Made by a program: the position numbers and the translations under genes. DNA of 64,000 nt, from positions 799,501 to 863,500 of the forward strand of contig NC_013889.1 of NCBI RefSeq assembly GCF_000025545.1, written 5' to 3'. Shown here piece by piece: positions 1 through 64,000 of this stretch. Each line of letters begins with the position of its first letter. Position 1 is the stretch's first letter. The stretch comes from Thioalkalivibrio sp. K90mix (GTDB lineage: Bacteria; Pseudomonadota; Gammaproteobacteria; Ectothiorhodospirales; Ectothiorhodospiraceae). The notes under the pieces were generated by a model. It did no database searches. It was not told the DNA's origin and saw only the letters and a list, made by a program, of their open reading frames with translations.

Positions 1-59
1 GCGGCCAGCACGAACGCATAGCCATGCGTCCAGCGCTGCCGGGTGGCGACGATGTCCAT
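1..59 (-). CDS. 5' end of an unidentified protein (partial)
   Basis: An ATG on the minus strand at 59-57 opens a frame that reads MDIVATRQRWTHGYAFVLA to the window edge with no stop. It begins 22 bases past the end of the phosphoglucomutase gene, in the same direction, so it could be the next gene of that transcript. No clear Shine-Dalgarno sequence precedes it and 19 residues are too few to assign a family. The start of a membrane segment (FVLA) is possible but not provable here. Confidence 0.35.
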   Translation of the reverse strand, partial: MDIVATRQRWTHGYAFVLA

Positions 60-81
60 CAGCGGTGGACTGAAGGTCGGG

Positions 82-1719
82 TCAGGTAATCACATCGGGT
101 TGGTCGCGCCCGGTCAGGCCCGGCAGGTCACCCAGCCGCACGGCAGCCTCGATCAGCGGACGCAGCAGCTCCTGCGGCTCGCGGTCCAGGTGCTCCGGGT
201 GGGTCTCGTACTGCTCGATGTAGATGCGCAGGGTCGCTCCTTCAGTGCCAGTCCCGGAGAGACGGAACACGATGCGCGCGCCGCCCTCGAACAGGACCCG
301 CAGGCCCTGGTGCTCGGTCACGCTGCCATCCACCGGGTCGCGGTAGGCGAAGTCGTCCGCCTCCGTGACACGCATGCCGGCGAGCGACTGCCCCGGGAGG
401 CTCGAGAGCTGTTCGCCGATGCGCGCCATCACCTGTTCGGCGCGGGCGGTGTCCAGCCCTTCGTAGTCATGCCGCGTGTAGTAGTGGCGACCGTAGTCGC
501 GCCAGTGATCGCGCACGATCTCTTCCACCGACTGGCGGCGGGCGGCCAGCAGGTTCAGCCAGAACAGCACGGCCCACAGGCCATCCTTCTCGCGCACATG
601 ATCGGAGCTGGTGCCAAAGCTCTCCTCGCCGCACAGGCGGATGCGGCCGTCGTCCAGCAGGTTGCCGAAGAATTTCCAGCCGGTGGGTGTCTCGAAGCAG
701 GGGATGCCGAGCGCCTCGGCGACCACGTCCACCGCCTGGCTAGTCGGCATGCTGCGCGCCACACCCTTCAGCCCGTTGGAGAACGCGGGGATCAGGTGGG
801 CGTTGGCCGCCATGATGGCCAGGCTGTCGGACGGCGTGACGAAGAAATTCGGGCCCAGGATCAGATTGCGGTCGCCGTCGCCGTCGGAGGCCGCGCCAAA
901 GTCCGGCGGGTTGCGCCCGTACAGGGCCTCGCACAGCTCGCGGGTATGGGCCAGGTTCGGGTCCGGGTGGCGTCCGCCGAAATCGGCCAGTGGTTCCGCA
1001 CGCAGCAGGGTTTCGGCGGGGGCGCCCAGGCGGTTGATCAGGATTTCCTCGGCGTAGGGCCCCGTGACCGCATGCATCGCGTCGAAGCGCATGCGGAAAA
1101 AGTCCGAGCGCAGCAGTTCGCCGATGCGTTCGAGGTCGAACAGTGTCTCCATGTGGTCGGCGTAGGCACCCACGGGGTCGACGACCTCGATCGACATCTC
1201 GCCGAGATGGGTGGTGTGCAGATGATCGATATCGACGTGCGGCGTGCCGCTGGCGATGCGGTAATGGGTGAGCGACTTGCTGTGCTCGAAGATGGCATCG
1301 GTGACGCCGGGCGGTGCGGGCCCGCCGTTGGCCGTGTTCAGCTTGACACCGAAGTCTCCCTCCGGCCCTCCGGCGTTATGGGAGGCCGAGAGGATGATGG
1401 CGCCGGTGGCACCGCGCGAGCGGATCAGGTGGCTGGCGGCCGGGGTCGACAGGAGTCCGGCATAGCCGATCGCGACCTTCTTGACGTCGTTGGCCGCGGC
1501 CATGCGCAGGATGGTCTGGATCGCCTCGCGGTTGTGGAAGCGGCCATCCCCGCCGAGGATTAGCTCCCCTTCGCACAGGCTCGGGTGTGCCTCGAAGATG
1601 CTCTGGATGAAGTTTTCCAGATAGTGAGGCTGCCGGAACTGCCGTACCCGCTTGCGCAGGCCCGAGGTGCCGGGCTTCTGGTCGTTGAATGGCCGGGTCG
1701 TGACGACACTGATATCCAT
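82..1719 (-). CDS. pgm: Phosphoglucomutase (alpha-D-glucose phosphate-specific)
   Basis: Interconverts glucose-1-phosphate and glucose-6-phosphate in the cytoplasm, linking glycogen and nucleotide-sugar synthesis to glycolysis. The 545-residue product has the family landmarks: phosphoserine loop SASHN near residues 111-115, metal-binding DGDGDR near 279-284, and sugar-binding GEESFG near 364-369. Length matches the enterobacterial-type Pgm. I chose the ATG at 1719 because AAAGGA lies just upstream and the protein then begins MDISVVTTRPF, typical for the family; the frame stays open upstream but that part is non-coding in character. The phosphoserine loop reads SASHNAGG rather than the commoner TASHNPGG. 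It is divergent from the DUF1249 gene across a roughly 250-base gap. Confidence 0.95.
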   Translation of the reverse strand: MDISVVTTRPFNDQKPGTSGLRKRVRQFRQPHYLENFIQSIFEAHPSLCEGELILGGDGRFHNREAIQTILRMAAANDVKKVAIGYAGLLSTPAASHLIRSRGATGAIILSASHNAGGPEGDFGVKLNTANGGPAPPGVTDAIFEHSKSLTHYRIASGTPHVDIDHLHTTHLGEMSIEVVDPVGAYADHMETLFDLERIGELLRSDFFRMRFDAMHAVTGPYAEEILINRLGAPAETLLRAEPLADFGGRHPDPNLAHTRELCEALYGRNPPDFGAASDGDGDRNLILGPNFFVTPSDSLAIMAANAHLIPAFSNGLKGVARSMPTSQAVDVVAEALGIPCFETPTGWKFFGNLLDDGRIRLCGEESFGTSSDHVREKDGLWAVLFWLNLLAARRQSVEEIVRDHWRDYGRHYYTRHDYEGLDTARAEQVMARIGEQLSSLPGQSLAGMRVTEADDFAYRDPVDGSVTEHQGLRVLFEGGARIVFRLSGTGTEGATLRIYIEQYETHPEHLDREPQELLRPLIEAAVRLGDLPGLTGRDQPDVIT

Positions 1720-1969
1720 GAAGTCGTGAGTCCTTTTAGGTTGCACGCCGGGGATTCTCTTCTGGTTTGACGGTACCAAAAAGGGCTCGGGGTGTCCCGT
1801 GCCGGGCGAAGGGTTTGCGCATGGTTTTCGACACCCGCTGCGTGCCGCGCGCCTCGGAAGCGATGGATTCGGCTTGTATCGAGGCGGAAAGTCGATCGTG
1901 CAGAACCGGACATTATTCCTTGCGGGTACATTGGCCTGTGGTTGCCCGGGGGCTGTTAGACTGCGCGGC

Positions 1970-2452
1970 ATGTTGCTGGATACCCGCACCCCCGCCCACC
2001 TCGAGCCGCGCCCGGTGACCTTCGCGGCGCTGATGGAGATGTACGAGGAGAACTACCTGTCCATACGGCGTCTGTGCCCCGAGTTGCACTGTCAGCCGGT
2101 GCACTCGGTCTCGCGGGTCGAGGGGGCGCTGGATCTGCATCTGGAGGTGCTGGAGCGCACGCGGTACACGACCACGCTGCGACTGACCTATGCCTTTGCC
2201 GGGCGCGATGAACCGCGCCTGCAGCCGGATGCCCGGGTGCGCCTGTTCCACGATGCGCGGCAGGCCGAGGTGCTGGGGCGTCACTGCCGGCGCAGCGGCG
2301 AGGACCTGGTGATCGACACGATCGCGGGGCACCCGGGGCTGGGCTGCCGCTGGCGGCATAACCGCTTTCTGTTCAAGTGGCTGCGCTACTGCCTGCGCCA
2401 GGGCCACCGCTTCTACCCGGACGCCACGCCCGCGCCGCTGGCGACGGACTAG
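1970..2452 (+). CDS. DUF1249 family protein (YqiB-like)
   Basis: A 160-residue cytoplasmic protein without signal peptide or membrane segment. MxxYEENY near the N-terminus, repeated Tyr/Arg-rich strands and a C-terminal WLRYCLRQGH element match the DUF1249/YqiB family of gammaproteobacteria as I remember it. In enterobacteria yqiB sits next to nudF and cpdA; those neighbours are not seen here. The family has no established function. The ATG at 1970 was chosen because the family begins there; earlier in-frame starts would add a non-conserved, Arg/Gly-rich leader. Confidence 0.8.
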   Translation: MLLDTRTPAHLEPRPVTFAALMEMYEENYLSIRRLCPELHCQPVHSVSRVEGALDLHLEVLERTRYTTTLRLTYAFAGRDEPRLQPDARVRLFHDARQAEVLGRHCRRSGEDLVIDTIAGHPGLGCRWRHNRFLFKWLRYCLRQGHRFYPDATPAPLATD

Positions 2453-2482
2453 TGCCCTGCCGGAGCAGGCTTGCCGGTCAGG

Positions 2483-2995
2483 TCAGAAGTTTTCGGTGGA
2501 GGTAAACAGGCCCACACGCAGGTCATGGGCCTCGTAGATCGGCCGGCCATCGACCTCGACGATGCCGTCGCCAATGCCGAGCACCAGCTTGCGCGAGATC
2601 ACCCGCTTCATGTCGATGCGGTAGGTGACCTTCTTCGCGGTGGGCAGGACCTGACCGGTGAACTTCACTTCGCCCACACCCAGGGCGCGGCCGCGGCCGG
2701 GGTTGCCCAGCCAGGCCAGATAAAAGCCGACCAGCTGCCACATCGCGTCCAGCCCCAGGCAGCCGGGCATCACGGGATCACCGGGGAAGTGACAGGCGAA
2801 GAACCACAGGTCTGGATTGATATCCAGCTCGGCGATCATCTGGCCCTTGCCATGCTCGCCGCCATCGCTGTTGATCTCCAGGACGCGATCCATCATCAGC
2901 ATGTTGGGGACCGGCAACTGGGCGTTGCCCGGGCCAAACATGTCGCCGTAGCCGCAGGCCAGGAGTTCGTCGCGATCGTACTGATTTTTCTGCAT
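2483..2995 (-). CDS. fabA: 3-hydroxyacyl-[ACP] dehydratase/isomerase FabA
   Basis: Dehydrates 3-hydroxydecanoyl-ACP and isomerises trans-2- to cis-3-decenoyl-ACP, the branch point for unsaturated fatty acids in type II synthesis. The 170-residue protein is standard length and carries the catalytic histidine in [11 protein letters not shown] (His69) and the catalytic aspartate in [10 protein letters not shown] (Asp83), corresponding to His70 and Asp84 of the E. coli enzyme. The partner condensing enzyme FabB, often adjacent, is not in this window. Upstream on the same strand lies a small hypothetical gene about 110 bases away. Confidence 0.97.
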
Positions 2996-3103
2996 GGGGG
3001 GCGTCGCTCGGGGAAAAGCCCGGTATTGGACCGAAACCCGCGCCTAAAAGCAATTGTGCCGGGCGAGGGCGCTGGCCGCCGGGCGGCGCCAGAGACGCAA
3101 GAA

Positions 3104-3418
3104 TCAGGCGTCGGACGGGTAGCGCAGCAGCTCGGCCAGGGTGTAGAAGCGCGACCCGCGCAGGTAGCCGGCCTGGATGTCGGCCACCAGGGCACCGGGG
3201 CGGCCCTCGGCGTCGCGCTCGGCGATCCAGGACGCGGGCAGGGTGTCTAGGATGTGCGTGCAGGCCAGTCGACCATCTTCCAGGTGGCTGGCATGCACCT
3301 CGCCCGTACCTCGATGACGGAACGCGGGCAGCCAGCCGGCGGTGAAGCCGGCATCCAGCCAGCCGGGTTGTTCCATGCGTTCTGGGCCGGCGATGGGAAG
3401 CAGGTCGGTCTGCAGCAT
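3104..3418 (-). CDS. Hypothetical protein, 104 residues
   Basis: A short soluble protein I do not recognise, starting MLQTDLLPIAGPERM. It has no signal peptide, membrane helix or cysteine cluster. The ATG at 3418 is preceded by GGAGA at good spacing, better than in-frame starts further upstream. It lies just upstream of fabA on the same strand and may be cotranscribed; the gap of about 110 bases holds a GC-rich dyad around 3075-3095 that could attenuate read-through. Codon use resembles the neighbours, so it is likely a real gene. Confidence 0.6.
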   Translation of the reverse strand: MLQTDLLPIAGPERMEQPGWLDAGFTAGWLPAFRHRGTGEVHASHLEDGRLACTHILDTLPASWIAERDAEGRPGALVADIQAGYLRGSRFYTLAELLRYPSDA

Positions 3419-3612
3419 TGGGATTCTCCGGAGATTTACCCTCCCTATCGGCGCGCTTGTCGCAAACTTGAGCCAGGGGGGCGCGCACCGGATGGTTGGA
3501 TCGGCCATAATCGCGGCGGGGAGAACCGGCGACAGGTGAGTGCCGGTTGCAAGCAGGGTAGGTGTGGGGCCCGGCGTGTCCGGGCGACAGGCAGGACCGA
3601 CGAGGGGGTGGC

Positions 3613-5001
3613 GTGGCGATCACAATCCTGATGGTGACTCTGGCGATCGTGGTCGCCATCGTGCTGCTGGACTGGGCGCGGAATCCGGTGCGCACGGTGC
3701 TGCTTGCGATCACGGGCGGGCTGGTCCACCTGGTATGTGCGCTGCGCCGGCATCTCGTACATGTGCGGGATGCCGTGACCGGTTGGCATCGCCGGTATCT
3801 GGCACGGCTGGAGGCCGATCGTATCCACGGGGCGGTGGAGGCCCTGGAACGTCGGTATGCCCACCTGGTGGGGCATGACCTGGCGCAGATGCCGCAGCTT
3901 CGCCAGGAGTCCACTGAAACCTTGCGCGCCCTGCGCGAGGCCTACGAACGGGACGAGACCCGCCTGCTCGAGGAACCCGCCTGGGTAAGCCGTCTCGAGG
4001 CACTGGCCAGCACCCCCGTCAGTGATACCCCGCAGAGTCAGCGTCTCGCGCAGGATCTCCAGGAGACGATCCTGCGTATCGCGCGGCTGGGCATGGAGGA
4101 ACACCGGCAGCTGGCGCAGGGCATGCTGGCCGCCCGGCGGCGGCTGGAGAGCCCGGTGGATCAGCTGGTCGGCCGTCTGGAGGGTCTGCAAAGGCGTCTG
4201 GGCGACCTGCAGCGTCAGGGGGGCCGCCTGGACCACGCCCTGACGCGCTGCGAGCAGACCGAGCCTTCGATCCGCCATCAGATGCCTTCGTATATCCAGG
4301 CCGTCAGCCAGGGTTTGCTGGGCCTGCTGGGGCTTGCGCTGACGGTGCTGGCGGTCACGGTGTACCACCAGCTCTTCGGGCCGCCGTTTGACGGGCAGTT
4401 CCCGGGTGCCGAGGACGCGGGGCCCGGGACGCTCTCGGATCGGATCATTGCGCTGCTGCTGGGGATTGCGCTGGTAAGCGGGTGGCTGCTGGCCGAGAGC
4501 CGCGGGGCGGTCCGGCTGCTGCCGCAGGCGGTGATGGAGCGCGACAACTGGGCCCGAATGGGCCTGGTGGTCACGGCATTGCTGGTGCTGGCCGCCGTGG
4601 TGGTGCTGTCGGGCCTGGCCGGTTATCACCTGGAGTGGGTCCGCTATCGCAACGATTTGCTGGAGACCCTGATGGCCGGGGAGGTCGCGCCACCGCCCAC
4701 GCTGTACTGGACCGAGCAGATGGTTGGTGCGGCGGTCGGGCTGGTGGTGCCGCTGGTGGTGGCGCTTGCGCCGCTGTGGCTGGTCTCCCTCCTGCAGGCG
4801 ATACGGGTGCTGGTCGGAGGGCTTCTTGGCATCCTGCTGGCGCTGCTGACGGGTGTGCTGCACCTGCTTGCCGTGATTGCATTGCAGCTGCGCAGGCTGC
4901 TGCCGGCCCTGTTCGAGCTGGTCACATTCCCGGCGCGCGCGGTGCGCGAACGGCTCGCGGACCGTTCGACGTCGGCCCGGGATGCGGATGCCGGAGTGTG
5001 A
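3613..5001 (+). CDS. Multi-pass membrane protein with long coiled-coil region
   Basis: A 462-residue protein of unknown function. An N-terminal helix (residues 2-20, ITILMVTLAIVVAIVLLDW) is followed by about 200 charged, Leu/Arg/Glu-rich residues predicted to be coiled coil, then about five hydrophobic segments between residues 235 and 445, separated by an acidic loop (FPGAEDAGPG). The start is a GTG at 3613 with GAGGGGG just before it; a longer ATG start would add 17 unlikely residues. The layout (anchor, coiled coil, channel-like C-terminus) recalls mechanosensitive or envelope-scaffold proteins, but no family motif is visible and I assign no function. Confidence 0.75.
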   Translation: MAITILMVTLAIVVAIVLLDWARNPVRTVLLAITGGLVHLVCALRRHLVHVRDAVTGWHRRYLARLEADRIHGAVEALERRYAHLVGHDLAQMPQLRQESTETLRALREAYERDETRLLEEPAWVSRLEALASTPVSDTPQSQRLAQDLQETILRIARLGMEEHRQLAQGMLAARRRLESPVDQLVGRLEGLQRRLGDLQRQGGRLDHALTRCEQTEPSIRHQMPSYIQAVSQGLLGLLGLALTVLAVTVYHQLFGPPFDGQFPGAEDAGPGTLSDRIIALLLGIALVSGWLLAESRGAVRLLPQAVMERDNWARMGLVVTALLVLAAVVVLSGLAGYHLEWVRYRNDLLETLMAGEVAPPPTLYWTEQMVGAAVGLVVPLVVALAPLWLVSLLQAIRVLVGGLLGILLALLTGVLHLLAVIALQLRRLLPALFELVTFPARAVRERLADRSTSARDADAGV

Positions 5002-5124
5002 CGCGGATCACCCCGCAGGCGGTGCGTTGCCGCGAGCCACGAATGCCACTGTAGAATGCGCCCCCGGCCATGCAGGCGACGTTGACTCCATGGTCGGATC
5101 AGGCAACCAGGCGAGAGGCAGGAC

Positions 5125-5820
5125 ATGGGCATGCAGATGCAGCGGGTGATGCGCGGACTTACGGTATCCGGGATTCTGATCCTGGGCGGCTTGACCGCGA
5201 CGGCGGTGATGGCCGAGACCACGCGTTTCGTCAGCGACGAGCTGGAGGTCGGGGTGCGGAATGGCACCGGGCCGAACAGCCGCATTATCAGTTCAGTGCG
5301 CTCGGGTCAGGAGGTCACGGTGCTCGAGGAGAGCGGCGATGGCCATACCCGTATTCGCCTGCCCAGCGGCACCGAGGCCTGGATCCTGACCCGTTACCTG
5401 CAGGACGAGCCGCATTCCCGTGAACGCCTGGAAGAGGTCGAGGCCGAGCTGGCCGAGATTCGCTCGGGTGCGGACGACCAGGAAGGCCGGATTGCCGAAC
5501 TGCTGGATACCCGCCGCGAACTCGAAGCCGAGCGCGATGGCCTGGAGACGCAGGTGGCGGACATGGAGTCCGAGCTCGAGGAGCTGCGCGACGTCGCGGA
5601 ACGGCCGCAGGAGATCCAGCGCGAAAACCGGCGCCTGGAAAGCGAGCTGGTAGAGGCCCGTGATTCCGCGGACGAGTATCGCCGCCAGGTGGAGGTGATG
5701 CAGGCCGACAGCCAGCGGCGGTGGTTCATGACGGGTGCGGCGGTGACGGTTGGCAGCCTGATTCTTGGCATTATCCTGACGCGCATCCCATTGCGCCGCC
5801 GCCGCAGCGACTGGTACTGA
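5125..5820 (+). CDS. ygiM: SH3-domain periplasmic protein, YgiM type (TIGR04211)
   Basis: A 231-residue inner-membrane-anchored protein. It has a signal peptide (about residues 1-30, cleavage after VMA), a bacterial SH3 domain (about 32-92) with the VRNGTGPNSR and VTVLEE elements, a coiled-coil stretch (about 95-195) rich in Glu/Arg/Leu, and a C-terminal membrane helix followed by a basic tail (RIPLRRRRSDWY). This order is the YgiM/TIGR04211 architecture. The molecular role is not established; SH3_3 domains are generally thought to bind cell-wall components. AGGCAGGA precedes the ATG. The gene stands alone between the coiled-coil membrane protein and the mrp operon. Confidence 0.88.
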   Translation: MGMQMQRVMRGLTVSGILILGGLTATAVMAETTRFVSDELEVGVRNGTGPNSRIISSVRSGQEVTVLEESGDGHTRIRLPSGTEAWILTRYLQDEPHSRERLEEVEAELAEIRSGADDQEGRIAELLDTRRELEAERDGLETQVADMESELEELRDVAERPQEIQRENRRLESELVEARDSADEYRRQVEVMQADSQRRWFMTGAAVTVGSLILGIILTRIPLRRRRSDWY

Positions 5821-6040
5821 TCCCCCCTTCCGTCTCCGGGGTTGCCCGGGGACGCGCGCCGAAACGTGCCCCCATACGCGTTTCTTGCGTGCCGGCGATC
5901 GAGCCATTAGGCTTTCGCAGCTGTTTTGAAGCCGTCGCCGGTGGTCCTTGGTGGCGGACGCAACTCCAGGAGCGTGATTCCGGGCAGGTCGTACGGGGTC
6001 ACGCGGATAACGCCCGACGCAAAAGGACTCAGCTGGCCGG

Positions 6041-8344
6041 ATGCTCTACGCAATTCTGTCAACATTCCTGGTGGCCGCGATCGCACCCGCGGTCCATCGT
6101 GTCACCGGTCGCGCCAGCGGCTGGGTGCTGGGGCTCCTCCCGGCCGCGCTGTTCCTCTATTTCCTGAGTTTCCTCCCTGCGGTCTCCGCCGGCGAGTCCA
6201 TCGTGCTCAGCTGGCCCTGGCTGCCGGGGCTGGATATCCACCTGTCGTTCCTGGTGGACGGCCTGTCGCTGCTGTTCGCGCTGCTGATCTCGGGTATCGG
6301 GTTCTTCATCGTCACCTATGCCGGGCGCTATCTCGAGGGGCACCGCGACCTCGGGCGCTTCTACGTGATTATCCTGGCCTTCATGGGCTCCATGCTGGGG
6401 CTGGTGCTGGCGGACAACCTCATTGCGATGTTCGTGTTCTGGGAGCTGACCAGCATCACGTCCTATCTGCTGATCGGCTATAACCACGAGAACGCGGACG
6501 CCCGGAAGTACGCACTGCAGGGCCTGATTGTCACGGTCGGTGGCGGCCTGGCGCTGCTCGCCGGGATCATCATGCTGGCGATGGCCGGCGGCTCCTACGA
6601 GCTCTCCGAGATCCTGGCCAACGGCGATGTCGTCCGCGAACACGCGCTGTACCTGCCTTTACTGATTCTGATACTGATCGGGGCCTTTACCAAGTCGGCC
6701 CAGGTCCCGTTCCACTTCTGGCTGCCGCGCGCGATGGCCGCGCCGACGCCGGTCTCCGCCTATCTGCACTCCGCCACCATGGTGAAGGCCGGGGTGTACC
6801 TGATGGCGCGCCTGAATCCTTCGCTGGGTGGCACCGATATCTGGTTCACCACGCTCGCGCTGTTCGGCGCGATCACCATGTTCACGGGCGTCTTCCTGGC
6901 CTTCCGCAGCACGGGCGTGAAGCAGGTCCTGGCCTATTCCACCGTGATGGCGCTGGGCACGCTGACCATGCTGATTGGTATCGGCACCGAGACCGCGCTG
7001 ATGGCCGCGATGGCCTTCCTGCTGGCGCATTCTCTGTACAAGGGCGCGCTGTTCATGGTCGCCGGCATCCTCGACCACGAGGCCGGGGCCAAGGACTTCC
7101 TGCAAACCGGGGGGCTGCGCACCGCGCTGCCGATCACGGCCGCCTTCGCGATTCTTGCAGCGTTGTCGCTGGGTGGGGTTATTCCGCTGTTCGGCTTTGT
7201 TGCCAAGGAGCTGATGCTGGAGTCGGTGCTCGAGGCACCGGGTCTGGTGGGTATCCTGACGCTGCTGGCGGTACTGACCGCGATCCTCGGGGTGGCGGTC
7301 GCCGCGATCGTCGGCATCCGGCCGTGGTTCGGGGCTCGGGTGGAAACACCCAAGACCCCGCACCACGAGGCACCGCCGGCGATGCTGGCCGGCCCGGTCG
7401 TGCTGGCGAGCCTGGGACTGATCTTTGGCCTTGGGCCGGGGCTGGCGGACGACGGGCTGGTCAACGCCGCGGCGGCGAGCGTGCAGGGCGCGCCGGTGGA
7501 TGGTTACCTGGCGCTGTGGCACGGCATTAACTGGCCGCTGGCGATCTCCGCGTTCAGCCTGGTCGCGGGTGGTCTGCTCTACTGGCGCTGGGAGCAGGCG
7601 CGTCGGGCCCTGGACTGGGTCGATCGGGCCGCTGAATACGGCCCGGAGAAGGGCTACTTCAAGATGATGGATGGCCTGGTCTGGATCTCCGAATGGCAGA
7701 CCCGGGTCCTGCAGAACGGCTATCTGCGCTATTACGTGATCGTGATCGTGGCGATGACCGCGGGCCTGGTCGGAGTGACCGCGCAGCTGTTCAACGTGAG
7801 TGTCGGCACGGCGCACTTCGAGCGCCTGCAGATCCACGAGATGGCCATTATCGCCATCCTGGTGGCGTCGATGCTGTTCGCGGTGCTGACGCGCTCGCGT
7901 CTGGGCGCCGTGGCAGCGCTGGGTTCTCTGGGCTTTACGGTCGCCCTGGTGTACGTGCTGTACAGCGCGGCCGATGTGGGGATCACCCAGGTGCTGGTTG
8001 AGACCCTGACGGTAATCCTGCTGGTGCTGGTGCTGTTCCGCCTGCCGGGTTTCCTGAATCTGTCGTCTACCGCGCTGCGGCTGCGCGATGCCGGTATCGC
8101 GCTGGTCACCGGCGGCATGATCACGCTGCTGATGCTGAGCACAATGGATGCGCGCCTGTTCGACTCGATCTCGCAGTACTTCATCGAGGAGTCGGAGCCC
8201 TCGGGCTATGGCCGTAACATCGTGAACGTGGTGCTGGTGGACTTCCGGGCACTGGATACGCTGGGCGAGATCTTCGTGCTGGCCCTGGCCGCGATCGGGG
8301 TGTACGCGATGATTCGCTTCCGTGCGGAGGACCACCGCCGATGA
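6041..8344 (+). CDS. mrpA: Mrp Na+/H+ antiporter subunit A
   Basis: Largest subunit of the multi-component Mrp cation/proton antiporter, which exchanges cytoplasmic Na+ for external protons and is central to pH homeostasis in alkaliphiles. The 767-residue protein is almost wholly hydrophobic. Its first 500 residues resemble complex I NuoL/ND5, with [18 protein letters not shown], a lysine-bearing [17 protein letters not shown] segment and [11 protein letters not shown]. The C-terminal part has the additional subunit-A domains. AAAAGGA lies about 8 bases before the ATG. It opens a seven-gene operon and overlaps mrpB by four bases (ATGA). Confidence 0.95.
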
Positions 8345-8766
8345 ACATGCACTCGCTGATCCTGCGCACGGCCGGGCACTTTCTGCTGCCGCTGCTGCTG
8401 CTGTTCTCCGTGTTCCTGCTGCTGCGCGGCCACGACGAGCCGGGTGGCGGGTTTATCGGTGGCCTGGTCGCGGCGGCGGCGATCGTGTTGTACCTGTTTT
8501 CCATGGACATCCGCTCCGCGCGCAAGGTGCTGCGCGTGGACCCGCGCGACCTGCTGGGTGCCGGCATGGTGCTGGCGGTCGTGAGCGCACTGCCCGCGGC
8601 CTTCCTGGGGCAGGCGTTCTTCACGGCCCAGTGGTGGGAATTCACGGCCCCGGTCTTTGGCGAGATCAAGCTCTCTACCGTGCTGATCTTCGATATCGGC
8701 GTCTATCTCGTCGTGATCGGGTCGGTGCTGACGATCATGCTCAACCTGGCGGAGGCAGAAGACTGA
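8341..8766 (+). CDS. mrpB: Mrp antiporter subunit B
   Basis: A 141-residue membrane protein with about four transmembrane helices and the conserved [16 protein letters not shown] stretch after the first helix, which is diagnostic of MnhB/MrpB. It is required for assembly and activity of the Mrp complex in the cytoplasmic membrane. It overlaps mrpA by four bases and shares the TGATG junction with mrpC, so the operon is likely translationally coupled. Confidence 0.93.
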
Positions 8767-9113
8767 TGGAAGTCGTCATGGCCTTCGTGGTCGGCGGTAT
8801 GTACGCCGCGGCCATCTACATGATGCTCCGGCGCTCGATCGTCAAGCTGGTGATCGGCCTGGTGCTGCTGTCGAACGCGGCCAACCTGCTGATCTTTACG
8901 CTGGCCGGCATGCTGCCGGGCGCGCCGCCGCTGATCCCGCCGGGTGCCACGGTTCCTGAAGGGCTGTCGGCCGATCCGTTGGCGCAAGCCGTGGTGCTGA
9001 CCGCGATCGTGATCGGCTTCGGCGTACTGGCATTCGCCGTAGTGTTGATACATCGCGCCTACGAGGTGGTGAAGGTCGATGATCTGGACCAGATGAAGGA
9101 CACGGATCGATGA
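8766..9113 (+). CDS. mrpC: Mrp antiporter subunit C
   Basis: A 115-residue protein with three transmembrane helices, homologous to NuoK of complex I. The signature [17 protein letters not shown] and the later [16 protein letters not shown] segment match MnhC/MrpC. I start it at the ATG at 8766, whose A is the last base of the mrpB stop codon; an in-frame extension upstream would lie entirely inside mrpB. It overlaps mrpD by four bases. Confidence 0.93.
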
Positions 9114-10615
9114 ATATGTCCGTTGCCCTTCCGGTCATCATCCCGCTGCTCGCCGGCGCGCTGTCGGTGATGTTCTGGCGCTCGCATTTCGCGCAGCGTG
9201 CGCTGGGCGTGCTCGGCACCGGCGCCATGCTGGCGGCCACCGTCTGGCTGCTGTTGGAGACCTGGGAGAACGGCCATGTCGTGATGGAGATGGGCTCCTG
9301 GCCGGCACCGTTCGGGATCGTGCTGGTCTCCGACATGCTGGCGGCGATCATGGTGGTGCTGACCGGCATCATCGGCTTCGCGACCGCGCTCTATTCGCTC
9401 TCGGGCATCGGCAAGATGTCGGAGAAGTTCGGCTACTACCCGCTGCTGCACCTGCTGCTGGCGGGGGTGAACGGCGCGTTCCTGACCGGCGACATCTTCA
9501 ACCTCTATGTCTGGTTCGAGGTGATGCTGGTCGCGTCGTTTGCGCTGCTGATCCTGGGGGGCGAGCGCTCGCAGATGGAGGGGGCGATCAAGTACGTCAC
9601 CCTGAACCTGCTGTCGTCGATGATCTTCCTGACCGCGATCGGCCTGACCTACGGTCTGACCGGCACGCTGAACATGGCGGACATCGGCGACAAGCTCTCC
9701 ACGGTAGAAGACACCGGGCTGATCACCGTGATCGCGATGCTGTATCTGGTCGCGTTCGGGGTGAAGGCGGCGGCCTTCCCGTTCTTCTTCTGGCTGCCGG
9801 CCTCCTATCACACGCCCAAGGTCGCGGTCTCCGCGCTGTTCGCGGGCCTGCTGACCAAGGTCGGGGTATACGCGCTGTTCCGCGTGTTCACGCTGATTTT
9901 CAACCAGGATGTGGACTACACCCACGAGATCCTCCTGTGGGTGGCCGCGGCCACGATGCTGACCGGCGTGCTCGGGGCGGCCGCCCACTACGAATTCCGG
10001 CGCATCCTGTCGTTCCACATTATCAGTCAGATCGGCTACATGATCATGGGGCTGGCGTTGTTTACACCGTTGGCACTGGTCGGTGGGGTGTTTTACATCA
10101 TGCACCACATCATCGTGAAGGCGAATCTGTTCCTGATCAGCGGGATCACCTTCGTGATGAAAGGCACCCACGAGCTCAAGCACATGGGTGGCATCTACCG
10201 CACGAACCCGATGCTGGGCGTGCTGTTCCTGATCCCGGCGCTGTCGCTGGCGGGGCTGCCGCCATTGTCCGGGTTCTTCGCCAAGTTCATCATCATCCGC
10301 GCCGGTATTGAGGCCGAGGCCTACTGGGTCGTGGCCGTGGCACTGGTGGTGGGCCTGCTGACGCTCTATTCGATGATCAAGATCTGGGCCGAGGTGTTCT
10401 GGAAGGCACAGCCGGAAGGGGTCGAGGGCGAGCTCCGGGATGTCAGCTCGGGCCCGATGATCTGGATGTGGGTGCCGGTGATCATGCTGGCGCTGATGAC
10501 CGTGGCCATCGGCCTGTACGGCGAGCCGATCTACCAGATGGCGGCGATGTCCGCCGAGCAGCTCCTGGATCCGTCGCAGTATATTGAGGCCGTGCTGGGA
10601 GATTCACGGCAATGA
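9110..10615 (+). CDS. mrpD: Mrp antiporter subunit D
   Basis: A 501-residue, roughly 14-helix membrane protein related to NuoM/NuoN. Visible signatures are [17 protein letters not shown] with the conserved glutamate, [21 protein letters not shown] with its lysine, and the lysine-bearing [14 protein letters not shown] segment; these charged residues form the proton path in complex I-like antiporter subunits. It overlaps its neighbours by four bases on both sides and is essential with MrpA for ion exchange. Confidence 0.95.
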
Positions 10616-11085
10616 TCGCGCTGACCTGGAATATCGCGCTGGCCCTGATCTGGGTGTTTCTGACCGGAAACTTCACCGGGGGCAACCTGCTGATCGGGTT
10701 CTTCCTCGGCTATGTCCTGCTGGCGTTCGCGTTGCGTGACAAGCCGGCGTTTGCGAGCTACGCGCGACGGGTGCCCAAGTTCATCGCCTTCATTGGGTTC
10801 TTCCTGTGGGAACTGTTCCTGTCGAACCTGAAGGTCGCCTACGATGTGATGACGCCGACGCACCACATGGTGCCGGGCGTGATCGCCTTTCCGCTGGATG
10901 CGCAGACCGATGGCGAGATCACGATCGTCGCGAACCTGATCTCGCTGACGCCGGGCACCCTGAGCCTGGACGTCTCGACCGACCGGAAGGTGCTCTACAT
11001 CCACGTGATGTATCTGGAAGACCGCGACGCGGTGATCCGCTCGATCAAGTATCTGGAACACCGGGCCTTGGAGGTCCTGCGCTAG
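10612..11085 (+). CDS. mrpE: Mrp antiporter subunit E
   Basis: A 157-residue protein with N-terminal hydrophobic helices and a C-terminal cytoplasmic part containing ANLISLTPGTLSLDV and the LYIHVMYLED segment, both typical of MnhE. MrpE supports complex assembly. It overlaps mrpD by four bases; 14 bases separate it from mrpF. Confidence 0.93.
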   Translation: MIALTWNIALALIWVFLTGNFTGGNLLIGFFLGYVLLAFALRDKPAFASYARRVPKFIAFIGFFLWELFLSNLKVAYDVMTPTHHMVPGVIAFPLDAQTDGEITIVANLISLTPGTLSLDVSTDRKVLYIHVMYLEDRDAVIRSIKYLEHRALEVLR

Positions 11086-11099
11086 CGCAGGGGATGCAG

Positions 11100-11375
11100 A
11101 TGTTTGAAATCGCCATCATTGTGGCCAATGTCCTGCTCAGCATCTCCCTGGTGCTGGGGTTCTGGCGTCTCTATCTCGGGCCGACGCTGCCCGATCGCGT
11201 GGTGGCGCTGGAGCTGATCGCATCCCTTACCATCGGCTTTATCGCGGTGTACGTGATCGCCAGTGGCCGGACCCCGTTTATCGACGTGGCGATGGTGCTG
11301 GCCCTGACCGCCTTCCTCGCCGCGGTCGGATTTGCCCGCTATCTCGAGAAAGGGGGGCATCGCGAAGATGATTGA
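11100..11375 (+). CDS. mrpF: Mrp antiporter subunit F
   Basis: A 91-residue three-helix subunit with the LYLGPTLPDRVVALE motif that marks MnhF. Two in-frame ATGs lie at 11094 and 11100. I chose the second because the CAGGGG ribosome-binding sequence at 11088-11093 abuts the first and is properly spaced only for the second. Its stop codon overlaps the start of mrpG by eight bases. Confidence 0.9.
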   Translation: MFEIAIIVANVLLSISLVLGFWRLYLGPTLPDRVVALELIASLTIGFIAVYVIASGRTPFIDVAMVLALTAFLAAVGFARYLEKGGHREDD

Positions 11376-11763
11376 GCTACTGACGGCGTTGTTCCTGGTA
11401 TCCGGTGCCGCGTTCATGGTGGTAGCCGCGCTGGGGCTCGTCCGCATGCCGGACCTGCCGATGCGCCTGCACGCGACGACCAAGGCAGGTGTGCTCGGGG
11501 CTGGTCTGATGATGGTGGGGGTCGCCGTCTATTTCGGTGACGGAGGCGTGACTACCCGAGCCGTGGCGGTGATCGGCTTTCTGCTGCTGACGGCCCCGGT
11601 GGCCGCGCATGCGATTGGCCGCGCCGGCTACTTCGTGGGGGTGCCATTGTGGGAGCACACGCGCGCGGACGAGTTGAAGGGCCGCTATGACGACAAGACC
11701 CACACGCTGGCCTCGCCCCCGGAGATGAACGAGTCCTCGTCGGACGACGAGCCCCGGCGCTGA
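11368..11763 (+). CDS. mrpG: Mrp antiporter subunit G
   Basis: A 131-residue membrane protein and the last gene of the mrp operon. The LVRMPDLPMRLHATTKAGVLG segment after the first helix is the MnhG signature. After three helices there is an acidic tail (NESSSDDEP). The ATG at 11368 lies inside the end of mrpF, with AGGGGGG upstream. The hairpin that follows, at 11804-11824, has its T-run on the other strand and so serves the convergent gene rather than this one. Confidence 0.92.
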   Translation: MIELLTALFLVSGAAFMVVAALGLVRMPDLPMRLHATTKAGVLGAGLMMVGVAVYFGDGGVTTRAVAVIGFLLLTAPVAAHAIGRAGYFVGVPLWEHTRADELKGRYDDKTHTLASPPEMNESSSDDEPRR

Positions 11764-11796
11764 ATTCGACCTGGCCGGTATCCCGGCCGTCCACCC

Positions 11797-11824
11797 AAAA
11801 AAAGCCGGGACGCAAGGTCCCGGC
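11797..11824 (-). terminator. Rho-independent terminator of the SOR-like gene
   Basis: Read on the minus strand this is a perfect 8-bp stem (GCCGGGAC/GTCCCGGC, positions 11804-11811 and 11817-11824) with a 5-base loop, followed by seven T residues (A-run 11797-11803 on the plus strand). It lies about 60 bases beyond the stop codon of the 11884-12336 gene. Confidence 0.85.
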
Positions 11825-11883
11825 AATGGGCACAGTCGCAGGAGAGAAATACGACTGGAGGTCACTCCGCCTTCGGATCGGCT

Positions 11884-12336
11884 TCAGGCGGCCTGATGCT
11901 TCTCTTTCGCCTCGCGGGCGGCCCTGGCGTCTTCCGGCGAATAGGCCGCTCCGGACCAGAGCATCTCGTAGGCAATCTCTTCGTTACCGTTTTCACACAG
12001 CTCCAGGACGTCCTGGAACAGCGGCTGGAACGTCTCGCTGCGGTGCGAGGCCTCGTGTTCCTCGAAGCTGCGCCAGAAGGTGATGATCAACGCTTCCTTG
12101 TCCTTCATCGGGCTCTCCACGGCCTGACCGATGGTCGAGCCTTCGTTGGAGACGGCGCCGGAGTTCAGTGCGACGAAACCGCCGACGAAGCCGGTGTCCG
12201 AGTGGTAGGTCTTCACGTTTTCGCACAGCATGGCGACACGTTCCTGCAGGTCGTCGATGCTGTATTCCGGCTTCAGGATCACGCGGTTGATGGTTACGAC
12301 GCCGTCGGCCGGGAAGTTGTGGATCAGCTGGCTCAT
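11884..12336 (-). CDS. Single-domain protein resembling half of sulfur oxygenase reductase
   Basis: A 150-residue soluble protein with the look of a dimeric alpha+beta-barrel (antibiotic monooxygenase-like) fold. From memory, residues 49-53 (GFVGG) and 86-98 (TFWRSFEEHEASH) line up with sulfur oxygenase reductase (SOR) of Acidianus. The HxxxH pair (His94, His98) and Glu120 in EIAYE match the SOR iron ligands His86, His90 and Glu114. Cys38 and Cys114 lie near, not exactly at, the SOR catalytic cysteine positions. SOR itself is about 310 residues with two such halves, so this would be a one-domain relative. A strong AAAGGAGG precedes the ATG. It is divergent from the ArsR-rhodanese gene in a sulfur island, which supports a sulfur or persulfide role. 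It could also be a general ABM-domain protein; activity is unproven. Confidence 0.65.
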   Translation of the reverse strand: MSQLIHNFPADGVVTINRVILKPEYSIDDLQERVAMLCENVKTYHSDTGFVGGFVALNSGAVSNEGSTIGQAVESPMKDKEALIITFWRSFEEHEASHRSETFQPLFQDVLELCENGNEEIAYEMLWSGAAYSPEDARAAREAKEKHQAA

Positions 12337-12392
12337 GGTTGTCCTCCTTTCGGGAACGGGTGCCCCTGTCGTTCATCGGGGCACGGCTTGTT

Positions 12393-12439
12393 AGTTAGTT
12401 ACTAACTGCTGATGAATAGTTCCTGAGTAATTTAGTCAA
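12393..12439 (-). promoter_or_regulatory. Promoter and candidate operator of the SOR-like gene
   Basis: Reading the minus strand, TTGACT (12439-12434) and TTCATC (12416-12411) are spaced by 17 bases, a plausible -35/-10 pair. Immediately downstream is a perfect inverted repeat AGTTAGT-T-ACTAACT (12393-12407), placed where it would cover the transcription start. The same half-sequence (GTTAG/CTAAC) recurs at the persulfide dioxygenase promoter. The ArsR-rhodanese protein encoded next door is the obvious candidate ligand. Confidence 0.55.
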
Positions 12440-12539
12440 GAATAAATTCGGCGCAACAAACCCTCGTTCCCCCTTGGGCCTTGCACGACAGGGCAGGGCG
12501 GTCTACCTTGCCGGCTTCCCCATGATTTGGAATGCGTTC

Positions 12540-13208
12540 ATGTCCGATCGCGAACTGAAAGATTTGCTCTATGACCAGGTCGCCCGGATCGGCAAGGCGG
12601 CATCCAGCCCGAAGCGGCTGGAGCTGATCGAGATCCTGGTGCAGGGCGAGAAGAGTGTCGACCAGCTCGCAACGGACGCCCAGATCAGTGTCAAACTGGC
12701 CAGTGCCCACCTGAAAGAGCTGCGTCAGGCGCATCTGGTGGAGTCCCGGCGCGAGGGACGCCGCATCTTCTACCGTCTGGCGGACCCGCGCGTCGCGGAT
12801 TTCTGGGTGGTGTTGCGGGAGCTGGCGGAGAGCCGGTTGCTGGAGTTGCAGGGCGCCGTCCGCGACATGGCGGCCAGTGCCGGTGACATGGTCCCGCTGA
12901 GTGGTCAGGAGCTACTGGAGCAGGCACGCAGGGGCGAGGTCATTGTCCTCGATGTTCGCCCGGACACCGAGTATGCCACTGCGCATCTGCCACATGCCCG
13001 ATCCATCCCGCTGCGCGAGTTGAAGCAGCGTCTGGACGAACTGGCCCCGGATGTCCCGGTTGTTGCCTACTGCCGGGGACCGTACTGCCTGATGGCGCGC
13101 GACGCCGTGACCATCCTGGGCGAGCATGGTTTCCGCGCGATCCGTCTCGATGAAGGCGTGGCGGAATGGCGCCACCAGGGCCTCCCCCTGGAACAAGGGA
13201 AACACTAG
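12540..13208 (+). CDS. ArsR-family regulator fused to a rhodanese domain
   Basis: A 222-residue cytoplasmic regulator. Residues about 10-100 are an ArsR winged helix (SPKRLELIEIL, helix-turn-helix around VDQLATDAQIS to LKELRQAHLVESRREGRR). Residues about 120-218 are a rhodanese domain with LDVRPDTEY and the active-site loop YCRGPYCLMA (Cys178, Cys183). The ArsR half has no cysteine, unlike BigR/SqrR-type persulfide sensors, so any sulfur sensing would fall to the rhodanese loop. I prefer the ATG at 12540; 12522 is an alternative. It is divergent from the SOR-like gene and lies upstream of persulfide dioxygenase. Its last codons (GGG AAA CAC TAG) come from a REP-like palindrome. Confidence 0.9.
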   Translation: MSDRELKDLLYDQVARIGKAASSPKRLELIEILVQGEKSVDQLATDAQISVKLASAHLKELRQAHLVESRREGRRIFYRLADPRVADFWVVLRELAESRLLELQGAVRDMAASAGDMVPLSGQELLEQARRGEVIVLDVRPDTEYATAHLPHARSIPLRELKQRLDELAPDVPVVAYCRGPYCLMARDAVTILGEHGFRAIRLDEGVAEWRHQGLPLEQGKH

Positions 13209-13217
13209 TTAGTGTTT
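13197..13217. repeat. REP-like palindrome overlapping the ArsR-rhodanese stop codon
   Basis: GGGAAACACTA then GT then TAGTGTTT: 8-bp perfect arms (13200-13207 and 13210-13217). The first arm contains the last sense codons and most of the TAG stop. Related palindromes occur at 25630, 26715 and 30917. It may also act as a weak terminator, but only three Ts follow. Confidence 0.6.
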
Positions 13218-13542
13218 CGTCAGGGGCCTCCGAGCCCTGAAGCCGCGTTGCGGTGGTGGCGCCGGTTCGCATACCCCGCGTCAGCGCCCCCAGCAGGGGC
13301 GTGAGTTGCGTGCCGCTGGACGTTCGTCCGTGCCCTGCGCTGGAACCCCATCAGCATTGGCCAGAACGCAATTTGACATCTCCTTGGTTGCCAACTAGGT
13401 TACATTCTAACGAACGTTAGAATTAAGATTCTGCCTGGCGGGTTCTGTTCGATTACGGGGTAACTTTCCCGGGATGGAACCAACCGGATGCCTATTCTCG
13501 CCCGATCCTTGTCGTCATCATGGATGATCCAGGAGGTATGTC
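13209..13542. other. 334-base intergenic region upstream of persulfide dioxygenase
   Basis: No convincing reading frame. It holds the second arm of the REP-like palindrome at the left end, the promoter and operator described at 13373-13423, and a strong ribosome-binding site (CAGGAGG) at the right end. Its right half is more AT-rich than the surrounding genes, as expected of a regulatory region. The long leader between the proposed start (near 13407) and the ATG at 13543 has no obvious structure. Confidence 0.6.
13373..13423 (+). promoter_or_regulatory. Promoter and palindromic operator of the persulfide dioxygenase gene
   Basis: A consensus -35 TTGACA (13373-13378) is followed after 17 bases by a weak -10 TAGGTT (13396-13401). 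Overlapping the predicted start is a perfect 9-bp inverted repeat, ATTCTAACG-AA-CGTTAGAAT (13404-13423). Placement over the start and the shared CTAAC/GTTAG halves with the site at 12393 suggest repression by the neighbouring ArsR-rhodanese protein. Confidence 0.6.
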
Positions 13543-14277
13543 ATGTTTTTCCGTCAGTTAGCGACTACAGAATCGTCGTTGTCCTATCTCTTTGGGTGCG
13601 GATCGCTCGGCAAGGCGATCGCTGTGGACGTGGTCGAGGGTGACCAGGAGTGGTTCCTGCAGCAGGCACGCCAGACCGGTGTCGAGATCACGCACGTAAT
13701 CGATACCCATGTCCACGCCGATCACTATTCCGGTGGGCGCGATCTGGCGGAGCGGGCTGGCGCGAAGTATTGCCTCCATGAATCGGATCGCGAGGTGGTC
13801 GAGTTCGATTTTTATCCCCTGCGCGACGGCGACCGGATCGAGGCCGGTAACGTCGAAGTGGAGGTCATCCACACGCCGGGACATACGGAGGACAGCGTGT
13901 GTCTGCTGGTGACCGACAGGCGTCGTGGCGAGCAGCCGTGGTTCATTCTGACGGGTGACACGCTGTTTATCGGGAGCGTCGGGCGCCCCGATCTGGCCGG
14001 GCAGGAACGCGAGATGGCGGGGCGCCTCTACGACAGCCTGCATCAGCGGCTGCTGGGGCTGCCGGATGAAGTCGAGATCTATCCGGGCCACTACGCCGGA
14101 AGCGCCTGTGGCGCGGGTCTGTCGGGCAAGCCATCCTCCACCCTGGGTTTCGAGAAACGCTATAACCCGGGGCTTGCGTTCAGCGATCGCGATGCGTTTG
14201 CCGATTTCCTGACGAGTGACATCCCTCCGCGACCGGCGGATATGGATGCCTATGTAGCCGCAAACATCGCGGCCTGA
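13543..14277 (+). CDS. Persulfide dioxygenase-type MBL-fold protein (ETHE1/Blh)
   Basis: A 244-residue metallo-beta-lactamase-fold enzyme of the ETHE1 family, which oxidises glutathione persulfide to sulfite with a mononuclear iron. Visible motifs are THVHADH (residues 55-61), the metal histidine in HTPGHTEDS (His114), the aspartate in LTGDTLFIGSVGR (Asp139) and the histidine in YPGHYAGSACG (His183). ETHE1 and bacterial Blh/PDO proteins share this set. It follows an ArsR-rhodanese regulator and a palindromic operator, a typical sulfide-responsive arrangement, with CAGGAGG before the start. It is 23 bases upstream of the MFS transporter and probably cotranscribed. Confidence 0.88.
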   Translation: MFFRQLATTESSLSYLFGCGSLGKAIAVDVVEGDQEWFLQQARQTGVEITHVIDTHVHADHYSGGRDLAERAGAKYCLHESDREVVEFDFYPLRDGDRIEAGNVEVEVIHTPGHTEDSVCLLVTDRRRGEQPWFILTGDTLFIGSVGRPDLAGQEREMAGRLYDSLHQRLLGLPDEVEIYPGHYAGSACGAGLSGKPSSTLGFEKRYNPGLAFSDRDAFADFLTSDIPPRPADMDAYVAANIAA

Positions 14278-14300
14278 TTGGCACAAGGCAAGGAACTCTG

Positions 14301-15620
14301 ATGAGCGATCCATCCAGGGCCGCGCAGGCCTATGAACACCTGACCCACGGGATTCGCGAGAACCTCGGGCAGTTCGGGCAGCAACTGGTCCAGGTCTTCT
14401 TCGTCGGCCTGACGATCGGGATGATGCGCACCGTCATCCCGGCGCTGGCCGAGGACGAGTTCGGCGTGGCCGAGGGCTCGTTCATGCTGCTGACCGCGTT
14501 CGTCGTCGCGTTCGGCGTGGTCAAGGGCGTGCTCAATTTCGTGGCCGGGCGACTGTCCGAACGCATGGGGCGCAAGACCGTGCTGATGCTCGGCTGGATG
14601 GCGGCCATCCCGATCCCGTTCATGATCCTCTACGCCCCGTCCTGGAGCTGGATCGTGGCCGCGACCATCCTGCTGGGCGTGAATCAGGGGCTGGCCTGGT
14701 CGATGACGCAGACCGCGAAGATGGACATCACCCGGGGCGACGAGCGCGGCTTCACGATGGGCATGAACGAGTTCTCCGGCTATGTCGGGGTGGCCGTTGC
14801 CGGGATCGTGACCGGCTATATGGCCGCGGCCCTTGGGCCGCGCATGGGGGTGTTCGTGTTCGGCGTCGTCGTCATCGCGATCGCGATCCTGATGACCGCG
14901 CTGTGGGTGCGCGAGACCCTGGACTGGGCCAGGGCCGAGGGGGCACGGCATGCCGCCGGGCAATCCACCGGGCCGCAGCCGCGTTATCCCAAGTCGATCG
15001 CCGATACGCCGACCACCTGGGAGGTGTTCACGCTGATGTCCTGGCGGGACCGGCGCATGGCCGCGTTCAGTCAGGCGGGCCTGGTGGAGAAGTTCGTCGA
15101 TGCCCTGGTCTGGGTGTTCTATCCGGTATTCCTGTATCAGCAGGGGCTGAGCCTGGCCGCGATCGGCTGGGTCGTGGGGATCTACGGCTTTGTCTGGGGT
15201 GGCTCGCAGTTCGCCACCGGCAAGCTCTCCGACCATGTGGGGCGGTTGCAGCCCATCGTCTGGGGCATGTGGATCTGTGGCGCGGGCGTGGCCCTGACGC
15301 TGCTCGGCGAGGGGGTCATCTGGTGGTCGTTCGCGGCGGCCGTAACCGGCTTTGGCATGGCCCTGCTGTATCCCAATCTGAGCGCGGCGGTGGCCGATAT
15401 TGCCCATCCAAACTGGCGCGGTTCGGCGATCGGGACCTACCGCTTCTGGCGGGACCTGGGCTACGGCATCGGTGCACTGGCCCTGGGGGTCGTCGCCCAC
15501 ATCGGCGGTTCGGTGACCTGGGGCTTCTGGTTCGTGGCCATCGCCATGTTCCTGTCCGGTGCGCTGGTACTGCTGTGGGGGGAGGAGACCCACCCGCGAC
15601 TCAATCCCGAGAAGGATTAG
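14301..15620 (+). CDS. Major facilitator superfamily transporter
   Basis: A 439-residue, roughly 12-helix membrane transporter. The loop between helices 2 and 3 carries the MFS motif A form GRLSERMGRKT, and the central cytoplasmic loop (about residues 205-240) is polar and Pro-rich. The substrate cannot be read from sequence. Cotranscription with the persulfide dioxygenase and the ArsR-rhodanese regulator suggests movement of a sulfur compound such as sulfite or thiosulfate, or of another product of persulfide oxidation; this is inference from context only. The frame shows no disruption. Confidence 0.85.
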   Translation: MSDPSRAAQAYEHLTHGIRENLGQFGQQLVQVFFVGLTIGMMRTVIPALAEDEFGVAEGSFMLLTAFVVAFGVVKGVLNFVAGRLSERMGRKTVLMLGWMAAIPIPFMILYAPSWSWIVAATILLGVNQGLAWSMTQTAKMDITRGDERGFTMGMNEFSGYVGVAVAGIVTGYMAAALGPRMGVFVFGVVVIAIAILMTALWVRETLDWARAEGARHAAGQSTGPQPRYPKSIADTPTTWEVFTLMSWRDRRMAAFSQAGLVEKFVDALVWVFYPVFLYQQGLSLAAIGWVVGIYGFVWGGSQFATGKLSDHVGRLQPIVWGMWICGAGVALTLLGEGVIWWSFAAAVTGFGMALLYPNLSAAVADIAHPNWRGSAIGTYRFWRDLGYGIGALALGVVAHIGGSVTWGFWFVAIAMFLSGALVLLWGEETHPRLNPEKD

Positions 15621-15632
15621 GCCCCCGCGCGC

Positions 15633-16091
15633 CTACCAGCGCGCCTTGTTCCACATCTCCGGGTTGGCCCAGAAGCGGGCATTCAGCCAGTCGGGCGTCA
15701 GCTTGTAGTCGTACAGGCTGGTGCGGTAGACCGCATGGTCCGGTGCGGCCGATTCGGCGTCCGGGTCGCGCCGAAAACCCAGTGCCAGCAACTCATTCAG
15801 TCCCCAGCGTTCATCGTCCAGCCGATGGAGGATCAGCACCTCGTCCGCCCAGCGATCCCGTAGTCCGCCGAGCAGTTGCTGGCCGGTCGGGATATCCAGG
15901 GCGCTGAGGGTGTCCAGCAGCAGTACCAGTGGCACGCGGGATTCGGGTGGGTGTTCGAGAAAGTCCTCCACGGTGATCTGTTCCAGCCCCGGTGGGCTGT
16001 CCGGCGGCTTGGCCCCGGCCGCGAGCAGAAGGGCCCGACCTTCGCGCAGGCGGCGCGGCAGATGTCGGCGCAGGGCATCAATGTCGATCAA
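15633..16091 (-). CDS. Hypothetical protein, probably DUF6231 family
   Basis: A 152-residue soluble protein beginning MIDIDALRRHLPRRLREGRAL and ending in a Trp/Asn-rich tail (YDYKLTPDWLNARFWANPEMW). The central part resembles a methyltransferase-like or P-loop-less Rossmann fragment (RVPLVLLLDTLSALD). From memory this pattern fits DUF6231 of Pseudomonas and relatives; function unknown. It is convergent with the MFS gene (12 bases apart) and divergent from the cyclic-nucleotide-binding gene. Confidence 0.7.
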   Translation of the reverse strand: MIDIDALRRHLPRRLREGRALLLAAGAKPPDSPPGLEQITVEDFLEHPPESRVPLVLLLDTLSALDIPTGQQLLGGLRDRWADEVLILHRLDDERWGLNELLALGFRRDPDAESAAPDHAVYRTSLYDYKLTPDWLNARFWANPEMWNKARW

Positions 16092-16195
16092 TCCACGTCT
16101 CCTCGGTGTATCCCGTCCCCCGTGTCGAGGGTGCGTTCGTTATACTCTAAATCACCTCCACTGCTACTGCGGACCCGTCAGAAGGAAGCCCCCTC

Positions 16196-16678
16196 ATGTC
16201 CAAGGAACTGCTGACCGAATTCCTCTCCAAGCACCCGATCTCCGCGTCCCTGACGCCTGCGGAGGTCGAAGTCCTGCTCGAATACCTGGAGGTGGTGGAA
16301 ACCCACCACAAGCAGGTGATCGCGGACATCGGCGAGGTGGGCGAGTCGCTGTTTTTCGTGGTGAGCGGGACGGCCGCGCTGTATCACGACGATGGCAGCC
16401 AGGAGATCGAGGTGGGGCGTATGCAGACCGGCGAGCTGGCCGGGTCGATGTCGTTCTTTGACCGCGTGCCGCGCGGCGTGCGCATGCGGGCTCTGAGCGA
16501 CAAGACGCGGCTGTTGCGGCTGTCGCGCTCGATGTACGACCGCCTGCGCGTGGAAAACCCGTATATCGCGGTGAACCTGCTGGAGTTCGCGATCATCAGC
16601 CTGGATCACCTGATTCGCCGTGTCTCGGAGGACGTGGCGACCTACGCCCACTACCTCTACTCCCCGGGCAAGAAGTAA
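16196..16678 (+). CDS. Stand-alone cyclic nucleotide-binding domain protein
   Basis: A 160-residue protein made of one Crp-like beta-barrel domain (about residues 20-130) with GESLFFVVSGTAALYHDDG and the GELAGSMSFFDRVPRGVRMRA phosphate-binding-cassette region. The C-terminal 30 residues are helical (LLEFAIISLDHLIRRV) and there is no helix-turn-helix, so it is not a transcription factor. The cassette has Ser/Phe changes from the canonical FGE-RA form, so ligand binding is uncertain. A TATACT at 16141-16146 could be its -10 element; GAAGGAAG precedes the ATG. It may act as a partner protein; the function is unknown. Confidence 0.82.
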   Translation: MSKELLTEFLSKHPISASLTPAEVEVLLEYLEVVETHHKQVIADIGEVGESLFFVVSGTAALYHDDGSQEIEVGRMQTGELAGSMSFFDRVPRGVRMRALSDKTRLLRLSRSMYDRLRVENPYIAVNLLEFAIISLDHLIRRVSEDVATYAHYLYSPGKK

Positions 16679-16695
16679 GCCCCCCGGGACCGCCC

Positions 16696-17484
16696 ATGCT
16701 CGCGTCCCTGCAAACCATCGCGGAACACCTGCTGTTGCCGCCGGGGCTGGGTATGGCCCTGACGATCCTGGGCGGGCTGCTGTGGCGGGCCGACTGGCGC
16801 GGTGGTCGGCCGCTCCTGGCGCTGGGGCTGCTGGCGCTGGTGCTGCCCAGCCTGCAGGTCGTGGCACAGCCCCTGGCGGACACCCTCGAGCGCGAGGTGC
16901 GCGACAGCGTACTGGCGACCGGGCGGGCGGATGCGATTGTCATCCTGGGCGGCGGCCGCTGGGTGGGCCGTGCGGAGGACGCCGGACACGATGCCCTGAA
17001 CCCTCGCACCCACGAGCGTGTGCGCGCGGGCGCGCGGCTGCATCGTGCAACCGATCTCCCCATTGTGGTCTCGGGCGGGACACCGAGGGCGCTGCCCGGG
17101 CGGCGTTCGGAGGCCGAACTGATGGCCGCGACCCTGCAACAGGATCTCGGTGTCTCGGCTCGCTGGCTCGAGAACACCTCGCGCAACACCTGCGAGAACG
17201 CCACACATACACGCCAGCGTCTGCAGGGGCAGGGCGTGGAGGCCGTGCTGGTGGTGACCCAGGCGATGCATCTGCCGCGTGCGTTGGAGTGCTTCGAGCG
17301 CGCCGGGTTTGACGCCTATCCGGCGCCCGCCGGTTTCCGCGGCACCACTGGTGAACCGCGCGGTCTGCAGGACTTCCTGCCCACGGCCGAGGCCATCGAG
17401 ACCTCGCGCTTTGCTCTGCGCGAGTGGCTGGCGCGGGTGGCGTTGCCCCTGCGCGAGCGCCTGCGCGGCAGTACGGGAGACTGA
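16696..17484 (+). CDS. DUF218 / ElyC-SanA-YdcF family membrane protein
   Basis: A 262-residue protein with two N-terminal hydrophobic helices (about residues 15-55) and a periplasmic DUF218 domain (about 75-240). Family marks are ADAIVILGGGRW, LPIVVSGG, SRNTCENATHTRQRL and VTQAMHLPRALECFER. E. coli ElyC and SanA of this family affect envelope and peptidoglycan precursor integrity; the biochemical reaction is not settled. It begins 17 bases after the cNMP-binding gene and ends in a TGATG overlap with the YdbH-like gene, so the genes from 16196 on probably form one envelope-related operon. Confidence 0.85.
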   Translation: MLASLQTIAEHLLLPPGLGMALTILGGLLWRADWRGGRPLLALGLLALVLPSLQVVAQPLADTLEREVRDSVLATGRADAIVILGGGRWVGRAEDAGHDALNPRTHERVRAGARLHRATDLPIVVSGGTPRALPGRRSEAELMAATLQQDLGVSARWLENTSRNTCENATHTRQRLQGQGVEAVLVVTQAMHLPRALECFERAGFDAYPAPAGFRGTTGEPRGLQDFLPTAEAIETSRFALREWLARVALPLRERLRGSTGD

Positions 17485-19547
17485 TGGCCGTGCCCCGCCC
17501 GGTGCGCTGGATGCTGGCGGGGATTTGCGCGTCAGGCCTCGCGGCCACATCGGCCTCGGCGCTGGCCGAGCCCGACGTCTCCCTCGGGGCCGAGCTGAGT
17601 ATCGAGTCGCTGGTGCACGAGGCCCTGAGTGCCAAGGGGCTGACGTCTCGTATCGGCTGGCGCGACGGGCGCCTGAGCCTGGAGTTGCGTGCCGAGCGTA
17701 TCGAGCTGCCGGAGCCGGTGGGCACGCTGACGGCCGCGCGGGTGGAATGTACCGAGTTGCGCCTGACCCGGCGCGAGGTGGCCTGTGACGACGCGCGTCT
17801 GTGGGGGCGCTCGGGCGATCTGCGGCTGGACGGCCATCGCCTGTCGCTGGCCTGGGGCCGCGACAGCGGCTATCTCCGACTGGCCGGGGACTGGCCCCGG
17901 TGGTTCGGCGGGCGTGGGAGCCTGCGCGCGGATTTTGCCCCCGAACGCGGCTGGGATATCGATGCCCGGTTGCGAGGGCTGGATCTCCAGGCGCTGGCCG
18001 CATTCGACCGCTTGTCTCTGGAGCTCCCCGTCGCCGTCGACGGGGGACGGGCCGATCTCGATCTGCGGCTGCGCCCGGATGGTCGGGTCACCGCGCGCCT
18101 GGGGCTGGAAGAGGTCGCGTTCAGCGATCCGCTGGGCCTGCAGGCCGGCGAGGAACTGCGCGGCCAGGCGCAGTTGTCCGGGGATGGCATGCGCTGGGAC
18201 CTGGATCTCGCCCTGGAGGGCGGCGTGGTCTACATCGATCCGTGGTTCGTGGACCTGGACGACGAGGGGCCGGTGGAGCTCTCCCTGAACGGGTTGGAGG
18301 GGGATCCCGGGGCCAAGGCGTTCCGAGTGGATGCCCTGGATCTGCGTTACGGCGATGCGCTGGAGGCAAGGGGAGAGGCGGTGGCCTACGACCCGGAGGC
18401 CGGGCTGGATGGGGTCTTTCACGGGCGGGTCCATGCGCTCGCGCCGGTCTACGATTCCTTGCTGGCGCCCTGGCTGGCCGGGACGGTACTCGGGGATCTG
18501 GCCACCGGGGGGTGGATCGCAGGGCATGTGGAACTGGCGGGTTCGCAGCCCCGGCGTGCGGATCTCGAGTGGTCGGAACTGGATGCCAGTGACCGGCGGG
18601 GGCGTTTCGGCCTGGCCGGTGCGCGCGGGGCACTCGACTGGTCGGCAGACGAGGCGGGCAGCCCCGGGACCTTCGCGCTGGATGCCGCACACCTGTACGG
18701 GCTGCCATTCGATGCGTTCGAGGCGCAGATCCGGGCCCTGCCGGCCGGAATGGAGCTGCTGGCTGAAACCGAGATCCCGATCTTCGATGGCGGGTTGCGT
18801 ATCGGGGTCTTTGAGTTGCGCCAGACCGATACGGGGCCGGATGTACGGTTCGAGGGCGGTATTCGCGCGATCAGCCTGGAGCCGCTGACCGAGGTACTGG
18901 GCTGGCCGCGATTCTCCGGGCGGCTGGCCGGCATGATTCCTCGGGTACGCTACGAACAGGGTGACCTGAACGTGGATGGGCGGTTGCTGGTCCAGGTGTT
19001 CAACGGCGAGGTCGTGCTGCGTGATGTGTATATCCACAATCTGCTGGGTTACGCCCCCGAGTTGGGCCTGTCGGCCGAGATCCAGCGGCTGGACCTGGAT
19101 CCCCTGACCCAGGCCTTCGATTTCGGGCGTGTGCAGGGCCGGATCTCCGGGCACGTGCGCGATCTGGTGATGGTGGACTGGTCGCCGGTACACATGGATC
19201 TGGAGTTGATGACGCCGGAGCGTGATCGTGGGCGCCGACGGATCAGCCAGCGGGCGGTGGAGAACATCACCGAGCTGGGTGGGGGACTTCAGGCCGCGGC
19301 CTCGTCGGTCTTCCTGCAATTCTTCGAGAACTTCAGCTATCGTCGCCTTGGTTTTCGCTGCGAGCTGCGTGGCGAGGTCTGCACCGCCTCCGGCGTGGCC
19401 GATCGCCCGGATGGCGGCTTCGTGCTGGTGCAGGGCGGTGGCATCCCGCAGATTCAGGTGATTGGCTACAACCGCCGGGTCGACTGGCCCGAATTGGTCC
19501 ATCGTCTGGCGACCATCCAGGCTGGTGAGGGCCCGGTGGTGCAATAA
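17484..19547 (+). CDS. ydbH: YdbH-like AsmA-family intermembrane protein
   Basis: A 687-residue protein with an N-terminal signal/anchor (about residues 8-28), then long beta-strand-rich repeats ending in a C-terminal block with NITELGGGLQAAASSVFLQFFENFSY and RCELRGEVC, which matches the YdbH/DUF3971-type end. E. coli YdbH is an AsmA-like bridge implicated in moving phospholipid between inner and outer membranes, together with TamB and YhdP. It is shorter than E. coli YdbH (about 880 residues). The start at 17484 is coupled to the stop of the preceding gene. The next gene is YdbL-like, as in the E. coli ydbH-ynbE-ydbL operon. Confidence 0.82.
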   Translation: MAVPRPVRWMLAGICASGLAATSASALAEPDVSLGAELSIESLVHEALSAKGLTSRIGWRDGRLSLELRAERIELPEPVGTLTAARVECTELRLTRREVACDDARLWGRSGDLRLDGHRLSLAWGRDSGYLRLAGDWPRWFGGRGSLRADFAPERGWDIDARLRGLDLQALAAFDRLSLELPVAVDGGRADLDLRLRPDGRVTARLGLEEVAFSDPLGLQAGEELRGQAQLSGDGMRWDLDLALEGGVVYIDPWFVDLDDEGPVELSLNGLEGDPGAKAFRVDALDLRYGDALEARGEAVAYDPEAGLDGVFHGRVHALAPVYDSLLAPWLAGTVLGDLATGGWIAGHVELAGSQPRRADLEWSELDASDRRGRFGLAGARGALDWSADEAGSPGTFALDAAHLYGLPFDAFEAQIRALPAGMELLAETEIPIFDGGLRIGVFELRQTDTGPDVRFEGGIRAISLEPLTEVLGWPRFSGRLAGMIPRVRYEQGDLNVDGRLLVQVFNGEVVLRDVYIHNLLGYAPELGLSAEIQRLDLDPLTQAFDFGRVQGRISGHVRDLVMVDWSPVHMDLELMTPERDRGRRRISQRAVENITELGGGLQAAASSVFLQFFENFSYRRLGFRCELRGEVCTASGVADRPDGGFVLVQGGGIPQIQVIGYNRRVDWPELVHRLATIQAGEGPVVQ

Positions 19548-19633
19548 GCGGCCTGGCGTTTGGTTGCCGTTCAGGGTGTTGGTGTAGATTGGGCATCATG
19601 CGGGTTGAACCGCCTCGACAAGGGAAGTACGGC

Positions 19634-20266
19634 ATGAAGGCTTTATGGACTATTCCGGGACTGGCGTTGGTGTTCGCCCTGATGGCGGGCTGCGTGACCA
19701 TCAATATCTATTTCCCGACGGCCGCGGCCGAGGAGGCGGCGCGCGCGATCGTACGCGACGCGCTGCAGGTCGAGGAAGGCACCCCGGAGTCGGAAGTGTC
19801 ACCTGAGGCCGAGCCCGGTGCGATGCTGATGCCGCGCAACACCCCGGCGAATGGCAACCTGCCAGTGCTGGCCTGGGTGCTGGATCGACTGGTGAGCCCG
19901 GCTGCCGCGCAGAGCCCGGACCTGCAGATCCAGACCCCGGCGATCAACCGCATCCGCGCCTCCATGCGCGAGCGGGCGCCGCAGCTCGCGCCGCATTTTC
20001 GTAGCGGGGCGATCGGCTTCGGGCGTAACGCCGATGTGGTGATCCGTGACCTGTCCGAGGTCCCGCTGCGCGATCGCAGCACTGTGCAGCGGCTGGTGAG
20101 CGAGGAAAACTCGGACCGCGACTCGCTCTACCGCGAGATCGCGCGGGCGAATGATCGCCCGGACTGGGAAGACCGGATTCGCGAGACCTTCGCCCGGGTC
20201 TGGGTGGAAGAGGCGCCCTCCGGCTACTGGTACCAGGACCGCAACGGCCAGTGGCAGCAAAAATAG
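19634..20266 (+). CDS. ydbL: YdbL-like DUF1318 lipoprotein
   Basis: A 210-residue predicted lipoprotein: signal peptide with lipobox LMAGC (acylated Cys at about residue 21) followed by VTINIYFPTAAAEEAA, and a C-terminal DUF1318 domain (about 105-205) containing INRIRASMRERAPQLAPHF, SGAIGFGRNADVV, REIARANDRPDWEDRIR and the WYQDRNGQWQQK end. E. coli YdbL is a separate periplasmic chaperone-like partner of YdbH and the lipoprotein YnbE. Here no ynbE is present in the 86-base gap, and the DUF1318 protein itself carries the lipid anchor. An in-frame upstream ATG (19589) was rejected because it would hide the signal peptide. Confidence 0.85.
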   Translation: MKALWTIPGLALVFALMAGCVTINIYFPTAAAEEAARAIVRDALQVEEGTPESEVSPEAEPGAMLMPRNTPANGNLPVLAWVLDRLVSPAAAQSPDLQIQTPAINRIRASMRERAPQLAPHFRSGAIGFGRNADVVIRDLSEVPLRDRSTVQRLVSEENSDRDSLYREIARANDRPDWEDRIRETFARVWVEEAPSGYWYQDRNGQWQQK

Positions 20267-20302
20267 CCCGCCCATGAGCCTGCCAGGCACAGGGAGTGGT
20301 CC

Positions 20303-21661
20303 GTGCCGGCGCTGACGCTGGCCGAACGCATCGAGGCCCAGCGCCAGCGTCTGGTATCGCTGGTGCAGGATACCGACCTGACGCGGCTGCCGCGCTGGAA
20401 GGCCCTGCTGCTCGGGATCGTGCGGGGTGCGGGCGCGATCATGCACGAGGCCAAGGAGGGTCAGCTCACGCTGCGCGCGATGAGTCTGGTCTATACCACG
20501 CTGCTGTCGATCGTCCCGCTGATCGCGCTGTCGTTCTCGGTACTCAAGGCCTTCGGCGCGCACAACGCGGTCGAGCCGGTGGTGCTGGGGTTTCTTGAGC
20601 CGCTGGGGGAGCAGGGGGTCGAGATCGCGAACAACGTGATCGAATTCGTCGACAACATGCGTGTCGGCGTCCTCGGTTTTGTCGGTCTGCTATTCCTCGT
20701 CTACACCGTGATCGCGCTGGTGCAGAAGATCGAACTGGCGTTCAACACCATCTGGCGGGTCGAGAACAGTCGTAACTTCGCCCAGCGTTTCTCCAACTAC
20801 CTGTCGGTAATCCTGATTGGTCCGCTCCTGGTGGTCTCCGCCCTGGGGATCACCGCGACGGTAATGTCCACCACGGCCATGCAGACCCTGGCCGGGATCG
20901 AGCCGTTTGGCACGCTGATCACCGGCGCCTCGCGCATGGTTCCGTATCTGTTGATCATGGCCGCGTTCACCTTCATCTACGTGTTTGTGCCAAACACTCG
21001 GGTACGGTTGTTCCCGGCCCTGGTCGGGGCCGTTGTGGCCGGGCTGCTGTGGCAGAGCGTGGGCTGGGGGTTCGCGACCATGGTGGCCGGGTCTACGCGC
21101 TATGACGCGATCTATTCGGGCTTCGCGATCATGATCCTGTTGCTGATCTGGATCTACCTGGCCTGGCTGATCCTGCTGATCGGGGCGAATGTGGCCTTCT
21201 ACGTGCAGCACCCCGAGTACATGACGGTGCGCGGCCTGCGCCTGCGCCTGTCCGGCGCGGCGCGTGAACGCATGGGCCTGCACCTGATGCAGCAGGTGGG
21301 CCAGCGTTTCCTCGACGGCCGCTCGCCGCCGACCCTGGATCATGTGGCGCATGACCTGTCAGTGCCGGGCAATGCCCTGGGCGAGGTCGCGCAGGCGCTC
21401 GAGTCGGCGGGGCTGCTGGTGCGGGCCGGCACCGATGCCACCTGTTATGTGCCGGGGCGTGATCTGGAGCGGATTCGGGTGGACGAGATCCTGGAGGCCC
21501 TGCGCCAGGATGCGGATGCCCGCGCCCTGCGCCGTTTGCAGGGCGACCCGGCAGTCGAGGCCACGCTGGAGGAACTGGAGACCGCACGCCGTGACCATCT
21601 GGACGGGCGTACGCTGCGCGACCTGTTGAAAAGCGAGGGGGCCGCGGCGGCGGCCACCTGA
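20303..21661 (+). CDS. YihY/BrkB family membrane protein with C-terminal winged-helix-like extension
   Basis: A 452-residue protein. Residues about 35-310 hold six transmembrane helices of the YihY/BrkB family, with AMSLVYTTLLSIVPLIALSFSV and SRYDAIYSGFAIMILLLIWIYLAWLILLIGA-type segments. The remaining 140 residues are soluble; residues about 320-390 (ERMGLHLMQQVGQRF, LDHVAHDLSVPG, AQALESAGLLVRAGTD) look like a winged helix, seen in longer proteobacterial members. The name 'ribonuclease BN' for this family is obsolete; the real role is unknown. It starts at a GTG with AGGGAG upstream and follows ydbL by 36 bases. Confidence 0.85.
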   Translation: MPALTLAERIEAQRQRLVSLVQDTDLTRLPRWKALLLGIVRGAGAIMHEAKEGQLTLRAMSLVYTTLLSIVPLIALSFSVLKAFGAHNAVEPVVLGFLEPLGEQGVEIANNVIEFVDNMRVGVLGFVGLLFLVYTVIALVQKIELAFNTIWRVENSRNFAQRFSNYLSVILIGPLLVVSALGITATVMSTTAMQTLAGIEPFGTLITGASRMVPYLLIMAAFTFIYVFVPNTRVRLFPALVGAVVAGLLWQSVGWGFATMVAGSTRYDAIYSGFAIMILLLIWIYLAWLILLIGANVAFYVQHPEYMTVRGLRLRLSGAARERMGLHLMQQVGQRFLDGRSPPTLDHVAHDLSVPGNALGEVAQALESAGLLVRAGTDATCYVPGRDLERIRVDEILEALRQDADARALRRLQGDPAVEATLEELETARRDHLDGRTLRDLLKSEGAAAAAT

Positions 21662-21676
21662 TTCCCGGCGCCGGGC

Positions 21677-22291
21677 TTACTGGCGCTGGGCCTCGAATTC
21701 GATGATCAGCTCGATCTCGTCCCCCACGATGTCGCGCGTCAGGCCATAAGTCATGCCGAAGTCCGAGCGGTCGAAGCTGCCGCGCATCGAGGCGCCCAGC
21801 ACGTAGGGCCGTCCGAACACCCCACCGAGCGGAAACGGATAGCGACCGACCTTGTTGATCGTCACGTCCAGAGTGACCGGACGGGTTTCGCCCAGCAGCT
21901 CCAGGTCGCCGGTCAGGCGTCCGGTGTCATCGCCGGTGGGTTCGTACTGTGTCGCGGTGAAGCGCATCTCCGGGTATTCCGCGACATTCAGGAAGTCATC
22001 GCTGCGCAGGTGGTCGTCGCGCTCCTCGTGGTTGGTGAACACGCTGTCGGTCTGCACGACGAAATACCCTTCGCGCAGTTCCCGGGTCTGCGGGTCGAAG
22101 GTGAACTCGCCCTCGGCCTCCAGGAACATGCCCAGGACCTTGGCGAAGCCGGCATGATCCACCAGAAAGCCGACCGCAAAGTGTTCCGGGTCGATTTCCC
22201 AGCGATCGGCCTGGGCCAGCGCGGAGACGGGGAGGGCCAGGGCAAGAAGAACGGCCAGGAGCAGCGAGCGTGGGGCGCGGGCGTGGATCAT
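21677..22291 (-). CDS. YceI-family periplasmic protein
   Basis: A 204-residue secreted lipocalin-like protein. It has a signal peptide (about residues 1-26, LLLAVLLALALPVSALAQA), then the YceI beta-barrel with WEIDPEHFAVGFLVDHAGFAKVLG, ERDDHLRSDDFLNVAEYPEMRF and SDFGMTYGL. YceI proteins bind polyprenoid or fatty ligands in the periplasm; in E. coli it is base-induced. GGAGG lies 6 bases before the ATG at 22291. It overlaps the upstream CDP-alcohol transferase gene by four bases, indicating one transcript. Confidence 0.92.
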   Translation of the reverse strand: MIHARAPRSLLLAVLLALALPVSALAQADRWEIDPEHFAVGFLVDHAGFAKVLGMFLEAEGEFTFDPQTRELREGYFVVQTDSVFTNHEERDDHLRSDDFLNVAEYPEMRFTATQYEPTGDDTGRLTGDLELLGETRPVTLDVTINKVGRYPFPLGGVFGRPYVLGASMRGSFDRSDFGMTYGLTRDIVGDEIELIIEFEAQRQ

Positions 22292-23064
22292 GTCGAACCT
22301 CCGGGACGATGACGGTGTAACCAGTGGATGTCGGTGGCGAACGAGCCGGTCAGGGCTGCAAGCCCCGCCAGGGCGACGCCGATCGCTGCCACCGGGGGCA
22401 GGCCCGGGAGCAGGGCGACCAGGAGTACGCCGGTCTGCAGCACGCAGACCGCCTGGCGGCGACGGCTCGGGGGCAGGTCCTCGGCCAGCCAGGGCCAGAT
22501 GTGCTGCGCACCCAGGAACAGATAGCGCATGGCGCCGATCAGCACGACCCAGGCCCCGACCGCGGTCATCCACCAGACCAGAATCGAGAGGGCGAGGATG
22601 ATGGCCGCATCCAGCTCCATGTCGAAGCGGGCGCCGAAGGCCGTGCGGCTACCGGTGCGGCGGGCAACGGCACCGTCCACGCCGTCCAGGATCAGGGCCG
22701 CTGCAGCGAGTCCCAGGACCCACAGCAGTACGACCGTCTCGGGGGCGGCAACCGCCGCCAGAACGAGTGCCCCGAGCGGGGTCGCGATCGCGGCGCGGGC
22801 CAGGGTTACGCGGTTGGCGGGCCCGGGTCCGCGCTGCTGTATTGTAAGCCCGGTCTGGGGTGTGTTCAGGACCAGTATCAGACCTAGCAGGAGCCAGATC
22901 CCGACGTGCGCGATCAGCAGCGGGGTGACAGCGCCGATCTGCCAGCCCAGCAGCGCGGACAGTGCGAGGCCGCCCGCGCCGGCCAGCGCCCAGTCCCGCG
23001 CCCAGGTGCGCAGGCCCGTGCGCGCGCGTTCCGGCCAGCGGTTGGAGGTCAGCGTGGAATCCAT
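22288..23064 (-). CDS. CDP-alcohol phosphatidyltransferase family protein
   Basis: A 258-residue membrane enzyme of the CDP-alcohol phosphotransferase superfamily. The catalytic signature DGxDGxxAR(x8)GxxxDxxxD is intact: DGVDGAVARRTGSRTAF followed by GARFDMELD, about residues 127-151. About six to seven hydrophobic helices surround it. It would transfer a phosphoalcohol from a CDP-linked donor in the inner membrane; the acceptor cannot be deduced. It is upstream of YceI and divergent from a BchC-like dehydrogenase, and may belong with the pterin/glycosyl cluster that starts there. Confidence 0.85.
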   Translation of the reverse strand: MDSTLTSNRWPERARTGLRTWARDWALAGAGGLALSALLGWQIGAVTPLLIAHVGIWLLLGLILVLNTPQTGLTIQQRGPGPANRVTLARAAIATPLGALVLAAVAAPETVVLLWVLGLAAAALILDGVDGAVARRTGSRTAFGARFDMELDAAIILALSILVWWMTAVGAWVVLIGAMRYLFLGAQHIWPWLAEDLPPSRRRQAVCVLQTGVLLVALLPGLPPVAAIGVALAGLAALTGSFATDIHWLHRHRPGGST

Positions 23065-23176
23065 GGCTCGAGTGTAGTCGTTACTGAGATAACGACCGTG
23101 TAATCGCCCGCGAGTTGCCTGGAATCACGACCATCGACCACACTGGCCCCATGCCGGACGATAATCGAACCGCTCC

Positions 23177-24163
23177 ATGAGCGCTCCCCGTGCCACCGCC
23201 TTCTGGGTCACCGGACCCGGCCGGGGCGAGTTGCGTGACGAGCCGCTGGAGGCGCCCGGTGCCGACGAGGTGCGGGTGCGCAGCCGCTATTCCGCGATCA
23301 GCCGCGGGACCGAGTCTCTGGTGTTTCATGGTCGCGTTCCCCCCAGCCAGCACGCCGCGATGCGCGCGCCCTTTCAGACGGGCGACTTCCCGGCGCCGGT
23401 CAAGTACGGCTATATCAGTGTGGGCAACGTCGTCGAGGGCCCCGGGGCGGGGCAGACGGTGTTCTGCCTGCACCCGCACCAGTCGGAGTATGTCGTGCCT
23501 GCCAGTGCGGTGATGTCCATTCCCGAGGGTGTGCCCGCCGAACGTGCCGTGCTGGCGGCCAACATGGAGACGGCGATCAACGCGGTCTGGGACAGCGCTG
23601 CCGGTCCCGGGGATCGTATCGCCGTGATCGGCGCGGGCGTGGTGGGCCTGCTCGCCGCCTGGTTGTTGCGAAGGATTCCCGGAACCGAGGTATCCGTGGT
23701 CGACCCCAACCCTGCGCGCGAAGACATCTGTGCCGCACTCGACCTGACCCTTCTGACCCCGAATCAGGCCGCCCAGGACGCCTCCTTGCAGGAACTGGAC
23801 CTCGTGGTGCATGCCAGCGGCAACCCGGCTGGTCTGCGCCAGGCACTGAGCCTGGCGGGCGTCGAGGCGCGGGTGGTGGAGATGAGCTGGTACGGTGACC
23901 AGCCGGTGGATCTGCCGCTGGGGGAAGGCTTCCACGCACGCCGCTTGGCCCTGCGCAGCTCGCAGGTCGGGCGTATCCCGCCCGAGCGGGCGCCGCGCTG
24001 GGATTACCGGCGACGGCTGGCGCTCGCACTCGCACTGCTCGATGACCCGGCCCTGGACGGTCTCATTACCGGCGAGGATGCGTTTGTCGATCTCCCGGCC
24101 GTGATGCAGCGGGTGACAGGGCCGGAGGCGGACCGTACGCTGTGCCACCGCATTCGCTACTGA
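23177..24163 (+). CDS. BchC-like medium-chain dehydrogenase without the catalytic-zinc GHE motif
   Basis: A 328-residue medium-chain dehydrogenase/reductase. The Rossmann motif [13 protein letters not shown] lies near residues 155-167 with the acidic end VVDPNP. The N-terminal domain lacks the usual GHExxG zinc motif and reads [13 protein letters not shown], as in the bacteriochlorophyllide (BchC)-like subgroup. [12 protein letters not shown] near residue 35 is typical of that subgroup. The substrate is unknown; the neighbours (pterin-synthase-like protein, glycosyltransferase, methyltransferase) suggest a step in a modified pterin or sugar pathway. It starts a four-gene same-strand series and is divergent from the CDP-alcohol transferase. 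Confidence 0.85.
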
Positions 24164-24194
24164 TCCCGCCCGCACAATCACGCAAGGAAACCGC

Positions 24195-24593
24195 ATGTAC
24201 AGCCTGAATGTCCGTGACCACTTCATGATCGCCCACAGCTTCTCCGGCGAGACGTTCGGCCCGGCGCAGAACCTGCACGGCGCTACCTATGTGGTGGACG
24301 TGACCTTTCGACGCGCGGCACTGGATGCCGATGGCCTGGTGGTGGATATCGGTCGGGCAAGCGAGGTCGTGCGGGCCATCCTGGGCGAGCTCAATTACCA
24401 GAATCTCGACGAGCGCGAAGACTTTCGCGGGCAGAACACGACCACTGAATTTCTGGCCCACGCGATCCACCAGCGCGTGGCGCAGGCCATCGCCAGGGGT
24501 GAGCTTGGCGAATCGGCCCGGGGGCTGGATGCCGTCGCGGTGACCCTGCACGAATCCCATGTGGCCTGGGCGAGCTACGAGGGCGCTCCCTGA
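24195..24593 (+). CDS. 6-pyruvoyl-tetrahydropterin synthase/QueD-like protein lacking key catalytic residues
   Basis: A 132-residue protein of the PTPS/QueD fold ([42 protein letters not shown]). Normal members have a catalytic cysteine and a HGHxY zinc motif. Here the zinc motif reads HGATY (His28, then Ala30 in place of His) and the protein contains no cysteine at all; His14 and the C-terminal Glu are kept. It is therefore unlikely to be ordinary QueD or PTPS and may catalyse a different reaction or act as a binding protein. AAGGAAA precedes the ATG. It ends three bases before the glycosyltransferase gene. Confidence 0.85.
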
Positions 24594-24596
24594 GAT

Positions 24597-25640
24597 ATGC
24601 CCGAGCTTGGTTTTGTGGTCCCGGGAGCACTGGACCAGCCCACCGGCGGGTACCGCTACGACGCGCGCATGATCGCCGGGCTGCGCGAGCAGGGCTGGCG
24701 GATCGAGCTGTGCGAGCTGGAGGGCCAGTTTCCCGGTCCCGATGCGCGCGCGGAACAGGCGCTGGATGCGGCCCTGGCGGGCTTTCCCGATGGCATGCGG
24801 GTGCTGCTCGATGGATTGGCCGCGGGCGCGTATCCCGCCACCTTGAAGCGTCACGTAGCGCGCCTGCGGCTCGTCTACCTGATGCATCACCCGCTGGGCC
24901 TGGAGGCGGGGCTTGCGCCCACGCGCTCGCGCGAACTGCTCGTGTCCGAGCGTGCGGCCGTGGCCCTCGCCTCGCGGGTGGTCGTGACCAGTGACTATAC
25001 GCGGGCGCAGGTGGCCGACTGGGGTGTGCCGTCCGAACGCCTTTGCAGCATCCCGCCTGGCGTGGAACAGGCGCCGCTGGCCCGTGGCCCGGAAGACGGG
25101 GTGCCGGTGCTGTTGTGCGTGGCCGCCTGGGTGCCCCGCAAGGGACAGCTCGAGCTGGTGCGCGCGCTGTCTGGCCTGCGCGGTTGGTCCTGGCGGGCCG
25201 AGCTGGCCGGTGCCATGGATCGCGATCTGGACTACACGTCCGCTGTGCGTGCGACCATTGCCGAGAGTGGTCTGGGTTCGCGGATCTCGGCCCCGGGCGT
25301 GCTGACACGCGAGGGCTTGGCGGAGCGATATGACCAGGCCTCGATCTTCGTGCTGCCGAGCGCCTACGAGGGTTTTGGCATGGCCTTTACCGAGGCGATG
25401 ATGCGCGGGCTCCCAGTGATCGGGACCACCGGTGGGGCCATCCCCCGGACTGTGCCGGAGACCGCGGGCCTGCTGGTGCCGCCCGGCGACGTGGACGCCT
25501 TGCGCCGGGCGCTGGAGAGCCTGCTGTGCGACTCCGAGCAGCGTCGGGGCATGGGCTGCGCGGGGCGCGCGCATGCCGAGTCGTTGCCGGGCTGGACGGA
25601 GGGTGCCCGTCGTCTGGCCCAGTGGCTAAGGAAACACTGA
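24597..25640 (+). CDS. Family 4-type (GT-B) glycosyltransferase
   Basis: A 347-residue cytoplasmic glycosyltransferase. The C-terminal half has the GT4 features VLLCVAAWVPRKGQLELVRAL, SAYEGFGMAFTEAMMRG (the ExxxxxxxE nucleotide-sugar site) and AGLLVPPGDVDALRRAL. The N-terminal half carries PTGGYRYDARMIAGLREQG, the acceptor-side loop. Acceptor and sugar are unknown; context suggests a pterin- or lipid-linked product. Its final codons (AGG AAA CAC TGA) lie inside the terminal repeat of a MITE-like element, so insertion of that element has set the C-terminus. Confidence 0.88.
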   Translation: MPELGFVVPGALDQPTGGYRYDARMIAGLREQGWRIELCELEGQFPGPDARAEQALDAALAGFPDGMRVLLDGLAAGAYPATLKRHVARLRLVYLMHHPLGLEAGLAPTRSRELLVSERAAVALASRVVVTSDYTRAQVADWGVPSERLCSIPPGVEQAPLARGPEDGVPVLLCVAAWVPRKGQLELVRALSGLRGWSWRAELAGAMDRDLDYTSAVRATIAESGLGSRISAPGVLTREGLAERYDQASIFVLPSAYEGFGMAFTEAMMRGLPVIGTTGGAIPRTVPETAGLLVPPGDVDALRRALESLLCDSEQRRGMGCAGRAHAESLPGWTEGARRLAQWLRKH

Positions 25641-25911
25641 TCCATGTACACGCTCGCGTTGGTACCCCAGGTTTTCCGGGACAAGGCGCGGTGCGCAGCG
25701 GGTAGTGGTTCTACCTGCAAGCGGCGCAACGCCGTATCGGGGAACCTGGGGTGCCAACCCCGAAGGGACTCGGCCGCCCGTTGTGATCAAAAATGGGCGT
25801 GGGGACGGCGTTGCGGCGCCCTTGTGCAGAATGACTGCACGGCAGTCACCGCGCCTTGTTCGAAGGTAAAAGCGACGAAGCAGCGAGCGTGTACATGGAT
25901 CAGTGTTTCCC
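25630..25911. repeat. MITE-like palindromic element of about 280 bases
   Basis: The element is bounded by a perfect 28-bp inverted repeat at 25630-25657 and 25883-25910 (ends GGAAACACTGATCC and GGATCAGTGTTTCC). Further inverted matches lie inside, such as ACAAGGCGCGGTG near 25681 against CACCGCGCCTTGT near 25846, and GCGGCGCAACGCCGT against ACGGCGTTGCGGCGC. The left half also contains its own hairpin (GGTACCCCAGGTT with AACCTGGGGTGCC). It has no transposase. It separates the glycosyltransferase and methyltransferase genes and supplies the former's stop codon. A 93-codon open frame inside it looks spurious. Confidence 0.8.
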
Positions 25912-25926
25912 TGGAGGCGGCCTGAG

Positions 25927-26727
25927 ATGCCTGAACGCTTTGCCGGGGACTGGCTGGCCCTGCGCGAACCTGCGGATCATGCGGCCCGGCCGGACTCCCT
26001 GCTCGGTCCCTTGAACGACGCGCTTGCTCTATGCGAGCGGCCTTTGCACGTGATGGATCTGGGCAGCGGGGCCGGTTCCAACCTGCGTTACCTGGCGCCG
26101 CGCCTGTCGGGGCCGCAGCACTGGACCCTGGTGGATCATGACGCCGATCTTCTGGCGACCATCGCGGCGCCGCACGAGGCCGTAACCATCACCCCGCAGG
26201 TGCTCGATTTCTCGGGTGGGCCACCCCCGATCCCGCCGGATGCAGGTCTGGTGACGGCCTCTGCCCTGCTGGATCTGGTCGCGGCGAACTGGCTCGACCG
26301 CTTGGTGATGACGCTGATCGAATCGCTGGTCCCGGCGCTGTTCGCGCTCAGCTACGATGGGCGCATCGAGTGGAGCCACCCGCATGCGGCCGACGAGCGC
26401 GTGCGTACGGCAGTGAATCGCCATCAGCGTACGGACAAGGGTTTTGGCCCAGCCCTGGGGCCCGATGCCGCGGCTTATTGTGCCCGAGCCTTGACCACCA
26501 ACGGCCTTCGTGTGATCACCGAGACCAGTGACTGGCGGCTGGGAAAGGGTCAGGCAGCGCTGGCGGCCGCGTTGATCGGAGGCTGGGCGGAGGCGGCCGC
26601 CGAGATGGAGCCGCAGGGTCGTCCATTGTTCCAGGATTGGGCGCGTTCCCGAGTCAGGGACATCGCGGACGGGCGGGTGCATCTGAGCGTTGGGCACTGC
26701 GATATGCTGGTGCTAGGGAAACGCTGA
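25927..26727 (+). CDS. SAM-dependent methyltransferase-like protein
   Basis: A 266-residue class I methyltransferase-like protein. Motif I is VMDLGSGAGSNLRYLA (about residues 39-54), with an acidic residue after it in WTLVDHDADLL. The later part has the LVTASALLDLVAANWL strand-helix region. The substrate is unknown. It belongs to the dehydrogenase/pterin/glycosyltransferase series, interrupted by the MITE-like element just upstream. It ends LGKR in codons contributed by a REP-like palindrome (GGG AAA CGC TGA). The start at 25927 follows the element; an earlier in-frame ATG at 25903 is inside or at the edge of the repeat and is less likely. Confidence 0.8.
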   Translation: MPERFAGDWLALREPADHAARPDSLLGPLNDALALCERPLHVMDLGSGAGSNLRYLAPRLSGPQHWTLVDHDADLLATIAAPHEAVTITPQVLDFSGGPPPIPPDAGLVTASALLDLVAANWLDRLVMTLIESLVPALFALSYDGRIEWSHPHAADERVRTAVNRHQRTDKGFGPALGPDAAAYCARALTTNGLRVITETSDWRLGKGQAALAAALIGGWAEAAAEMEPQGRPLFQDWARSRVRDIADGRVHLSVGHCDMLVLGKR

Positions 26728-26740
26728 TCAGTGTTTCCCT
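26715..26740. repeat. REP-like palindrome at the methyltransferase 3' end
   Basis: Adjacent 13-base arms AGGGAAACGCTGA / TCAGTGTTTCCCT with one G-T mismatch. The left arm encodes the last residues and the TGA stop of the methyltransferase. The sequence matches the outer 13 bases of the MITE-like element at 25630, so it looks like a minimal version of that element's ends. Confidence 0.75.
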
Positions 26741-26861
26741 CGCGTAATTGGCGGGAGTAACTGCGGCGATTGTGTTGTCACACGCCTTGAGGAGAACGTG
26801 CAGTTCGCCAGAAGCCCGCATTGCGGTTGAATCTGGCGGCGCCTGGAGAAGGAGCCCGAAC

Positions 26862-27533
26862 ATGAAACGACCACAACACTTTTTTAGGGGTGTTGCATGC
26901 GTTGCCGGCCTGCTACTGGCGGGGCCCGCGCTGGCCCAGGATGCAGATTCCGCGTCTGACAAGCCGGGCGCCATGCACGCGCCCACCATCCCCGGTCCTT
27001 ATGGCTACCCGGGAATGCACGGTCAGGGTGGACATCCTGGCGGGCCGGGCATGATGCACCGAGAAGCGGTCCCGGGGCCATATGGCCCAGGCCCCCGGGG
27101 GGCTGGCCATAGAGGCATGATGTACGGGCCCATGGGGCCGGGCCCCCATGGGCCCGGGCATGGTTATGGGCCTGGTTACGGCTATGGCTACGGACACGGA
27201 CACGGACACGGACACGGACACGGGCATGGCTATGGCTATGGTTCCGGTTACGGCCAGCGGCCTTATCACGGTCTCTATCACGGCGGGCCGATGCAGTACG
27301 GCATGCCGTACGGCCCCGGCGGGAAGGAGCGCATGCGCGACTTTGACCCGGACTTCGATCCCGAGGACCGCGAGGCGATGCGCGAGCACATGCGCGAACG
27401 CCAGGCCGAGCACGAAAAAATGCGCGAGGCACACCGCCAGGCCGCGGAGCGCGCGCGCGAGGTCTATCGCGAGGAAATGCGCCGTCACCGCGAGGCCATG
27501 CAAGAGCAGCAAGACGACGCCAACGGATCCTGA
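26862..27533 (+). CDS. Exported Gly/His/Tyr-rich low-complexity protein
   Basis: A 223-residue protein with a signal peptide (about residues 1-26, ending LAQD). Residues 40-150 are dominated by Gly, His, Tyr, Pro and Met, including an alternating GH run encoded by a 6-bp DNA repeat. The C-terminal 70 residues are a highly charged helix (REAMREHMRERQAEHEKMREAHRQ). The His/Met content suggests metal (Ni, Cu, Co) binding in the periplasm; this is inference. The start follows GGAGAAGGAG. It heads a series of unusual exported proteins with the next two genes. Confidence 0.7.
   Translation: MKRPQHFFRGVACVAGLLLAGPALAQDADSASDKPGAMHAPTIPGPYGYPGMHGQGGHPGGPGMMHREAVPGPYGPGPRGAGHRGMMYGPMGPGPHGPGHGYGPGYGYGYGHGHGHGHGHGHGYGYGSGYGQRPYHGLYHGGPMQYGMPYGPGGKERMRDFDPDFDPEDREAMREHMRERQAEHEKMREAHRQAAERAREVYREEMRRHREAMQEQQDDANGS
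27192..27221. repeat. Tandem 6-bp repeat (GGACAC x5) coding for Gly-His
   Basis: Five exact copies of GGACAC run from 27192 to 27221 within the Gly/His-rich gene. Unit length is a multiple of three, so copy-number changes would lengthen or shorten the GH run without a frameshift. Confidence 0.85.
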
Positions 27534-27610
27534 ATCCTGGCGCGACCTACGGGGGTCGGATGTTCGTCCGGCTCCGAATTCACGCAGTCAGCTCCGACGG
27601 AGGTTTCGTC

Positions 27611-28315
27611 ATGAGCCAGTCACGCAGTCTTCTCAAGGCCGGGGTCTTGGGTGCCCTGATGGCCGTCCCCTTTACCGTTTCCGCGCAGTACGCACCTGGC
27701 GACAATTCCGGTCTTGCGCCTTATTCCGGGCCTTCCGGTCTGGGTGAACGCCCCGCCTTTGAGAGCGAACGCGGCCACGGTCTGGATCAAGTCCAGGCAC
27801 CAGGTGGTGGTCCGGGTGGCGACCCGGGTGGCCCGGCTGGCGGTGCCCCTCCGGGTGGCGCGCCGGGGGGTCCCCCAGGCGGAGCGCCTCCGGGCGGTAC
27901 CCCGGGCGGTGCACCGCCGCCTGGGCAGGGCGAACCCCCGCAGCAACGAGACCCGCAACAACGCGATGTAGAGCCGGGCGAGCCCCCGGGCGCGCGTGAT
28001 CCCCAAGGTCGCGACCCGCAGGGCGCTCCGCCGGGACAAGGGCCGCAGGGTCAGCCGCCGCAAGGGCAACCGCCCCAGGGTCAGCCACCTCAGGGCCAGC
28101 CACCTCAGGGTCAGCCGCCCCAAGGCCAACCGCCCCAGGGCCAACCGCCCCAGGGTCAGCCGCCGGGTGGTCAGGATATGCCCCCTCGTGATGCCGAACC
28201 CCCGGGTGGGACCAGCGGGGATGGCCCCGGCGATCCTCCCCCGACCGAGGGTGGTATGGGTGACGAACCGTCCTTTGACGACGACACCGACCTGACCCCG
28301 GAGATGAACGATTGA
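27611..28315 (+). CDS. Exported Pro/Gly/Gln-rich repeat protein
   Basis: A 234-residue protein with a signal peptide (about residues 1-25, FTVSAQ), a Gly-Pro block (about 60-110), a stretch alternating PQQRDPQ and GEPPGARDP, eight exact QGQPP pentapeptides (about 146-185), and an acidic tail (SFDDDTDLTPEMND). No globular domain is visible. GGAGG precedes the ATG at 27611. Such composition is typical of disordered surface or spacer proteins; no function is assigned. It follows the Gly/His-rich gene by 77 bases. Confidence 0.7.
   Translation: MSQSRSLLKAGVLGALMAVPFTVSAQYAPGDNSGLAPYSGPSGLGERPAFESERGHGLDQVQAPGGGPGGDPGGPAGGAPPGGAPGGPPGGAPPGGTPGGAPPPGQGEPPQQRDPQQRDVEPGEPPGARDPQGRDPQGAPPGQGPQGQPPQGQPPQGQPPQGQPPQGQPPQGQPPQGQPPQGQPPGGQDMPPRDAEPPGGTSGDGPGDPPPTEGGMGDEPSFDDDTDLTPEMND
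28046..28165. repeat. Eight tandem 15-bp repeats encoding QGQPP
   Basis: Eight 15-base units, each CAR GGN CAR CCN CCN, run in frame. Synonymous third positions vary between units while the peptide is constant, which indicates selection on the protein sequence rather than a recent DNA expansion. Confidence 0.85.
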
Positions 28316-28400
28316 CCGTTCCGGGCGAATAACGCGCGGTGCGGACCGGCTGCTACAGAGGATGTAGGATTGAACTGGAAGGTAAACCGAAAGGTGACGC

Positions 28401-29114
28401 ATGGATAACGCAGACAAGCCGCGCAGTTTTATCAACCGCTACTTCATCGTGATTGTGATCGTGCTCTGGTTCATCGCCTGGTCGGCACGTGACGTGCTGG
28501 CCCCGAGTGCCGAGGCGGTCCCCGAGGACGAGGCGGCCGAGCAGGCCGACGCAGTACCGGCCGACGATGCCGATGCGCAGGGCGAGGCCGCCGCGAAGGA
28601 TGAAGCCGCGGAAGACGATGTCCGCCCTGGGCCGGCCCGTGACCTGGATGACGAGGGGGACCCCGACCCCATGACCGGGGCCGCGCATGAGCAGCCCTAC
28701 GTTCAGGAGGACGCGGAGGATGAGGCGGCTGCTGATCTCGCTGCCGAGCGCGAGCCCGCGTTCGAAGGTGATGCAGCGGTCGAGGCGGACGCGGAGCGCG
28801 CCGCGCAGTTTGCCCAGGCGGCTTTGCAGGCTGGGCGTGATGCCTACTGGCGTGCGGGACCGCGCGCGGCGGCAGGGGTCCTGCGTGAAGGCCTGGAGGC
28901 GCTGCCGAGGGATTCGGTGCAACGTGCGGATCTGTATGGCGAGCTCGGCAACGCGTTGTTTGCCATGCGCGATTTCGAGGCTGCAATGGATGCCTGGGAA
29001 AGTGCCCTCAAGGTGCTGCCCGAGAGCGAGCGTCTGCGCATGATCGAGCGCCTCGCCCCGGTTTACGACCGTCATCATGAGGAGGGTGCGGCGCACCTCG
29101 ATGAGTATCGATAG
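28401..29114 (+). CDS. Membrane-anchored acidic protein with C-terminal TPR region
   Basis: A 237-residue protein. A single transmembrane helix near the N-terminus (about residues 13-28, YFIVIVIVLWFIAW) is followed by an Ala/Glu/Asp-rich disordered region (about 30-130) and a helical-repeat domain (about 135-230: AALQAGRDAYWRAG, ADLYGELGNALFAMRDFEAAMDAWESAL) typical of TPR units. It probably faces the periplasm and scaffolds partners. GAAAGGTGA precedes the ATG. Function unknown. It follows two low-complexity exported proteins and precedes a dynamin-like GTPase. Confidence 0.75.
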   Translation: MDNADKPRSFINRYFIVIVIVLWFIAWSARDVLAPSAEAVPEDEAAEQADAVPADDADAQGEAAAKDEAAEDDVRPGPARDLDDEGDPDPMTGAAHEQPYVQEDAEDEAAADLAAEREPAFEGDAAVEADAERAAQFAQAALQAGRDAYWRAGPRAAAGVLREGLEALPRDSVQRADLYGELGNALFAMRDFEAAMDAWESALKVLPESERLRMIERLAPVYDRHHEEGAAHLDEYR

Positions 29115-29167
29115 AAGAACGCGAACCAGTACGCGTTTCTTTGACGTTTTCGAGCCTTTATGGGGCA

Positions 29168-29189
29168 AAACGCTGGATCGCCAGCGTTT
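29168..29189. repeat. Perfect hairpin downstream of the TPR gene
   Basis: AAACGCTGG-ATCG-CCAGCGTTT: 9-bp arms with a 4-base loop, 54 bases past the TPR stop codon. It resembles the REP-like family (AAACGCTGA...) and may be a diverged copy or a terminator; only three Ts end the right arm. Confidence 0.5.
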
Positions 29190-29328
29190 GCCGGGGTCGT
29201 ACCCATATTGCGGGCCACACAGGCGTGGGCGCAGTGGGTATGATGAATGGAGCCAATTCACATCGCGGAGGCATCCGGGCACCGAGAAGCTGTGTCTTCC
29301 GGATGGCCACCGCCGCAACGGAGTCCGC

Positions 29329-30918
29329 ATGTTTAATCGTCCTGGTCGCCGCGTGCGCAAGCAGCTCAAGCTGCTGAGCGATCGCCTCGCCGAAGAAAAT
29401 CCGGTCCTCAAGGGGGTTGTCGATCCCTTCCGCGAACTGGACCGGGTCGGCTATGCCTCCGGGCTGCTGAATCCGCAGGACGACTCCTACGCCTTCACCA
29501 TCTCCTGGTGGCCGATGATCGCGGTGCTGGGGACGTTCTCCTCGGGCAAGTCCACGTTTATCAACGAATACGTCGGCACCACCGTTCAGCGCAGTGGTTC
29601 GCAGGCGGTGGACGACAAGTTCACGGTCATCAGCTACGGTGGCAGCGAGCGGGTGCAGGAGTTGCCGGGGCTGGCGCTGGACGGCGATCCGCGCTTCCCG
29701 TTCTACCGCGTGTCCGACGAGATCGAGCGCATCACCGATGGCGGTGGTCGTACGGTGGACCATTTTCTGGCGATGAAGACCGCCAACTCCGAGCGTCTGC
29801 GCGGGCGTATCCTGATCGACTCGCCCGGGTTCGATGCCGACGAGCAGCGTGCCACGATCCTGCAGCTGACCGACCACATCATTGATCTGTCCGACCTGGT
29901 GGTCGTCTTCTTCGATGCGCGGCACCCGGAACCGGGCGCGATGCGCGACACGCTGGAGCACCTGGTCAATCGCGTCGCCGAGCGCAACGACTTCAACAAA
30001 CTGGTGTTCGTGCTCAACCAGATCGATACCACCTGGCGCGAGGACAACCTGGAGGAGGTTGTCTCCGCCTGGCAACGCGCGGTCGTGCGTCAGGGGAATG
30101 CCACCGGCCGTTTCTACTGCATGTTCAACGAGAGCGCAGGGGTCGAGATCGGCGACGAGCAGGTGCGCGAACGCTACGAGGAAAAGTCGCAGCGCGACCG
30201 CGCGGAGATCCACGAGAAGATCCAGGAGATCAGCTCGTCACGCTCGTACCGCATCCTCGGGTCGCTGCAGGCGATCGCCGAATCCATCGAAATGGATGCG
30301 CTGCCCGCCCTGCGTCGGGCCCTGGAACGATGGCGCCGCCGGGTCTTGCAAGTCGATGCGGCGATGTTCGCGGTGATTGCCGTGATCCTGGGCGTGATCG
30401 GCTACAACACGGCGGGCGGGTTTGGCCCGTGGTTTGATGGCTCGGCCTGGTCGTCCATGGGGGATCACCCGATCTGGACGTCCGCCGGCATCATCGGTTT
30501 GGCCCTCGTACTGGCGGGGCTCCACTTCTTCAACCGCCGCTGGATCGCGCGGCGTATCGCGCGCACGCTGCCGACCGAATCTGCCGCCGGTAACTGGCGG
30601 GCCGCATTTGAAAAAAACACGCGCCCGTGGCGGTTGATGCTGGGACGTGCCCCGCTGGGCCTGGGACGGCGCAAGGTTGGCCGCCTGCATGCGCTGCGTG
30701 ACCGCGCCGAGGCGTATATCCAGCGTCTGAATAACCAGTTTGTGGATGCCCGGCCCGTGTCGCGTACCGGTGGTCGGGCCTCGGCCGCCGATGTGCATCG
30801 CTCGGCAGAACAGGCACAATCGGGTACTGTGTCGGAGTCGACCGGTGATGCCGTACAGCAGTCACCGGCCGCCGAGACGCCAGGGGATGCAACCGCGGAG
30901 CGCCCCGAAGCGCGTTAG
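29329..30918 (+). CDS. Dynamin-like GTPase with two membrane helices
   Basis: A 529-residue large GTPase. P-loop GTFSSGKS is at residues 68-75, the G3 motif DSPGF at 164-168, and the G4 motif NQID at 230-233. An ERITDGGGRTVDHF switch-like segment lies between. Two hydrophobic helices follow (about 343-365 and 385-405), then a basic, partly disordered tail. The layout fits bacterial dynamin-family proteins that act in membrane remodelling; the exact role here is unknown. I start at the ATG at 29329; the frame is open much further upstream but that stretch contains the hairpin at 29168 and has a non-coding look. The gene ends at a REP-like palindrome. Confidence 0.82.
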   Translation: MFNRPGRRVRKQLKLLSDRLAEENPVLKGVVDPFRELDRVGYASGLLNPQDDSYAFTISWWPMIAVLGTFSSGKSTFINEYVGTTVQRSGSQAVDDKFTVISYGGSERVQELPGLALDGDPRFPFYRVSDEIERITDGGGRTVDHFLAMKTANSERLRGRILIDSPGFDADEQRATILQLTDHIIDLSDLVVVFFDARHPEPGAMRDTLEHLVNRVAERNDFNKLVFVLNQIDTTWREDNLEEVVSAWQRAVVRQGNATGRFYCMFNESAGVEIGDEQVRERYEEKSQRDRAEIHEKIQEISSSRSYRILGSLQAIAESIEMDALPALRRALERWRRRVLQVDAAMFAVIAVILGVIGYNTAGGFGPWFDGSAWSSMGDHPIWTSAGIIGLALVLAGLHFFNRRWIARRIARTLPTESAAGNWRAAFEKNTRPWRLMLGRAPLGLGRRKVGRLHALRDRAEAYIQRLNNQFVDARPVSRTGGRASAADVHRSAEQAQSGTVSESTGDAVQQSPAAETPGDATAERPEAR

Positions 30919-30942
30919 GGAAACGCCGAGCGGCGTTCCCCT
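30917..30942. repeat. REP-like palindrome at the GTPase 3' end
   Basis: Arms AGGGAAACGCCG and CGGCGTTCCCCT around AG, one mismatch. The first base pair overlaps the GTPase TAG stop codon. Same family as the palindromes at 13197 and 26715. Confidence 0.65.
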
Positions 30943-31002
30943 GGTTAATCCGCGATGCATGGTTTCCTCGTCGGGGGGCGAGGGCCATGACGAGGTATCA
31001 CC

Positions 31003-31146
31003 ATGACGGTTGTCGCCTGGATACTCTTTGCGCTGGCCATGATTCTGGTCCCGATCTCGGTCTGGGCCAGCCTGGCGGCGCTTGGGGTATGTGCGGGGTG
31101 TGCATTGATCCGGGACTGGCGCAAGGCGCGTCTGGCGTCCAAATAG
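31003..31146 (+). CDS. Small single-helix membrane protein (47 residues)
   Basis: An ATG at 31003, preceded by GAGG at about 7 bases, opens a 47-codon frame. The product has one long hydrophobic stretch (WILFALAMILVPISVWASLA, then ALGVCAGCALI) and a basic C-terminus (RDWRKARLASK), so it would sit in the inner membrane with its tail in the cytoplasm. It contains two cysteines (30 and 33) in a CxxC. I do not recognise it. It lies upstream of the DsrE2 gene, separated by about 130 bases. Confidence 0.5.
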   Translation: MTVVAWILFALAMILVPISVWASLAALGVCAGCALIRDWRKARLASK

Positions 31147-31277
31147 ACGGCCTGGATCGCCGACACTTTAGCGAGATCCAAGTATCGAGGTCGCACGGGG
31201 TGACCTCGGTCCACAGGGGGGTGGGTTACGCGCAGGGGGCTGTGGCGAACCCATCCTCCACCACCAAGGAGGAGTGA

Positions 31278-31748
31278 ATGAGCGATACCAAGAAGTTGGC
31301 CATTATTGCGACCAAGGGCAGTCTGGACTGGGGCTATCCCCCGTTCATCCTGGCGTCGACCGCGGCCGCGCTCGGCTATGAAGTCGAAGTGTTCTTCACC
31401 TTTTACGGACTGCAGTTGCTGCGCAAGAAGATGGATCTGCAGGTCACGTCGCTGGGCAATCCGGGCATGCCGATGCCCATGCCCATGCCGGTCATGCTGC
31501 AGGCCCTTCCGGGCATGCAGAAGATGATGACCATGATGATGAAGAACAAGATGAAGGCGAAGGGTGTCTCCGATCTCGCGGAACTGCGCGAGCTTTGCCA
31601 GGAGGCCGAGGTGCGCATGATCGCCTGCCAGATGACCGTGGACCTGTTCGATATGGATACCAGCGAGTTCATTGATGGCATCGAGTATGCCGGGGCCGCC
31701 GCGTTCTTCGAGTTCGCGGGTGAATCCGACATCTGCCTGTTCATCTAG
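31278..31748 (+). CDS. dsrE2: DsrE/DsrF-like sulfur-carrier family protein (DsrE2 type)
   Basis: A 156-residue protein of the DsrE superfamily. KLAIIATKGSLDWGYPPFILASTAAALGYEVEVFFTF-type N-terminal Rossmann-like half (residues 6-42) and the conserved cysteine in MIACQMTVDLF (Cys117) fit DsrE2, which accepts or passes sulfane sulfur with TusA and rhodanese in sulfur oxidisers. A Met-rich segment (about 64-92) separates the two halves and may be membrane-associated. AAGGAGG precedes the start. TusA and rhodanese partners are not adjacent. A strong terminator follows. Confidence 0.88.
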   Translation: MSDTKKLAIIATKGSLDWGYPPFILASTAAALGYEVEVFFTFYGLQLLRKKMDLQVTSLGNPGMPMPMPMPVMLQALPGMQKMMTMMMKNKMKAKGVSDLAELRELCQEAEVRMIACQMTVDLFDMDTSEFIDGIEYAGAAAFFEFAGESDICLFI

Positions 31749-31783
31749 TCTGGTAGACGCCCTGGGTGGCTCGTCCGCCCGTT

Positions 31784-31815
31784 ACGGCCCCGAGGTGCAT
31801 GCCCGGGGCCGTTTT
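31784..31815 (+). terminator. Rho-independent terminator of dsrE2
   Basis: A perfect 9-bp stem ACGGCCCCG (31784-31792) with CGGGGCCGT (31804-31812), an 11-base loop and a TTTT run (31812-31815), 36 bases after the dsrE2 stop codon. Confidence 0.85.
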
Positions 31816-31902
31816 CGTTCTGGCGGGCCGAAATCCTGCCGGGCTGGAACTTCCAGTGGCTCCAAGGGGACCACGTGAATAGGTTCCAAGCGTAGCCACC
31901 GC

Positions 31903-32841
31903 ATGTCGAAAACCCCGAATCAGTGTTCGCGCCGTTCATTCCTCCAGTGGATGGCGGGCTCGGCCATCGCCGCCGGCAGCGGCTGGCCGCTGGGCGCAAC
32001 CGCCGAGGAACGCGAACCGAACAGCAAGGCGATTCCCTCCTCGGGCGAGGAGATCCCTGTGATCGGTATGGGCACCTGGATTACCTTCAACGTGGCAGAT
32101 GACCCCGACGCCCTCGCTCTGCGCACCGAGATTGTCGATACCTTCTTCCGCCACGGTGGCGGCATGATCGATTCCTCGCCGATGTACGGGCGCGCGGAGG
32201 CGGTAGTGGGGCACTGCCTGCAGGAGCTGGGCTACCCCGAAGGCCTGATCTCGGCGACCAAGATCTGGACGGGTAGCACCGGCACCGGGCGCAACCAGCA
32301 TGCGAAGTCGCTGGACCTGTGGGGCGTGGATACCCTGGATGTGCAGCAGGTGCACAACCTGCAGAACTGGGAGGCGCATCTGGAGACGATGCGCGAGAAG
32401 CGTGAGGCGGGCGAGATCCGCTATATCGGGGTGACGACCTCGCACGGGCGCCGCCACGACCAACTGGCGCGCATCCTCGAACGCGAGGATCTGGACTTCG
32501 TGCAGCTCACCTACAATATCCTCGACCGCGAGGCGGAAGACCGCCTGTTGCCGCTGGCTCGCGAGCGCGAGGTCGCGGTGATCGCCAATCGCCCGTTCCG
32601 CCGCAAGGCGTTGATCGACCGCTTCGAGAGCGAACCACTGCCCGATTGGGCGGGGGAGATCGACTGCGAGAACTGGCCGCAATTCCTGCTCAAGTTCATC
32701 GTTTCGCACCCGGATATCACCTGCGCGATCCCGGCGACCTCGGTCGTGGAACACATGCGCGAGAACATGGGCGCCCTGTACGGCCCGATGCCGGATGACG
32801 ACATACGCCAGCGCATGATCGACTACGTCGAAGCGCTTTAA
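31903..32841 (+). CDS. Tat-exported aldo/keto reductase
   Basis: A 312-residue aldo/keto reductase with a twin-arginine signal (SRRSFLQ at residues 9-15, then a hydrophobic stretch and TAEE). The catalytic set is visible: Asp in MIDSSPMYG with its Tyr, Lys in SATKIW, His in VQQVHNLQN. The barrel end has CAIPATSVVEHMRENM, the cofactor region. Export of a fully folded reductase with bound NADP(H) or a related cofactor to the periplasm is the likely reason for Tat use; the substrate is unknown. It begins about 90 bases after the dsrE2 terminator. Confidence 0.87.
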   Translation: MSKTPNQCSRRSFLQWMAGSAIAAGSGWPLGATAEEREPNSKAIPSSGEEIPVIGMGTWITFNVADDPDALALRTEIVDTFFRHGGGMIDSSPMYGRAEAVVGHCLQELGYPEGLISATKIWTGSTGTGRNQHAKSLDLWGVDTLDVQQVHNLQNWEAHLETMREKREAGEIRYIGVTTSHGRRHDQLARILEREDLDFVQLTYNILDREAEDRLLPLAREREVAVIANRPFRRKALIDRFESEPLPDWAGEIDCENWPQFLLKFIVSHPDITCAIPATSVVEHMRENMGALYGPMPDDDIRQRMIDYVEAL

Positions 32842-32866
32842 CCCTCCACCGTCTCCGGGAGCCCGG

Positions 32867-33535
32867 ATGCTGCCATTCGCCGCTGAAACCCTGCTGTCGA
32901 TCTTCGGGCAATACAATCGCGCCATCTGGCCGTTGCACGCGGTCGCGGTGCTAATGGTGCTCGTTACACTGGCACTGGCCCTGATGGGCGGCCGGGGGGG
33001 CGGGCGTGTTGTGGGCCTTTTGCTCGGCGTGCTGTGGATCTGGATCGGGGTCGTGTTCATCGGGGGCGCGCTGGCCGAATTCCACTTCTGGGCGAGTCGT
33101 CTGGCAGGCGTGTTCGTCGCACAGGGCCTGATGCTCCTGTTCGCCCTCACGCTGCTGGGACGTCATGGCTTTGGCTGGCCGGGCGGTGTGGCCGGCCTTG
33201 TCGCGATCGTGGTGATAGCCTATGCCATGGTCGGTCATGCCCTGCTGGAGGTCCTGCTCCTGGGGGTGTCCTGGACCCAAGCGCAGTACGTGGGCGTGAC
33301 GCCGGGACCCACCATGCTGTTCACCCTCGGCATCCTGCTGCTGGCGCAGCCGCGCCCGTCACTGATCTTGACGATCATTCCCTTCCTCTGGGCTCTGGTG
33401 ACCGCCTACATCGCCTGGGAACTGGGCGTCTGGCTGGAATATTTACCGGCCGCGCTGGGCGTGATCGCTTTCGTACTGCTGCTGGTTCGGCGGTTTCACT
33501 CGAGCGAGAGACAGTTGTTCCGCTTCGACGGATAG
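32867..33535 (+). CDS. DUF6064 family membrane protein
   Basis: A 222-residue integral membrane protein with about seven helices. The N-terminus LLSIFGQYNRAIWPLH and the central LAEFHFWASR fit the DUF6064 family as I remember it; the family has no known function. It starts 25 bases after the Tat aldo/keto reductase and is probably in the same transcript. The sequence is Leu/Val/Gly-rich with few charged loops. Confidence 0.75.
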   Translation: MLPFAAETLLSIFGQYNRAIWPLHAVAVLMVLVTLALALMGGRGGGRVVGLLLGVLWIWIGVVFIGGALAEFHFWASRLAGVFVAQGLMLLFALTLLGRHGFGWPGGVAGLVAIVVIAYAMVGHALLEVLLLGVSWTQAQYVGVTPGPTMLFTLGILLLAQPRPSLILTIIPFLWALVTAYIAWELGVWLEYLPAALGVIAFVLLLVRRFHSSERQLFRFDG

Positions 33536-33600
33536 TGCGCTTTTGGCGTCCGGTCGCGGTCCCGTTAGGCTTGCCATTTTCTCAGACAGAGGAGACCGTC

Positions 33601-33876
33601 ATGTCCATCGAAGTAATCCATCGGCCGGAGCAGGACCATCTGGAGCGCCTCGGCGTATTCGACTGGCCGGTCTGGGAAAAGGAGGTCTCCACCTTCCCCT
33701 GGCACTACGACGAACGTGAGGTCTGCTACATCCTGGAGGGACAGGTGACGGTCACCCCGGACGACGGTGGCGAGCCGGTCACCGTAGGCGAGGGCGACCT
33801 GGTGACCTTCCCCGAGGGCATGGGCTGCACCTGGGAGATCCACCGCGACATCCGCAAGCACTACCGCTTCGGCTGA
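33601..33876 (+). CDS. Small cupin-domain protein
   Basis: A 91-residue single-domain cupin of the DUF861 type: WHYDEREVCYILEGQVTVTP (strands with the His and Glu metal-site positions) and VTVGEGDLVTFPEGMGCTWEI. A strong AGAGGAGA precedes the ATG at 33601, which I prefer over the much longer open frame upstream that overlaps the DUF6064 gene. It may bind a small ligand or metal; the reaction is unknown. It is convergent with the GST gene six bases away. Confidence 0.85.
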   Translation: MSIEVIHRPEQDHLERLGVFDWPVWEKEVSTFPWHYDEREVCYILEGQVTVTPDDGGEPVTVGEGDLVTFPEGMGCTWEIHRDIRKHYRFG

Positions 33877-33882
33877 GTTTCC

Positions 33883-34560
33883 TTACCGGGCGAGCCACTG
33901 GGTGTCGAGGGGGGTGTTGAAGGTCTCCTCGACGCGGCGCAGGTAGTAGAGCATGTCGACGGGCAGGTTGATGCCGTCGTGCATTTGCAGCGGGTAGAGG
34001 TCGGCGGCGATCACGCAGTCGGCGATGGACGGGTGGCCGAGATAGAAGCGACTGGCCGCCAGGTGCTTGGCCAGTTCCGGCAGGCGGCTCAGCTTTGCCA
34101 GCTGGTTGTAGCCGTCGTACCGGTCGTTGGCGAGTTCTTCCAGCGACAGGCCGAAGCGGTGCTGCACCTGGGCCTTGTAGTCGGCCAGGGCCTCGGCGCT
34201 TTCGCCGATTCCGTGAAAGCCCGGCGCCAGCGGGGCGTAGAGCCGGTCCAGCACGATTTCCACCTTGGCGCGCCAGTCCACCAGGGCCTGCCAGGCGTCC
34301 TCGGCGATCACGCCGTCGGACAGTGGCTCGTCGCTCGGGAACAGCTGGTCGATATCCCGTAACGCCGTGAGCGTGTCGGTGTGCAGGGTGCCGTCATCGG
34401 TCTGCAGGATCGGCGACTGGCGGGCCACGCCCAGCTCGAAGAAGGTCTCGTCGTCGAACCAGTCCAGCGCGTGGGTCTCCAGCGCGACACCCTTGTAGCC
34501 GCAGGCCAGGCGCAGGCGGTCGGCCTTCGCGTCGTGCGGGAAGTGGTAGAGCGTGGCCAC
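33883..34560 (-). CDS. Glutathione S-transferase family protein
   Basis: A 225-residue protein with an N-terminal thioredoxin-like domain (ATLYHFPHDAKADRLRLAC, then the SPILQTDDG turn with the cis-Pro and the following Asp-Asp) and an all-helical C-terminal domain (about residues 85-220, with SIADCVIAADLYPL). This is the GST fold. No clear catalytic Ser or Cys is evident in the first turn. The substrate is unknown. It lies four bases downstream of the EVE gene in the same direction. Confidence 0.85.
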   Translation of the reverse strand: MATLYHFPHDAKADRLRLACGYKGVALETHALDWFDDETFFELGVARQSPILQTDDGTLHTDTLTALRDIDQLFPSDEPLSDGVIAEDAWQALVDWRAKVEIVLDRLYAPLAPGFHGIGESAEALADYKAQVQHRFGLSLEELANDRYDGYNQLAKLSRLPELAKHLAASRFYLGHPSIADCVIAADLYPLQMHDGINLPVDMLYYLRRVEETFNTPLDTQWLAR

Positions 34561-34564
34561 CCGG

Positions 34565-35029
34565 TTACTTCCCGCGCTGGGCGTGGCTCAGGATGAAGTC
34601 CCACTGCTCCTGGGTGATCGGCATGACCGACAGGCGGTTGCCGCGGCGCACCAGCGGGCAGTCCTCGAGCTGCGGCTGCTGTTTCAGCCAGTCGAGGGTG
34701 ATGATGTCGCCGAATTTTTCCTCGAACGCGACGTCCACCCGCAGCCAGCGCGGGTTATCCGGGTCGCTCTTCGGATCGTAGTGCGGGTCCTCGGGGTCGA
34801 AGGCGCAGGAGTCCGGGTAGGCCTCCTTCTCGATGCGCAGGATGCCGACAATGCCCGGCGGCTTGGCGTTGGAGTGGTAGAAGAAGGCCAGATCCCCCTT
34901 CTTCATCTCGTCGCGCATCATGTTGCGCACCTGGTAGTTGCGGATGCCGTCCCAGGGCTCCACGCCCACGCGTTCCAGGTCGGCGATGCTGAACTCGTCG
35001 GGCTCGGATTTCATCAGCCAGTAGGCCAT
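34565..35029 (-). CDS. EVE-domain protein
   Basis: A 154-residue EVE (PUA-like) domain protein: MAYWLMKSEPDEFSIADL at the start, WDGIRNYQVRNMM, GDLAFFYHSNAKPPGIVG and a C-terminal LSVMPITQEQWDFIL. EVE proteins bind modified bases in RNA or DNA; bacterial copies are widespread housekeeping genes. AAGGAAA precedes the ATG at 35029, so the longer open frame upstream is not used. It lies about 30 bases downstream of the 5-formyl-THF cyclo-ligase gene. Confidence 0.92.
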   Translation of the reverse strand: MAYWLMKSEPDEFSIADLERVGVEPWDGIRNYQVRNMMRDEMKKGDLAFFYHSNAKPPGIVGILRIEKEAYPDSCAFDPEDPHYDPKSDPDNPRWLRVDVAFEEKFGDIITLDWLKQQPQLEDCPLVRRGNRLSVMPITQEQWDFILSHAQRGK

Positions 35030-35061
35030 GCGGTTTCCTTGTGCCGGCTCGGGCGTGTGGG

Positions 35062-35697
35062 TCAGGTGTGCGTATTGTGCCGCGCGCGGCGGGTCAGTGC
35101 ATGCCAGCCGTCCTCCGTGACCACGCCGTCCAGCGGCACGTCCCATGGCTGGCTGGGGAGGGCCTCGACTCCCTGCAGGGCATGGGCCACGCCGATCAGC
35201 TTGGGGCGGCGGATACCGAAGCGGCGGCGGGCGAAGTAGCGGTCGTAGTAGCCCGCACCCATCCCCATGCGGTTGCCGGCGTGGTCGAACGCGACCAGCG
35301 GCAGCAGTACCACCTGCATCTCGCGGCGCCAGATACGCGGGGCATCGGGGCAGGGCTCGGCGATGCCGAACCCGTTGTGACAAAGCGGCGCGTCCGGCTC
35401 CCAGGCGTGGAAGTGCATGCGTCCGGGGCGTTTGGCATCCATCACCGGCAGGGCAATGCGGGTGCCGCGTCGGGCCAGGGCCACGGTCAGGGGGGTCAGA
35501 TCCACCTCGCCGCGCAGGCCCCGGTAAGCGCCGATGCAATACGGCTGCCAGCGCTGGAACCAGCGCAGCAGGTGGTCGCAGATCAGGGCGGAATGAATCT
35601 CCAGTCGCTCGTCGGACAGCGCGGCGCGCTCGCGGCGCAGGCGCAGCCGTAGCTGGCGCAGTTCGTCAGGCGTGAAGGAGGTCTCGTCCCTGGACAT
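35062..35697 (-). CDS. ygfA: 5-formyltetrahydrofolate cyclo-ligase
   Basis: Converts 5-formyl-THF to 5,10-methenyl-THF using ATP. The 211-residue protein has the family signature GMGAGYYDRYFA (about residues 158-169), the substrate loop LPLVAFDHAGNR, and a basic N-terminal helix (LRQLRLRLRRERAAL). I start at MSRDETSF (35697). In E. coli this gene lies directly downstream of 6S RNA and is co-transcribed with it; the same order is seen here with 6S RNA ending about 20 bases upstream. Confidence 0.93.
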   Translation of the reverse strand: MSRDETSFTPDELRQLRLRLRRERAALSDERLEIHSALICDHLLRWFQRWQPYCIGAYRGLRGEVDLTPLTVALARRGTRIALPVMDAKRPGRMHFHAWEPDAPLCHNGFGIAEPCPDAPRIWRREMQVVLLPLVAFDHAGNRMGMGAGYYDRYFARRRFGIRRPKLIGVAHALQGVEALPSQPWDVPLDGVVTEDGWHALTRRARHNTHT

Positions 35698-35717
35698 ACG
35701 ATCCGCAAAAATAATGA

Positions 35718-35913
35718 GGTGGACGCGCCCCGCGGGCGCCGGAGTGACCATCGACCTTGAACCAACGGTTCAGGTGGGAGAAGCCTCCGAATCTTAAGGC
35801 TTTCCGCTCGAAGACGGACATGCGCAACGAAACGGAAGTGCTCGGTCCCGTGGTGAAGAATTAAGGCTCAAGGGTACCACCAGGCCACTTTCGCACGCCG
35901 CAGCGACGCGTCC
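35718..35913 (-). ncRNA. ssrS: 6S RNA
   Basis: A roughly 196-nt RNA on the minus strand, mimicking an open promoter and binding sigma70-RNA polymerase. Conserved elements seen on the minus strand: AAAGCCTTAAGATTC (E. coli GAAGCCTTAAAACTG), and the hairpin CACCTGAACC...GGTTCAAGG (35755-35777), nearly identical to E. coli. The ends pair (GGACGCG at the 5' end with CGCGTCC near the 3' end). CATAAT (35925-35920) gives a -10 element seven bases before the start. It precedes ygfA as in other gammaproteobacteria; zapA is not adjacent. The interval 35698-36134 otherwise holds no gene. End points are estimates. Confidence 0.85.
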
Positions 35914-36134
35914 GGCACCATTATGAACCAATCCCCCGGGGGTGTGCGCAACCATGATCGCAGAATGGTTGCACTATCCATCCTTGTTGAAATCCGGCCG
36001 TGCGGGAGACTCGCCGGTTTGGATGGGTTTTAGCAATCACGCCCGGGTGACGTAGGATTCGCGTTTTCCGGATGGATGCGAGCGGGCGGTGCGCGGATGG
36101 ATGCTGCCCGTTTCCGATTGTGCAGAGGAGCTTT

Positions 36135-37304
36135 ATGGAATCGCCGCAGAAATTGATCCCCGGATACGCCAACGCCAAGGCGACGCGCCGGTATGCGGAA
36201 CACTACATCGCCGAGGGCAAGGCCGCCGAGGGGCACTACAGCGACTTCTCGCGTGCCAAGATGCGCCTGTCCAGCTTGGGCATTGGCACCTTTGGCGGCG
36301 CCGCTACGGCCGAGGTGGATGCTGCGATCTCCGCCATCGTCGCCCGCGGGCTGACCGAGGGTATCAATGTCGTCGACACCGGTGCCCACTACCGCTACGG
36401 CCGTTCGCTGGCGGCCGTTGGGGCAGGCGTGCGCACGGCCCTGGAGGCCGGAGTTCCGCGCGAGGCGATGTTCCTGATCTCCAAGGGCGGGTTTCTGACG
36501 CGGCGCGGCGGGCCGCCGGAGGACATGGATGCCTGGTTCCAGCGCGAGATCGAGTCCCAGGGCATGGGTACGCGGGATGATCTGGCCAAGGGCGCGCACC
36601 TGCTGACGCCAGAGTACATCCACTATCAGATGGAGCTGTCGCGCTCACTGATGGGGGTGGAGACGCTGGATGCCTTCGTCATCGACCAGCCCGAGGTCCA
36701 TATCCACGAGATCGGCAAGGAAGCGACCAACCGCAAGCTGGAGCCGGTGTTCGCGATGCTGGAGCGCGCGGCGCGGGAGAAGAAGATCCGCGCCTACGGG
36801 ATCTCCACGTTCGAGGGCTTCCGCGAGGAGACCGACGCCGCCGTGTTCCAGTCGCTGACCTCCATGCAGGGGCTGGCCGAGCGCGCGGCCCAGGCCGTAA
36901 CCGGCGACGACCACGCCCGGCACCACTTCAAGATCGGGATGCTCCCTTTCAACCAGGTGATGCTGGAAGGCTTTACCCGCTTCAACACCGCGACCGGGCA
37001 GGGCAATGTGGCCAGCCCGCTGCAGGCCGCGCACCAGCTGGAGGTGTATATGTTCGCCTCACACTCCATGCTGAAGGGACACCTCGCCCAGCAGTCGGTG
37101 GAGGTCGTCGAGCAGCAGCTGGCGAACTTGCGCAACCCGGCGCAGCGCGCGATGCAGTTCAACCGTTCCACGCCGGGGTTGGGCACGTCCCTGGTCGGCA
37201 TGAGCACGCCGGAGCACCTGGACGACATGCTGGCGGTGATGTGCGAACCGCTGCTGGAGAAGAAGGCCTACCTCGGGATGTTCAAGAAGGCCGAGGAGGA
37301 ATAA
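36135..37304 (+). CDS. Aldo/keto reductase-like protein with altered active site
   Basis: A 389-residue cytoplasmic protein with an aldo/keto reductase barrel: GIGTFGG near residue 53, VVDTGAHYRYG (Asp and Tyr positions) near 98-108, ISKGGF (Lys) near 117, and the following DAFVIDQPEVHI where family members usually have His in a HxPD form. Here that position is Asp, so classical proton relay is altered. The C-terminal 150 residues are longer than in ordinary members. AGAGGAG precedes the ATG at 36135. Substrate unknown. A REPIN-like doublet follows immediately. Confidence 0.8.
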   Translation: MESPQKLIPGYANAKATRRYAEHYIAEGKAAEGHYSDFSRAKMRLSSLGIGTFGGAATAEVDAAISAIVARGLTEGINVVDTGAHYRYGRSLAAVGAGVRTALEAGVPREAMFLISKGGFLTRRGGPPEDMDAWFQREIESQGMGTRDDLAKGAHLLTPEYIHYQMELSRSLMGVETLDAFVIDQPEVHIHEIGKEATNRKLEPVFAMLERAAREKKIRAYGISTFEGFREETDAAVFQSLTSMQGLAERAAQAVTGDDHARHHFKIGMLPFNQVMLEGFTRFNTATGQGNVASPLQAAHQLEVYMFASHSMLKGHLAQQSVEVVEQQLANLRNPAQRAMQFNRSTPGLGTSLVGMSTPEHLDDMLAVMCEPLLEKKAYLGMFKKAEEE

Positions 37305-37310
37305 CGCCGT

Positions 37311-37386
37311 GTAGGAGCGTGCTTGCACGCGAAGCCCTGCTCGCGTCCGATTTTGGCAGGGGCTTCGCCGGCAAGCCGGCTCCTAC
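37311..37386. repeat. REPIN-like doublet
   Basis: Two inverted REP units: GTAGGAGCGTGCTTGCACGC near 37311 and GCCGGCAAGCCGGCTCCTAC ending at 37386, separated by a short spacer containing GAAGC and GGCTTC. Each unit is itself a small palindrome. The same doublet occurs at 51859-51936. Such elements are mobilised by RAYT transposases, none of which is in this window. Confidence 0.8.
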
Positions 37387-37438
37387 AAGGTTTCCGGAGC
37401 CTCTGCGGTGGTGGAGATTTCATGCACAAGGGTATGAC

Positions 37439-39028
37439 ATGCAGGTTGATCTGAAGGCCCTCGAATTCCCCGCGATCCAGCGTCTGCTGGAGCGCCTGAC
37501 CGCGACGCCCTACGGCGCGGATGCCGCGCGCGGGCTGGAACCGGCACCGAATCTGGATGCGGCCCGCGCACTGCAGACCGCGGTGACGGTCGCGCGCCGA
37601 CGTCTGGATGCCGGCACCCTGCCGCGGCTGGGGCAGCTGCCGGATGTGCGCGCGGCCCTGCGTCAGGCCTCCAATCCGGGCTCGGCGCTGCCGGTGCAGG
37701 CCCTGCACAACCTGCAGACCATCATGCGCCAAGCCCGCGAGCTGGCGGATCAGCTGGCGGATACGCCCGAGATCTATCCGGCGGACCTGAACAAGCTGTA
37801 CCCACCCGAGGGGCTGGAAGAACGACTGTCGGCATGCCTGAACCCCGGCGGGTCGCTGCGCGAGGACGCGAGCCCCTCGCTGATCGAGGCCTTCGAGCAG
37901 CGCGGACGCCTGCGCGAGGAGGTCGAGGCGGTGGTGAAAAAGCGCCTGGCGGCCTCCGATGTCGCGCAAAAGGGCGAGGATGCCTTGAAGGTGCAGTGGC
38001 ACCAGGAGCGCGCGGTGATGGTGCTGCGTGGCGAGGCGGCGAATGCGGTCAAGGGCGTGCGTCGTGGCACCGCGATGGGCGGGCGTGACCAGATCGTCGA
38101 GCCGATCGAGGCGGTGCCGCTGAACAACCAGCTGGATACGGTCAACGGCCAGATCAACACCGAACAGCAGCGCCTGCTGCGCGAGCTGACCGACGTGGTG
38201 CGCCAGTATGGCGAGCCGCTGGAACTGATGCTGACCGCGTTGACCTGGATCGACCTGGCGTCCGCCGCCGCGCAGCTCTCGGCACAGATGAATGCCCATG
38301 CCCCGCGGCTGGAGGCGGAGGCCGGGGTGGAACTGATCGAGGCCTATCACCCGCTCCTGCTGTTGCAGTTCGCCGAGGGCAACGGGCCGCAGCCGGTGCC
38401 GCTGTCCATCCGGCTGGATGGCGAGCAGCCGCTGCTGCTGATTACCGGACCGAACACCGGCGGCAAGACGGTCGCGCTGAAGACGCTCGGGCTGCTGGTC
38501 ACCATGGCCTGGTGCGGGCTGCATATCCCGGCCGAGCAGGACTGTCGCATCGGGCGTTTCGATCGGGTGATGGTCGATGTCGGCGACCACCAGAGCCTGT
38601 TCCACCACCTCTCGACCTTCGCCGGGCATGTGGAGGTCCTGAAACGTATCCTCGACCACGCCGGGCCGGAGAGCCTGATCCTGCTGGACGAGTTGGGTAC
38701 GGGCACCGACCCGGACGAGGGTGCGGCGCTGGCGATGGCGATGCTGGACGAGCTGCGCGCGCGTGGTACGCGCGGGATCGTGAATACCCATCTGGCGCCC
38801 CTGAAGGACTACGCCGCCCAGCACGCGGGCATCGTGAACGCCTCGATGCAGTTCGACGCCGAGACGCTGTCCCCGACCTACCGGCTGCTGATCGGCGAGC
38901 CGGGTGTGTCGTTCGGCCTTACGATTGCCGAGAAGAACGGGCTGCCGCCCCAGCTGGTTGCCCGCGCGCGCGAGCATTTCGCCGAACTCCCCACCGCCCA
39001 GGCCGGGGGCGATGCCGGCAAGGCCTGA
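37439..39028 (+). CDS. MutS2-like ATPase without the Smr nuclease domain
   Basis: A 529-residue MutS-family ATPase. An N-terminal helical core (about residues 1-310) precedes the ABC-type ATPase: Walker A GPNTGGKT (about 338-345), Walker B LILLDELGTGTDPDEGAALA (about 411), and VNTHLAPLKDYA after it. Typical MutS2 proteins are about 780 residues with C-terminal KOW and Smr endonuclease domains; here the protein ends about 65 residues after the ATPase. It would thus act as a structure-binding ATPase lacking its own nuclease. I chose ATG 37439 (MQVDLKALEFP) because MutS2 proteins begin this way; the frame upstream is the REPIN region. The next gene is convergent. Confidence 0.82.
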   Translation: MQVDLKALEFPAIQRLLERLTATPYGADAARGLEPAPNLDAARALQTAVTVARRRLDAGTLPRLGQLPDVRAALRQASNPGSALPVQALHNLQTIMRQARELADQLADTPEIYPADLNKLYPPEGLEERLSACLNPGGSLREDASPSLIEAFEQRGRLREEVEAVVKKRLAASDVAQKGEDALKVQWHQERAVMVLRGEAANAVKGVRRGTAMGGRDQIVEPIEAVPLNNQLDTVNGQINTEQQRLLRELTDVVRQYGEPLELMLTALTWIDLASAAAQLSAQMNAHAPRLEAEAGVELIEAYHPLLLLQFAEGNGPQPVPLSIRLDGEQPLLLITGPNTGGKTVALKTLGLLVTMAWCGLHIPAEQDCRIGRFDRVMVDVGDHQSLFHHLSTFAGHVEVLKRILDHAGPESLILLDELGTGTDPDEGAALAMAMLDELRARGTRGIVNTHLAPLKDYAAQHAGIVNASMQFDAETLSPTYRLLIGEPGVSFGLTIAEKNGLPPQLVARAREHFAELPTAQAGGDAGKA

Positions 39029-39043
39029 GCCCCGGGCAAGGCG

Positions 39044-39613
39044 TTACCACATGAGGTCGTCGGGGACGACGTAGTCCTTGTACGGGTCGTCGGGATCGGG
39101 CTCGGGGTCTCCGCTTTCCTCGGCCGGGATGACCAGCGGCCATTCGCCATCACGCTCGCGGATCTTGTCCGCGATCTCGCGCGGGATTACACGGAAACCC
39201 TTGCTCGGGTGGAGCTCCAGGCCGGCCAGCGCCGCGCGGCCGTCGACCAGGCGCTTGCGGGTGTCCTCGGTCACCGGCAGGTGACGGACCTGCCCGTCGA
39301 ACTGGAAGTGATAGTCGATGGCGGCGTCGCCGGTGGGGATCGGGGCCAGGTGCTGGTTCACCAGCTCGCGAATCTGCGCCCGGCGCGCGCGGCGTTCGGC
39401 CCTTTCCTGTCGTTCCTGGTTCTTCTCCCGCGAGCGCCGGGCCTGCTCGGCCTGGCGGGCTGCGGCGGCACTGGCCTCGGCGTCGGCGGGCTTGCCCTTT
39501 TTCTTTTTCGGTTGTGTCTTCTGGGCCTTGTGCTTCTGGCTCTTGGCCTTGCGCACCTGTTTTTCGTCCACCAGCCCGGCCTTCAGGAGCTGGTTGCGCA
39601 GATCGTCCGACAT
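39044..39613 (-). CDS. DUF2058 family protein (YaiL-like)
   Basis: A 189-residue protein beginning MSDDLRNQLLKAGLVDEKQ, with a Lys/Arg/Gln-rich charged region (about residues 20-80) and a C-terminal domain containing YHFQFDGQVRHLPVTEDTRKRLVDG. This is the DUF2058/YaiL family, probably nucleoprotein-associated or RNA-related; no function is established. The start follows from homology; the longer open frame upstream overlaps the next gene. It is convergent with the MutS2-like gene. Confidence 0.88.
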   Translation of the reverse strand: MSDDLRNQLLKAGLVDEKQVRKAKSQKHKAQKTQPKKKKGKPADAEASAAAARQAEQARRSREKNQERQERAERRARRAQIRELVNQHLAPIPTGDAAIDYHFQFDGQVRHLPVTEDTRKRLVDGRAALAGLELHPSKGFRVIPREIADKIRERDGEWPLVIPAEESGDPEPDPDDPYKDYVVPDDLMW

Positions 39614-39660
39614 GCCGCTTGCCTGTAGAAAATGTGCCGGGAGGATAGCCCGAACGCGGT

Positions 39661-40149
39661 CTATGTGCAGCCGCCCGGTTCGTGGCCCGCGGTGAGATCG
39701 GGTAGTCCGTCGCGAATCTCGGCCTCGGGGAGGGCTGGAAACAGCAGGTGTATGCGCCGGGGAACGTCGGGGTTGCTGCCCGGGTGCCCGAGATGTTGCG
39801 CTTGTTGGCAGAGGCGAAGTGCACTGGTCCGCTCGCATGCGATCTCGAGTTCCTTTGCGGCGCCATACAACGCTTGGCGATGTGGCTCTGATGCAATGGG
39901 CTTGAGTCGACGACGCAGTCGGCGGACGCGCTCGGTGGCCTGCACTTGCCAGGCCGCTGCATCGCGCGCAAGCCGCTTCCAGTCGCTTGCTGGCATGCCG
40001 CCGGGGTACCACAGCGCGAACAGCGCGAGAATGACATTCACCGCATGTGCATCCTGCCAGTGCAGCAGGCGGTTGCGGGCCGGCGCATAGTCCCAGCGGC
40101 CCAGGGCGAATTTCCAGAAGGTGTCGAACCCGTGAGTGGGTTCAGGCAC
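39661..40149 (-). CDS. TIGR02444 family protein
   Basis: A 162-residue protein with the family feature of an N-terminal FWKFALGRWDY element followed by HAVNVILALFALWYPG, which matches TIGR02444 of gammaproteobacteria. The function is unknown. Its start codon lies inside the end of the FNR gene (8-base overlap), so it is translationally coupled to that regulator. The C-terminal half is helical and basic. Confidence 0.75.
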   Translation of the reverse strand: MPEPTHGFDTFWKFALGRWDYAPARNRLLHWQDAHAVNVILALFALWYPGGMPASDWKRLARDAAAWQVQATERVRRLRRRLKPIASEPHRQALYGAAKELEIACERTSALRLCQQAQHLGHPGSNPDVPRRIHLLFPALPEAEIRDGLPDLTAGHEPGGCT

Positions 40150-40873
40150 TGCTGGCGGCAGGCGTAAAGGTCACGCCGGCGGTATTGCGCAGGCTGTTGG
40201 GTTCGAGGATCTCGAGATCCCGGGTGCGGAGGCTGATCACGCCCTGTTTGCGCAATTGCGTGAACAGGCGGCTGATGGTCTCCTGGGTCAGCCCGAGGTG
40301 ATTGGCGATGTCGGCGCGCGACATCGGCAGATAGAAGCGTTCGGGGGACAGACCACGCGCACGGTGCCGTTCGGACAGCGTCACCAGGAAAGTGGCCAGA
40401 CGCTGCTCCGCCGTGCGCTGTCCCAGCAGGGTGTGCAGGCTTTCGTCCTGGGCCAGCTCCTTGCTCATCACCTTCATCATGTGCTGGCGAAAGGTCGGGA
40501 GTCGGTCGGCGAGGTCGTCCACATGGGCGTAGGGGACGGCGCAGACACTGGTGGATTCCAGCGCCACTGCACTGACTGGATGCTTGCCGGAATGGATTGC
40601 GTCTAGCCCCAGGAGATCGCCAGCGAAGGCGAATCCAGTGATCTGTTCGGTGCCGTCGTCGCTGATCAGCACCGCTTTCAGTGCGCCTGTTCGGACGGCG
40701 AACAGGGTTTCGAAGCGTTCGCCCATATTGAACAGCAGTGCCCCCTTCTCGATCGGACGGCGCTGTTGAACAATCTCGTCGAGTTGCCAGAGTTCATTTT
40801 GTGGTAGGCCCATCGGCAGGCAGAGCTGGCGCAGGGTGCAGTGTTCGCAGGCTTGGGTCGGACGCAGTGTCAT
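40142..40873 (-). CDS. fnr: FNR/Anr-type oxygen-sensing transcription regulator
   Basis: A 243-residue Crp-family regulator. The four iron-sulfur ligands are present: Cys9, Cys12 and Cys18 in ACEHCTLRQLC, and Cys111 in TSVCAVPY, corresponding to C20, C23, C29 and C122 of E. coli FNR. The C-terminal winged helix has MSRADIANHLGLTQETISRLFTQL, including the FNR-type recognition residues (E-xx-SR). It would control the switch to microoxic or anaerobic respiration. It is divergent from cfa across about 200 bases; I found no perfect TTGAT-N4-ATCAA site there. Confidence 0.94.
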   Translation of the reverse strand: MTLRPTQACEHCTLRQLCLPMGLPQNELWQLDEIVQQRRPIEKGALLFNMGERFETLFAVRTGALKAVLISDDGTEQITGFAFAGDLLGLDAIHSGKHPVSAVALESTSVCAVPYAHVDDLADRLPTFRQHMMKVMSKELAQDESLHTLLGQRTAEQRLATFLVTLSERHRARGLSPERFYLPMSRADIANHLGLTQETISRLFTQLRKQGVISLRTRDLEILEPNSLRNTAGVTFTPAASSA

Positions 40874-41078
40874 GTGCTCAGGTTAGCGGTTTTGGCGTCA
40901 GAGAGGGAAGGCGTCTGTTGGCCCTGGATGGAGGTTGCTCGTATGAGGAATTCCGTTATTGTGAGTGTGGAACCTTTTGGGGTAGCAGGGATCAGCCAAT
41001 TCAGAGGCTTGCGACGAAGCGAGTGCGATATTTAGACTCTGTTTAATATAGCAGAGGATTCGCAGGGGAAGGGACGCA

Positions 41079-42317
41079 ATGATCGAACGGATGCTGAACG
41101 AATACATGCGCCACGGCACGCTGATCCTGCGCGAGCCGAACGGGAGTGAGCGCCGTTTCGGGCAGGGGGCACCCGAGATAACACTGCAGGTCCATGATCG
41201 GGCGGCTCTGAAGCGCATCGCGCGCGATCCCGGGTTCCAGCTGGGCGAGACCTACATGGACGGGCTCTGGTCGCCGGGACCCGAGGGCATCCGGGTGTTT
41301 CTGGATGTGGTGATGCGCAATTTTGCGCCCAGGTTCCAGCGTCGAGTGCATCCGCTGGTGTGCATGTTTCGTGCGATCCTCGAGCAGGGCAACCGTATCG
41401 CGCGCAGCTACCAGAACATCTCGCATCATTACGACGTGGACGAGTGGTTGTTCCGCCGTTTCCTTGACGAGGGCATGTTCTATAGCTGCGCCTATTTCGA
41501 GCGACCGGACATGAGCCTGGAGGAGGCCCAGCAGGCCAAGTGCGCGATGTTGCGCAAGAAGCTGGTGCTGGAGCCCGGTCAGCGGGTGCTGGATATCGGC
41601 TGCGGCTGGGGCGGGCTGGCCTTTCACCTGGCCGAGAACGCCGATGTCCAGGTGGACGGAATTACTCTGTCGCGGGAGCAACTGCGAGTGGCCCAGGCGG
41701 AGGCGAAGCGCCGCGGCCTGGACGATCGCGTGCGCTTTTTCTATCAGGACTACCGCGAACACGACGACCAGTACGACCGGGTCGTCAGTGTCGGCATGTT
41801 CGAGCATGTCGGCGTGCCCAATTACGGCACCTTCTTCCAGCGCGTGAACGATCTGCTTAAGGACGATGGTGTGGCGGTCCTGCACACGATTGGCCGCCAG
41901 GGCCCTCCGGGCACCACCAACCCCTGGTTGAGCAAGTACATCTTCCCTGGCGGTTACACCCCGGCACTGTCCGAGGTGATGGAGGCACTGGAACCGACTC
42001 CGCTGCATACCACCGATATCGAGTTCTGGCGGCTGCACTATGCGGAGACGCTCGCCGAGTGGTATCGGCGATTCCAGAACATTCGCGCCGAGGCGGTGGA
42101 ACATTTCGATGAGCGCTTCTGCCGCATGTGGGAGTTCTATCTGGCCAGTTGCGAGGCGACCTTCCGCTGGTGGCGTCAGGTGGTCTTCCATATCCAGGTG
42201 GCCAAGCAGCAGGATGCCGTGCCGCTGACCCGCGACTATCTGTATGCCGACGAGGTGCCCGAGGTGGTTTCGACGCCGCCGGGGGAGGCGGCCGCCCAGG
42301 GCCGCAGTGCCGCGTAA
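41079..42317 (+). CDS. cfa: Cyclopropane-fatty-acyl-phospholipid synthase
   Basis: A 412-residue SAM-dependent enzyme that adds a methylene bridge to unsaturated phospholipid acyl chains, stabilising membranes. Motif I is VLDIGCGWGGLAFHLA (about residues 170-185), preceded by SHHYDVDEWLFRRFLDEGMFYSCAYFE, the conserved bicarbonate/substrate region, with TLSREQLRVAQ after it. EFWRLHYAETLAEWYRRF and FYLASCEATFRW are typical C-terminal elements. AAGGGA precedes the ATG. An AT-rich stretch (TTTAATATA near 41040) upstream may be its -10 region. Confidence 0.94.
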   Translation: MIERMLNEYMRHGTLILREPNGSERRFGQGAPEITLQVHDRAALKRIARDPGFQLGETYMDGLWSPGPEGIRVFLDVVMRNFAPRFQRRVHPLVCMFRAILEQGNRIARSYQNISHHYDVDEWLFRRFLDEGMFYSCAYFERPDMSLEEAQQAKCAMLRKKLVLEPGQRVLDIGCGWGGLAFHLAENADVQVDGITLSREQLRVAQAEAKRRGLDDRVRFFYQDYREHDDQYDRVVSVGMFEHVGVPNYGTFFQRVNDLLKDDGVAVLHTIGRQGPPGTTNPWLSKYIFPGGYTPALSEVMEALEPTPLHTTDIEFWRLHYAETLAEWYRRFQNIRAEAVEHFDERFCRMWEFYLASCEATFRWWRQVVFHIQVAKQQDAVPLTRDYLYADEVPEVVSTPPGEAAAQGRSAA

Positions 42318-42427
42318 GGATCGCGGACTACTTCCTGGTTCTCTGAGTATTTTTTCCTGACCGGACACCCGCAACCTCTCTGTTTTCCCTACACTTCACG
42401 GAAACGCTGAAGGGGCAGGGACGACGG

Positions 42428-44326
42428 GTGTTTGGCAGGTTTCGCAAGCGGCAACAGCGGCAGGAGGCCCCCCAGGCCGCCAGTCCGAGCCAGGACCATG
42501 TGCTGATCGAGGCCGCCGGACGCAGCCGGATCACCGAGGTCGCGGCGACTGCGCGCAAGGTGCCCTGGTCGCTGAACATGCTGCAGCTGTTGTGGGCGGC
42601 CGGCCCGGTGACCTTCCTCGCAATGCAGGGGGGCTACTTCCTGGGCTTTGGTCACGCCGCCCCGGCCCAGAATTTCATCTTCTTTGCGGTCTACACGCTG
42701 CTGTTCGGGGTGATTGGCCTGCTGGCGCGATTCATTGCCGATGCCACGCGGGGCAAGCGGCAGGAGCGCTCGCGCGATCAGCTGCGTAATACGATCGACC
42801 TGTTGCCGGATCTGCTGTTCGTGACGCGCGATCTGGCGATGGCCGAGATGGCACCGGACATGCGACGGCGCAAGGCCGCCGAGGTGCTGCTGCACGAGGT
42901 GGATATCTCTCCGGAAGGCGTCGCGGTCGCGGTGCGCGAAATGACGGGCGATACCAGCCTCGCGGCGGCGGCCGAGCAGATCGAGATCTACCGCCGACTG
43001 GGGCTGCGCTCGCGCGTGGCGGACTTGGTGGACGCCACGGCGGATGCGCGTCTGGCCGCGCTGGAAAAACTGCACCACGATGCCTCCGAGCTGGCGGACC
43101 CGCTGCGCGACCGGCTGCAGGGCGTCGCGCCGACGCGCGAGGATGGCGTCCGGCGGATCGATCAGTTTCTGGACCGCCTGTTCTCCGCGGCGGACTCGGA
43201 CGACCTGTCGCGCTGCACACTGGATGATGCGCAGGCCATGTTTGTGCTGGCCTTCGAGATGGTCAACGGGCGGCAGATCCGGCGGTTGAGTTTCGAGTGG
43301 TCGGGTGGCTGGCGGCTGGGGCATGCGCTGGACCGGCTCGAGTACCAGGGCAACCGTTTCCGTGTTGCGCAGGCGGGCGTGGTCAGCCGCCTGCGTTCGC
43401 TGGCGATGTTGCTGGCACAAAGCCCGGCCAGTGGGCTGGATCCGCAGGTCCTGCGTGCGTCGACCCTCGACCTCGGGCGCGATGTGCTGGATGCACTCGC
43501 GAAGCTGGAGCAGGCCCGCCCGCCCGTGAACTCGCCGGAGGGCCGATTGCTTGGGCGGGCGCTGCGTCAGGTTGAGGACCTGCGCGCGGCACGGGACCAG
43601 CTGATGCAGGCGCAGAGTCGCTATACCGCTGCGGTCGAGCGCTGGGAGGCGCTGCGACGCCGGGAGGTCGAGAAGAAGGGGCAGCAAAGCTGGTTCAAGC
43701 GCAGTGCGCGCGGTATTCGGGTGAGCGAGGAGGTGATCGAACTGACGGATGACCAGAAACTGCGCCTGGCCGACCGGTTTTGTGAATACCTGTCCGAGCT
43801 CGGCATCCGGCGCGAGGGCGACCTGTTCTACTTTGGCGGACACCTGCTGGATGCGGACACCGCCAAGCGCATCGGCATCCAGCTCGCACTGATTCTCGAG
43901 CCTCTGGTCGACCTGACCAACCCGAGTATCCAGCGTGCGATCTATGCAAATCCGGCCGCCTATCTCGGGGGGCTGTACGTCGGCATGAATGCGGATGCCA
44001 AGGCGGGCCTGGGCTCGGCCATGGTGCGCATGGTGCGCCAGGATCTCGGACGTATGGCGGAGTGGCTGGCGCTGCGCCTGACACGCATCTACCACCTGCC
44101 CCTGTCCGACTCCATGCGTGATTTCCTGGTACAGCAATATGGTGCCAATCAGGAGCGCTTGGAGATGCTGGCCGCGCACCCGGTGGACGAGGGCGCACAG
44201 ATGCCGCCGGTGGCGTTGCGTGCCGAGCGTTCGCCGGAGTTCGACGCCATGCTGCAGGACAAGTCCTGGGGCCGGTTGCTCAAGCGCGGTGTGCGCTATG
44301 TGCAGGCAGAGGCCCAGCGATCCTGA
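42428..44326 (+). CDS. Large membrane-anchored protein of unknown function
   Basis: A 632-residue protein I do not recognise. Two adjacent hydrophobic helices lie near the N-terminus (about residues 50-72 and 82-103), after a basic, Gln-rich cytoplasmic start. The remaining 520 residues are soluble, almost wholly helical, Leu/Ala/Arg-rich and cytoplasmic by the positive-inside rule. A later segment (about 480-560) is more hydrophobic (IGIQLALILEPLVDLTNP, AAYLGGLYVGMNADAKAGLGSA). The start is a GTG at 42428 with AGGGGCAGGG upstream. It lies between cfa and the cobalamin riboswitch and has no evident partner. Confidence 0.75.
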   Translation: MFGRFRKRQQRQEAPQAASPSQDHVLIEAAGRSRITEVAATARKVPWSLNMLQLLWAAGPVTFLAMQGGYFLGFGHAAPAQNFIFFAVYTLLFGVIGLLARFIADATRGKRQERSRDQLRNTIDLLPDLLFVTRDLAMAEMAPDMRRRKAAEVLLHEVDISPEGVAVAVREMTGDTSLAAAAEQIEIYRRLGLRSRVADLVDATADARLAALEKLHHDASELADPLRDRLQGVAPTREDGVRRIDQFLDRLFSAADSDDLSRCTLDDAQAMFVLAFEMVNGRQIRRLSFEWSGGWRLGHALDRLEYQGNRFRVAQAGVVSRLRSLAMLLAQSPASGLDPQVLRASTLDLGRDVLDALAKLEQARPPVNSPEGRLLGRALRQVEDLRAARDQLMQAQSRYTAAVERWEALRRREVEKKGQQSWFKRSARGIRVSEEVIELTDDQKLRLADRFCEYLSELGIRREGDLFYFGGHLLDADTAKRIGIQLALILEPLVDLTNPSIQRAIYANPAAYLGGLYVGMNADAKAGLGSAMVRMVRQDLGRMAEWLALRLTRIYHLPLSDSMRDFLVQQYGANQERLEMLAAHPVDEGAQMPPVALRAERSPEFDAMLQDKSWGRLLKRGVRYVQAEAQRS

Positions 44327-44388
44327 CGTTGCGCGTTTCCCGGGTCTGGTAATTTCTTGACCAATGGTGTAGGCTTTCGTGCGTTTTC

Positions 44389-44607
44389 TGGTGCCCGTCG
44401 GCGTGTCTCGCCGGCGGGTTAAACGGGAAGTTCGGTGAGCCCGCCAAAGGTATCTGGATGCCTGCGGACGAATCCGACGCTGCCCCCGCAACGGTGATCG
44501 AGCGAGAGGCCATGATGGCCTCTGATGGTCGCGGCACATGCCACTGAACGGAATCGTTCGGGAAGGCGCCGCACCGGAACGCTCGTCAGCCCGGAGACCG
44601 GCCAGGG
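44389..44607 (+). promoter_or_regulatory. Cobalamin (AdoCbl) riboswitch
   Basis: A complete B12-sensing leader of about 220 bases upstream of btuB. Recognisable parts in order: GGTGCCC opening stem, GGTTAAACGGGAAG with TTCGGTGA, the CGCTGCCCCCGCAACGG block, the GCCACTG element, AAGGCGCCGCACC, and the B12 box AGCCCGGAGACCGGCC (44588-44603). B12 binding would hide the downstream start region and reduce expression of the transport and synthesis genes. The interval 44327-44762 contains this RNA and its leader and no other gene. Confidence 0.95.
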
Positions 44608-44762
44608 AATGATCGCGCGGCATGCGGCGGGCATGCGAGGCGGATGATCAGGCCTGGTCGCATAGCGGCTGTGCTGGGTCCCCCTCGTGTCTATCTTCCC
44701 TCGTCTGCGTGATCCCGATGAATCAACGGCGTGCGGGCGGCTCGCCGGGAGACACGGACGAC

Positions 44763-46607
44763 ATGAAACGCACAGCACTTTCCACGGCCATCCTGCTGGC
44801 CACGACCCCGCTACTGGCCGACACGCCAGACTCCAATGCCGAAGCGCACACCCTCGATGTGGTTCAGGTCACGGCCGCGCGTGTCGCGCAGACCGTCGAC
44901 GAGACCCTGTCCTCGGTTACCGTCATTGGCCGCGAAGAGATCGAACGCCTGCAGCCCCAGCAGTTCACCGATCTGCTGGAGGGCCGCGCCGGGATCGAGA
45001 CCTCCCAGAACAGCGCCTTCGGCAAGACCACTTCCGTCTACACCCGCGGGACAAGCTCCGACCACACCCTGCTTCTGATCGACGGCGTGCGCATGGGGTC
45101 GGCCACCAGTGGCGGCGCAAGCTGGCAGTTCCTGCCACCGGAGGAGATCGAGCGCGTCGAAGTGGTGCGCGGACCGCGGACCAGCATCTACGGCTCCGAC
45201 GCCATTGGTGGCGTGGTGCAGGTCTTTACCCGCGAGGGTCAGAAGGGGCCACCAAGGGTCAACGCGTTTGTCGGGGGCGGCAGCTTCAACACCTGGGAAA
45301 CGGGTGTGGGAGTGGCCGGCGGAACCGAGAACACGAACTACAGCTTCTCGCTCAGCCATTTCGAGACCGACGGCATCAATGTGCAGGATGACGTTGGTGA
45401 CGATGACCGTGACGGCTACGACAACACTTCGCTTGCGACCAAGGTGACCCATCGACTAGACAATGGGATTGAGGTTTTCGGCAACGTACTGTACTCGGAA
45501 GGGGAGTCAGAGTTTGACAGTACGGAGGGAGATGACTACACCGACTTTGTCCATGCAGCCTTCCGTGCGGGGTTCCGCATCCCGGTGAATAACCGTTGGG
45601 ATACTGAGCTGAGTGTTGCACATGCACGTGATGAGAATGATCGCTATGTGGATGGGGAATTCACATCGCGTTATGACACGAAGCGTGATTCGATCGACTG
45701 GTTGAACGAAATCGTCCTGTCGGATCAGCTGTTCCTCACGGCAGGCGTTGACGCCCGTGAGGACCGTATTCAGGTCGATGATCCTGGGCTAAGAGAGGGA
45801 TTCGGTACGGACGAATATGAGGAGACCAGCCGCTACAACATTGGTGGGTTTGGGGTTCTCCAAGCCGATCTAGGCCGGCATACTTTGGAGGGTTCGTTAC
45901 GATACGACGACAATGAACAGTTCGGTAGTAAAACTACCGGTCAAGTCGCCTGGGGATTCCAGGTCGCGGAAGCATGGCGACTGCGGGCTTCTTACGGGAC
46001 AGCATTCAAGGCCCCAACGTTTAACGAACTTTACCATCCTGACATCGGGTTTTTCCGCGGCAACCCTGACCTTGATCCAGAGGAATCTGAAACTTTCGAA
46101 ATAGGGGCCCGTTATTCGGCGGGATCCGGATATCTTGATTTGAGCGCTTTCGAGACACGAGTTGAAAACTTGATTGCAGGGTTCGCTCCACCGGAAAACG
46201 TTGAGGAAGCACGAATTCGGGGAGTCGAAGTGGATGGCCGATACGAATTTGGCCAATGGCTTTCAGGCGCTTCACTGACCCTACTGGATGCCCGAGACCG
46301 GGAAACGGGAAACGAGTTGCAGAGACGCTCTCCCATTACGGCCCGTATGGATCTCGATCGGAAGTTTCAGCGTTTCTCAATGGGCGGCTCGGTGATCGCG
46401 AAGAGCCGCTCATATAACGACGCCAATAACGACGAGCGCCTTTCCGGTTATGGACTGCTGAACCTGCGGGCGAGCTATCAGATTGCGCCGGAATGGCAGA
46501 TTCAGGCGACGGTCAATAACGTGTTCGACAAGGACTACGAGACCGCCGGAGGGTACAACCAGCCGGGGCGGGCCGCCTTCGTCAAGCTGCGCTACCAGCA
46601 GAGGTGA
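44763..46607 (+). CDS. btuB: BtuB-type TonB-dependent outer-membrane receptor
   Basis: A 614-residue TonB-dependent receptor for cobalamin or another corrinoid. Signal peptide (about residues 1-20), TonB box LDVVQVTA near 29-36, plug domain with RAGIETSQN, TRGTSSDHTLLLIDGVR and EEIERVEVVRGPRTSIYGSDAIGGV, and a 22-strand barrel ending in YNQPGRAAFVKLRYQQR with the final aromatic strand. The cobalamin riboswitch just upstream fixes the substrate class. The stretch about 45450-46430 is clearly poorer in GC than both ends of the gene, suggesting recombination in the barrel. ATG 44763 was chosen over longer starts because the signal peptide then begins correctly. Confidence 0.93.
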   Translation: MKRTALSTAILLATTPLLADTPDSNAEAHTLDVVQVTAARVAQTVDETLSSVTVIGREEIERLQPQQFTDLLEGRAGIETSQNSAFGKTTSVYTRGTSSDHTLLLIDGVRMGSATSGGASWQFLPPEEIERVEVVRGPRTSIYGSDAIGGVVQVFTREGQKGPPRVNAFVGGGSFNTWETGVGVAGGTENTNYSFSLSHFETDGINVQDDVGDDDRDGYDNTSLATKVTHRLDNGIEVFGNVLYSEGESEFDSTEGDDYTDFVHAAFRAGFRIPVNNRWDTELSVAHARDENDRYVDGEFTSRYDTKRDSIDWLNEIVLSDQLFLTAGVDAREDRIQVDDPGLREGFGTDEYEETSRYNIGGFGVLQADLGRHTLEGSLRYDDNEQFGSKTTGQVAWGFQVAEAWRLRASYGTAFKAPTFNELYHPDIGFFRGNPDLDPEESETFEIGARYSAGSGYLDLSAFETRVENLIAGFAPPENVEEARIRGVEVDGRYEFGQWLSGASLTLLDARDRETGNELQRRSPITARMDLDRKFQRFSMGGSVIAKSRSYNDANNDERLSGYGLLNLRASYQIAPEWQIQATVNNVFDKDYETAGGYNQPGRAAFVKLRYQQR

Positions 46608-46610
46608 TGC

Positions 46611-47165
46611 ATGGGTAATCGACTGTCGAAGATTGTGACCCGCACGGGTGACGAGGGCCGGACGGGCCTGGGGGATGGCTCGCGGGTGGACAAGGACAGC
46701 CACCGTGTCGAGGCGTTTGGTGATGTGGACGAGCTGAACAGTGTCGTGGGCCGGGTCCTGGTCCACGATCTCCCGGAAGAGGTTCGGCGCGTGCTGGCCC
46801 TGGTTCAGCACGAGCTGTTTGACCTGGGGGCGGAGCTGGCAGTGCCGGGGCATCAGGCACTGCCGGATGCCTCTGTGGAGCGGCTCGATGTGGAGCTGGA
46901 AAGCTTCAATGCCGACCTGCCGCCGCTCGAGGAGTTCATCCTGCCGGGCGGTGGCCCGGCCACGGCCGACTGCCACATCGCCCGTACGGTCTGCCGGCGC
47001 GCGGAACGTCGTCTGGTGGCGGTGAATCACCATGAGGCGCTGCGGCCGAGTTCACTGGCCTACATCAACCGCCTGTCGGATCTTCTGTTCGTGCTCTGCC
47101 GTGTGCTTGCACGTCACGAGAACGGCGCGGAAGTCCTCTGGCAGCCGGCCAACAAACGCGGCTGA
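46611..47165 (+). CDS. pduO: PduO-type ATP:cob(I)alamin adenosyltransferase
   Basis: A 184-residue enzyme forming adenosylcobalamin from cob(I)alamin and ATP. PduO-family motifs are TRTGDEGRTGLGDGSRVDKD at the ATP site (about residues 10-29), FGDVDELNSVVG, and CRRAERRLVAV with AYINRLSDLLFVLCR near the C-terminus. It starts three bases after btuB under the same riboswitch, which suggests a role in salvage of imported corrinoids. A second, unrelated adenosyltransferase (cobO) is encoded 5.6 kb downstream. Confidence 0.92.
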   Translation: MGNRLSKIVTRTGDEGRTGLGDGSRVDKDSHRVEAFGDVDELNSVVGRVLVHDLPEEVRRVLALVQHELFDLGAELAVPGHQALPDASVERLDVELESFNADLPPLEEFILPGGGPATADCHIARTVCRRAERRLVAVNHHEALRPSSLAYINRLSDLLFVLCRVLARHENGAEVLWQPANKRG

Positions 47166-47190
47166 CTTCATCTGCCTTTGCCGGTTTTCG

Positions 47191-47261
47191 GGTGCCGTTT
47201 CCACGGCACCTTCCTGCGTATAACGGATTGGCGGCGCCACCACGGTACCGGTGGCGTCGCC
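47191..47261. other. Two strong hairpins between pduO and the CobN-like gene
   Basis: First hairpin: GGTGCCGT-TTCC-ACGGCACC, a perfect 8-bp stem at 47191-47210 followed by TTCC. Second: 12-base arms GGCGGCGCCACC and GGTGGCGTCGCC, one mismatch, at 47230-47241 and 47250-47261. They lie in the 124-base gap before the CobN-like gene. The first could be a weak terminator or attenuator after pduO; no long T-run follows either. Function not known. Confidence 0.55.
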
Positions 47262-47289
47262 CCATCGGATTTTCTTCGGGGTTTATCGC

Positions 47290-50200
47290 ATGTCCTTCTG
47301 GAAACGCGGTGTGGTTTTGCTGGTGATTGTGCTGTGGAGCGCGCCCGCCTGGGCGGATCCCAAAATCGTCGGCATCGTCTCCGAGCGCTCGGCCCCCGAG
47401 GTGGCCGCCGGTGCGCATCGATTCCTGGAGGCCGTGCCGGATGCCGAGGTGGTGCTGCGCACTCCGGAGCAGCTGGCGGACAAGTCGGACTCGTCCGTCC
47501 AGGCGCTGTGGCGCGATGCCGACGCGGTACTCGTGGCAGCGGTGTTCGGGGATCAGGCCGGTCGTCTCGAACGTCTGCTGCGCGAAGAGCCGCCGGCCGA
47601 GTCAGCGCCGATTCTCGCGATCAATAGCGAACGGCGTCTGACTGCGCTGTCCCGCATCGACGGCCAGGCCGTGCTCGACGGACTGGACGAGGAGGCCCGG
47701 ACCGAACTGGCCGAGAATCCCGAAGCGGGCGAGGATCCGCGCGAGCATCTGGCCCGGCAGCAGGAGCGCTTCTCAAACCAGGCCGACTGGCTGACCGGAC
47801 GAGCGTTCTATCAGGGCCGCACACCGGAGAACATGGAGGGCCTCATCCGCTGGCTGGCTGCCCGGGGCGGGCACTCGATCGAGGTGCCGGAACCGGATCC
47901 GCGCGAGACCATCCGCTATTACCGGGATGGCCAGTCGGTCGCCGATCCGGAGGATCTTGGCCTGGATGCCAGGCCGGCCGTGGCCGTGCTGGACCTGGAT
48001 ACCGGTGACCGTCCTGGTGACCGCGAGCTGCTGGATGCGACCTGCGAGGCACTGGAGGCCCGGGATATCCAGTGCTTCGCGGTACTCGCGCGCTGGGGTG
48101 GGGCCAGTCGCGAGGCGGTCGAGAAGCTCGCCGCATCGGCGGCGCCCGCCGAGCTGAGCGGGATCGTCAGCCTGCAGGACTTCGTTGTGGGCGGCGGTGG
48201 CAACCGCGAGGCGGTGGCCGAGGCCTTCGCCGAACTGGATGTCCCGGTGGTCAAGGGGATTCGCCTGGCGGACGTGAGCGAGACCGAGTGGCGGCTCTCG
48301 CACGAGGGCATCCCCTGGGACAAGGTCCACTATCATGTGGCCATGCCGGAATTGCAGGGCGCCAGCCAGCCGATGGTGCTGGCGACGGCTGGCGAGCCCA
48401 CGCGGGACGAACGCACTGGCGTGCAACTGGCCCTGCCCGAGCCGGTGGGCGAGCGGGTGGAGGCCCTGGCCGACCGGATGCAGCGGTGGGACCGGCTGCG
48501 CCAGCTGGACAACGCAGACAAGCGGGTCGCGGTCGTGTACTACAACCATCCGCCCGGTCGCCAGAATATCGGCGCCGACAAGCTGGATGTCCCGGAATCG
48601 CTGCTGGAGATCCTGCAACGGCTGGAGGCCGCCGGGTATGACCTCGGGGACGAGGTGCCGGAGGATGCCGAGACCCTGCTGGACATGATCCAGGACCGGG
48701 CGGTGAATCTGCCGGAACAGGCCGATGCACTGGACGCGATCGCCGGCCGGGTCGCCTCGCTGGATCGCGATCAGTACCAGGCGTATTTCGACGGCTTGCC
48801 CGCCGCGGTGCAGGCGGAGCTGGTCGACGGACCGATCGGCTACCTGCAGGCACGCCTGGAGGCCGCCAGGGCCGCCGACAAGGTCGAGATCGCGCAAGCT
48901 GGGCTGGAAAGCGGTGTCGGTGATCTGCGCCACATGCTCGAGAGTTATCCGCACGCGGCGCAGGAGCGGGCACTGGACCTGCTGGCCCAGTACGAGGAGG
49001 CCTGGGAGGCCACGCTGGCGGGGGAGGACGCGCACGCGACCACCGAGCAGTTGCGCAAGGCGCTGGTGCGCACGGGCATCCCCGGCCTGACCGGCTGGGG
49101 CGAGCCGCCGGGCGAGGCGATGACCCGCGACGGCGAGATGTTGTTCCCGGGGATCGAGTTCGGCAATGTGTTCATCGGCCCGCAGCCGCCGCGCGGCTGG
49201 GAGGTCAGCGAGCGCCTGCTGCACGCGAATACCACGTTCCCGCCGACCCACCAGTATGTCGGCTTCTACCACTGGATCCGCGATCACTTCGAGGCGGACG
49301 CGCTGGTCTACGTCGGCCGCCACTCGACCCGCGAATTCCTGCCGCGCCGGCGCGCGGGGCTGGCACCGGATGATTACCCCGAGCTCCTTGGCGGGGCTTT
49401 GCCGATCATCTATCCCTACATTGTCGATGGCGTGGGTGAGGGCATCCAGGCCAAGCGCCGCGCCATGGGCGTGATGATCAGCCACCTGACCCCGCCGCTG
49501 GCGGCCACCGAGCTCTACGACAGCCTGCTGGAACTGCGCCAGCTGGTGGAGACCTACGAGGCCGCCGCGCAGCCGGATGCCGCGACGCGCTCGCGGGCAG
49601 TCCAGACCCTGCGCGAACGCATCGATGAGCTCGGCCTGACCGAAACCATCGAGCGTGAACTGGCGCGGGGTCACCATCACGATCACGGGCATCACCATGA
49701 TGGTCACGGTGATCATCACGAGGGGCATCAGGACGAGGACCACGCGGGACATGGCGAAGACCACGGAGCCGAACACGGCGACGAACATCGCGACGCGGTC
49801 CATCACCGGGAACACGGGGATGCAGAGCACGAGCATGCCCATGAGCATGACCACGCGGACGAGCATGCGGATGAGGGTCATGACGAACCCACACCGACCG
49901 CGCTGGCGGAGATGGACGAGGAGTTGCTGGTCCACGAGATCGGGCATTACCTGACCGACATGCAGGAAGACCAGATGCCGCTGGGGCTGCATGTGTTCGG
50001 ACGCGACTGGAGCGACGAGGCTGTGGACACGATGCTCGAGTCGATGGCGGGTGACGACGCGGTCGACGACGACTGGGATGCGAAGCTGCGTGGATCCCCG
50101 GCCAGCGAGCGTGCGCATCTGCTGGCGGCGCTCGAAGGCCGTTTCGTGCCGCCAGGGCAGGGCAATGACCCGATCCGTACGCCGGAGGTGTTGCCGACCG

Positions 50201-51837
50201 GGCGCAACTTCCACGCGCTGGCGGCGGACCTGGTCCCCACGCGTATCGCCTGGGGTATCGGTCAGGAACTGGCCGCGGATGCCCGCGAGCACGGCGATCC
50301 CGAGGCGGATGGCAGCGAGGCGATCATCCTCTGGGCGTCAGACACTGTGCGCGACGAGGGCGTGATGATCGCCTTTGGCATGGACATGCTGGGCATTCGT
50401 CCGGCCTGGAACAGTCGCGGGATCGTCCAGGGGCTGGAGCGCATGGACCTTGATGAAGCCGGGCGCGATCGACGTCGCGATGCCCTGTTTACCACCTCCG
50501 GTCTGTTCCGCGACCTCTACGAGGACCAGCTGGTGTGGCTAGACCGGGCCGCGCGCCTCGCGCTGGACGGATCGTCCGAGACCATTCTTGCCGAGTACCC
50601 CGAGCTGGAAGAGGCACTGGAAGCGGCGTTGGCCCCGCTGGGGCAAGACCTGCGCGATCCGGGCACCGAGCCCCTGGCGCGCAACGATGTGGCCGCCCAA
50701 TGGGTGGAGGACACCCAGGCCCTGCGCGCCGCAGGCCTCAATGGCCTCGAGGCGGGTCAGCAGGCCGCGCTGCGGGTGTTCGGTACCGCCCCCGGGGCCT
50801 ATGGGGCCGGGGTCAATCGTCTCGCGGACCGTTCCGGGGCCTGGGAGGATCGTGCCGAACTGGGGGCGGCCTATCTGCGCCGGATGGGGCATGCCTATGG
50901 CGCGGATGAGTCCGGTGGCTCCGCACACGAGGCCTTCGAGGCCCGGCTGGGCCAGGTCGGGCGGACCTACCTTGGGCGCGCCTCGCACCTCTACGGCCTG
51001 CTGGACAACGACGACGGCTTTGATTTCCAGGGTGGTCTGTCGACCGCGGTCGAGCGCATTCGCGGCGAGGTGCCGGACAACCGCGTGCTGCAGCATGCCG
51101 ACCCGGACGACCCGCGGGTGGAAACGCTCGGCCGCGCGCTGATGCGCGAGCTGCAGGGGCAGAACCTGAATCCGCAGTGGATCGAGCCGCTGATGGATCA
51201 CGGCTATGCCGGGGCCCGCACCATGACCCGGGACTTCGTCGACAACCTGTGGGGCTGGCAGGTGACCAACCCGGAGGTCATCCGCTCCTGGGTCTGGGAC
51301 GAGGTGCACGACGTGTATCTGCAGGACCGCCACGGACTGGGCCTGGACGACTTCCTGGCCGATGGCCACAACGTGCACGTGAAGACACACCTGCAGGCCG
51401 TGCACTTGGTCGCGGCCAGTCACGGGTTCTGGGAGGCCGATCCGGAGGTGCTGGAGGCCTTGTCCGAGCGCTTCGCGGAACTGGTCGCCGAACACGGCCT
51501 GCCCGGCAGCGGCCACACGCGCCCCGATCACCCCATGCTGGACGAGGTGGCCGAGCGCCTGGACGACGCCGATCTGCGCGAGGCCTTTGACGCCGTGCGC
51601 GCGGCCGCGCAAATCGAGCGGGCGGAGCCCGAAGCCGACCCCAACCGTGTCACCGAGATCCAGCCGCTGGAAGACCCGACGGCACAAGAGATGCAGGAGA
51701 TCCCCGAGCCGGCCGAGGCCGACGGCGGCCAGGAAACCGGTGACGAGGCGGCGGGCATGCCCTGGCTCCCCTGGCTGGTCGCCGCTGCGCTGTTCCTGCT
51801 GCTGCTCGGCGGCATTGCCGTGGGCCGACGGCGATAA
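47290..51837 (+). CDS. Exported CobN/HmuS-like chelatase-family protein with His-rich insert
   Basis: A 1515-residue homologue of the CobN large subunit of cobaltochelatase. Unlike true CobN it has a signal peptide (about residues 1-21, WSAPAWA) and a C-terminal membrane helix (about 1490-1510, PWLVAAALFLLLLGG) with an Arg tail, so it should face the periplasm. Residues about 795-866 form a His/Asp/Glu-rich insert (HHHDHGHHHDGHGDHH and similar), likely metal-binding. Core regions such as VYVGRHSTREFLPRRRAG-type and LADGHNVHVKTHLQAVHLVA segments are typical of the family. The next two genes are ExbB-like and DUF2149, a trio also known from Bacteroidetes hmu haem operons. I infer a role in corrinoid or metal acquisition, not cytoplasmic cobalt insertion; no cobS or cobT is present here. 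Confidence 0.82.
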   Translation: MSFWKRGVVLLVIVLWSAPAWADPKIVGIVSERSAPEVAAGAHRFLEAVPDAEVVLRTPEQLADKSDSSVQALWRDADAVLVAAVFGDQAGRLERLLREEPPAESAPILAINSERRLTALSRIDGQAVLDGLDEEARTELAENPEAGEDPREHLARQQERFSNQADWLTGRAFYQGRTPENMEGLIRWLAARGGHSIEVPEPDPRETIRYYRDGQSVADPEDLGLDARPAVAVLDLDTGDRPGDRELLDATCEALEARDIQCFAVLARWGGASREAVEKLAASAAPAELSGIVSLQDFVVGGGGNREAVAEAFAELDVPVVKGIRLADVSETEWRLSHEGIPWDKVHYHVAMPELQGASQPMVLATAGEPTRDERTGVQLALPEPVGERVEALADRMQRWDRLRQLDNADKRVAVVYYNHPPGRQNIGADKLDVPESLLEILQRLEAAGYDLGDEVPEDAETLLDMIQDRAVNLPEQADALDAIAGRVASLDRDQYQAYFDGLPAAVQAELVDGPIGYLQARLEAARAADKVEIAQAGLESGVGDLRHMLESYPHAAQERALDLLAQYEEAWEATLAGEDAHATTEQLRKALVRTGIPGLTGWGEPPGEAMTRDGEMLFPGIEFGNVFIGPQPPRGWEVSERLLHANTTFPPTHQYVGFYHWIRDHFEADALVYVGRHSTREFLPRRRAGLAPDDYPELLGGALPIIYPYIVDGVGEGIQAKRRAMGVMISHLTPPLAATELYDSLLELRQLVETYEAAAQPDAATRSRAVQTLRERIDELGLTETIERELARGHHHDHGHHHDGHGDHHEGHQDEDHAGHGEDHGAEHGDEHRDAVHHREHGDAEHEHAHEHDHADEHADEGHDEPTPTALAEMDEELLVHEIGHYLTDMQEDQMPLGLHVFGRDWSDEAVDTMLESMAGDDAVDDDWDAKLRGSPASERAHLLAALEGRFVPPGQGNDPIRTPEVLPTGRNFHALAADLVPTRIAWGIGQELAADAREHGDPEADGSEAIILWASDTVRDEGVMIAFGMDMLGIRPAWNSRGIVQGLERMDLDEAGRDRRRDALFTTSGLFRDLYEDQLVWLDRAARLALDGSSETILAEYPELEEALEAALAPLGQDLRDPGTEPLARNDVAAQWVEDTQALRAAGLNGLEAGQQAALRVFGTAPGAYGAGVNRLADRSGAWEDRAELGAAYLRRMGHAYGADESGGSAHEAFEARLGQVGRTYLGRASHLYGLLDNDDGFDFQGGLSTAVERIRGEVPDNRVLQHADPDDPRVETLGRALMRELQGQNLNPQWIEPLMDHGYAGARTMTRDFVDNLWGWQVTNPEVIRSWVWDEVHDVYLQDRHGLGLDDFLADGHNVHVKTHLQAVHLVAASHGFWEADPEVLEALSERFAELVAEHGLPGSGHTRPDHPMLDEVAERLDDADLREAFDAVRAAAQIERAEPEADPNRVTEIQPLEDPTAQEMQEIPEPAEADGGQETGDEAAGMPWLPWLVAAALFLLLLGGIAVGRRR

Positions 51838-51858
51838 CGCTCGCGGGATATTTTGCCT

Positions 51859-51936
51859 GTAGGAGCCTGCTTGCAGGCGAAGCCCCTGCCAAAGTCGGAC
51901 ACGGGCAGAAGCGTTCGCCTGCAAGCAGGCTCCTAC
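51859..51936. repeat. REPIN-like doublet
   Basis: Inverted REP units GTAGGAGCCTGCTTGCAGGC (from 51859) and GCCTGCAAGCAGGCTCCTAC (ending 51936) with a spacer of about 38 bases. Same family as 37311-37386. It lies between the CobN-like and ExbB-like genes without breaking either. Confidence 0.8.
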
Positions 51937-51980
51937 GGGGCTGGGGTCATGAATGAACAAAGGGTAACGAGGTAAACCGA

Positions 51981-52424
51981 ATGTCGTTCTCGATCACGAT
52001 GGAGCTGATGGACACCGTGGTGCGCTGGCTGCTGGAGCCGGTGATTGTCGGCCTGCTGGTGCTGGTCGCGGTGGCCGTCTGGGAGCTCGGGCTGGCACTG
52101 GGCGAACGCTCCGGTGGGGTACGCCGTCTGGAACTGAGTGGTGATGCCGAGCGCCTCGCCTACCGTGCCCGGCGCCGTATCGACCGCGCCGATCTGCTGG
52201 CACGGATCGGTCCGATGCTCGGGCTGATGGGTACGCTGATCCCATTGGGGCCGGGGCTGGCGGCGATGGGGCGTGGGGAACTGGAAATCCTCGCCCAGGC
52301 CGTTACGGTGGCGTTCAACACCACGGTGCTGGGGCTGCTGGTCGGCATCCTTGGCTTCCTGCTCGGGCGGCTGCGCCGGCGCTGGTATGACGCGGCGATG
52401 GAGCGTATGGAGGCGGCGGCATGA
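51981..52424 (+). CDS. MotA/TolQ/ExbB family proton-channel protein
   Basis: A 147-residue inner-membrane protein with three hydrophobic segments. The last two, LARIGPMLGLMGTLIPLGPGLAAM and ITVAFNTTVLGLLVGILGFLLG-like, carry the conserved Pro/Gly-Thr pattern of ExbB/TolQ channel helices. It is shorter than ExbB (about 240). It would pair with the DUF2149 protein, which it overlaps by four bases, to couple the proton gradient to the CobN-like protein or to BtuB. No tonB gene is visible in the window. Confidence 0.85.
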   Translation: MSFSITMELMDTVVRWLLEPVIVGLLVLVAVAVWELGLALGERSGGVRRLELSGDAERLAYRARRRIDRADLLARIGPMLGLMGTLIPLGPGLAAMGRGELEILAQAVTVAFNTTVLGLLVGILGFLLGRLRRRWYDAAMERMEAAA

Positions 52425-52711
52425 GGGTCCCGCACTACCGCGCCAGCCGTTTCGACGCGCCCGACGAAGAGCCAATGGGGCCACTGGCCAATCTGGCCGA
52501 CATCATGCTGGTGTTCGCCGTCGGCCTGATGGTGGTGATGGCCGCCTCGGGCAGCGGGCTGGAACCGGCCAGTGGCGGCACCGAGATCGAACCCGGGCGC
52601 GAGATCCCGGACCCGCCCGAAGGCGCCGGCGAGGCTGGCTCGGGCTTCGAATCCATGGGGCAGGTCTACCGCGACCCCGATACCGGGCGGATGATCCTGA
52701 TTGGGGAATAA
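52421..52711 (+). CDS. DUF2149 (ExbD-like) protein
   Basis: A 96-residue protein with a single membrane helix near the middle of the N-terminal half: PLANLADIMLVFAVGLMVVM (about residues 21-40). The Asp within this segment matches the proton-carrying Asp of ExbD/TolR. The C-terminal half is periplasmic and acidic, ending FESMGQVYRDPDTGRMILIGE. DUF2149 typically sits beside an ExbB-like and a CobN-like gene, as here. Likely energiser partner; the function is not proven. Confidence 0.85.
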   Translation: MRVPHYRASRFDAPDEEPMGPLANLADIMLVFAVGLMVVMAASGSGLEPASGGTEIEPGREIPDPPEGAGEAGSGFESMGQVYRDPDTGRMILIGE

Positions 52712-52770
52712 CCACTCCCGGCGCCGTCCGAATCCCCGTATGACGCAACGAATCAAGGAGTAACAGAAAG

Positions 52771-53385
52771 ATGAGCGACGACACCGAAGCGGCACGCGCC
52801 GAACGCCACGCCCAGCGCATGGCGCGCAAGAAGGAGATTGTGGATCGCAAGATCGCCGAGGCCCAGGAAGAAAAGGGCGTGTTCCTGATTCTGACCGGCA
52901 ATGGCAAGGGCAAGAGTTCCTCGGGCTTCGGCATGGTCGCGCGCGCCCTGGGGCACGGCATGCAGGTCGGCATCGTGCAGTTCATCAAGGGTCAGTTCGC
53001 CACCGGCGAGGAAGCCTTTTTCCGTGGCCAGGACCACGTGCAGTACCACGTGATGGGCGAGGGCTACACCTGGGAGACCCAGGACCGCGAGAAGGACGTG
53101 GCGGCGGCCCGCGAGGCCTGGGCGCATGCCCGCGACATGCTGCGGGATCCGAACGTCGACTTGGTGCTGCTCGACGAGCTGCACATCGCCCTGAAATACC
53201 AGTACCTGGACGTGGCCGAGGTGCTCGAAGAACTGGCCAACCGCCCGCCGATGCAGCATGTGATCACCACCGGCCGCGCCGCGCCCAAGGCGATGATCGA
53301 GGCGGCCGATACCGTCAGCGAGATCGGCGCGGTCAAGCACGCCTTCCAGGCCGGCATCAAGGCGCAGAAAGGGATCGAGCTGTGA
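52771..53385 (+). CDS. cobO: Cob(I)yrinic acid a,c-diamide adenosyltransferase (CobO/BtuR)
   Basis: A 204-residue P-loop enzyme that adenosylates corrinoids during synthesis. ATP-binding loop LTGNGKGKSSSGFGM (residues 41-55, P-loop GNGKGKSS), VGIVQFIKGQF, and the LVLLDELHIALKY Walker-B region. It differs in fold from the PduO protein encoded upstream. AAGGAG precedes the ATG. It opens the de novo synthesis block and overlaps cobB by four bases. Confidence 0.94.
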   Translation: MSDDTEAARAERHAQRMARKKEIVDRKIAEAQEEKGVFLILTGNGKGKSSSGFGMVARALGHGMQVGIVQFIKGQFATGEEAFFRGQDHVQYHVMGEGYTWETQDREKDVAAAREAWAHARDMLRDPNVDLVLLDELHIALKYQYLDVAEVLEELANRPPMQHVITTGRAAPKAMIEAADTVSEIGAVKHAFQAGIKAQKGIEL

Positions 53386-54674
53386 GTGTGACCTGCCCCG
53401 CCGCGTTCGTGGCGGCCCCGGCCTCGGGCCAGGGCAAGACCACGATCACTGCCGCCATCGCCCGCTACCAGCGCAACCAGGGCCGGCGCGTGCGCGTGTT
53501 CAAGACCGGCCCCGACTTCCTCGACCCGATGATCCTGGAACAGGCCTCCGGGCATCCGGTCGACGCCTTGCATCTGTGGATGGTCGGGGAAGAAGCCTGT
53601 CGAGCGATGCTGTACGAGGCGGCCCAGGAGTCCGATCTGATCCTGGTGGAGGGCTCGATGGGGCTGTTCGACGGGGATCCCTCCGGCGCGGATCTGGCCC
53701 AGGCCTTCGGGTTGCCGATCCTGGCGATCGTGGATGCCAGCGGTATGGGTCAGACTTTCGGGGCGCTGGTGCACGGCTTGTCGACCTACCGCCCGGACTT
53801 GTCATTCGCCGGCGTGATCGCCAATCGGGTGGGCAGTCCGGGGCACGCGCGGATGCTGGAGGATTGCACCCCGGACGCGATCCGGTTTTTCGGGGCCGTG
53901 CAGCGCAACGAGACGCTGAGTGTCCCGGATCGTCACCTGGGGCTGGTGCAGGCCGGCGAGATCGCCGATCTGGATGCGCGGCTGGAGGCGGCAGCGGCCG
54001 CGATTGAAGAGGCTGGGGTGACAGGGCTCCCGGAGCCGGTGCGCTTTGATCCGGAAACAATTGCGCCGATCGAGGCGGCGCTGTCCGGCGTGCGCATTGC
54101 CATTGCGCGGGATGCGGCTTTTGCTTTCATGTATCCGGCCAACCTGCGCCTGCTGGAGAAGATGGGCGCCGAACTGCGGTTCTTTTCCCCGCTTGCGGGG
54201 GACGGGTTACCAGAGGCCGATGCCGTCTGGCTGCCGGGTGGCTACCCCGAGTTGTATCTGGATCAGCTGTCCGCCAATGCTGTCCTGAAGTCGGACCTTG
54301 AGGCCCATCATGCGGCGGGTCGCCCCATCCTGGCGGAGTGCGGGGGCTTTCTCTACCTGCTGGATGAACTGGCCAATCGCGAGGGTCATGCCGCGGCCAT
54401 GGCCGGGCTGGTGCCGGGCAAGGCCCAGCTGGCAGACCGCCTGCAGGGTCTGGGGCTCCAGGCGGCCCCGCTGCCGGAAGGCGAGCTGCGCGGGCATACC
54501 TTTCACCACACCCGCTCCGAGGTTGGTCTGGAACCCTATGGTCACTGCTGGCGGGCCCGCGGGACGGGCTCGCAGGGGGAGGCGATCTATCGTGATGGTC
54601 GCCTGACCGCCACTTACCTACATGCCTGGTTCCCTTCCAACCCCGCGGCCACGGCGCAGCTGTTTCGAGCATGA
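53382..54674 (+). CDS. cobB: Cobyrinate a,c-diamide synthase
   Basis: A 430-residue ATP- and glutamine-dependent amidase acting on the a and c side-chains of the corrin ring. The N-terminal dethiobiotin-synthetase-like domain has APASGQGKTTITAAI (about residues 10-24) and LILVEGSMGLFDG; the C-terminal glutamine amidotransferase domain has the nucleophile in ILAECGGFLYL (about Cys316) and the late His in HTFHHTRSEV. ATGA overlaps both neighbours, so expression is coupled. Confidence 0.94.
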   Translation: MSVTCPAAFVAAPASGQGKTTITAAIARYQRNQGRRVRVFKTGPDFLDPMILEQASGHPVDALHLWMVGEEACRAMLYEAAQESDLILVEGSMGLFDGDPSGADLAQAFGLPILAIVDASGMGQTFGALVHGLSTYRPDLSFAGVIANRVGSPGHARMLEDCTPDAIRFFGAVQRNETLSVPDRHLGLVQAGEIADLDARLEAAAAAIEEAGVTGLPEPVRFDPETIAPIEAALSGVRIAIARDAAFAFMYPANLRLLEKMGAELRFFSPLAGDGLPEADAVWLPGGYPELYLDQLSANAVLKSDLEAHHAAGRPILAECGGFLYLLDELANREGHAAAMAGLVPGKAQLADRLQGLGLQAAPLPEGELRGHTFHHTRSEVGLEPYGHCWRARGTGSQGEAIYRDGRLTATYLHAWFPSNPAATAQLFRA

Positions 54675-55525
54675 GTGATCGGCAACGGGACAAGGTGGCG
54701 CGGATCGGGCCTGGGGCGCACGCCGGGGCCCGCATCCCGTTGCGCGGCGAGCGAAAGCCCGGCTGCGTGGATCTGGTCGGCGCAGGGCCGGGCGATCCGG
54801 GCCTGCTGACACTGGACGCCGTGGCCGCGATGCAGCACGCCGATATCCTGCTGCACGACCGCCTGATCCCGGAGGCGATCCTCGAGCTGGCCAACCCGAA
54901 GGCGCAGCGCCTGTATGTGGGCAAGGCCCGCTCACGGCACAGCTGTGATCAAGGGGACCTGAACGAGCGCATGATCGCGCTGGCACGGGAGGGGCACTAC
55001 GTGGTGCGCCTGAAGGGTGGGGACCCGTTCGTCTACGGTCGCGGCGGCGAGGAGGCCGCGGCGATCGCCGCGGCCGGGATCCCGGTCCGCATCGTGCCGG
55101 GGATCACCGCGGCGGGTGGCTGCGCGGCGTATGTCGGGATCCCGCTGACCCATCGCGATCATGCCTATCGCTGCCAGTTCGTGACCGCCCATCGCCGCGC
55201 CGGCGAGACCGATCTGGACTGGGCCTCGCTGGTCTATCCGCAGCAGACCCTGGTCGTCTATATGGGGCTGCACACCCTGGCCGAGGTCTGCGGCGAGATG
55301 ATGGCGGCGGGCGCGGATGGCGCGATGCCGGCCGCGCTGGTGGAGCAGGGCACGCGCCCGACGCAGCGCGTCATCGAGGGCACGCTGGCGGACCTTCCCG
55401 CGCGGGTTGCGGATTTGGCCATCCAGTCGCCCGCGTTGCTGATCGTGGGCGAGGTGGTGCGCCTGCGCGAGACGATTGCCACGCCGGGCTTCGAGCCCGG
55501 GCCGGGGACGCATGAAGTCGGCTGA
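54671..55525 (+). CDS. cobA: Uroporphyrinogen-III C-methyltransferase
   Basis: A 284-residue SAM-dependent enzyme that makes precorrin-2 from uroporphyrinogen III, the entry to cobalamin and sirohaem. Signature VGAGPGDPGLLTLDAV near residue 38, VRLKGGDPFVYGRGGEEA, and IVPGITAAGGCAAYVGIPLTHR. It has the methylase only, without the CysG dehydrogenase/ferrochelatase module. A 35-residue N-terminal extension is present. It overlaps cobB by four and cbiD by 14 bases. Confidence 0.94.
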   Translation: MSDRQRDKVARIGPGAHAGARIPLRGERKPGCVDLVGAGPGDPGLLTLDAVAAMQHADILLHDRLIPEAILELANPKAQRLYVGKARSRHSCDQGDLNERMIALAREGHYVVRLKGGDPFVYGRGGEEAAAIAAAGIPVRIVPGITAAGGCAAYVGIPLTHRDHAYRCQFVTAHRRAGETDLDWASLVYPQQTLVVYMGLHTLAEVCGEMMAAGADGAMPAALVEQGTRPTQRVIEGTLADLPARVADLAIQSPALLIVGEVVRLRETIATPGFEPGPGTHEVG

Positions 55526-56657
55526 TCGCTACAGTGCGGAGGGCGGCATGCGCCCGGAGACGCGCGAGACAACCGGGCGCCTGCGCACCGGCCTGACCAC
55601 CGGCGTCTGCGCGACCGCGGCCGCCGTGGCCGGCGCACGCTGGCTGCTGGAGGGGCGGCGGCTCGAGACGGTCGAGGTCACCCTGCCGAGGGGGCAGGTC
55701 GTGCGCCTGGCGTTGAACGATCTGGAGCCCACCCCGGGTGGCGCGGTCGCCGGGGTCATCAAGGATGCCGGCGATGACCCGGATGCGACCCACGGGGCTC
55801 GGGTCTGGGTCGAGGTGACCCTGTGTGGTGCAGCCGGCGTCGCGTTCGTGGCGGGTGCCGGGGTTGGGACGGTCACGCGTCCGGGCCTGGTGGTGGCGCC
55901 GGGCGAACCGGCGATCAACCCGGTCCCGCGACGCATGATGCAGGGGCATCTGGAGACGCTTGCCGAGGCGACCGGTTACAGCGGGGGCTTCCGGGTCACG
56001 GTCGGGGTGGACGGGGGCGAAAGGATTGCCGAGCGGACCATGAACGCCCGCCTGGGCATCCTCGGCGGTCTCTCGATCCTGGGCACCACGGGGATCGTGC
56101 GCCCGTTTTCCTGCGCCGCCTATATCGCATCCATCCATCAGGCCATCGACGTGGCCCGCGCCAACGATTGTCCGCGCGTGGCCTGCTGTACCGGCGGCAC
56201 CAGCGAGGCGGCGGTGCGTGAACGCTACGGCCTGGACGACATGGCGCTGATCGAGATGGGGGATCTGTTCGGGGCGGCGCTGAAGTACCTGCGGCGCCAG
56301 CCGTTGCCCGCGGTGGTGCTGGCCGCGGGTTTCGGCAAGCTCAGCAAGTTCGCGGCCGGGAACCTGGATGCCCATAGCCGCAAGTCGCGCATCGATCTCG
56401 ACGCCCTGGCGGAGGAAGCCGCGGATCTGGGCGCCAGCCCGGACCTGGTGGCGCGCATCCGCGCGGCCAACACCAGTGCCCAGGCCCTTGCGGACTGCCT
56501 GGAACAGGGCGTGGCGCTGGCCGACCGGATCAGCGCGCGCGCCTGGCAGCGGGCACGCGGGATGTTGCCGGAGACCACGGCGCTGGAGGTCTGCGCGGTG
56601 GATCGGGCGGGGCGCATCGTCGGGTTTGCCGATGGCGCCAGGGGCCTTGCGCCATGA
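55512..56657 (+). CDS. cbiD: Cobalt-precorrin-5B/precorrin C1-methyltransferase CbiD
   Basis: A 381-residue methyltransferase acting at C-1 of the corrin ring. GLTTGVCATAAAVA (about residues 28-41), GDDPDATHG, FSCAAYIASIHQ and CCTGGTSEAAVRERYG are CbiD hallmarks. CbiD belongs to the cobalt-early (anaerobic) route, whereas cobG in the same operon is an aerobic-route enzyme; Pseudomonas combines them in the same way. The start at 55512 lies within the end of cobA; MRPETRE at 55548 is an alternative. Confidence 0.92.
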   Translation: MKSADRYSAEGGMRPETRETTGRLRTGLTTGVCATAAAVAGARWLLEGRRLETVEVTLPRGQVVRLALNDLEPTPGGAVAGVIKDAGDDPDATHGARVWVEVTLCGAAGVAFVAGAGVGTVTRPGLVVAPGEPAINPVPRRMMQGHLETLAEATGYSGGFRVTVGVDGGERIAERTMNARLGILGGLSILGTTGIVRPFSCAAYIASIHQAIDVARANDCPRVACCTGGTSEAAVRERYGLDDMALIEMGDLFGAALKYLRRQPLPAVVLAAGFGKLSKFAAGNLDAHSRKSRIDLDALAEEAADLGASPDLVARIRAANTSAQALADCLEQGVALADRISARAWQRARGMLPETTALEVCAVDRAGRIVGFADGARGLAP

Positions 56658-57598
56658 CGGCCGCGGCGATCGCCCTGCAGTCGGTAGCCAAGCGCTACGC
56701 CGGTGGCCGGGTCGGGCTGGCGAACGTGGATCTGGAAGTGCCGGCGGGCAGCTTTTTCGGCCTGCTGGGTCCGAACGGGGCGGGCAAGACCACCCTGGTG
56801 GGGCTGTTGACCACGCTGGTGCGGGCGGATCGCGGTTCGATCCGGGTCTGCGGGCACGATGTGGCCACGCAGGCTGTCGCGGCGAAGGCGTGCATGGGTG
56901 TGGTGCCGCAGGAGGTGAATTTCAACAGCTTCGAACCGGTGGGCGAGATCGTCGAGGCCCAGGCGGCCTACTACGGGCTGTCCCCGAGGCGGGCGCGCGA
57001 GCGAACCGGCGAGGTGCTGGAACAGGCGGGTCTGCTGGACCGGCGCGAACAGTCGGCCTGGGGCCTGTCGGGCGGCATGAAGCGGCGGCTGATGGTTGCC
57101 CGCGCCCTGGTACACGGCCCTCGCGTGCTGTTGCTGGACGAGCCGACGGCGGGGGTGGACCTGGAGGGGCGCCATGCAACCTGGGAGCTGCTGCGCGGCT
57201 TGAACGCGGATGGCGTGACGATTCTCCTGACCACCCACTATCTGGAGGAGGCCGAGAGCCTGTGCGACAGGCTGGCGATCCTGGATCAGGGCGAGATCGT
57301 CGCGCGTGGCGAGACCGGCGAACTGCTGCACGGGCTGAACGTGCAGACGCTGGTGCTGGAATTGAACGCGCCTCTGGACGCGGCCCCGGTCCTGGAGGGG
57401 CTGGCGACCCGTCTGGTGGATGCCTGGACCCTGGAGATCGATCTCCCGCAGGGCATGGAGGTCAATGACCTGTTCGATCGCCTGGGCGGAAGCGGGGTCC
57501 GGGTCGCGGGACTGCGCAACAAGCGCAACCGGCTCGAGTCGCTGTTCCTGCAGCGCATTGCGAAACGCGCGGACGCACTGCAAGGGGCCGGGGCATGA
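56654..57598 (+). CDS. ABC-2 type exporter ATP-binding protein
   Basis: A 314-residue ATPase of the drug/polysaccharide exporter class (DrrA/CcmA-like). Walker A GPNGAGKTTLVG (about residues 39-50), signature GLSGGMKRRLMVA (about 139), Walker B VLLLDEPTAGVDLEG (about 159-173), and a C-terminal extension of about 90 residues as in ABC-2 subunits. It sits inside the cobalamin operon and overlaps cbiD and the permease gene by four bases. The substrate is unknown; no solute-binding protein is present, so this is not BtuCDF. Confidence 0.92.
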   Translation: MTAAAIALQSVAKRYAGGRVGLANVDLEVPAGSFFGLLGPNGAGKTTLVGLLTTLVRADRGSIRVCGHDVATQAVAAKACMGVVPQEVNFNSFEPVGEIVEAQAAYYGLSPRRARERTGEVLEQAGLLDRREQSAWGLSGGMKRRLMVARALVHGPRVLLLDEPTAGVDLEGRHATWELLRGLNADGVTILLTTHYLEEAESLCDRLAILDQGEIVARGETGELLHGLNVQTLVLELNAPLDAAPVLEGLATRLVDAWTLEIDLPQGMEVNDLFDRLGGSGVRVAGLRNKRNRLESLFLQRIAKRADALQGAGA

Positions 57599-58368
57599 GA
57601 CTCGCGGCCTATGCATTCGCCTATCGCGGGATGGTGGTCAAGCAGGTGCGCCGGTTCCTGCGGGCCTGGGTGCAGAACCTCCTGCCATCGGTGGTGACGA
57701 CCGTCCTGTTCCTGGTTATCTTCGGTCATCTGATCGGGCGCGAGCTGGGCACCATGCGGGGGGTCGACTACGCCGATTTCATCCTGCCCGGCCTGATCAT
57801 CCTGGCGGTTGCCACCAATGCCTACAGCAATGTGACCCTGGCGTTTTACGGCGCGCGCCTGCAGCGGCATATCGAGGAGCTGCTGGTCGCGCCGCTGCCC
57901 GCCTGGCTGATTGTGGCCGGCTTCGCCACCGGTGGTGTCATCCGAGGCCTGCTGGCCGGGGCGCTGGTCGCGCTGGTCGCGATTCCGTTTGCCAATTTCC
58001 AGTTGCACCATCTGGCGGCCACGCTGGGGATCGCGCTGATCAGCGCCTTGCTGTTCGCCCTGGCCGGGCTCCTGAACGGCCTGTATGCGCGCAGCTTCGA
58101 CCATACCTCTGTGGTGGCCACGTTCGTGCTGACCCCGCTGATCTACCTGGGCGGCCTGTTCTACCCGGTAGAACGGATGCCCGAGCCCTGGCAGTCCCTG
58201 GCCGTACTCAACCCGCTTTATTACATGATCGAGGGCTTTCGCTACGGCCTGCTGGGGACCGGTTCCTTTGCCTGGGCCGCGACCTTCTGGGTCCTCGCAG
58301 GGGCAACCCTTGTCGTTGGCGTGCTGGCCTGGGCCCTGGTGGCCCGCGGCGTGCGGATCCGGACATGA
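57595..58368 (+). CDS. ABC-2 type exporter permease
   Basis: A 257-residue membrane protein with six helices of the ABC-2 family. The family pattern is clear: an N-terminal amphipathic KQVRRFLRAW, GVDYADFILPGLIILAVATNAYSNVTLAFYGARL, and LTPLIYLGGLFYPVERMPEPWQSLAVLNPLYYMIEGFRYGLLG. It pairs with the ATPase gene that it overlaps. Its place within the cobalamin operon suggests export of a corrin-pathway compound or of something co-regulated with it; this is inference. Confidence 0.92.
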   Translation: MRLAAYAFAYRGMVVKQVRRFLRAWVQNLLPSVVTTVLFLVIFGHLIGRELGTMRGVDYADFILPGLIILAVATNAYSNVTLAFYGARLQRHIEELLVAPLPAWLIVAGFATGGVIRGLLAGALVALVAIPFANFQLHHLAATLGIALISALLFALAGLLNGLYARSFDHTSVVATFVLTPLIYLGGLFYPVERMPEPWQSLAVLNPLYYMIEGFRYGLLGTGSFAWAATFWVLAGATLVVGVLAWALVARGVRIRT

Positions 58369-58387
58369 GTGGGGGCGGGGTGCAGCG

Positions 58388-59782
58388 ATGAGTGCCGATC
58401 ATTCGCGGGTGCGCCGGGCCTGTCCGGGGGTAGCCGCGCCGATGGCCACCGGGGACGGTCTGTTGATGCGGGTGCGTCACCCGATCGGGGGGCTGGATGC
58501 GGGGCAGGCGGAGACCATTGCGGAGGTGGCGCGGCGCTTTGGGTCCGGTGTTCTCGAGCTGACCAGCCGCGGCAATCTGCAGCTGCGTGGTTTGGACGCG
58601 GCGGGGCTGGAGCCGGCGCGCGCCGAGCTGGAGGGGGCGGGGTTGGCAGATCGCGACCCTGCGGCGGAAGCGGTGCGCAATGTCCTGGCGGCCCCGGTGA
58701 CGGATATCGACCCGGAGGCGGCCATGGATGTGCAGCCGGTCGCGCGGGATCTCGTGCGAGCACTGGGGGAGCACCCGCGCCTGAGGGCATTGCCCCCGAA
58801 GGTGGGGGTGCTGGTGGAGGCGGGTGGCGGTTTGCCGCTGGATGGGGTGCCGGCGGATTTGCGACTGGAGGCCTGTACGGCGCTGGGAGGGGTGTGGTTC
58901 CGAGTGGCCTTGGGGGCGTCCAGTCGCACGGCCACGGTGCTGGGCTGGACACGCGCGGAGAATGTGGTGGACGTCGCCCTCGCGGTGCTCGAACGCTTCG
59001 TGGTATTGCGCGAGGGCGATGTGGATCCGCCAGGGCGTGTGGCCGGTGCCGTGGCCCGGTTTGGCCCCGAGGCGCTGGCCCCACCGGGGCTGGAGCGGGT
59101 GCTCCCGGGCGGGGACGGGGTCGCGGCACGGATCCCCGGATATGCGGATGCCGGGATTGGGACGCTTCTGAACGGGCGCGCCTTCGGGATCGCGTTTCCG
59201 TTCGGGGCCCTGCGCGCCGAGGCTCTGCAGGGACTGGCCGAACATATCCGGGCGCACGACGGACGCCTGTGCCTGACACCTTGGCGCAGCCTGCTTTTGA
59301 CCGGGGCGCCCCCGGTGGAACCGGACCGCGTCGCCGAGTGGGGCGGTGTGGCCGATCCGAACGACCCGCGCCTGGCGGTGAGTGCCTGTATCGGGCAGGC
59401 GGGTTGCTCCGCGGGCAGTACCGCCACGCGGGCGGATGCAGAGGCAGCCGTCGCCGCTGCCTGCGGGCTGCTTGCGGGGGGCGGGCAAGTGCATGTGAGT
59501 GGCTGCGACAAGCACTGTGGGCGTCCCGCGAATGCGCAGGTCCTGCTCACGGCGTGGGAAGGCCGCTATGAGCTGGCGCTGCAACGCGCCCCCGCGCGAT
59601 GGGAGACCGTCCTGACGAGGCTGGAGTCGGGGCAGGTCGAGCCGGCCCTCGCGGCCCTCGATGCTATCGCCCGCGAAGAGGATGGCGGGAATGAGTCGAG
59701 GATCGAGGCCATGCAACGGTTGGAGGGAACAGCGCTGACGAGACGTATGAACGCGAAGATGAACAACGGAGATTCAGCATGA
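58388..59782 (+). CDS. cobG: Precorrin-3B synthase (CobG)
   Basis: A 464-residue sirohaem-type (nitrite/sulfite reductase-like) enzyme that uses oxygen to form precorrin-3B, preparing ring contraction. Two half-domains are visible (TGDGLLMRVRHPIGG, TSRGNLQLRG; later LTPWRSLLLTG). The [4Fe-4S] ligands are four cysteines: SACIGQAGC (C-x5-C) and HVSGCDKHCG (C-x3-C). The oxygen need suits an aerobic organism. The start at 58388 follows GGGGCGGGG. It follows the ABC permease by 20 bases and overlaps cobH by four. Confidence 0.9.
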   Translation: MSADHSRVRRACPGVAAPMATGDGLLMRVRHPIGGLDAGQAETIAEVARRFGSGVLELTSRGNLQLRGLDAAGLEPARAELEGAGLADRDPAAEAVRNVLAAPVTDIDPEAAMDVQPVARDLVRALGEHPRLRALPPKVGVLVEAGGGLPLDGVPADLRLEACTALGGVWFRVALGASSRTATVLGWTRAENVVDVALAVLERFVVLREGDVDPPGRVAGAVARFGPEALAPPGLERVLPGGDGVAARIPGYADAGIGTLLNGRAFGIAFPFGALRAEALQGLAEHIRAHDGRLCLTPWRSLLLTGAPPVEPDRVAEWGGVADPNDPRLAVSACIGQAGCSAGSTATRADAEAAVAAACGLLAGGGQVHVSGCDKHCGRPANAQVLLTAWEGRYELALQRAPARWETVLTRLESGQVEPALAALDAIAREEDGGNESRIEAMQRLEGTALTRRMNAKMNNGDSA

Positions 59783-60432
59783 CGCAGAGCGATGCGGCCG
59801 GGGCCGTACCCGACTATATCCGCGACGGGGCGGCCATCTACCGGGAGTCCTTCGCGATTATCCGGTCCGAGGCGGAACTGGACCGCTTCCCACAGGAGCT
59901 GGTGCCTGCGGTGGTGCGCATGATCCATGCCTGCGGCATGACCGACCTGCCGCGGGACGTCGGGTTTTCGGCCGGCGTGGCCCGGGCGGCCCGCGAGGCG
60001 CTGGCCGCCGGTGCGCCGATCCTGTGCGACAGCAACATGGTGGCGCACGGGATCACTCGGGCCCGGCTACCGGCGGACAACCCGGTGATCTGCAGCCTGC
60101 GGGAGGAGGGTGTGGCGGCGGCCGCCGAGCGCCTGGGCACCACGCGTTCGGCGGCGGCGCTGGAATGGTGGCGACCGCATCTGGAGGGTGCGGTCGTGGC
60201 CATCGGTAATGCACCCACCGCACTGTTTCACCTGCTGGAGATGCTGCACCAGGGCGCGCCGCGGCCGGCCGCCGTGCTCGGTATCCCGGTGGGGTTTGTT
60301 GGCGCGGTGGAGAGCAAGGAGGCGCTGGCCACCAGCCCGCTGAACCTCGATTACCTGACCATCTTCGGACGCCGGGGTGGCAGTGCCATGGCCGCGGCGG
60401 CCATCAACGCCTTCGCGAGTGACCGGATATGA
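59779..60432 (+). CDS. cobH: Precorrin-8X methylmutase
   Basis: A 217-residue mutase moving the C-11 methyl to C-12 to give hydrogenobyrinate or cobyrinate. IPDYIRDGAAIYRESFAIIR-like N-terminus, MIHACGMTDLP (catalytic His region, about residues 50-60), CDSNMVAHGITRARLP, and VGFVGAVESKEAL. The family is small (about 210) and this copy is complete. ATGA overlaps with cobG and cobI. Confidence 0.94.
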   Translation: MTQSDAAGAVPDYIRDGAAIYRESFAIIRSEAELDRFPQELVPAVVRMIHACGMTDLPRDVGFSAGVARAAREALAAGAPILCDSNMVAHGITRARLPADNPVICSLREEGVAAAAERLGTTRSAAALEWWRPHLEGAVVAIGNAPTALFHLLEMLHQGAPRPAAVLGIPVGFVGAVESKEALATSPLNLDYLTIFGRRGGSAMAAAAINAFASDRI

Positions 60433-61184
60433 CGACATCCCCCAACCTGCATGAACCCGAGACCGCGGGTTGTCTGTACGGCGTGGGCACCGGGCCCGGT
60501 GACCCCGAATTGCTGACGCTGAAGGCCGCGCGGCTGATTGCCGAGAGCCCGGTGGTGGCCTACTTCTGTCGCCGAGGCGGTCGTGGCCAGGCGCGCGCCA
60601 TCGTGGACGCCCACCTGGGTACGGGGCAGCAGGAGATTCCGCTGGAGTATCCGGTGACCAACGAGATCCCGCACGGCTCCGACGAGTATCGCCGCCGCAT
60701 CGAGCAGTTCTTCGACGCCGCCGCCGAGCAGCTGGCCGCCGAACTGGCAGCCGGACGTTCGGTGGTGGTGCTGAACGAGGGCGATCCGTTCTTCTACGGA
60801 TCGTTCATGCACGTGTACCTGCGGCTGAAGGATCGGTTTCCCACCCACGTGGTGCCCGGCGTGACCTCGATGATGGCCTCGGCTGCGCAATTGTCGACGC
60901 CGCTGACTATGCGCGATGACCTGCTGACGGTAATCCCTGGCACGATGCCGATCGACGATCTGCGCCAGGCCCTGCAGGGGACCGATGCGGCGGTCATTAT
61001 GAAGGTCGGAACCCATCGCGATGCGGTGGTCGGTGTCCTTCAGGAGCTGGGGCTGGACGAGCGCGCCTGGTACGTGGAACGCGCCAGCACCGCCGAGGAG
61101 CGGGTCCTGCCATTGTTCGAGATCCCGGAGCGGGTGCCCTATTTCTCGATGATTGTGATTCCCGGGCGCGGGGTTCGGCGATGA
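60429..61184 (+). CDS. cobI: Precorrin-2 C20-methyltransferase
   Basis: A 251-residue member of the tetrapyrrole methylase family acting at C-20. GTGPGDPELLTLKAARLI (about residues 18-35), VVLNEGDPFFYGSFMHVYL, and VPGVTSMMASAAQLSTPL are the family motifs; length and EGDPFFYGSF match CobI/CbiL. Overlaps cobH and cobJ by four bases. Confidence 0.93.
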   Translation: MTTSPNLHEPETAGCLYGVGTGPGDPELLTLKAARLIAESPVVAYFCRRGGRGQARAIVDAHLGTGQQEIPLEYPVTNEIPHGSDEYRRRIEQFFDAAAEQLAAELAAGRSVVVLNEGDPFFYGSFMHVYLRLKDRFPTHVVPGVTSMMASAAQLSTPLTMRDDLLTVIPGTMPIDDLRQALQGTDAAVIMKVGTHRDAVVGVLQELGLDERAWYVERASTAEERVLPLFEIPERVPYFSMIVIPGRGVRR

Positions 61185-61966
61185 GCGGGGATGGCGGCCA
61201 GCCGGTCGGTCGGTTGAGTGTGGTTGGGGTGGGGCCAGCCGGGCCGGAATGGATCACGCCGGAGGTCGCTGCCCGTCTCGAAGCGGCGACCGATCTGGTG
61301 GGATACGGGCCGTACCTGGAACGGATTGCGAGCGCCCATCACCGTGTGCACGCCTCGGACAACCGCGAGGAACTGGCGCGTGCGACCCATGCCCTGGACA
61401 TGGCCGCCGAGGGGCGGGACGTGGTCGTGGTCTCGGGGGGTGACCCGGGTGTATTCGCCATGGCGGCGGCGATCTTCGAGGCGCTGGAAGGGGCGCAGGC
61501 ACAACGCTGGGCGGGAGTCGAGGTGGACGTGACTCCCGGGGTCTCGGCGATGCAGGCCGCCGCCGCGCGGCTGGGTGCGCCGCTGGGCAACGATTTCTGC
61601 GTGATTTCGCTGTCGGACAACCTCAAGCCCTGGTCGCTGATCCAGCGCCGGGTGCGGCTGGCGGCCGAGGCCGACTTCGCCATGGCGTTCTATAACCCGA
61701 TCTCGCGCGCGCGACCATGGCAGCTTGGGGAGGCCCTGGGCATCGTGCGCGAGGCCCAGGGTCCGGACACTCTGGTCATGCTGGCCACCGCGGTGGGACG
61801 CGGCGAACGCGAAGACGTGCAGATCTCCACTCTCGGCGAGGTGGACCCGACGATGGCGAACATGAGCACGCTGGTGATCGTGGGCGCCGCCTCCACCCGG
61901 GTGCTGGAGCGCCCCTCCGGCCGGCGCCACGTGTACACCCCGCGTTATGTCGAGTCCGCGGAATGA
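61181..61966 (+). CDS. cobJ: Precorrin-3B C17-methyltransferase
   Basis: A 261-residue tetrapyrrole methylase responsible for C-17 methylation and ring contraction. LSVVGVGPAGPEWITPEV (about residues 9-26), VVVSGGDPGVFAMAAAIFE, VTPGVSAMQAAAARLGAPLGNDFCVISLSDNL and AMAFYNPISRARP are CobJ/CbiH marks. The last gene of the plus-strand cob series here; cobK follows on the other strand 13 bases away. Confidence 0.93.
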   Translation: MSGDGGQPVGRLSVVGVGPAGPEWITPEVAARLEAATDLVGYGPYLERIASAHHRVHASDNREELARATHALDMAAEGRDVVVVSGGDPGVFAMAAAIFEALEGAQAQRWAGVEVDVTPGVSAMQAAAARLGAPLGNDFCVISLSDNLKPWSLIQRRVRLAAEADFAMAFYNPISRARPWQLGEALGIVREAQGPDTLVMLATAVGRGEREDVQISTLGEVDPTMANMSTLVIVGAASTRVLERPSGRRHVYTPRYVESAE

Positions 61967-61979
61967 GGCGGGAGCCGCG

Positions 61980-62780
61980 TTAGCCGTGCGCGTCCGGGAG
62001 ATCCTCCAGCCAGCCGAGTACCGCCTGCGGGGCGTGGAATCGCGGTACCCCGGGGGCGTCCGGCGGGCGCTCCACCATCACAACCGGCATACCCCGTTCG
62101 CGGGCCGCCTGCAGCTTGGCGGCTGTGGCATCGCCGCCGCTGTCCTTGGTCACCAGCACGTCAATCGTGTTTTCCCGCAAAAGGCGCGCCTCGTCTTCGG
62201 CCGTGAACGGACCCCGGGCGTGGATCCAGGTGACCCGCGGCAGCGCCGGCGGCGGTTCGGGCGGGTCGATGGTGCGGATCACGTAGTCCAGTTCGGGCGC
62301 GGCCTCGAAGGCCTCCAGGTGCTGGCGGCCGGTGGTCAGCAGCACGCGTCGGCCGAGTTCCGGAAGGGCGCGGGCGGCGGCCGCGAGGTCGGGCACGCGG
62401 ATCCAGCGGTCCTCCGGTCCGGCCTCCCACGACGGTCGGGTCAGGCGGGCCAGCGGGATGCCGGTGTTGCGTGCGGCCGTGACGGCGTTGGCCGAGATCT
62501 GCCGTGCGAAGGGGTGGGTCGCGTCCACCAGGGCGTCGACCGCGTGTTCGTGCAGCCAGGCGGCAAGGCCCTCGGCGCCGCCGAACCCGCCGGTGCGCCG
62601 AGGCAGTCGCGAGGGCGCGGGCCTGCGCGTGCGTCCGGCCAGCGACACGGTGGCGTGCAGCCGCGGGTGGCCGTCCAGCAGCGGTTCCAGCGCCGCGGCC
62701 TCGGTGGTGCCGCCCAGCAGCAGGATCTGCCGTGTGCGCGCCGCCCCGGGGCCGGTATCGGAGGATGAACGGGAGCTCAT
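61980..62780 (-). CDS. cobK: Precorrin-6A reductase
   Basis: A 266-residue NADPH-dependent reductase. ILLLGGTTEAAALEPLL (about residues 18-34), VDALVDATHPFARQISANA, LTTGRQHLEAF and VLVTKDSGGDATAAKLQAARE are CobK/CbiJ features. I start at ATG 62780; the long open frame upstream lies opposite cobL and is not used. Its start codon overlaps that of cobL head to head (CATG), so the two genes have fully overlapping divergent starts and their promoters must lie inside each other. Confidence 0.92.
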   Translation of the reverse strand: MSSRSSSDTGPGAARTRQILLLGGTTEAAALEPLLDGHPRLHATVSLAGRTRRPAPSRLPRRTGGFGGAEGLAAWLHEHAVDALVDATHPFARQISANAVTAARNTGIPLARLTRPSWEAGPEDRWIRVPDLAAAARALPELGRRVLLTTGRQHLEAFEAAPELDYVIRTIDPPEPPPALPRVTWIHARGPFTAEDEARLLRENTIDVLVTKDSGGDATAAKLQAARERGMPVVMVERPPDAPGVPRFHAPQAVLGWLEDLPDAHG

Positions 62781-64000
62781 GAGGATGACCAGTCTAGCCA
62801 CGAACGAGGAGCGAGCGCCATGGCTGAACATCGTCGGTGTGGGCGCGGAGGGGCTCGCCGGGCTGGCCCCCGATGCCCGCATGGCGCTGGACACGGCGGC
62901 GACGGTGATCGGCGGCGCGCGGCATCTGGAGATGCTGCCGGCGCGGCCGGGGCAGGAGCGCCTGGTGTGGCCGTCGCCGCTGGAGACTGCGCTGGACTGG
63001 ATCGAGGCGCGCGCCGGGCAGCCGCTGTGCGTACTCGCCAGCGGCGACCCCTTCTGGTTCGGGGTGGGCGCGACCCTGATGCGGCGTTTTCCGGTCGCGC
63101 AGACCTGCGTCTGGCCGGCGCCCTCGGCGTTCAGTCTGGCTGCTGCGCGCATGGGCTGGCCGCTGCAGCAGACCCGCTGCCTGTCGGTGCACGGCCGGCC
63201 GATGGAGGCGCTGCGGCCCTGGCTGCATGACGGCGCGCGACTGCTGGTCCTGAGCCGCGACGGGGATACCCCGGCGGAACTGGCGCACTGGCTGACCGGG
63301 CTCGGCTTCGGCGATTCCACCCTGACCGTACTGCAGTCCCTGGGTGCGGACCGCGAGGCGGCCGTCCGCGCGCGGGCCGGGGCCTGGCCTGAGGTCGCGA
63401 TCGAGGCGCTGAACACCGTGGCGCTGGAATGCCGGGCCGATCCGGCGGCGCAGGTGCTGGCGGCCAGTGCCGGCCGGCCGGAGGCGCAGTTCGAGCAGGA
63501 CGGTCAGATCACCAAGCGCGAGGTGCGGGCGGTGGCGCTGGCCCTGCTGGCGCCCGGTCGCGGCGAGCGGCTGTGGGACGTGGGCGCCGGCTCCGGTGCC
63601 ATCGGCATCGAGTGGATGCTGGCGGATCCGGCCAACACCGCCGTGGCCATCGAGCCGCGCGCGGAGCGCCTGGAACGCATCGCGCGCAACGCGAGCACGC
63701 TGGGAGTGCCGGCGCTGCGTCCCATCCACGGGCGGGCGCCGGAGGCGCTGGAATACCTGCCGCCACCCGACGCGATCTTCATCGGTGGTGGGCTGACGAC
63801 GCCCGGGCTGGTGGAACACTGCGTGGAGCGTTTGCGCCCGGGGGGGCGGCTGGTCGCCAGCAGCGTGACGGTGGAGGGTGATGCGGTGCTGGCGGCGGCG
63901 CACGAGCGCCACGGCGGCGAGCTCACGCGGATCAACGTCAGTCGCTCGGAGCCGCTGGGCGGCATGGCCGGCTGGAAGCCGCTGCGGCCGGTGACCCTGT
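62779..64000 (+). CDS. cobL: Precorrin-6Y C5,15-methyltransferase (decarboxylating), 3' truncated by window
   Basis: An open frame of 407 codons runs to the window end without a stop, so the gene is partial but nearly complete (usual length about 410-420). The N-terminal CbiE-like domain has NIVGVGAEGLAGLAPDAR and VLASGDPFWFGVG; the C-terminal CbiT-like methyltransferase has ITKREVRAVALALL and LWDVGAGSGAIGIEWML (about residues 265-281). It methylates C-5 and C-15 and decarboxylates the C-12 acetate. ATG 62779 or 62785 could be the start; the first overlaps the cobK start. Confidence 0.93.
   Translation, partial: MRMTSLATNEERAPWLNIVGVGAEGLAGLAPDARMALDTAATVIGGARHLEMLPARPGQERLVWPSPLETALDWIEARAGQPLCVLASGDPFWFGVGATLMRRFPVAQTCVWPAPSAFSLAAARMGWPLQQTRCLSVHGRPMEALRPWLHDGARLLVLSRDGDTPAELAHWLTGLGFGDSTLTVLQSLGADREAAVRARAGAWPEVAIEALNTVALECRADPAAQVLAASAGRPEAQFEQDGQITKREVRAVALALLAPGRGERLWDVGAGSGAIGIEWMLADPANTAVAIEPRAERLERIARNASTLGVPALRPIHGRAPEALEYLPPPDAIFIGGGLTTPGLVEHCVERLRPGGRLVASSVTVEGDAVLAAAHERHGGELTRINVSRSEPLGGMAGWKPLRPVTL

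Follow-up and report, generated by a model that had tools for sequence, protein, structure and literature searches.

Sulfur oxygenase reductase (SOR) is a protein of ~310 residues made of two ferredoxin-like halves, with a facial triad around its iron; it assembles as a 24-mer shell and disproportionates sulfur in dependence on O2. According to the accessible text of PMC7398979, activity is undetectable in the SOR variants H86A, H90A, E114A and C31A and is about tenfold lower in C101A. In Thioalkalivibrio, the oxidation of sulfur to sulfite is ascribed to dsr or hdr proteins in the available part of PMC6382920. The sulfur auxiliary genes known in phages are, in the available part of PMC8190135, dsrA, dsrC/tusE, soxC, soxD and soxYZ.

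The 64,000-nucleotide stretch of Thioalkalivibrio DNA that was analysed here (the window) contains a gene whose 150-residue product, called half-SOR below, had been singled out in a preliminary description as a one-domain relative of SOR. Each element named there, His94 and His98 (in HEASH), Glu120 (in EIAYE), Cys38, Cys114, GFVGG and TFW, is indeed present in the open reading frame, and the protein is about half the size of SOR, with one domain instead of two. The features of the locus are as follows.

11332-11763, Mnh-type antiporter gene of the PhaG/MnhG family, convergent with the half-SOR gene
11884-12336, minus strand, half-SOR gene (150 aa; Cys38, His94, His98 and Glu120 invariant in the family)
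12393-12407, perfect inverted repeat AGTTAG-TTA-CTAACT, with the IscR-like element on one side and the start codon on the other
12422-12439, minus strand, IscR-box-like element TTGACTAAATTACTCAGG of the half-SOR promoter
12540-13208, plus strand, ArsR-rhodanese fusion regulator, divergent from half-SOR (ATG taken as the start; the open reading frame opens with TTG at 12474)
13543-14277, plus strand, MBL-fold protein of the glyoxalase II / persulfide dioxygenase group
14301-15620, plus strand, MFS transporter, found near half-SOR in 13 of 80 loci

The start codon of half-SOR is ATG and is preceded by AAAGGAGG. The suggestion that the gene lies in a sulfide-response island is plausible, since the second gene beyond it codes for the MBL-fold protein. 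In a PDB search this protein has the persulfide dioxygenase ETHE1 (4chl, E 3e-16) among its matches, while the top match is the lactamase-rhodanese protein 3tp9 (E 4e-45).

Of 40 near genomes 25 have a relative of half-SOR, as do 33 of the 47 genomes of the order; a single query found relatives in nine of 398 genomes sampled over the phylum. Each of these counts includes the own genome. A profile search retrieved them from 78 of 369 genomes of the class, 72 of these being strong matches. In a scan of genome contigs, 521 of 554 pattern-matched stretches encode a relative; the best 80 of the 521 were kept and examined. These best 80 represent Thioalkalivibrio, Thiobacillus, Sedimenticola, Thiohalophilus, Halochromatium, Hydrogenophilales, Acidiferrobacterales and further Gamma- and Betaproteobacteria, and one record bears the title Rhizobium sp.; the closest named relatives among them are from Thioalkalivibrio (97% identity). 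Plasmid records gave no half-SOR match. Because relatives are present in 33/47 genomes of the order and 521/554 stretches, and the triad and Cys38 in all 151 distinct family proteins, we conclude that the half-SOR gene is real, beyond chance, and strongly conserved. No name for the family was found in the open-access literature searched, as far as its texts were accessible. Alvin_1688 of A. vinosum, an "antibiotic biosynthesis monooxygenase" that on pyrite declines together with the dsr genes (accessible part of PMC11267869), was considered as a member; its belonging could not be established.

The tree divides the family into two clades with support 100/100, the bootstrap being unsettled. Clade 1 (~150 aa) includes the window protein; clade 2 (~130 aa) is 32-40% identical to it and contains L034, despite the g1 label of this locus in the tree. 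Both clades are co-resident in some genomes (G483, G561, G666, G735 and G759), and clade 1 is retained in genomes of 1.0-1.1 Mb (G576, G683 and G774). A partial second copy, comprising the C-terminal 34 residues and 68% identical to the query, is located 3' of an intact half-SOR gene in G255 (L027/L035).

True SORs exceed the SOR cut-off in 12 of the 47 genomes of the order. Some Thioalkalivibrio relatives that have half-SOR are among them, and therefore half-SOR is not merely a replacement of SOR. The SOR types diverge within the order (L045-L054; 51-55% and 33% identity to L045), and some genomes carry two SORs. Searched with the SOR family, the own genome gave nothing at E≤0.001; at E≤1 half-SOR was the sole match, with the SORs of related genomes being detected there.

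Single-sequence searches left half-SOR below every curated cut-off: it scored 15.6 bits with Pfam SOR (PF07682; cut-off 25, E 0.0077), 17.7 bits with NCBIfam SOR (NF047630; cut-off 400, E 0.0014) and 13.7 bits with the ABM family (PF03992; cut-off 23.1), and matched SOR in the PDB at E 0.37. A family profile made of 21 rows picked for spread placed SORs on top of the PDB matches (6m35, E 2.6e-4). Triosephosphate isomerases came next (E 0.02), and no ABM structure was among the 30 matches listed up to E 10. The clade-2 profile alone reached SOR only at E 0.23.

Profile-profile comparison by hhalign used nine of the ten returned SOR loci (L050 was excluded). Against these SORs, which make a narrow profile because all nine are from one bacterial order, the probability was 91.7% for the 21 family proteins and 71.4% for the clade-2 alignment (19 bacterial and four phage rows). 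When the SOR halves were taken separately, the 21 proteins matched the N-half with a probability of 94.2% (E 1.1e-7) and the C-half with 0.1%; the N-half was matched at 70.0% by clade 1 alone and at 84.1% by clade 2 alone. Three ABM families from related genomes gave 16.5, 0.2 and 0.4%; these sets hold 15 proteins from 19 of 30 returned loci, L246 and L248 giving no protein and L249 and L250 being excluded. In the controls, the SOR N-half scored 1.5% with the SOR C-half and 2.0, 0.6 and 4.9% with the ABM sets. Kinship to the SOR C-half through a GFxGG...GS stretch, to which weak second PDB matches had pointed, was dropped at the hhalign probability of 0.1%. Thus, on the profile evidence, half-SOR is homologous to the iron-bearing N-terminal half of SOR, and the proposed relation to SOR over a generic ABM protein holds at the level of sequence. 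Since it stays under the Pfam and NCBIfam SOR cut-offs and is without the second domain, we call it a one-domain relative and not a SOR.

SOR residues His86, His90, Glu114 and Cys31 aligned with half-SOR His94, His98, Glu120 and Cys38 in three MAFFT modes. In all three modes eleven positions were identical in half-SOR (P0001) and all nine SORs, namely Cys38, Gly49, Phe50, Thr86, Trp88, His94, Glu95, His98, Cys114, Glu120 and Tyr123, and spacing equates columns among them with SOR Cys31, His86, His90, Cys101 and Glu114. Alignment by hhalign likewise matched Cys38 and both histidines with SOR but did not put Glu120 on Glu114, so that this last equivalence comes from MAFFT. Eight of the residues (Cys38, Thr86, Trp88, His94, Glu95, His98, Glu120 and Tyr123) are invariant in 151/151 distinct family proteins, of which 147 have Cys114 and 143 have Gly49. 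The invariance of the triad and Cys38 reaches down to ~32-38% identity with the window protein.

The SOR-type iron triad is thus retained throughout the family, and on this count the preliminary description is not refuted. The same description held that a cysteine is lacking at the position of SOR C31; this was mistaken, since Cys38 does align with Cys31, and extra residues sit between the cysteine and the GF motif. Cys114, the other cysteine named there, is not invariant.

An AlphaFold2 model of half-SOR based on 36 sequences (pLDDT 88, pTM 0.76) predicts a ferredoxin-like alpha+beta fold with the strand/helix order E-H-E-E-H-H-E-H. In this model His94 and His98 are on helix 91-98, Glu120 on strand 119-124 and Cys38 on helix 27-45. 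Structure searches were led by ABM-type single-domain proteins, with FasU at E 4.8e-7 (Foldseek) and SnoaB at Z 14.1. SOR 2cb2 came at rank 39 (Z 11.2, 123 residues, rmsd 2.3) and was aligned through residues 125-301, which constitute the SOR C-half; SOR was absent from the first 50 Foldseek matches, and a viral structure library gave no match at E≤0.001. Because ABM proteins fit best and SOR is matched by its C-half, the fold alone is no proof of kinship to the iron-bearing half. A SOR rather than ABM relationship is therefore favoured by sequence and disfavoured by fold, the nearest structures being of the ABM type.

Across the class, half-SOR strongly co-occurs with dissimilatory sulfur oxidation. 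SoxB is present in 65 of the 72 genomes with half-SOR against 85 of the 297 without (Fisher 2e-22), DsrA in 61/72 against 56/297 (Fisher 9e-26), and either of the two in 70/72 against 93/297 (Fisher 5e-27); these P values are overstated, because related genomes are not independent. Weak matches are excluded from the counts, namely six to half-SOR (E above 1e-4) and 12 to SoxB (E above 1e-80); control genomes gave such weak SoxB matches too. SoxB was kept in 150 genomes, compared with 148 by the search cut-off, and the weak SoxB of G761 was scored as absent. The own genome has two copies of SoxB and no DsrA at E≤1e-40.

We searched the 80 loci for a fixed operon around half-SOR within 1.2 kb, and none was found. 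Neighbours were counted by tblastn (longest-ORF gene calls included antisense artefacts), and flanks exceeded 1.5 kb on both sides in 68 of the 80 loci, some loci being short contigs. Mainly non-sulfur genes were seen, such as MutL (21/80) and an S24 peptidase-like gene (23/80). The latter (L076:7494-7844 and 22 further loci) is immediately upstream of half-SOR, mostly in records with Thiobacillus or Hydrogenophilales titles. An ATP sulfurylase gene (Sat) begins 263-495 bases downstream of half-SOR in five loci, and two loci have AprB at a distance of at most 2 kb, the gene after it being taken as AprA. At the clade-2 loci L180 and L181, half-SOR stands behind FixG-like and FixH genes. The ArsR-rhodanese gene is adjacent in 13/80 loci, every one titled Thioalkalivibrio, and is missing from some loci of that title (L069 and L105, for example). 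The link to this regulator drawn in the preliminary description is accordingly local and does not extend to the family in general.

In the half-SOR promoter, the sequence TTGACTWWWTTACTCRGG has one exact match in the own genome, at 12422-12439; otherwise there are two matches, each with three mismatches. Similar elements precede many clade-1 half-SOR genes. They were scored against the type-1 IscR consensus. At ≤6 of 25 mismatches, the element was found in 58/80 clade-1 promoters, in 18/29 iscR promoters (from 30 loci of related genomes) and in 2/219 control genes, some of which may not be real gene starts since they were drawn from longest-ORF calls. It was present in 0/20 clade-2 and 1/14 phage promoters and in 0-1% of shuffles. 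One iscR promoter (L266) carries a core identical to that of the half-SOR element. The element also resembles the Rhodobacter IscR-bound motif GACTATTTCTGTCGG given in the accessible part of PMC6956336. In the genus to which the window belongs, the iscR boxes have a variant form, and a different Rrf2 regulator is therefore possible. According to the available text of PMC12594620, oxidation of the IscR cluster by O2 releases the protein from type-1 sites in E. coli, and an O2-using enzyme would fit such a release. The inverted repeat at 12393-12407 is possibly an operator of the divergent ArsR-rhodanese regulator; the pattern AGTTAG-N1..6-CTAACT was found in 0/80 upstream regions of relatives.

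IMG/VR scans retrieved 14 and then 35 viral contigs (the 14 among them) with a clade-2-like half-SOR. On five contigs that were examined (L164, L167, L170, L171 and L175), half-SOR is located among T4-like phage genes, i.e., gp59, gp32, tail tube, baseplate hub, tape measure or ribonucleotide reductase. Each of the 29 phage rows in the tree groups with clade 2, and the topology requires the phage label to change at least twice. A search of 30 of the 35 viral records revealed a DsrC-family gene on seven; it ends 125-325 bases upstream of half-SOR in 6/34 phage loci and 752 and 992 bases upstream in two more. The one phage DsrC-family protein read whole has a single cysteine, as the penultimate residue, and may, judged from this, be TusE-like. 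Phage DsrC proteins without a conserved cysteine likely act as TusE, according to the accessible part of PMC8190135. Two phage half-SOR copies compared with PHROG gave nothing except one match to a kinase family at E 0.07, and for one copy a search of 50,697 phage records was negative. A DUF6552 gene (L164:3246-3545) immediately precedes the phage DsrC-family gene, and the phage genes beside half-SOR on L170 code for a radical SAM/SPASM protein, an asparagine-synthase-like protein and a protein that weakly matches 2OG-Fe(II) oxygenases.

The reading that we put forward, with about even confidence, is that half-SOR is a one-domain SOR relative and probably a homodimeric enzyme with non-heme iron whose substrate is sulfane sulfur bound to cysteine. 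Two subunits would together form one alpha+beta barrel, in the manner of ABM proteins, and each would bind one non-heme iron via His94, His98 and Glu120. Cys38 would accept sulfane sulfur from GSSH, from a carrier such as TusA/DsrC or from polysulfide; the bound sulfur would be oxygenated to sulfite, which would be handed to Soe or Apr/Sat. Expression of clade-1 half-SOR would rise upon O2 oxidation of the IscR cluster. In favour of this explanation are the profile match with the SOR N-half, the invariant triad and Cys38 together with the inactivity of the corresponding SOR variants, the co-occurrence with SoxB and DsrA, the Sat and AprB genes near some loci, the DsrC-family genes on phage contigs and the clade-1 promoter element. 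Several observations count against it: single sequences score below the SOR cut-offs and the clade-2 profile is weak, hhalign does not place Glu120 on Glu114, the SOR set covers nine proteins of one order, the model fits ABM structures and the SOR C-half best, the IscR-like element is absent in clade 2 and nearly so in phages, the gene neighbours are mostly non-sulfur genes, the phage DsrC-family protein read whole has one cysteine, and purple sulfur bacteria, e.g., Halochromatium, grow without O2. That half-SOR occurs in bacteria able to live without O2 would suit a protein that carries sulfane sulfur or binds persulfide as a partner of DsrC/TusE, TusA or Hdr proteins and has a structural or sensing iron/zinc site, as would the invariant Cys38 and the closely upstream DsrC-family gene of six phage loci. 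A complete catalytic SOR triad plus Trp88, Glu95 and Tyr123 exceeds the needs of a carrier, however, and we consider such a role rather unlikely.

The promoter data invite another interpretation, in which half-SOR serves iron or Fe-S homeostasis under the control of IscR, engaged for example in iron handling or in repairing clusters damaged by sulfide, O2 or NO, and tracks sulfur oxidisers for their abundant Fe-S protein. While the frequent IscR-box-like element of clade-1 loci and iscR promoters, including the one with an identical core, agrees with this, the element is in none of the clade-2 promoters and the co-occurrence, as counted for these two systems in the class, is with Sox and Dsr, and we judge it decidedly unlikely. 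It would be very improbable, in our estimate, that half-SOR is an ordinary ABM-type protein with an organic substrate whose SOR likeness is convergence in a common fold: SnoaB and FasU are its top structural matches, but the profile is specific to the SOR N-half versus three ABM families, the triad and cysteine are invariant, and the association with SoxB and DsrA is strong. Returning to the oxygenase reading, we would extend it tentatively, and with more doubt than conviction, to a wider proposal, namely that half-SOR may be an unrecognised one-domain homodimeric sulfur oxygenase of many Sox/Dsr oxidisers and T4-like phages and the single-domain ancestor-form of SOR, SOR having arisen when this form was duplicated and one of the iron sites was lost.

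The conserved SOR-type iron site, kept even in 1.0-1.1 Mb genomes, suggests an extra O2-dependent route or a missing sulfur-handling partner, and would indicate that a step of biological sulfur oxidation has been overlooked. Half-SOR also offers a testable model of SOR evolution and is a candidate new sulfur gene of phages. Like the phage sulfur auxiliary genes of PMC8190135, it is found on myovirus-like contigs, some with a DsrC-family gene; unlike them, it is not among the genes named in the accessible part of that paper, where "sulfur oxygenase" has zero occurrences. With ABM and other dimeric alpha+beta barrel proteins (PF03992), half-SOR shares size and fold, and it differs from them in falling below the curated cut-off and in its low profile probability with the three ABM sets. 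Persulfide dioxygenase (ETHE1, MBL fold) resembles it in that GSSH is of the proposed substrate class of half-SOR, and differs in fold and metal site. The closest likeness in sequence is to SOR (PF07682, NF047630; 2cb2, 6m35), with the N-half of which half-SOR aligns and shares the TxW-x5-HE-x2-H and GF motifs; where SOR has two ferredoxin-like halves and a Cys101/Cys104 pair, half-SOR has one domain of 150 aa and, at the place of the pair, one cysteine, Cys114.
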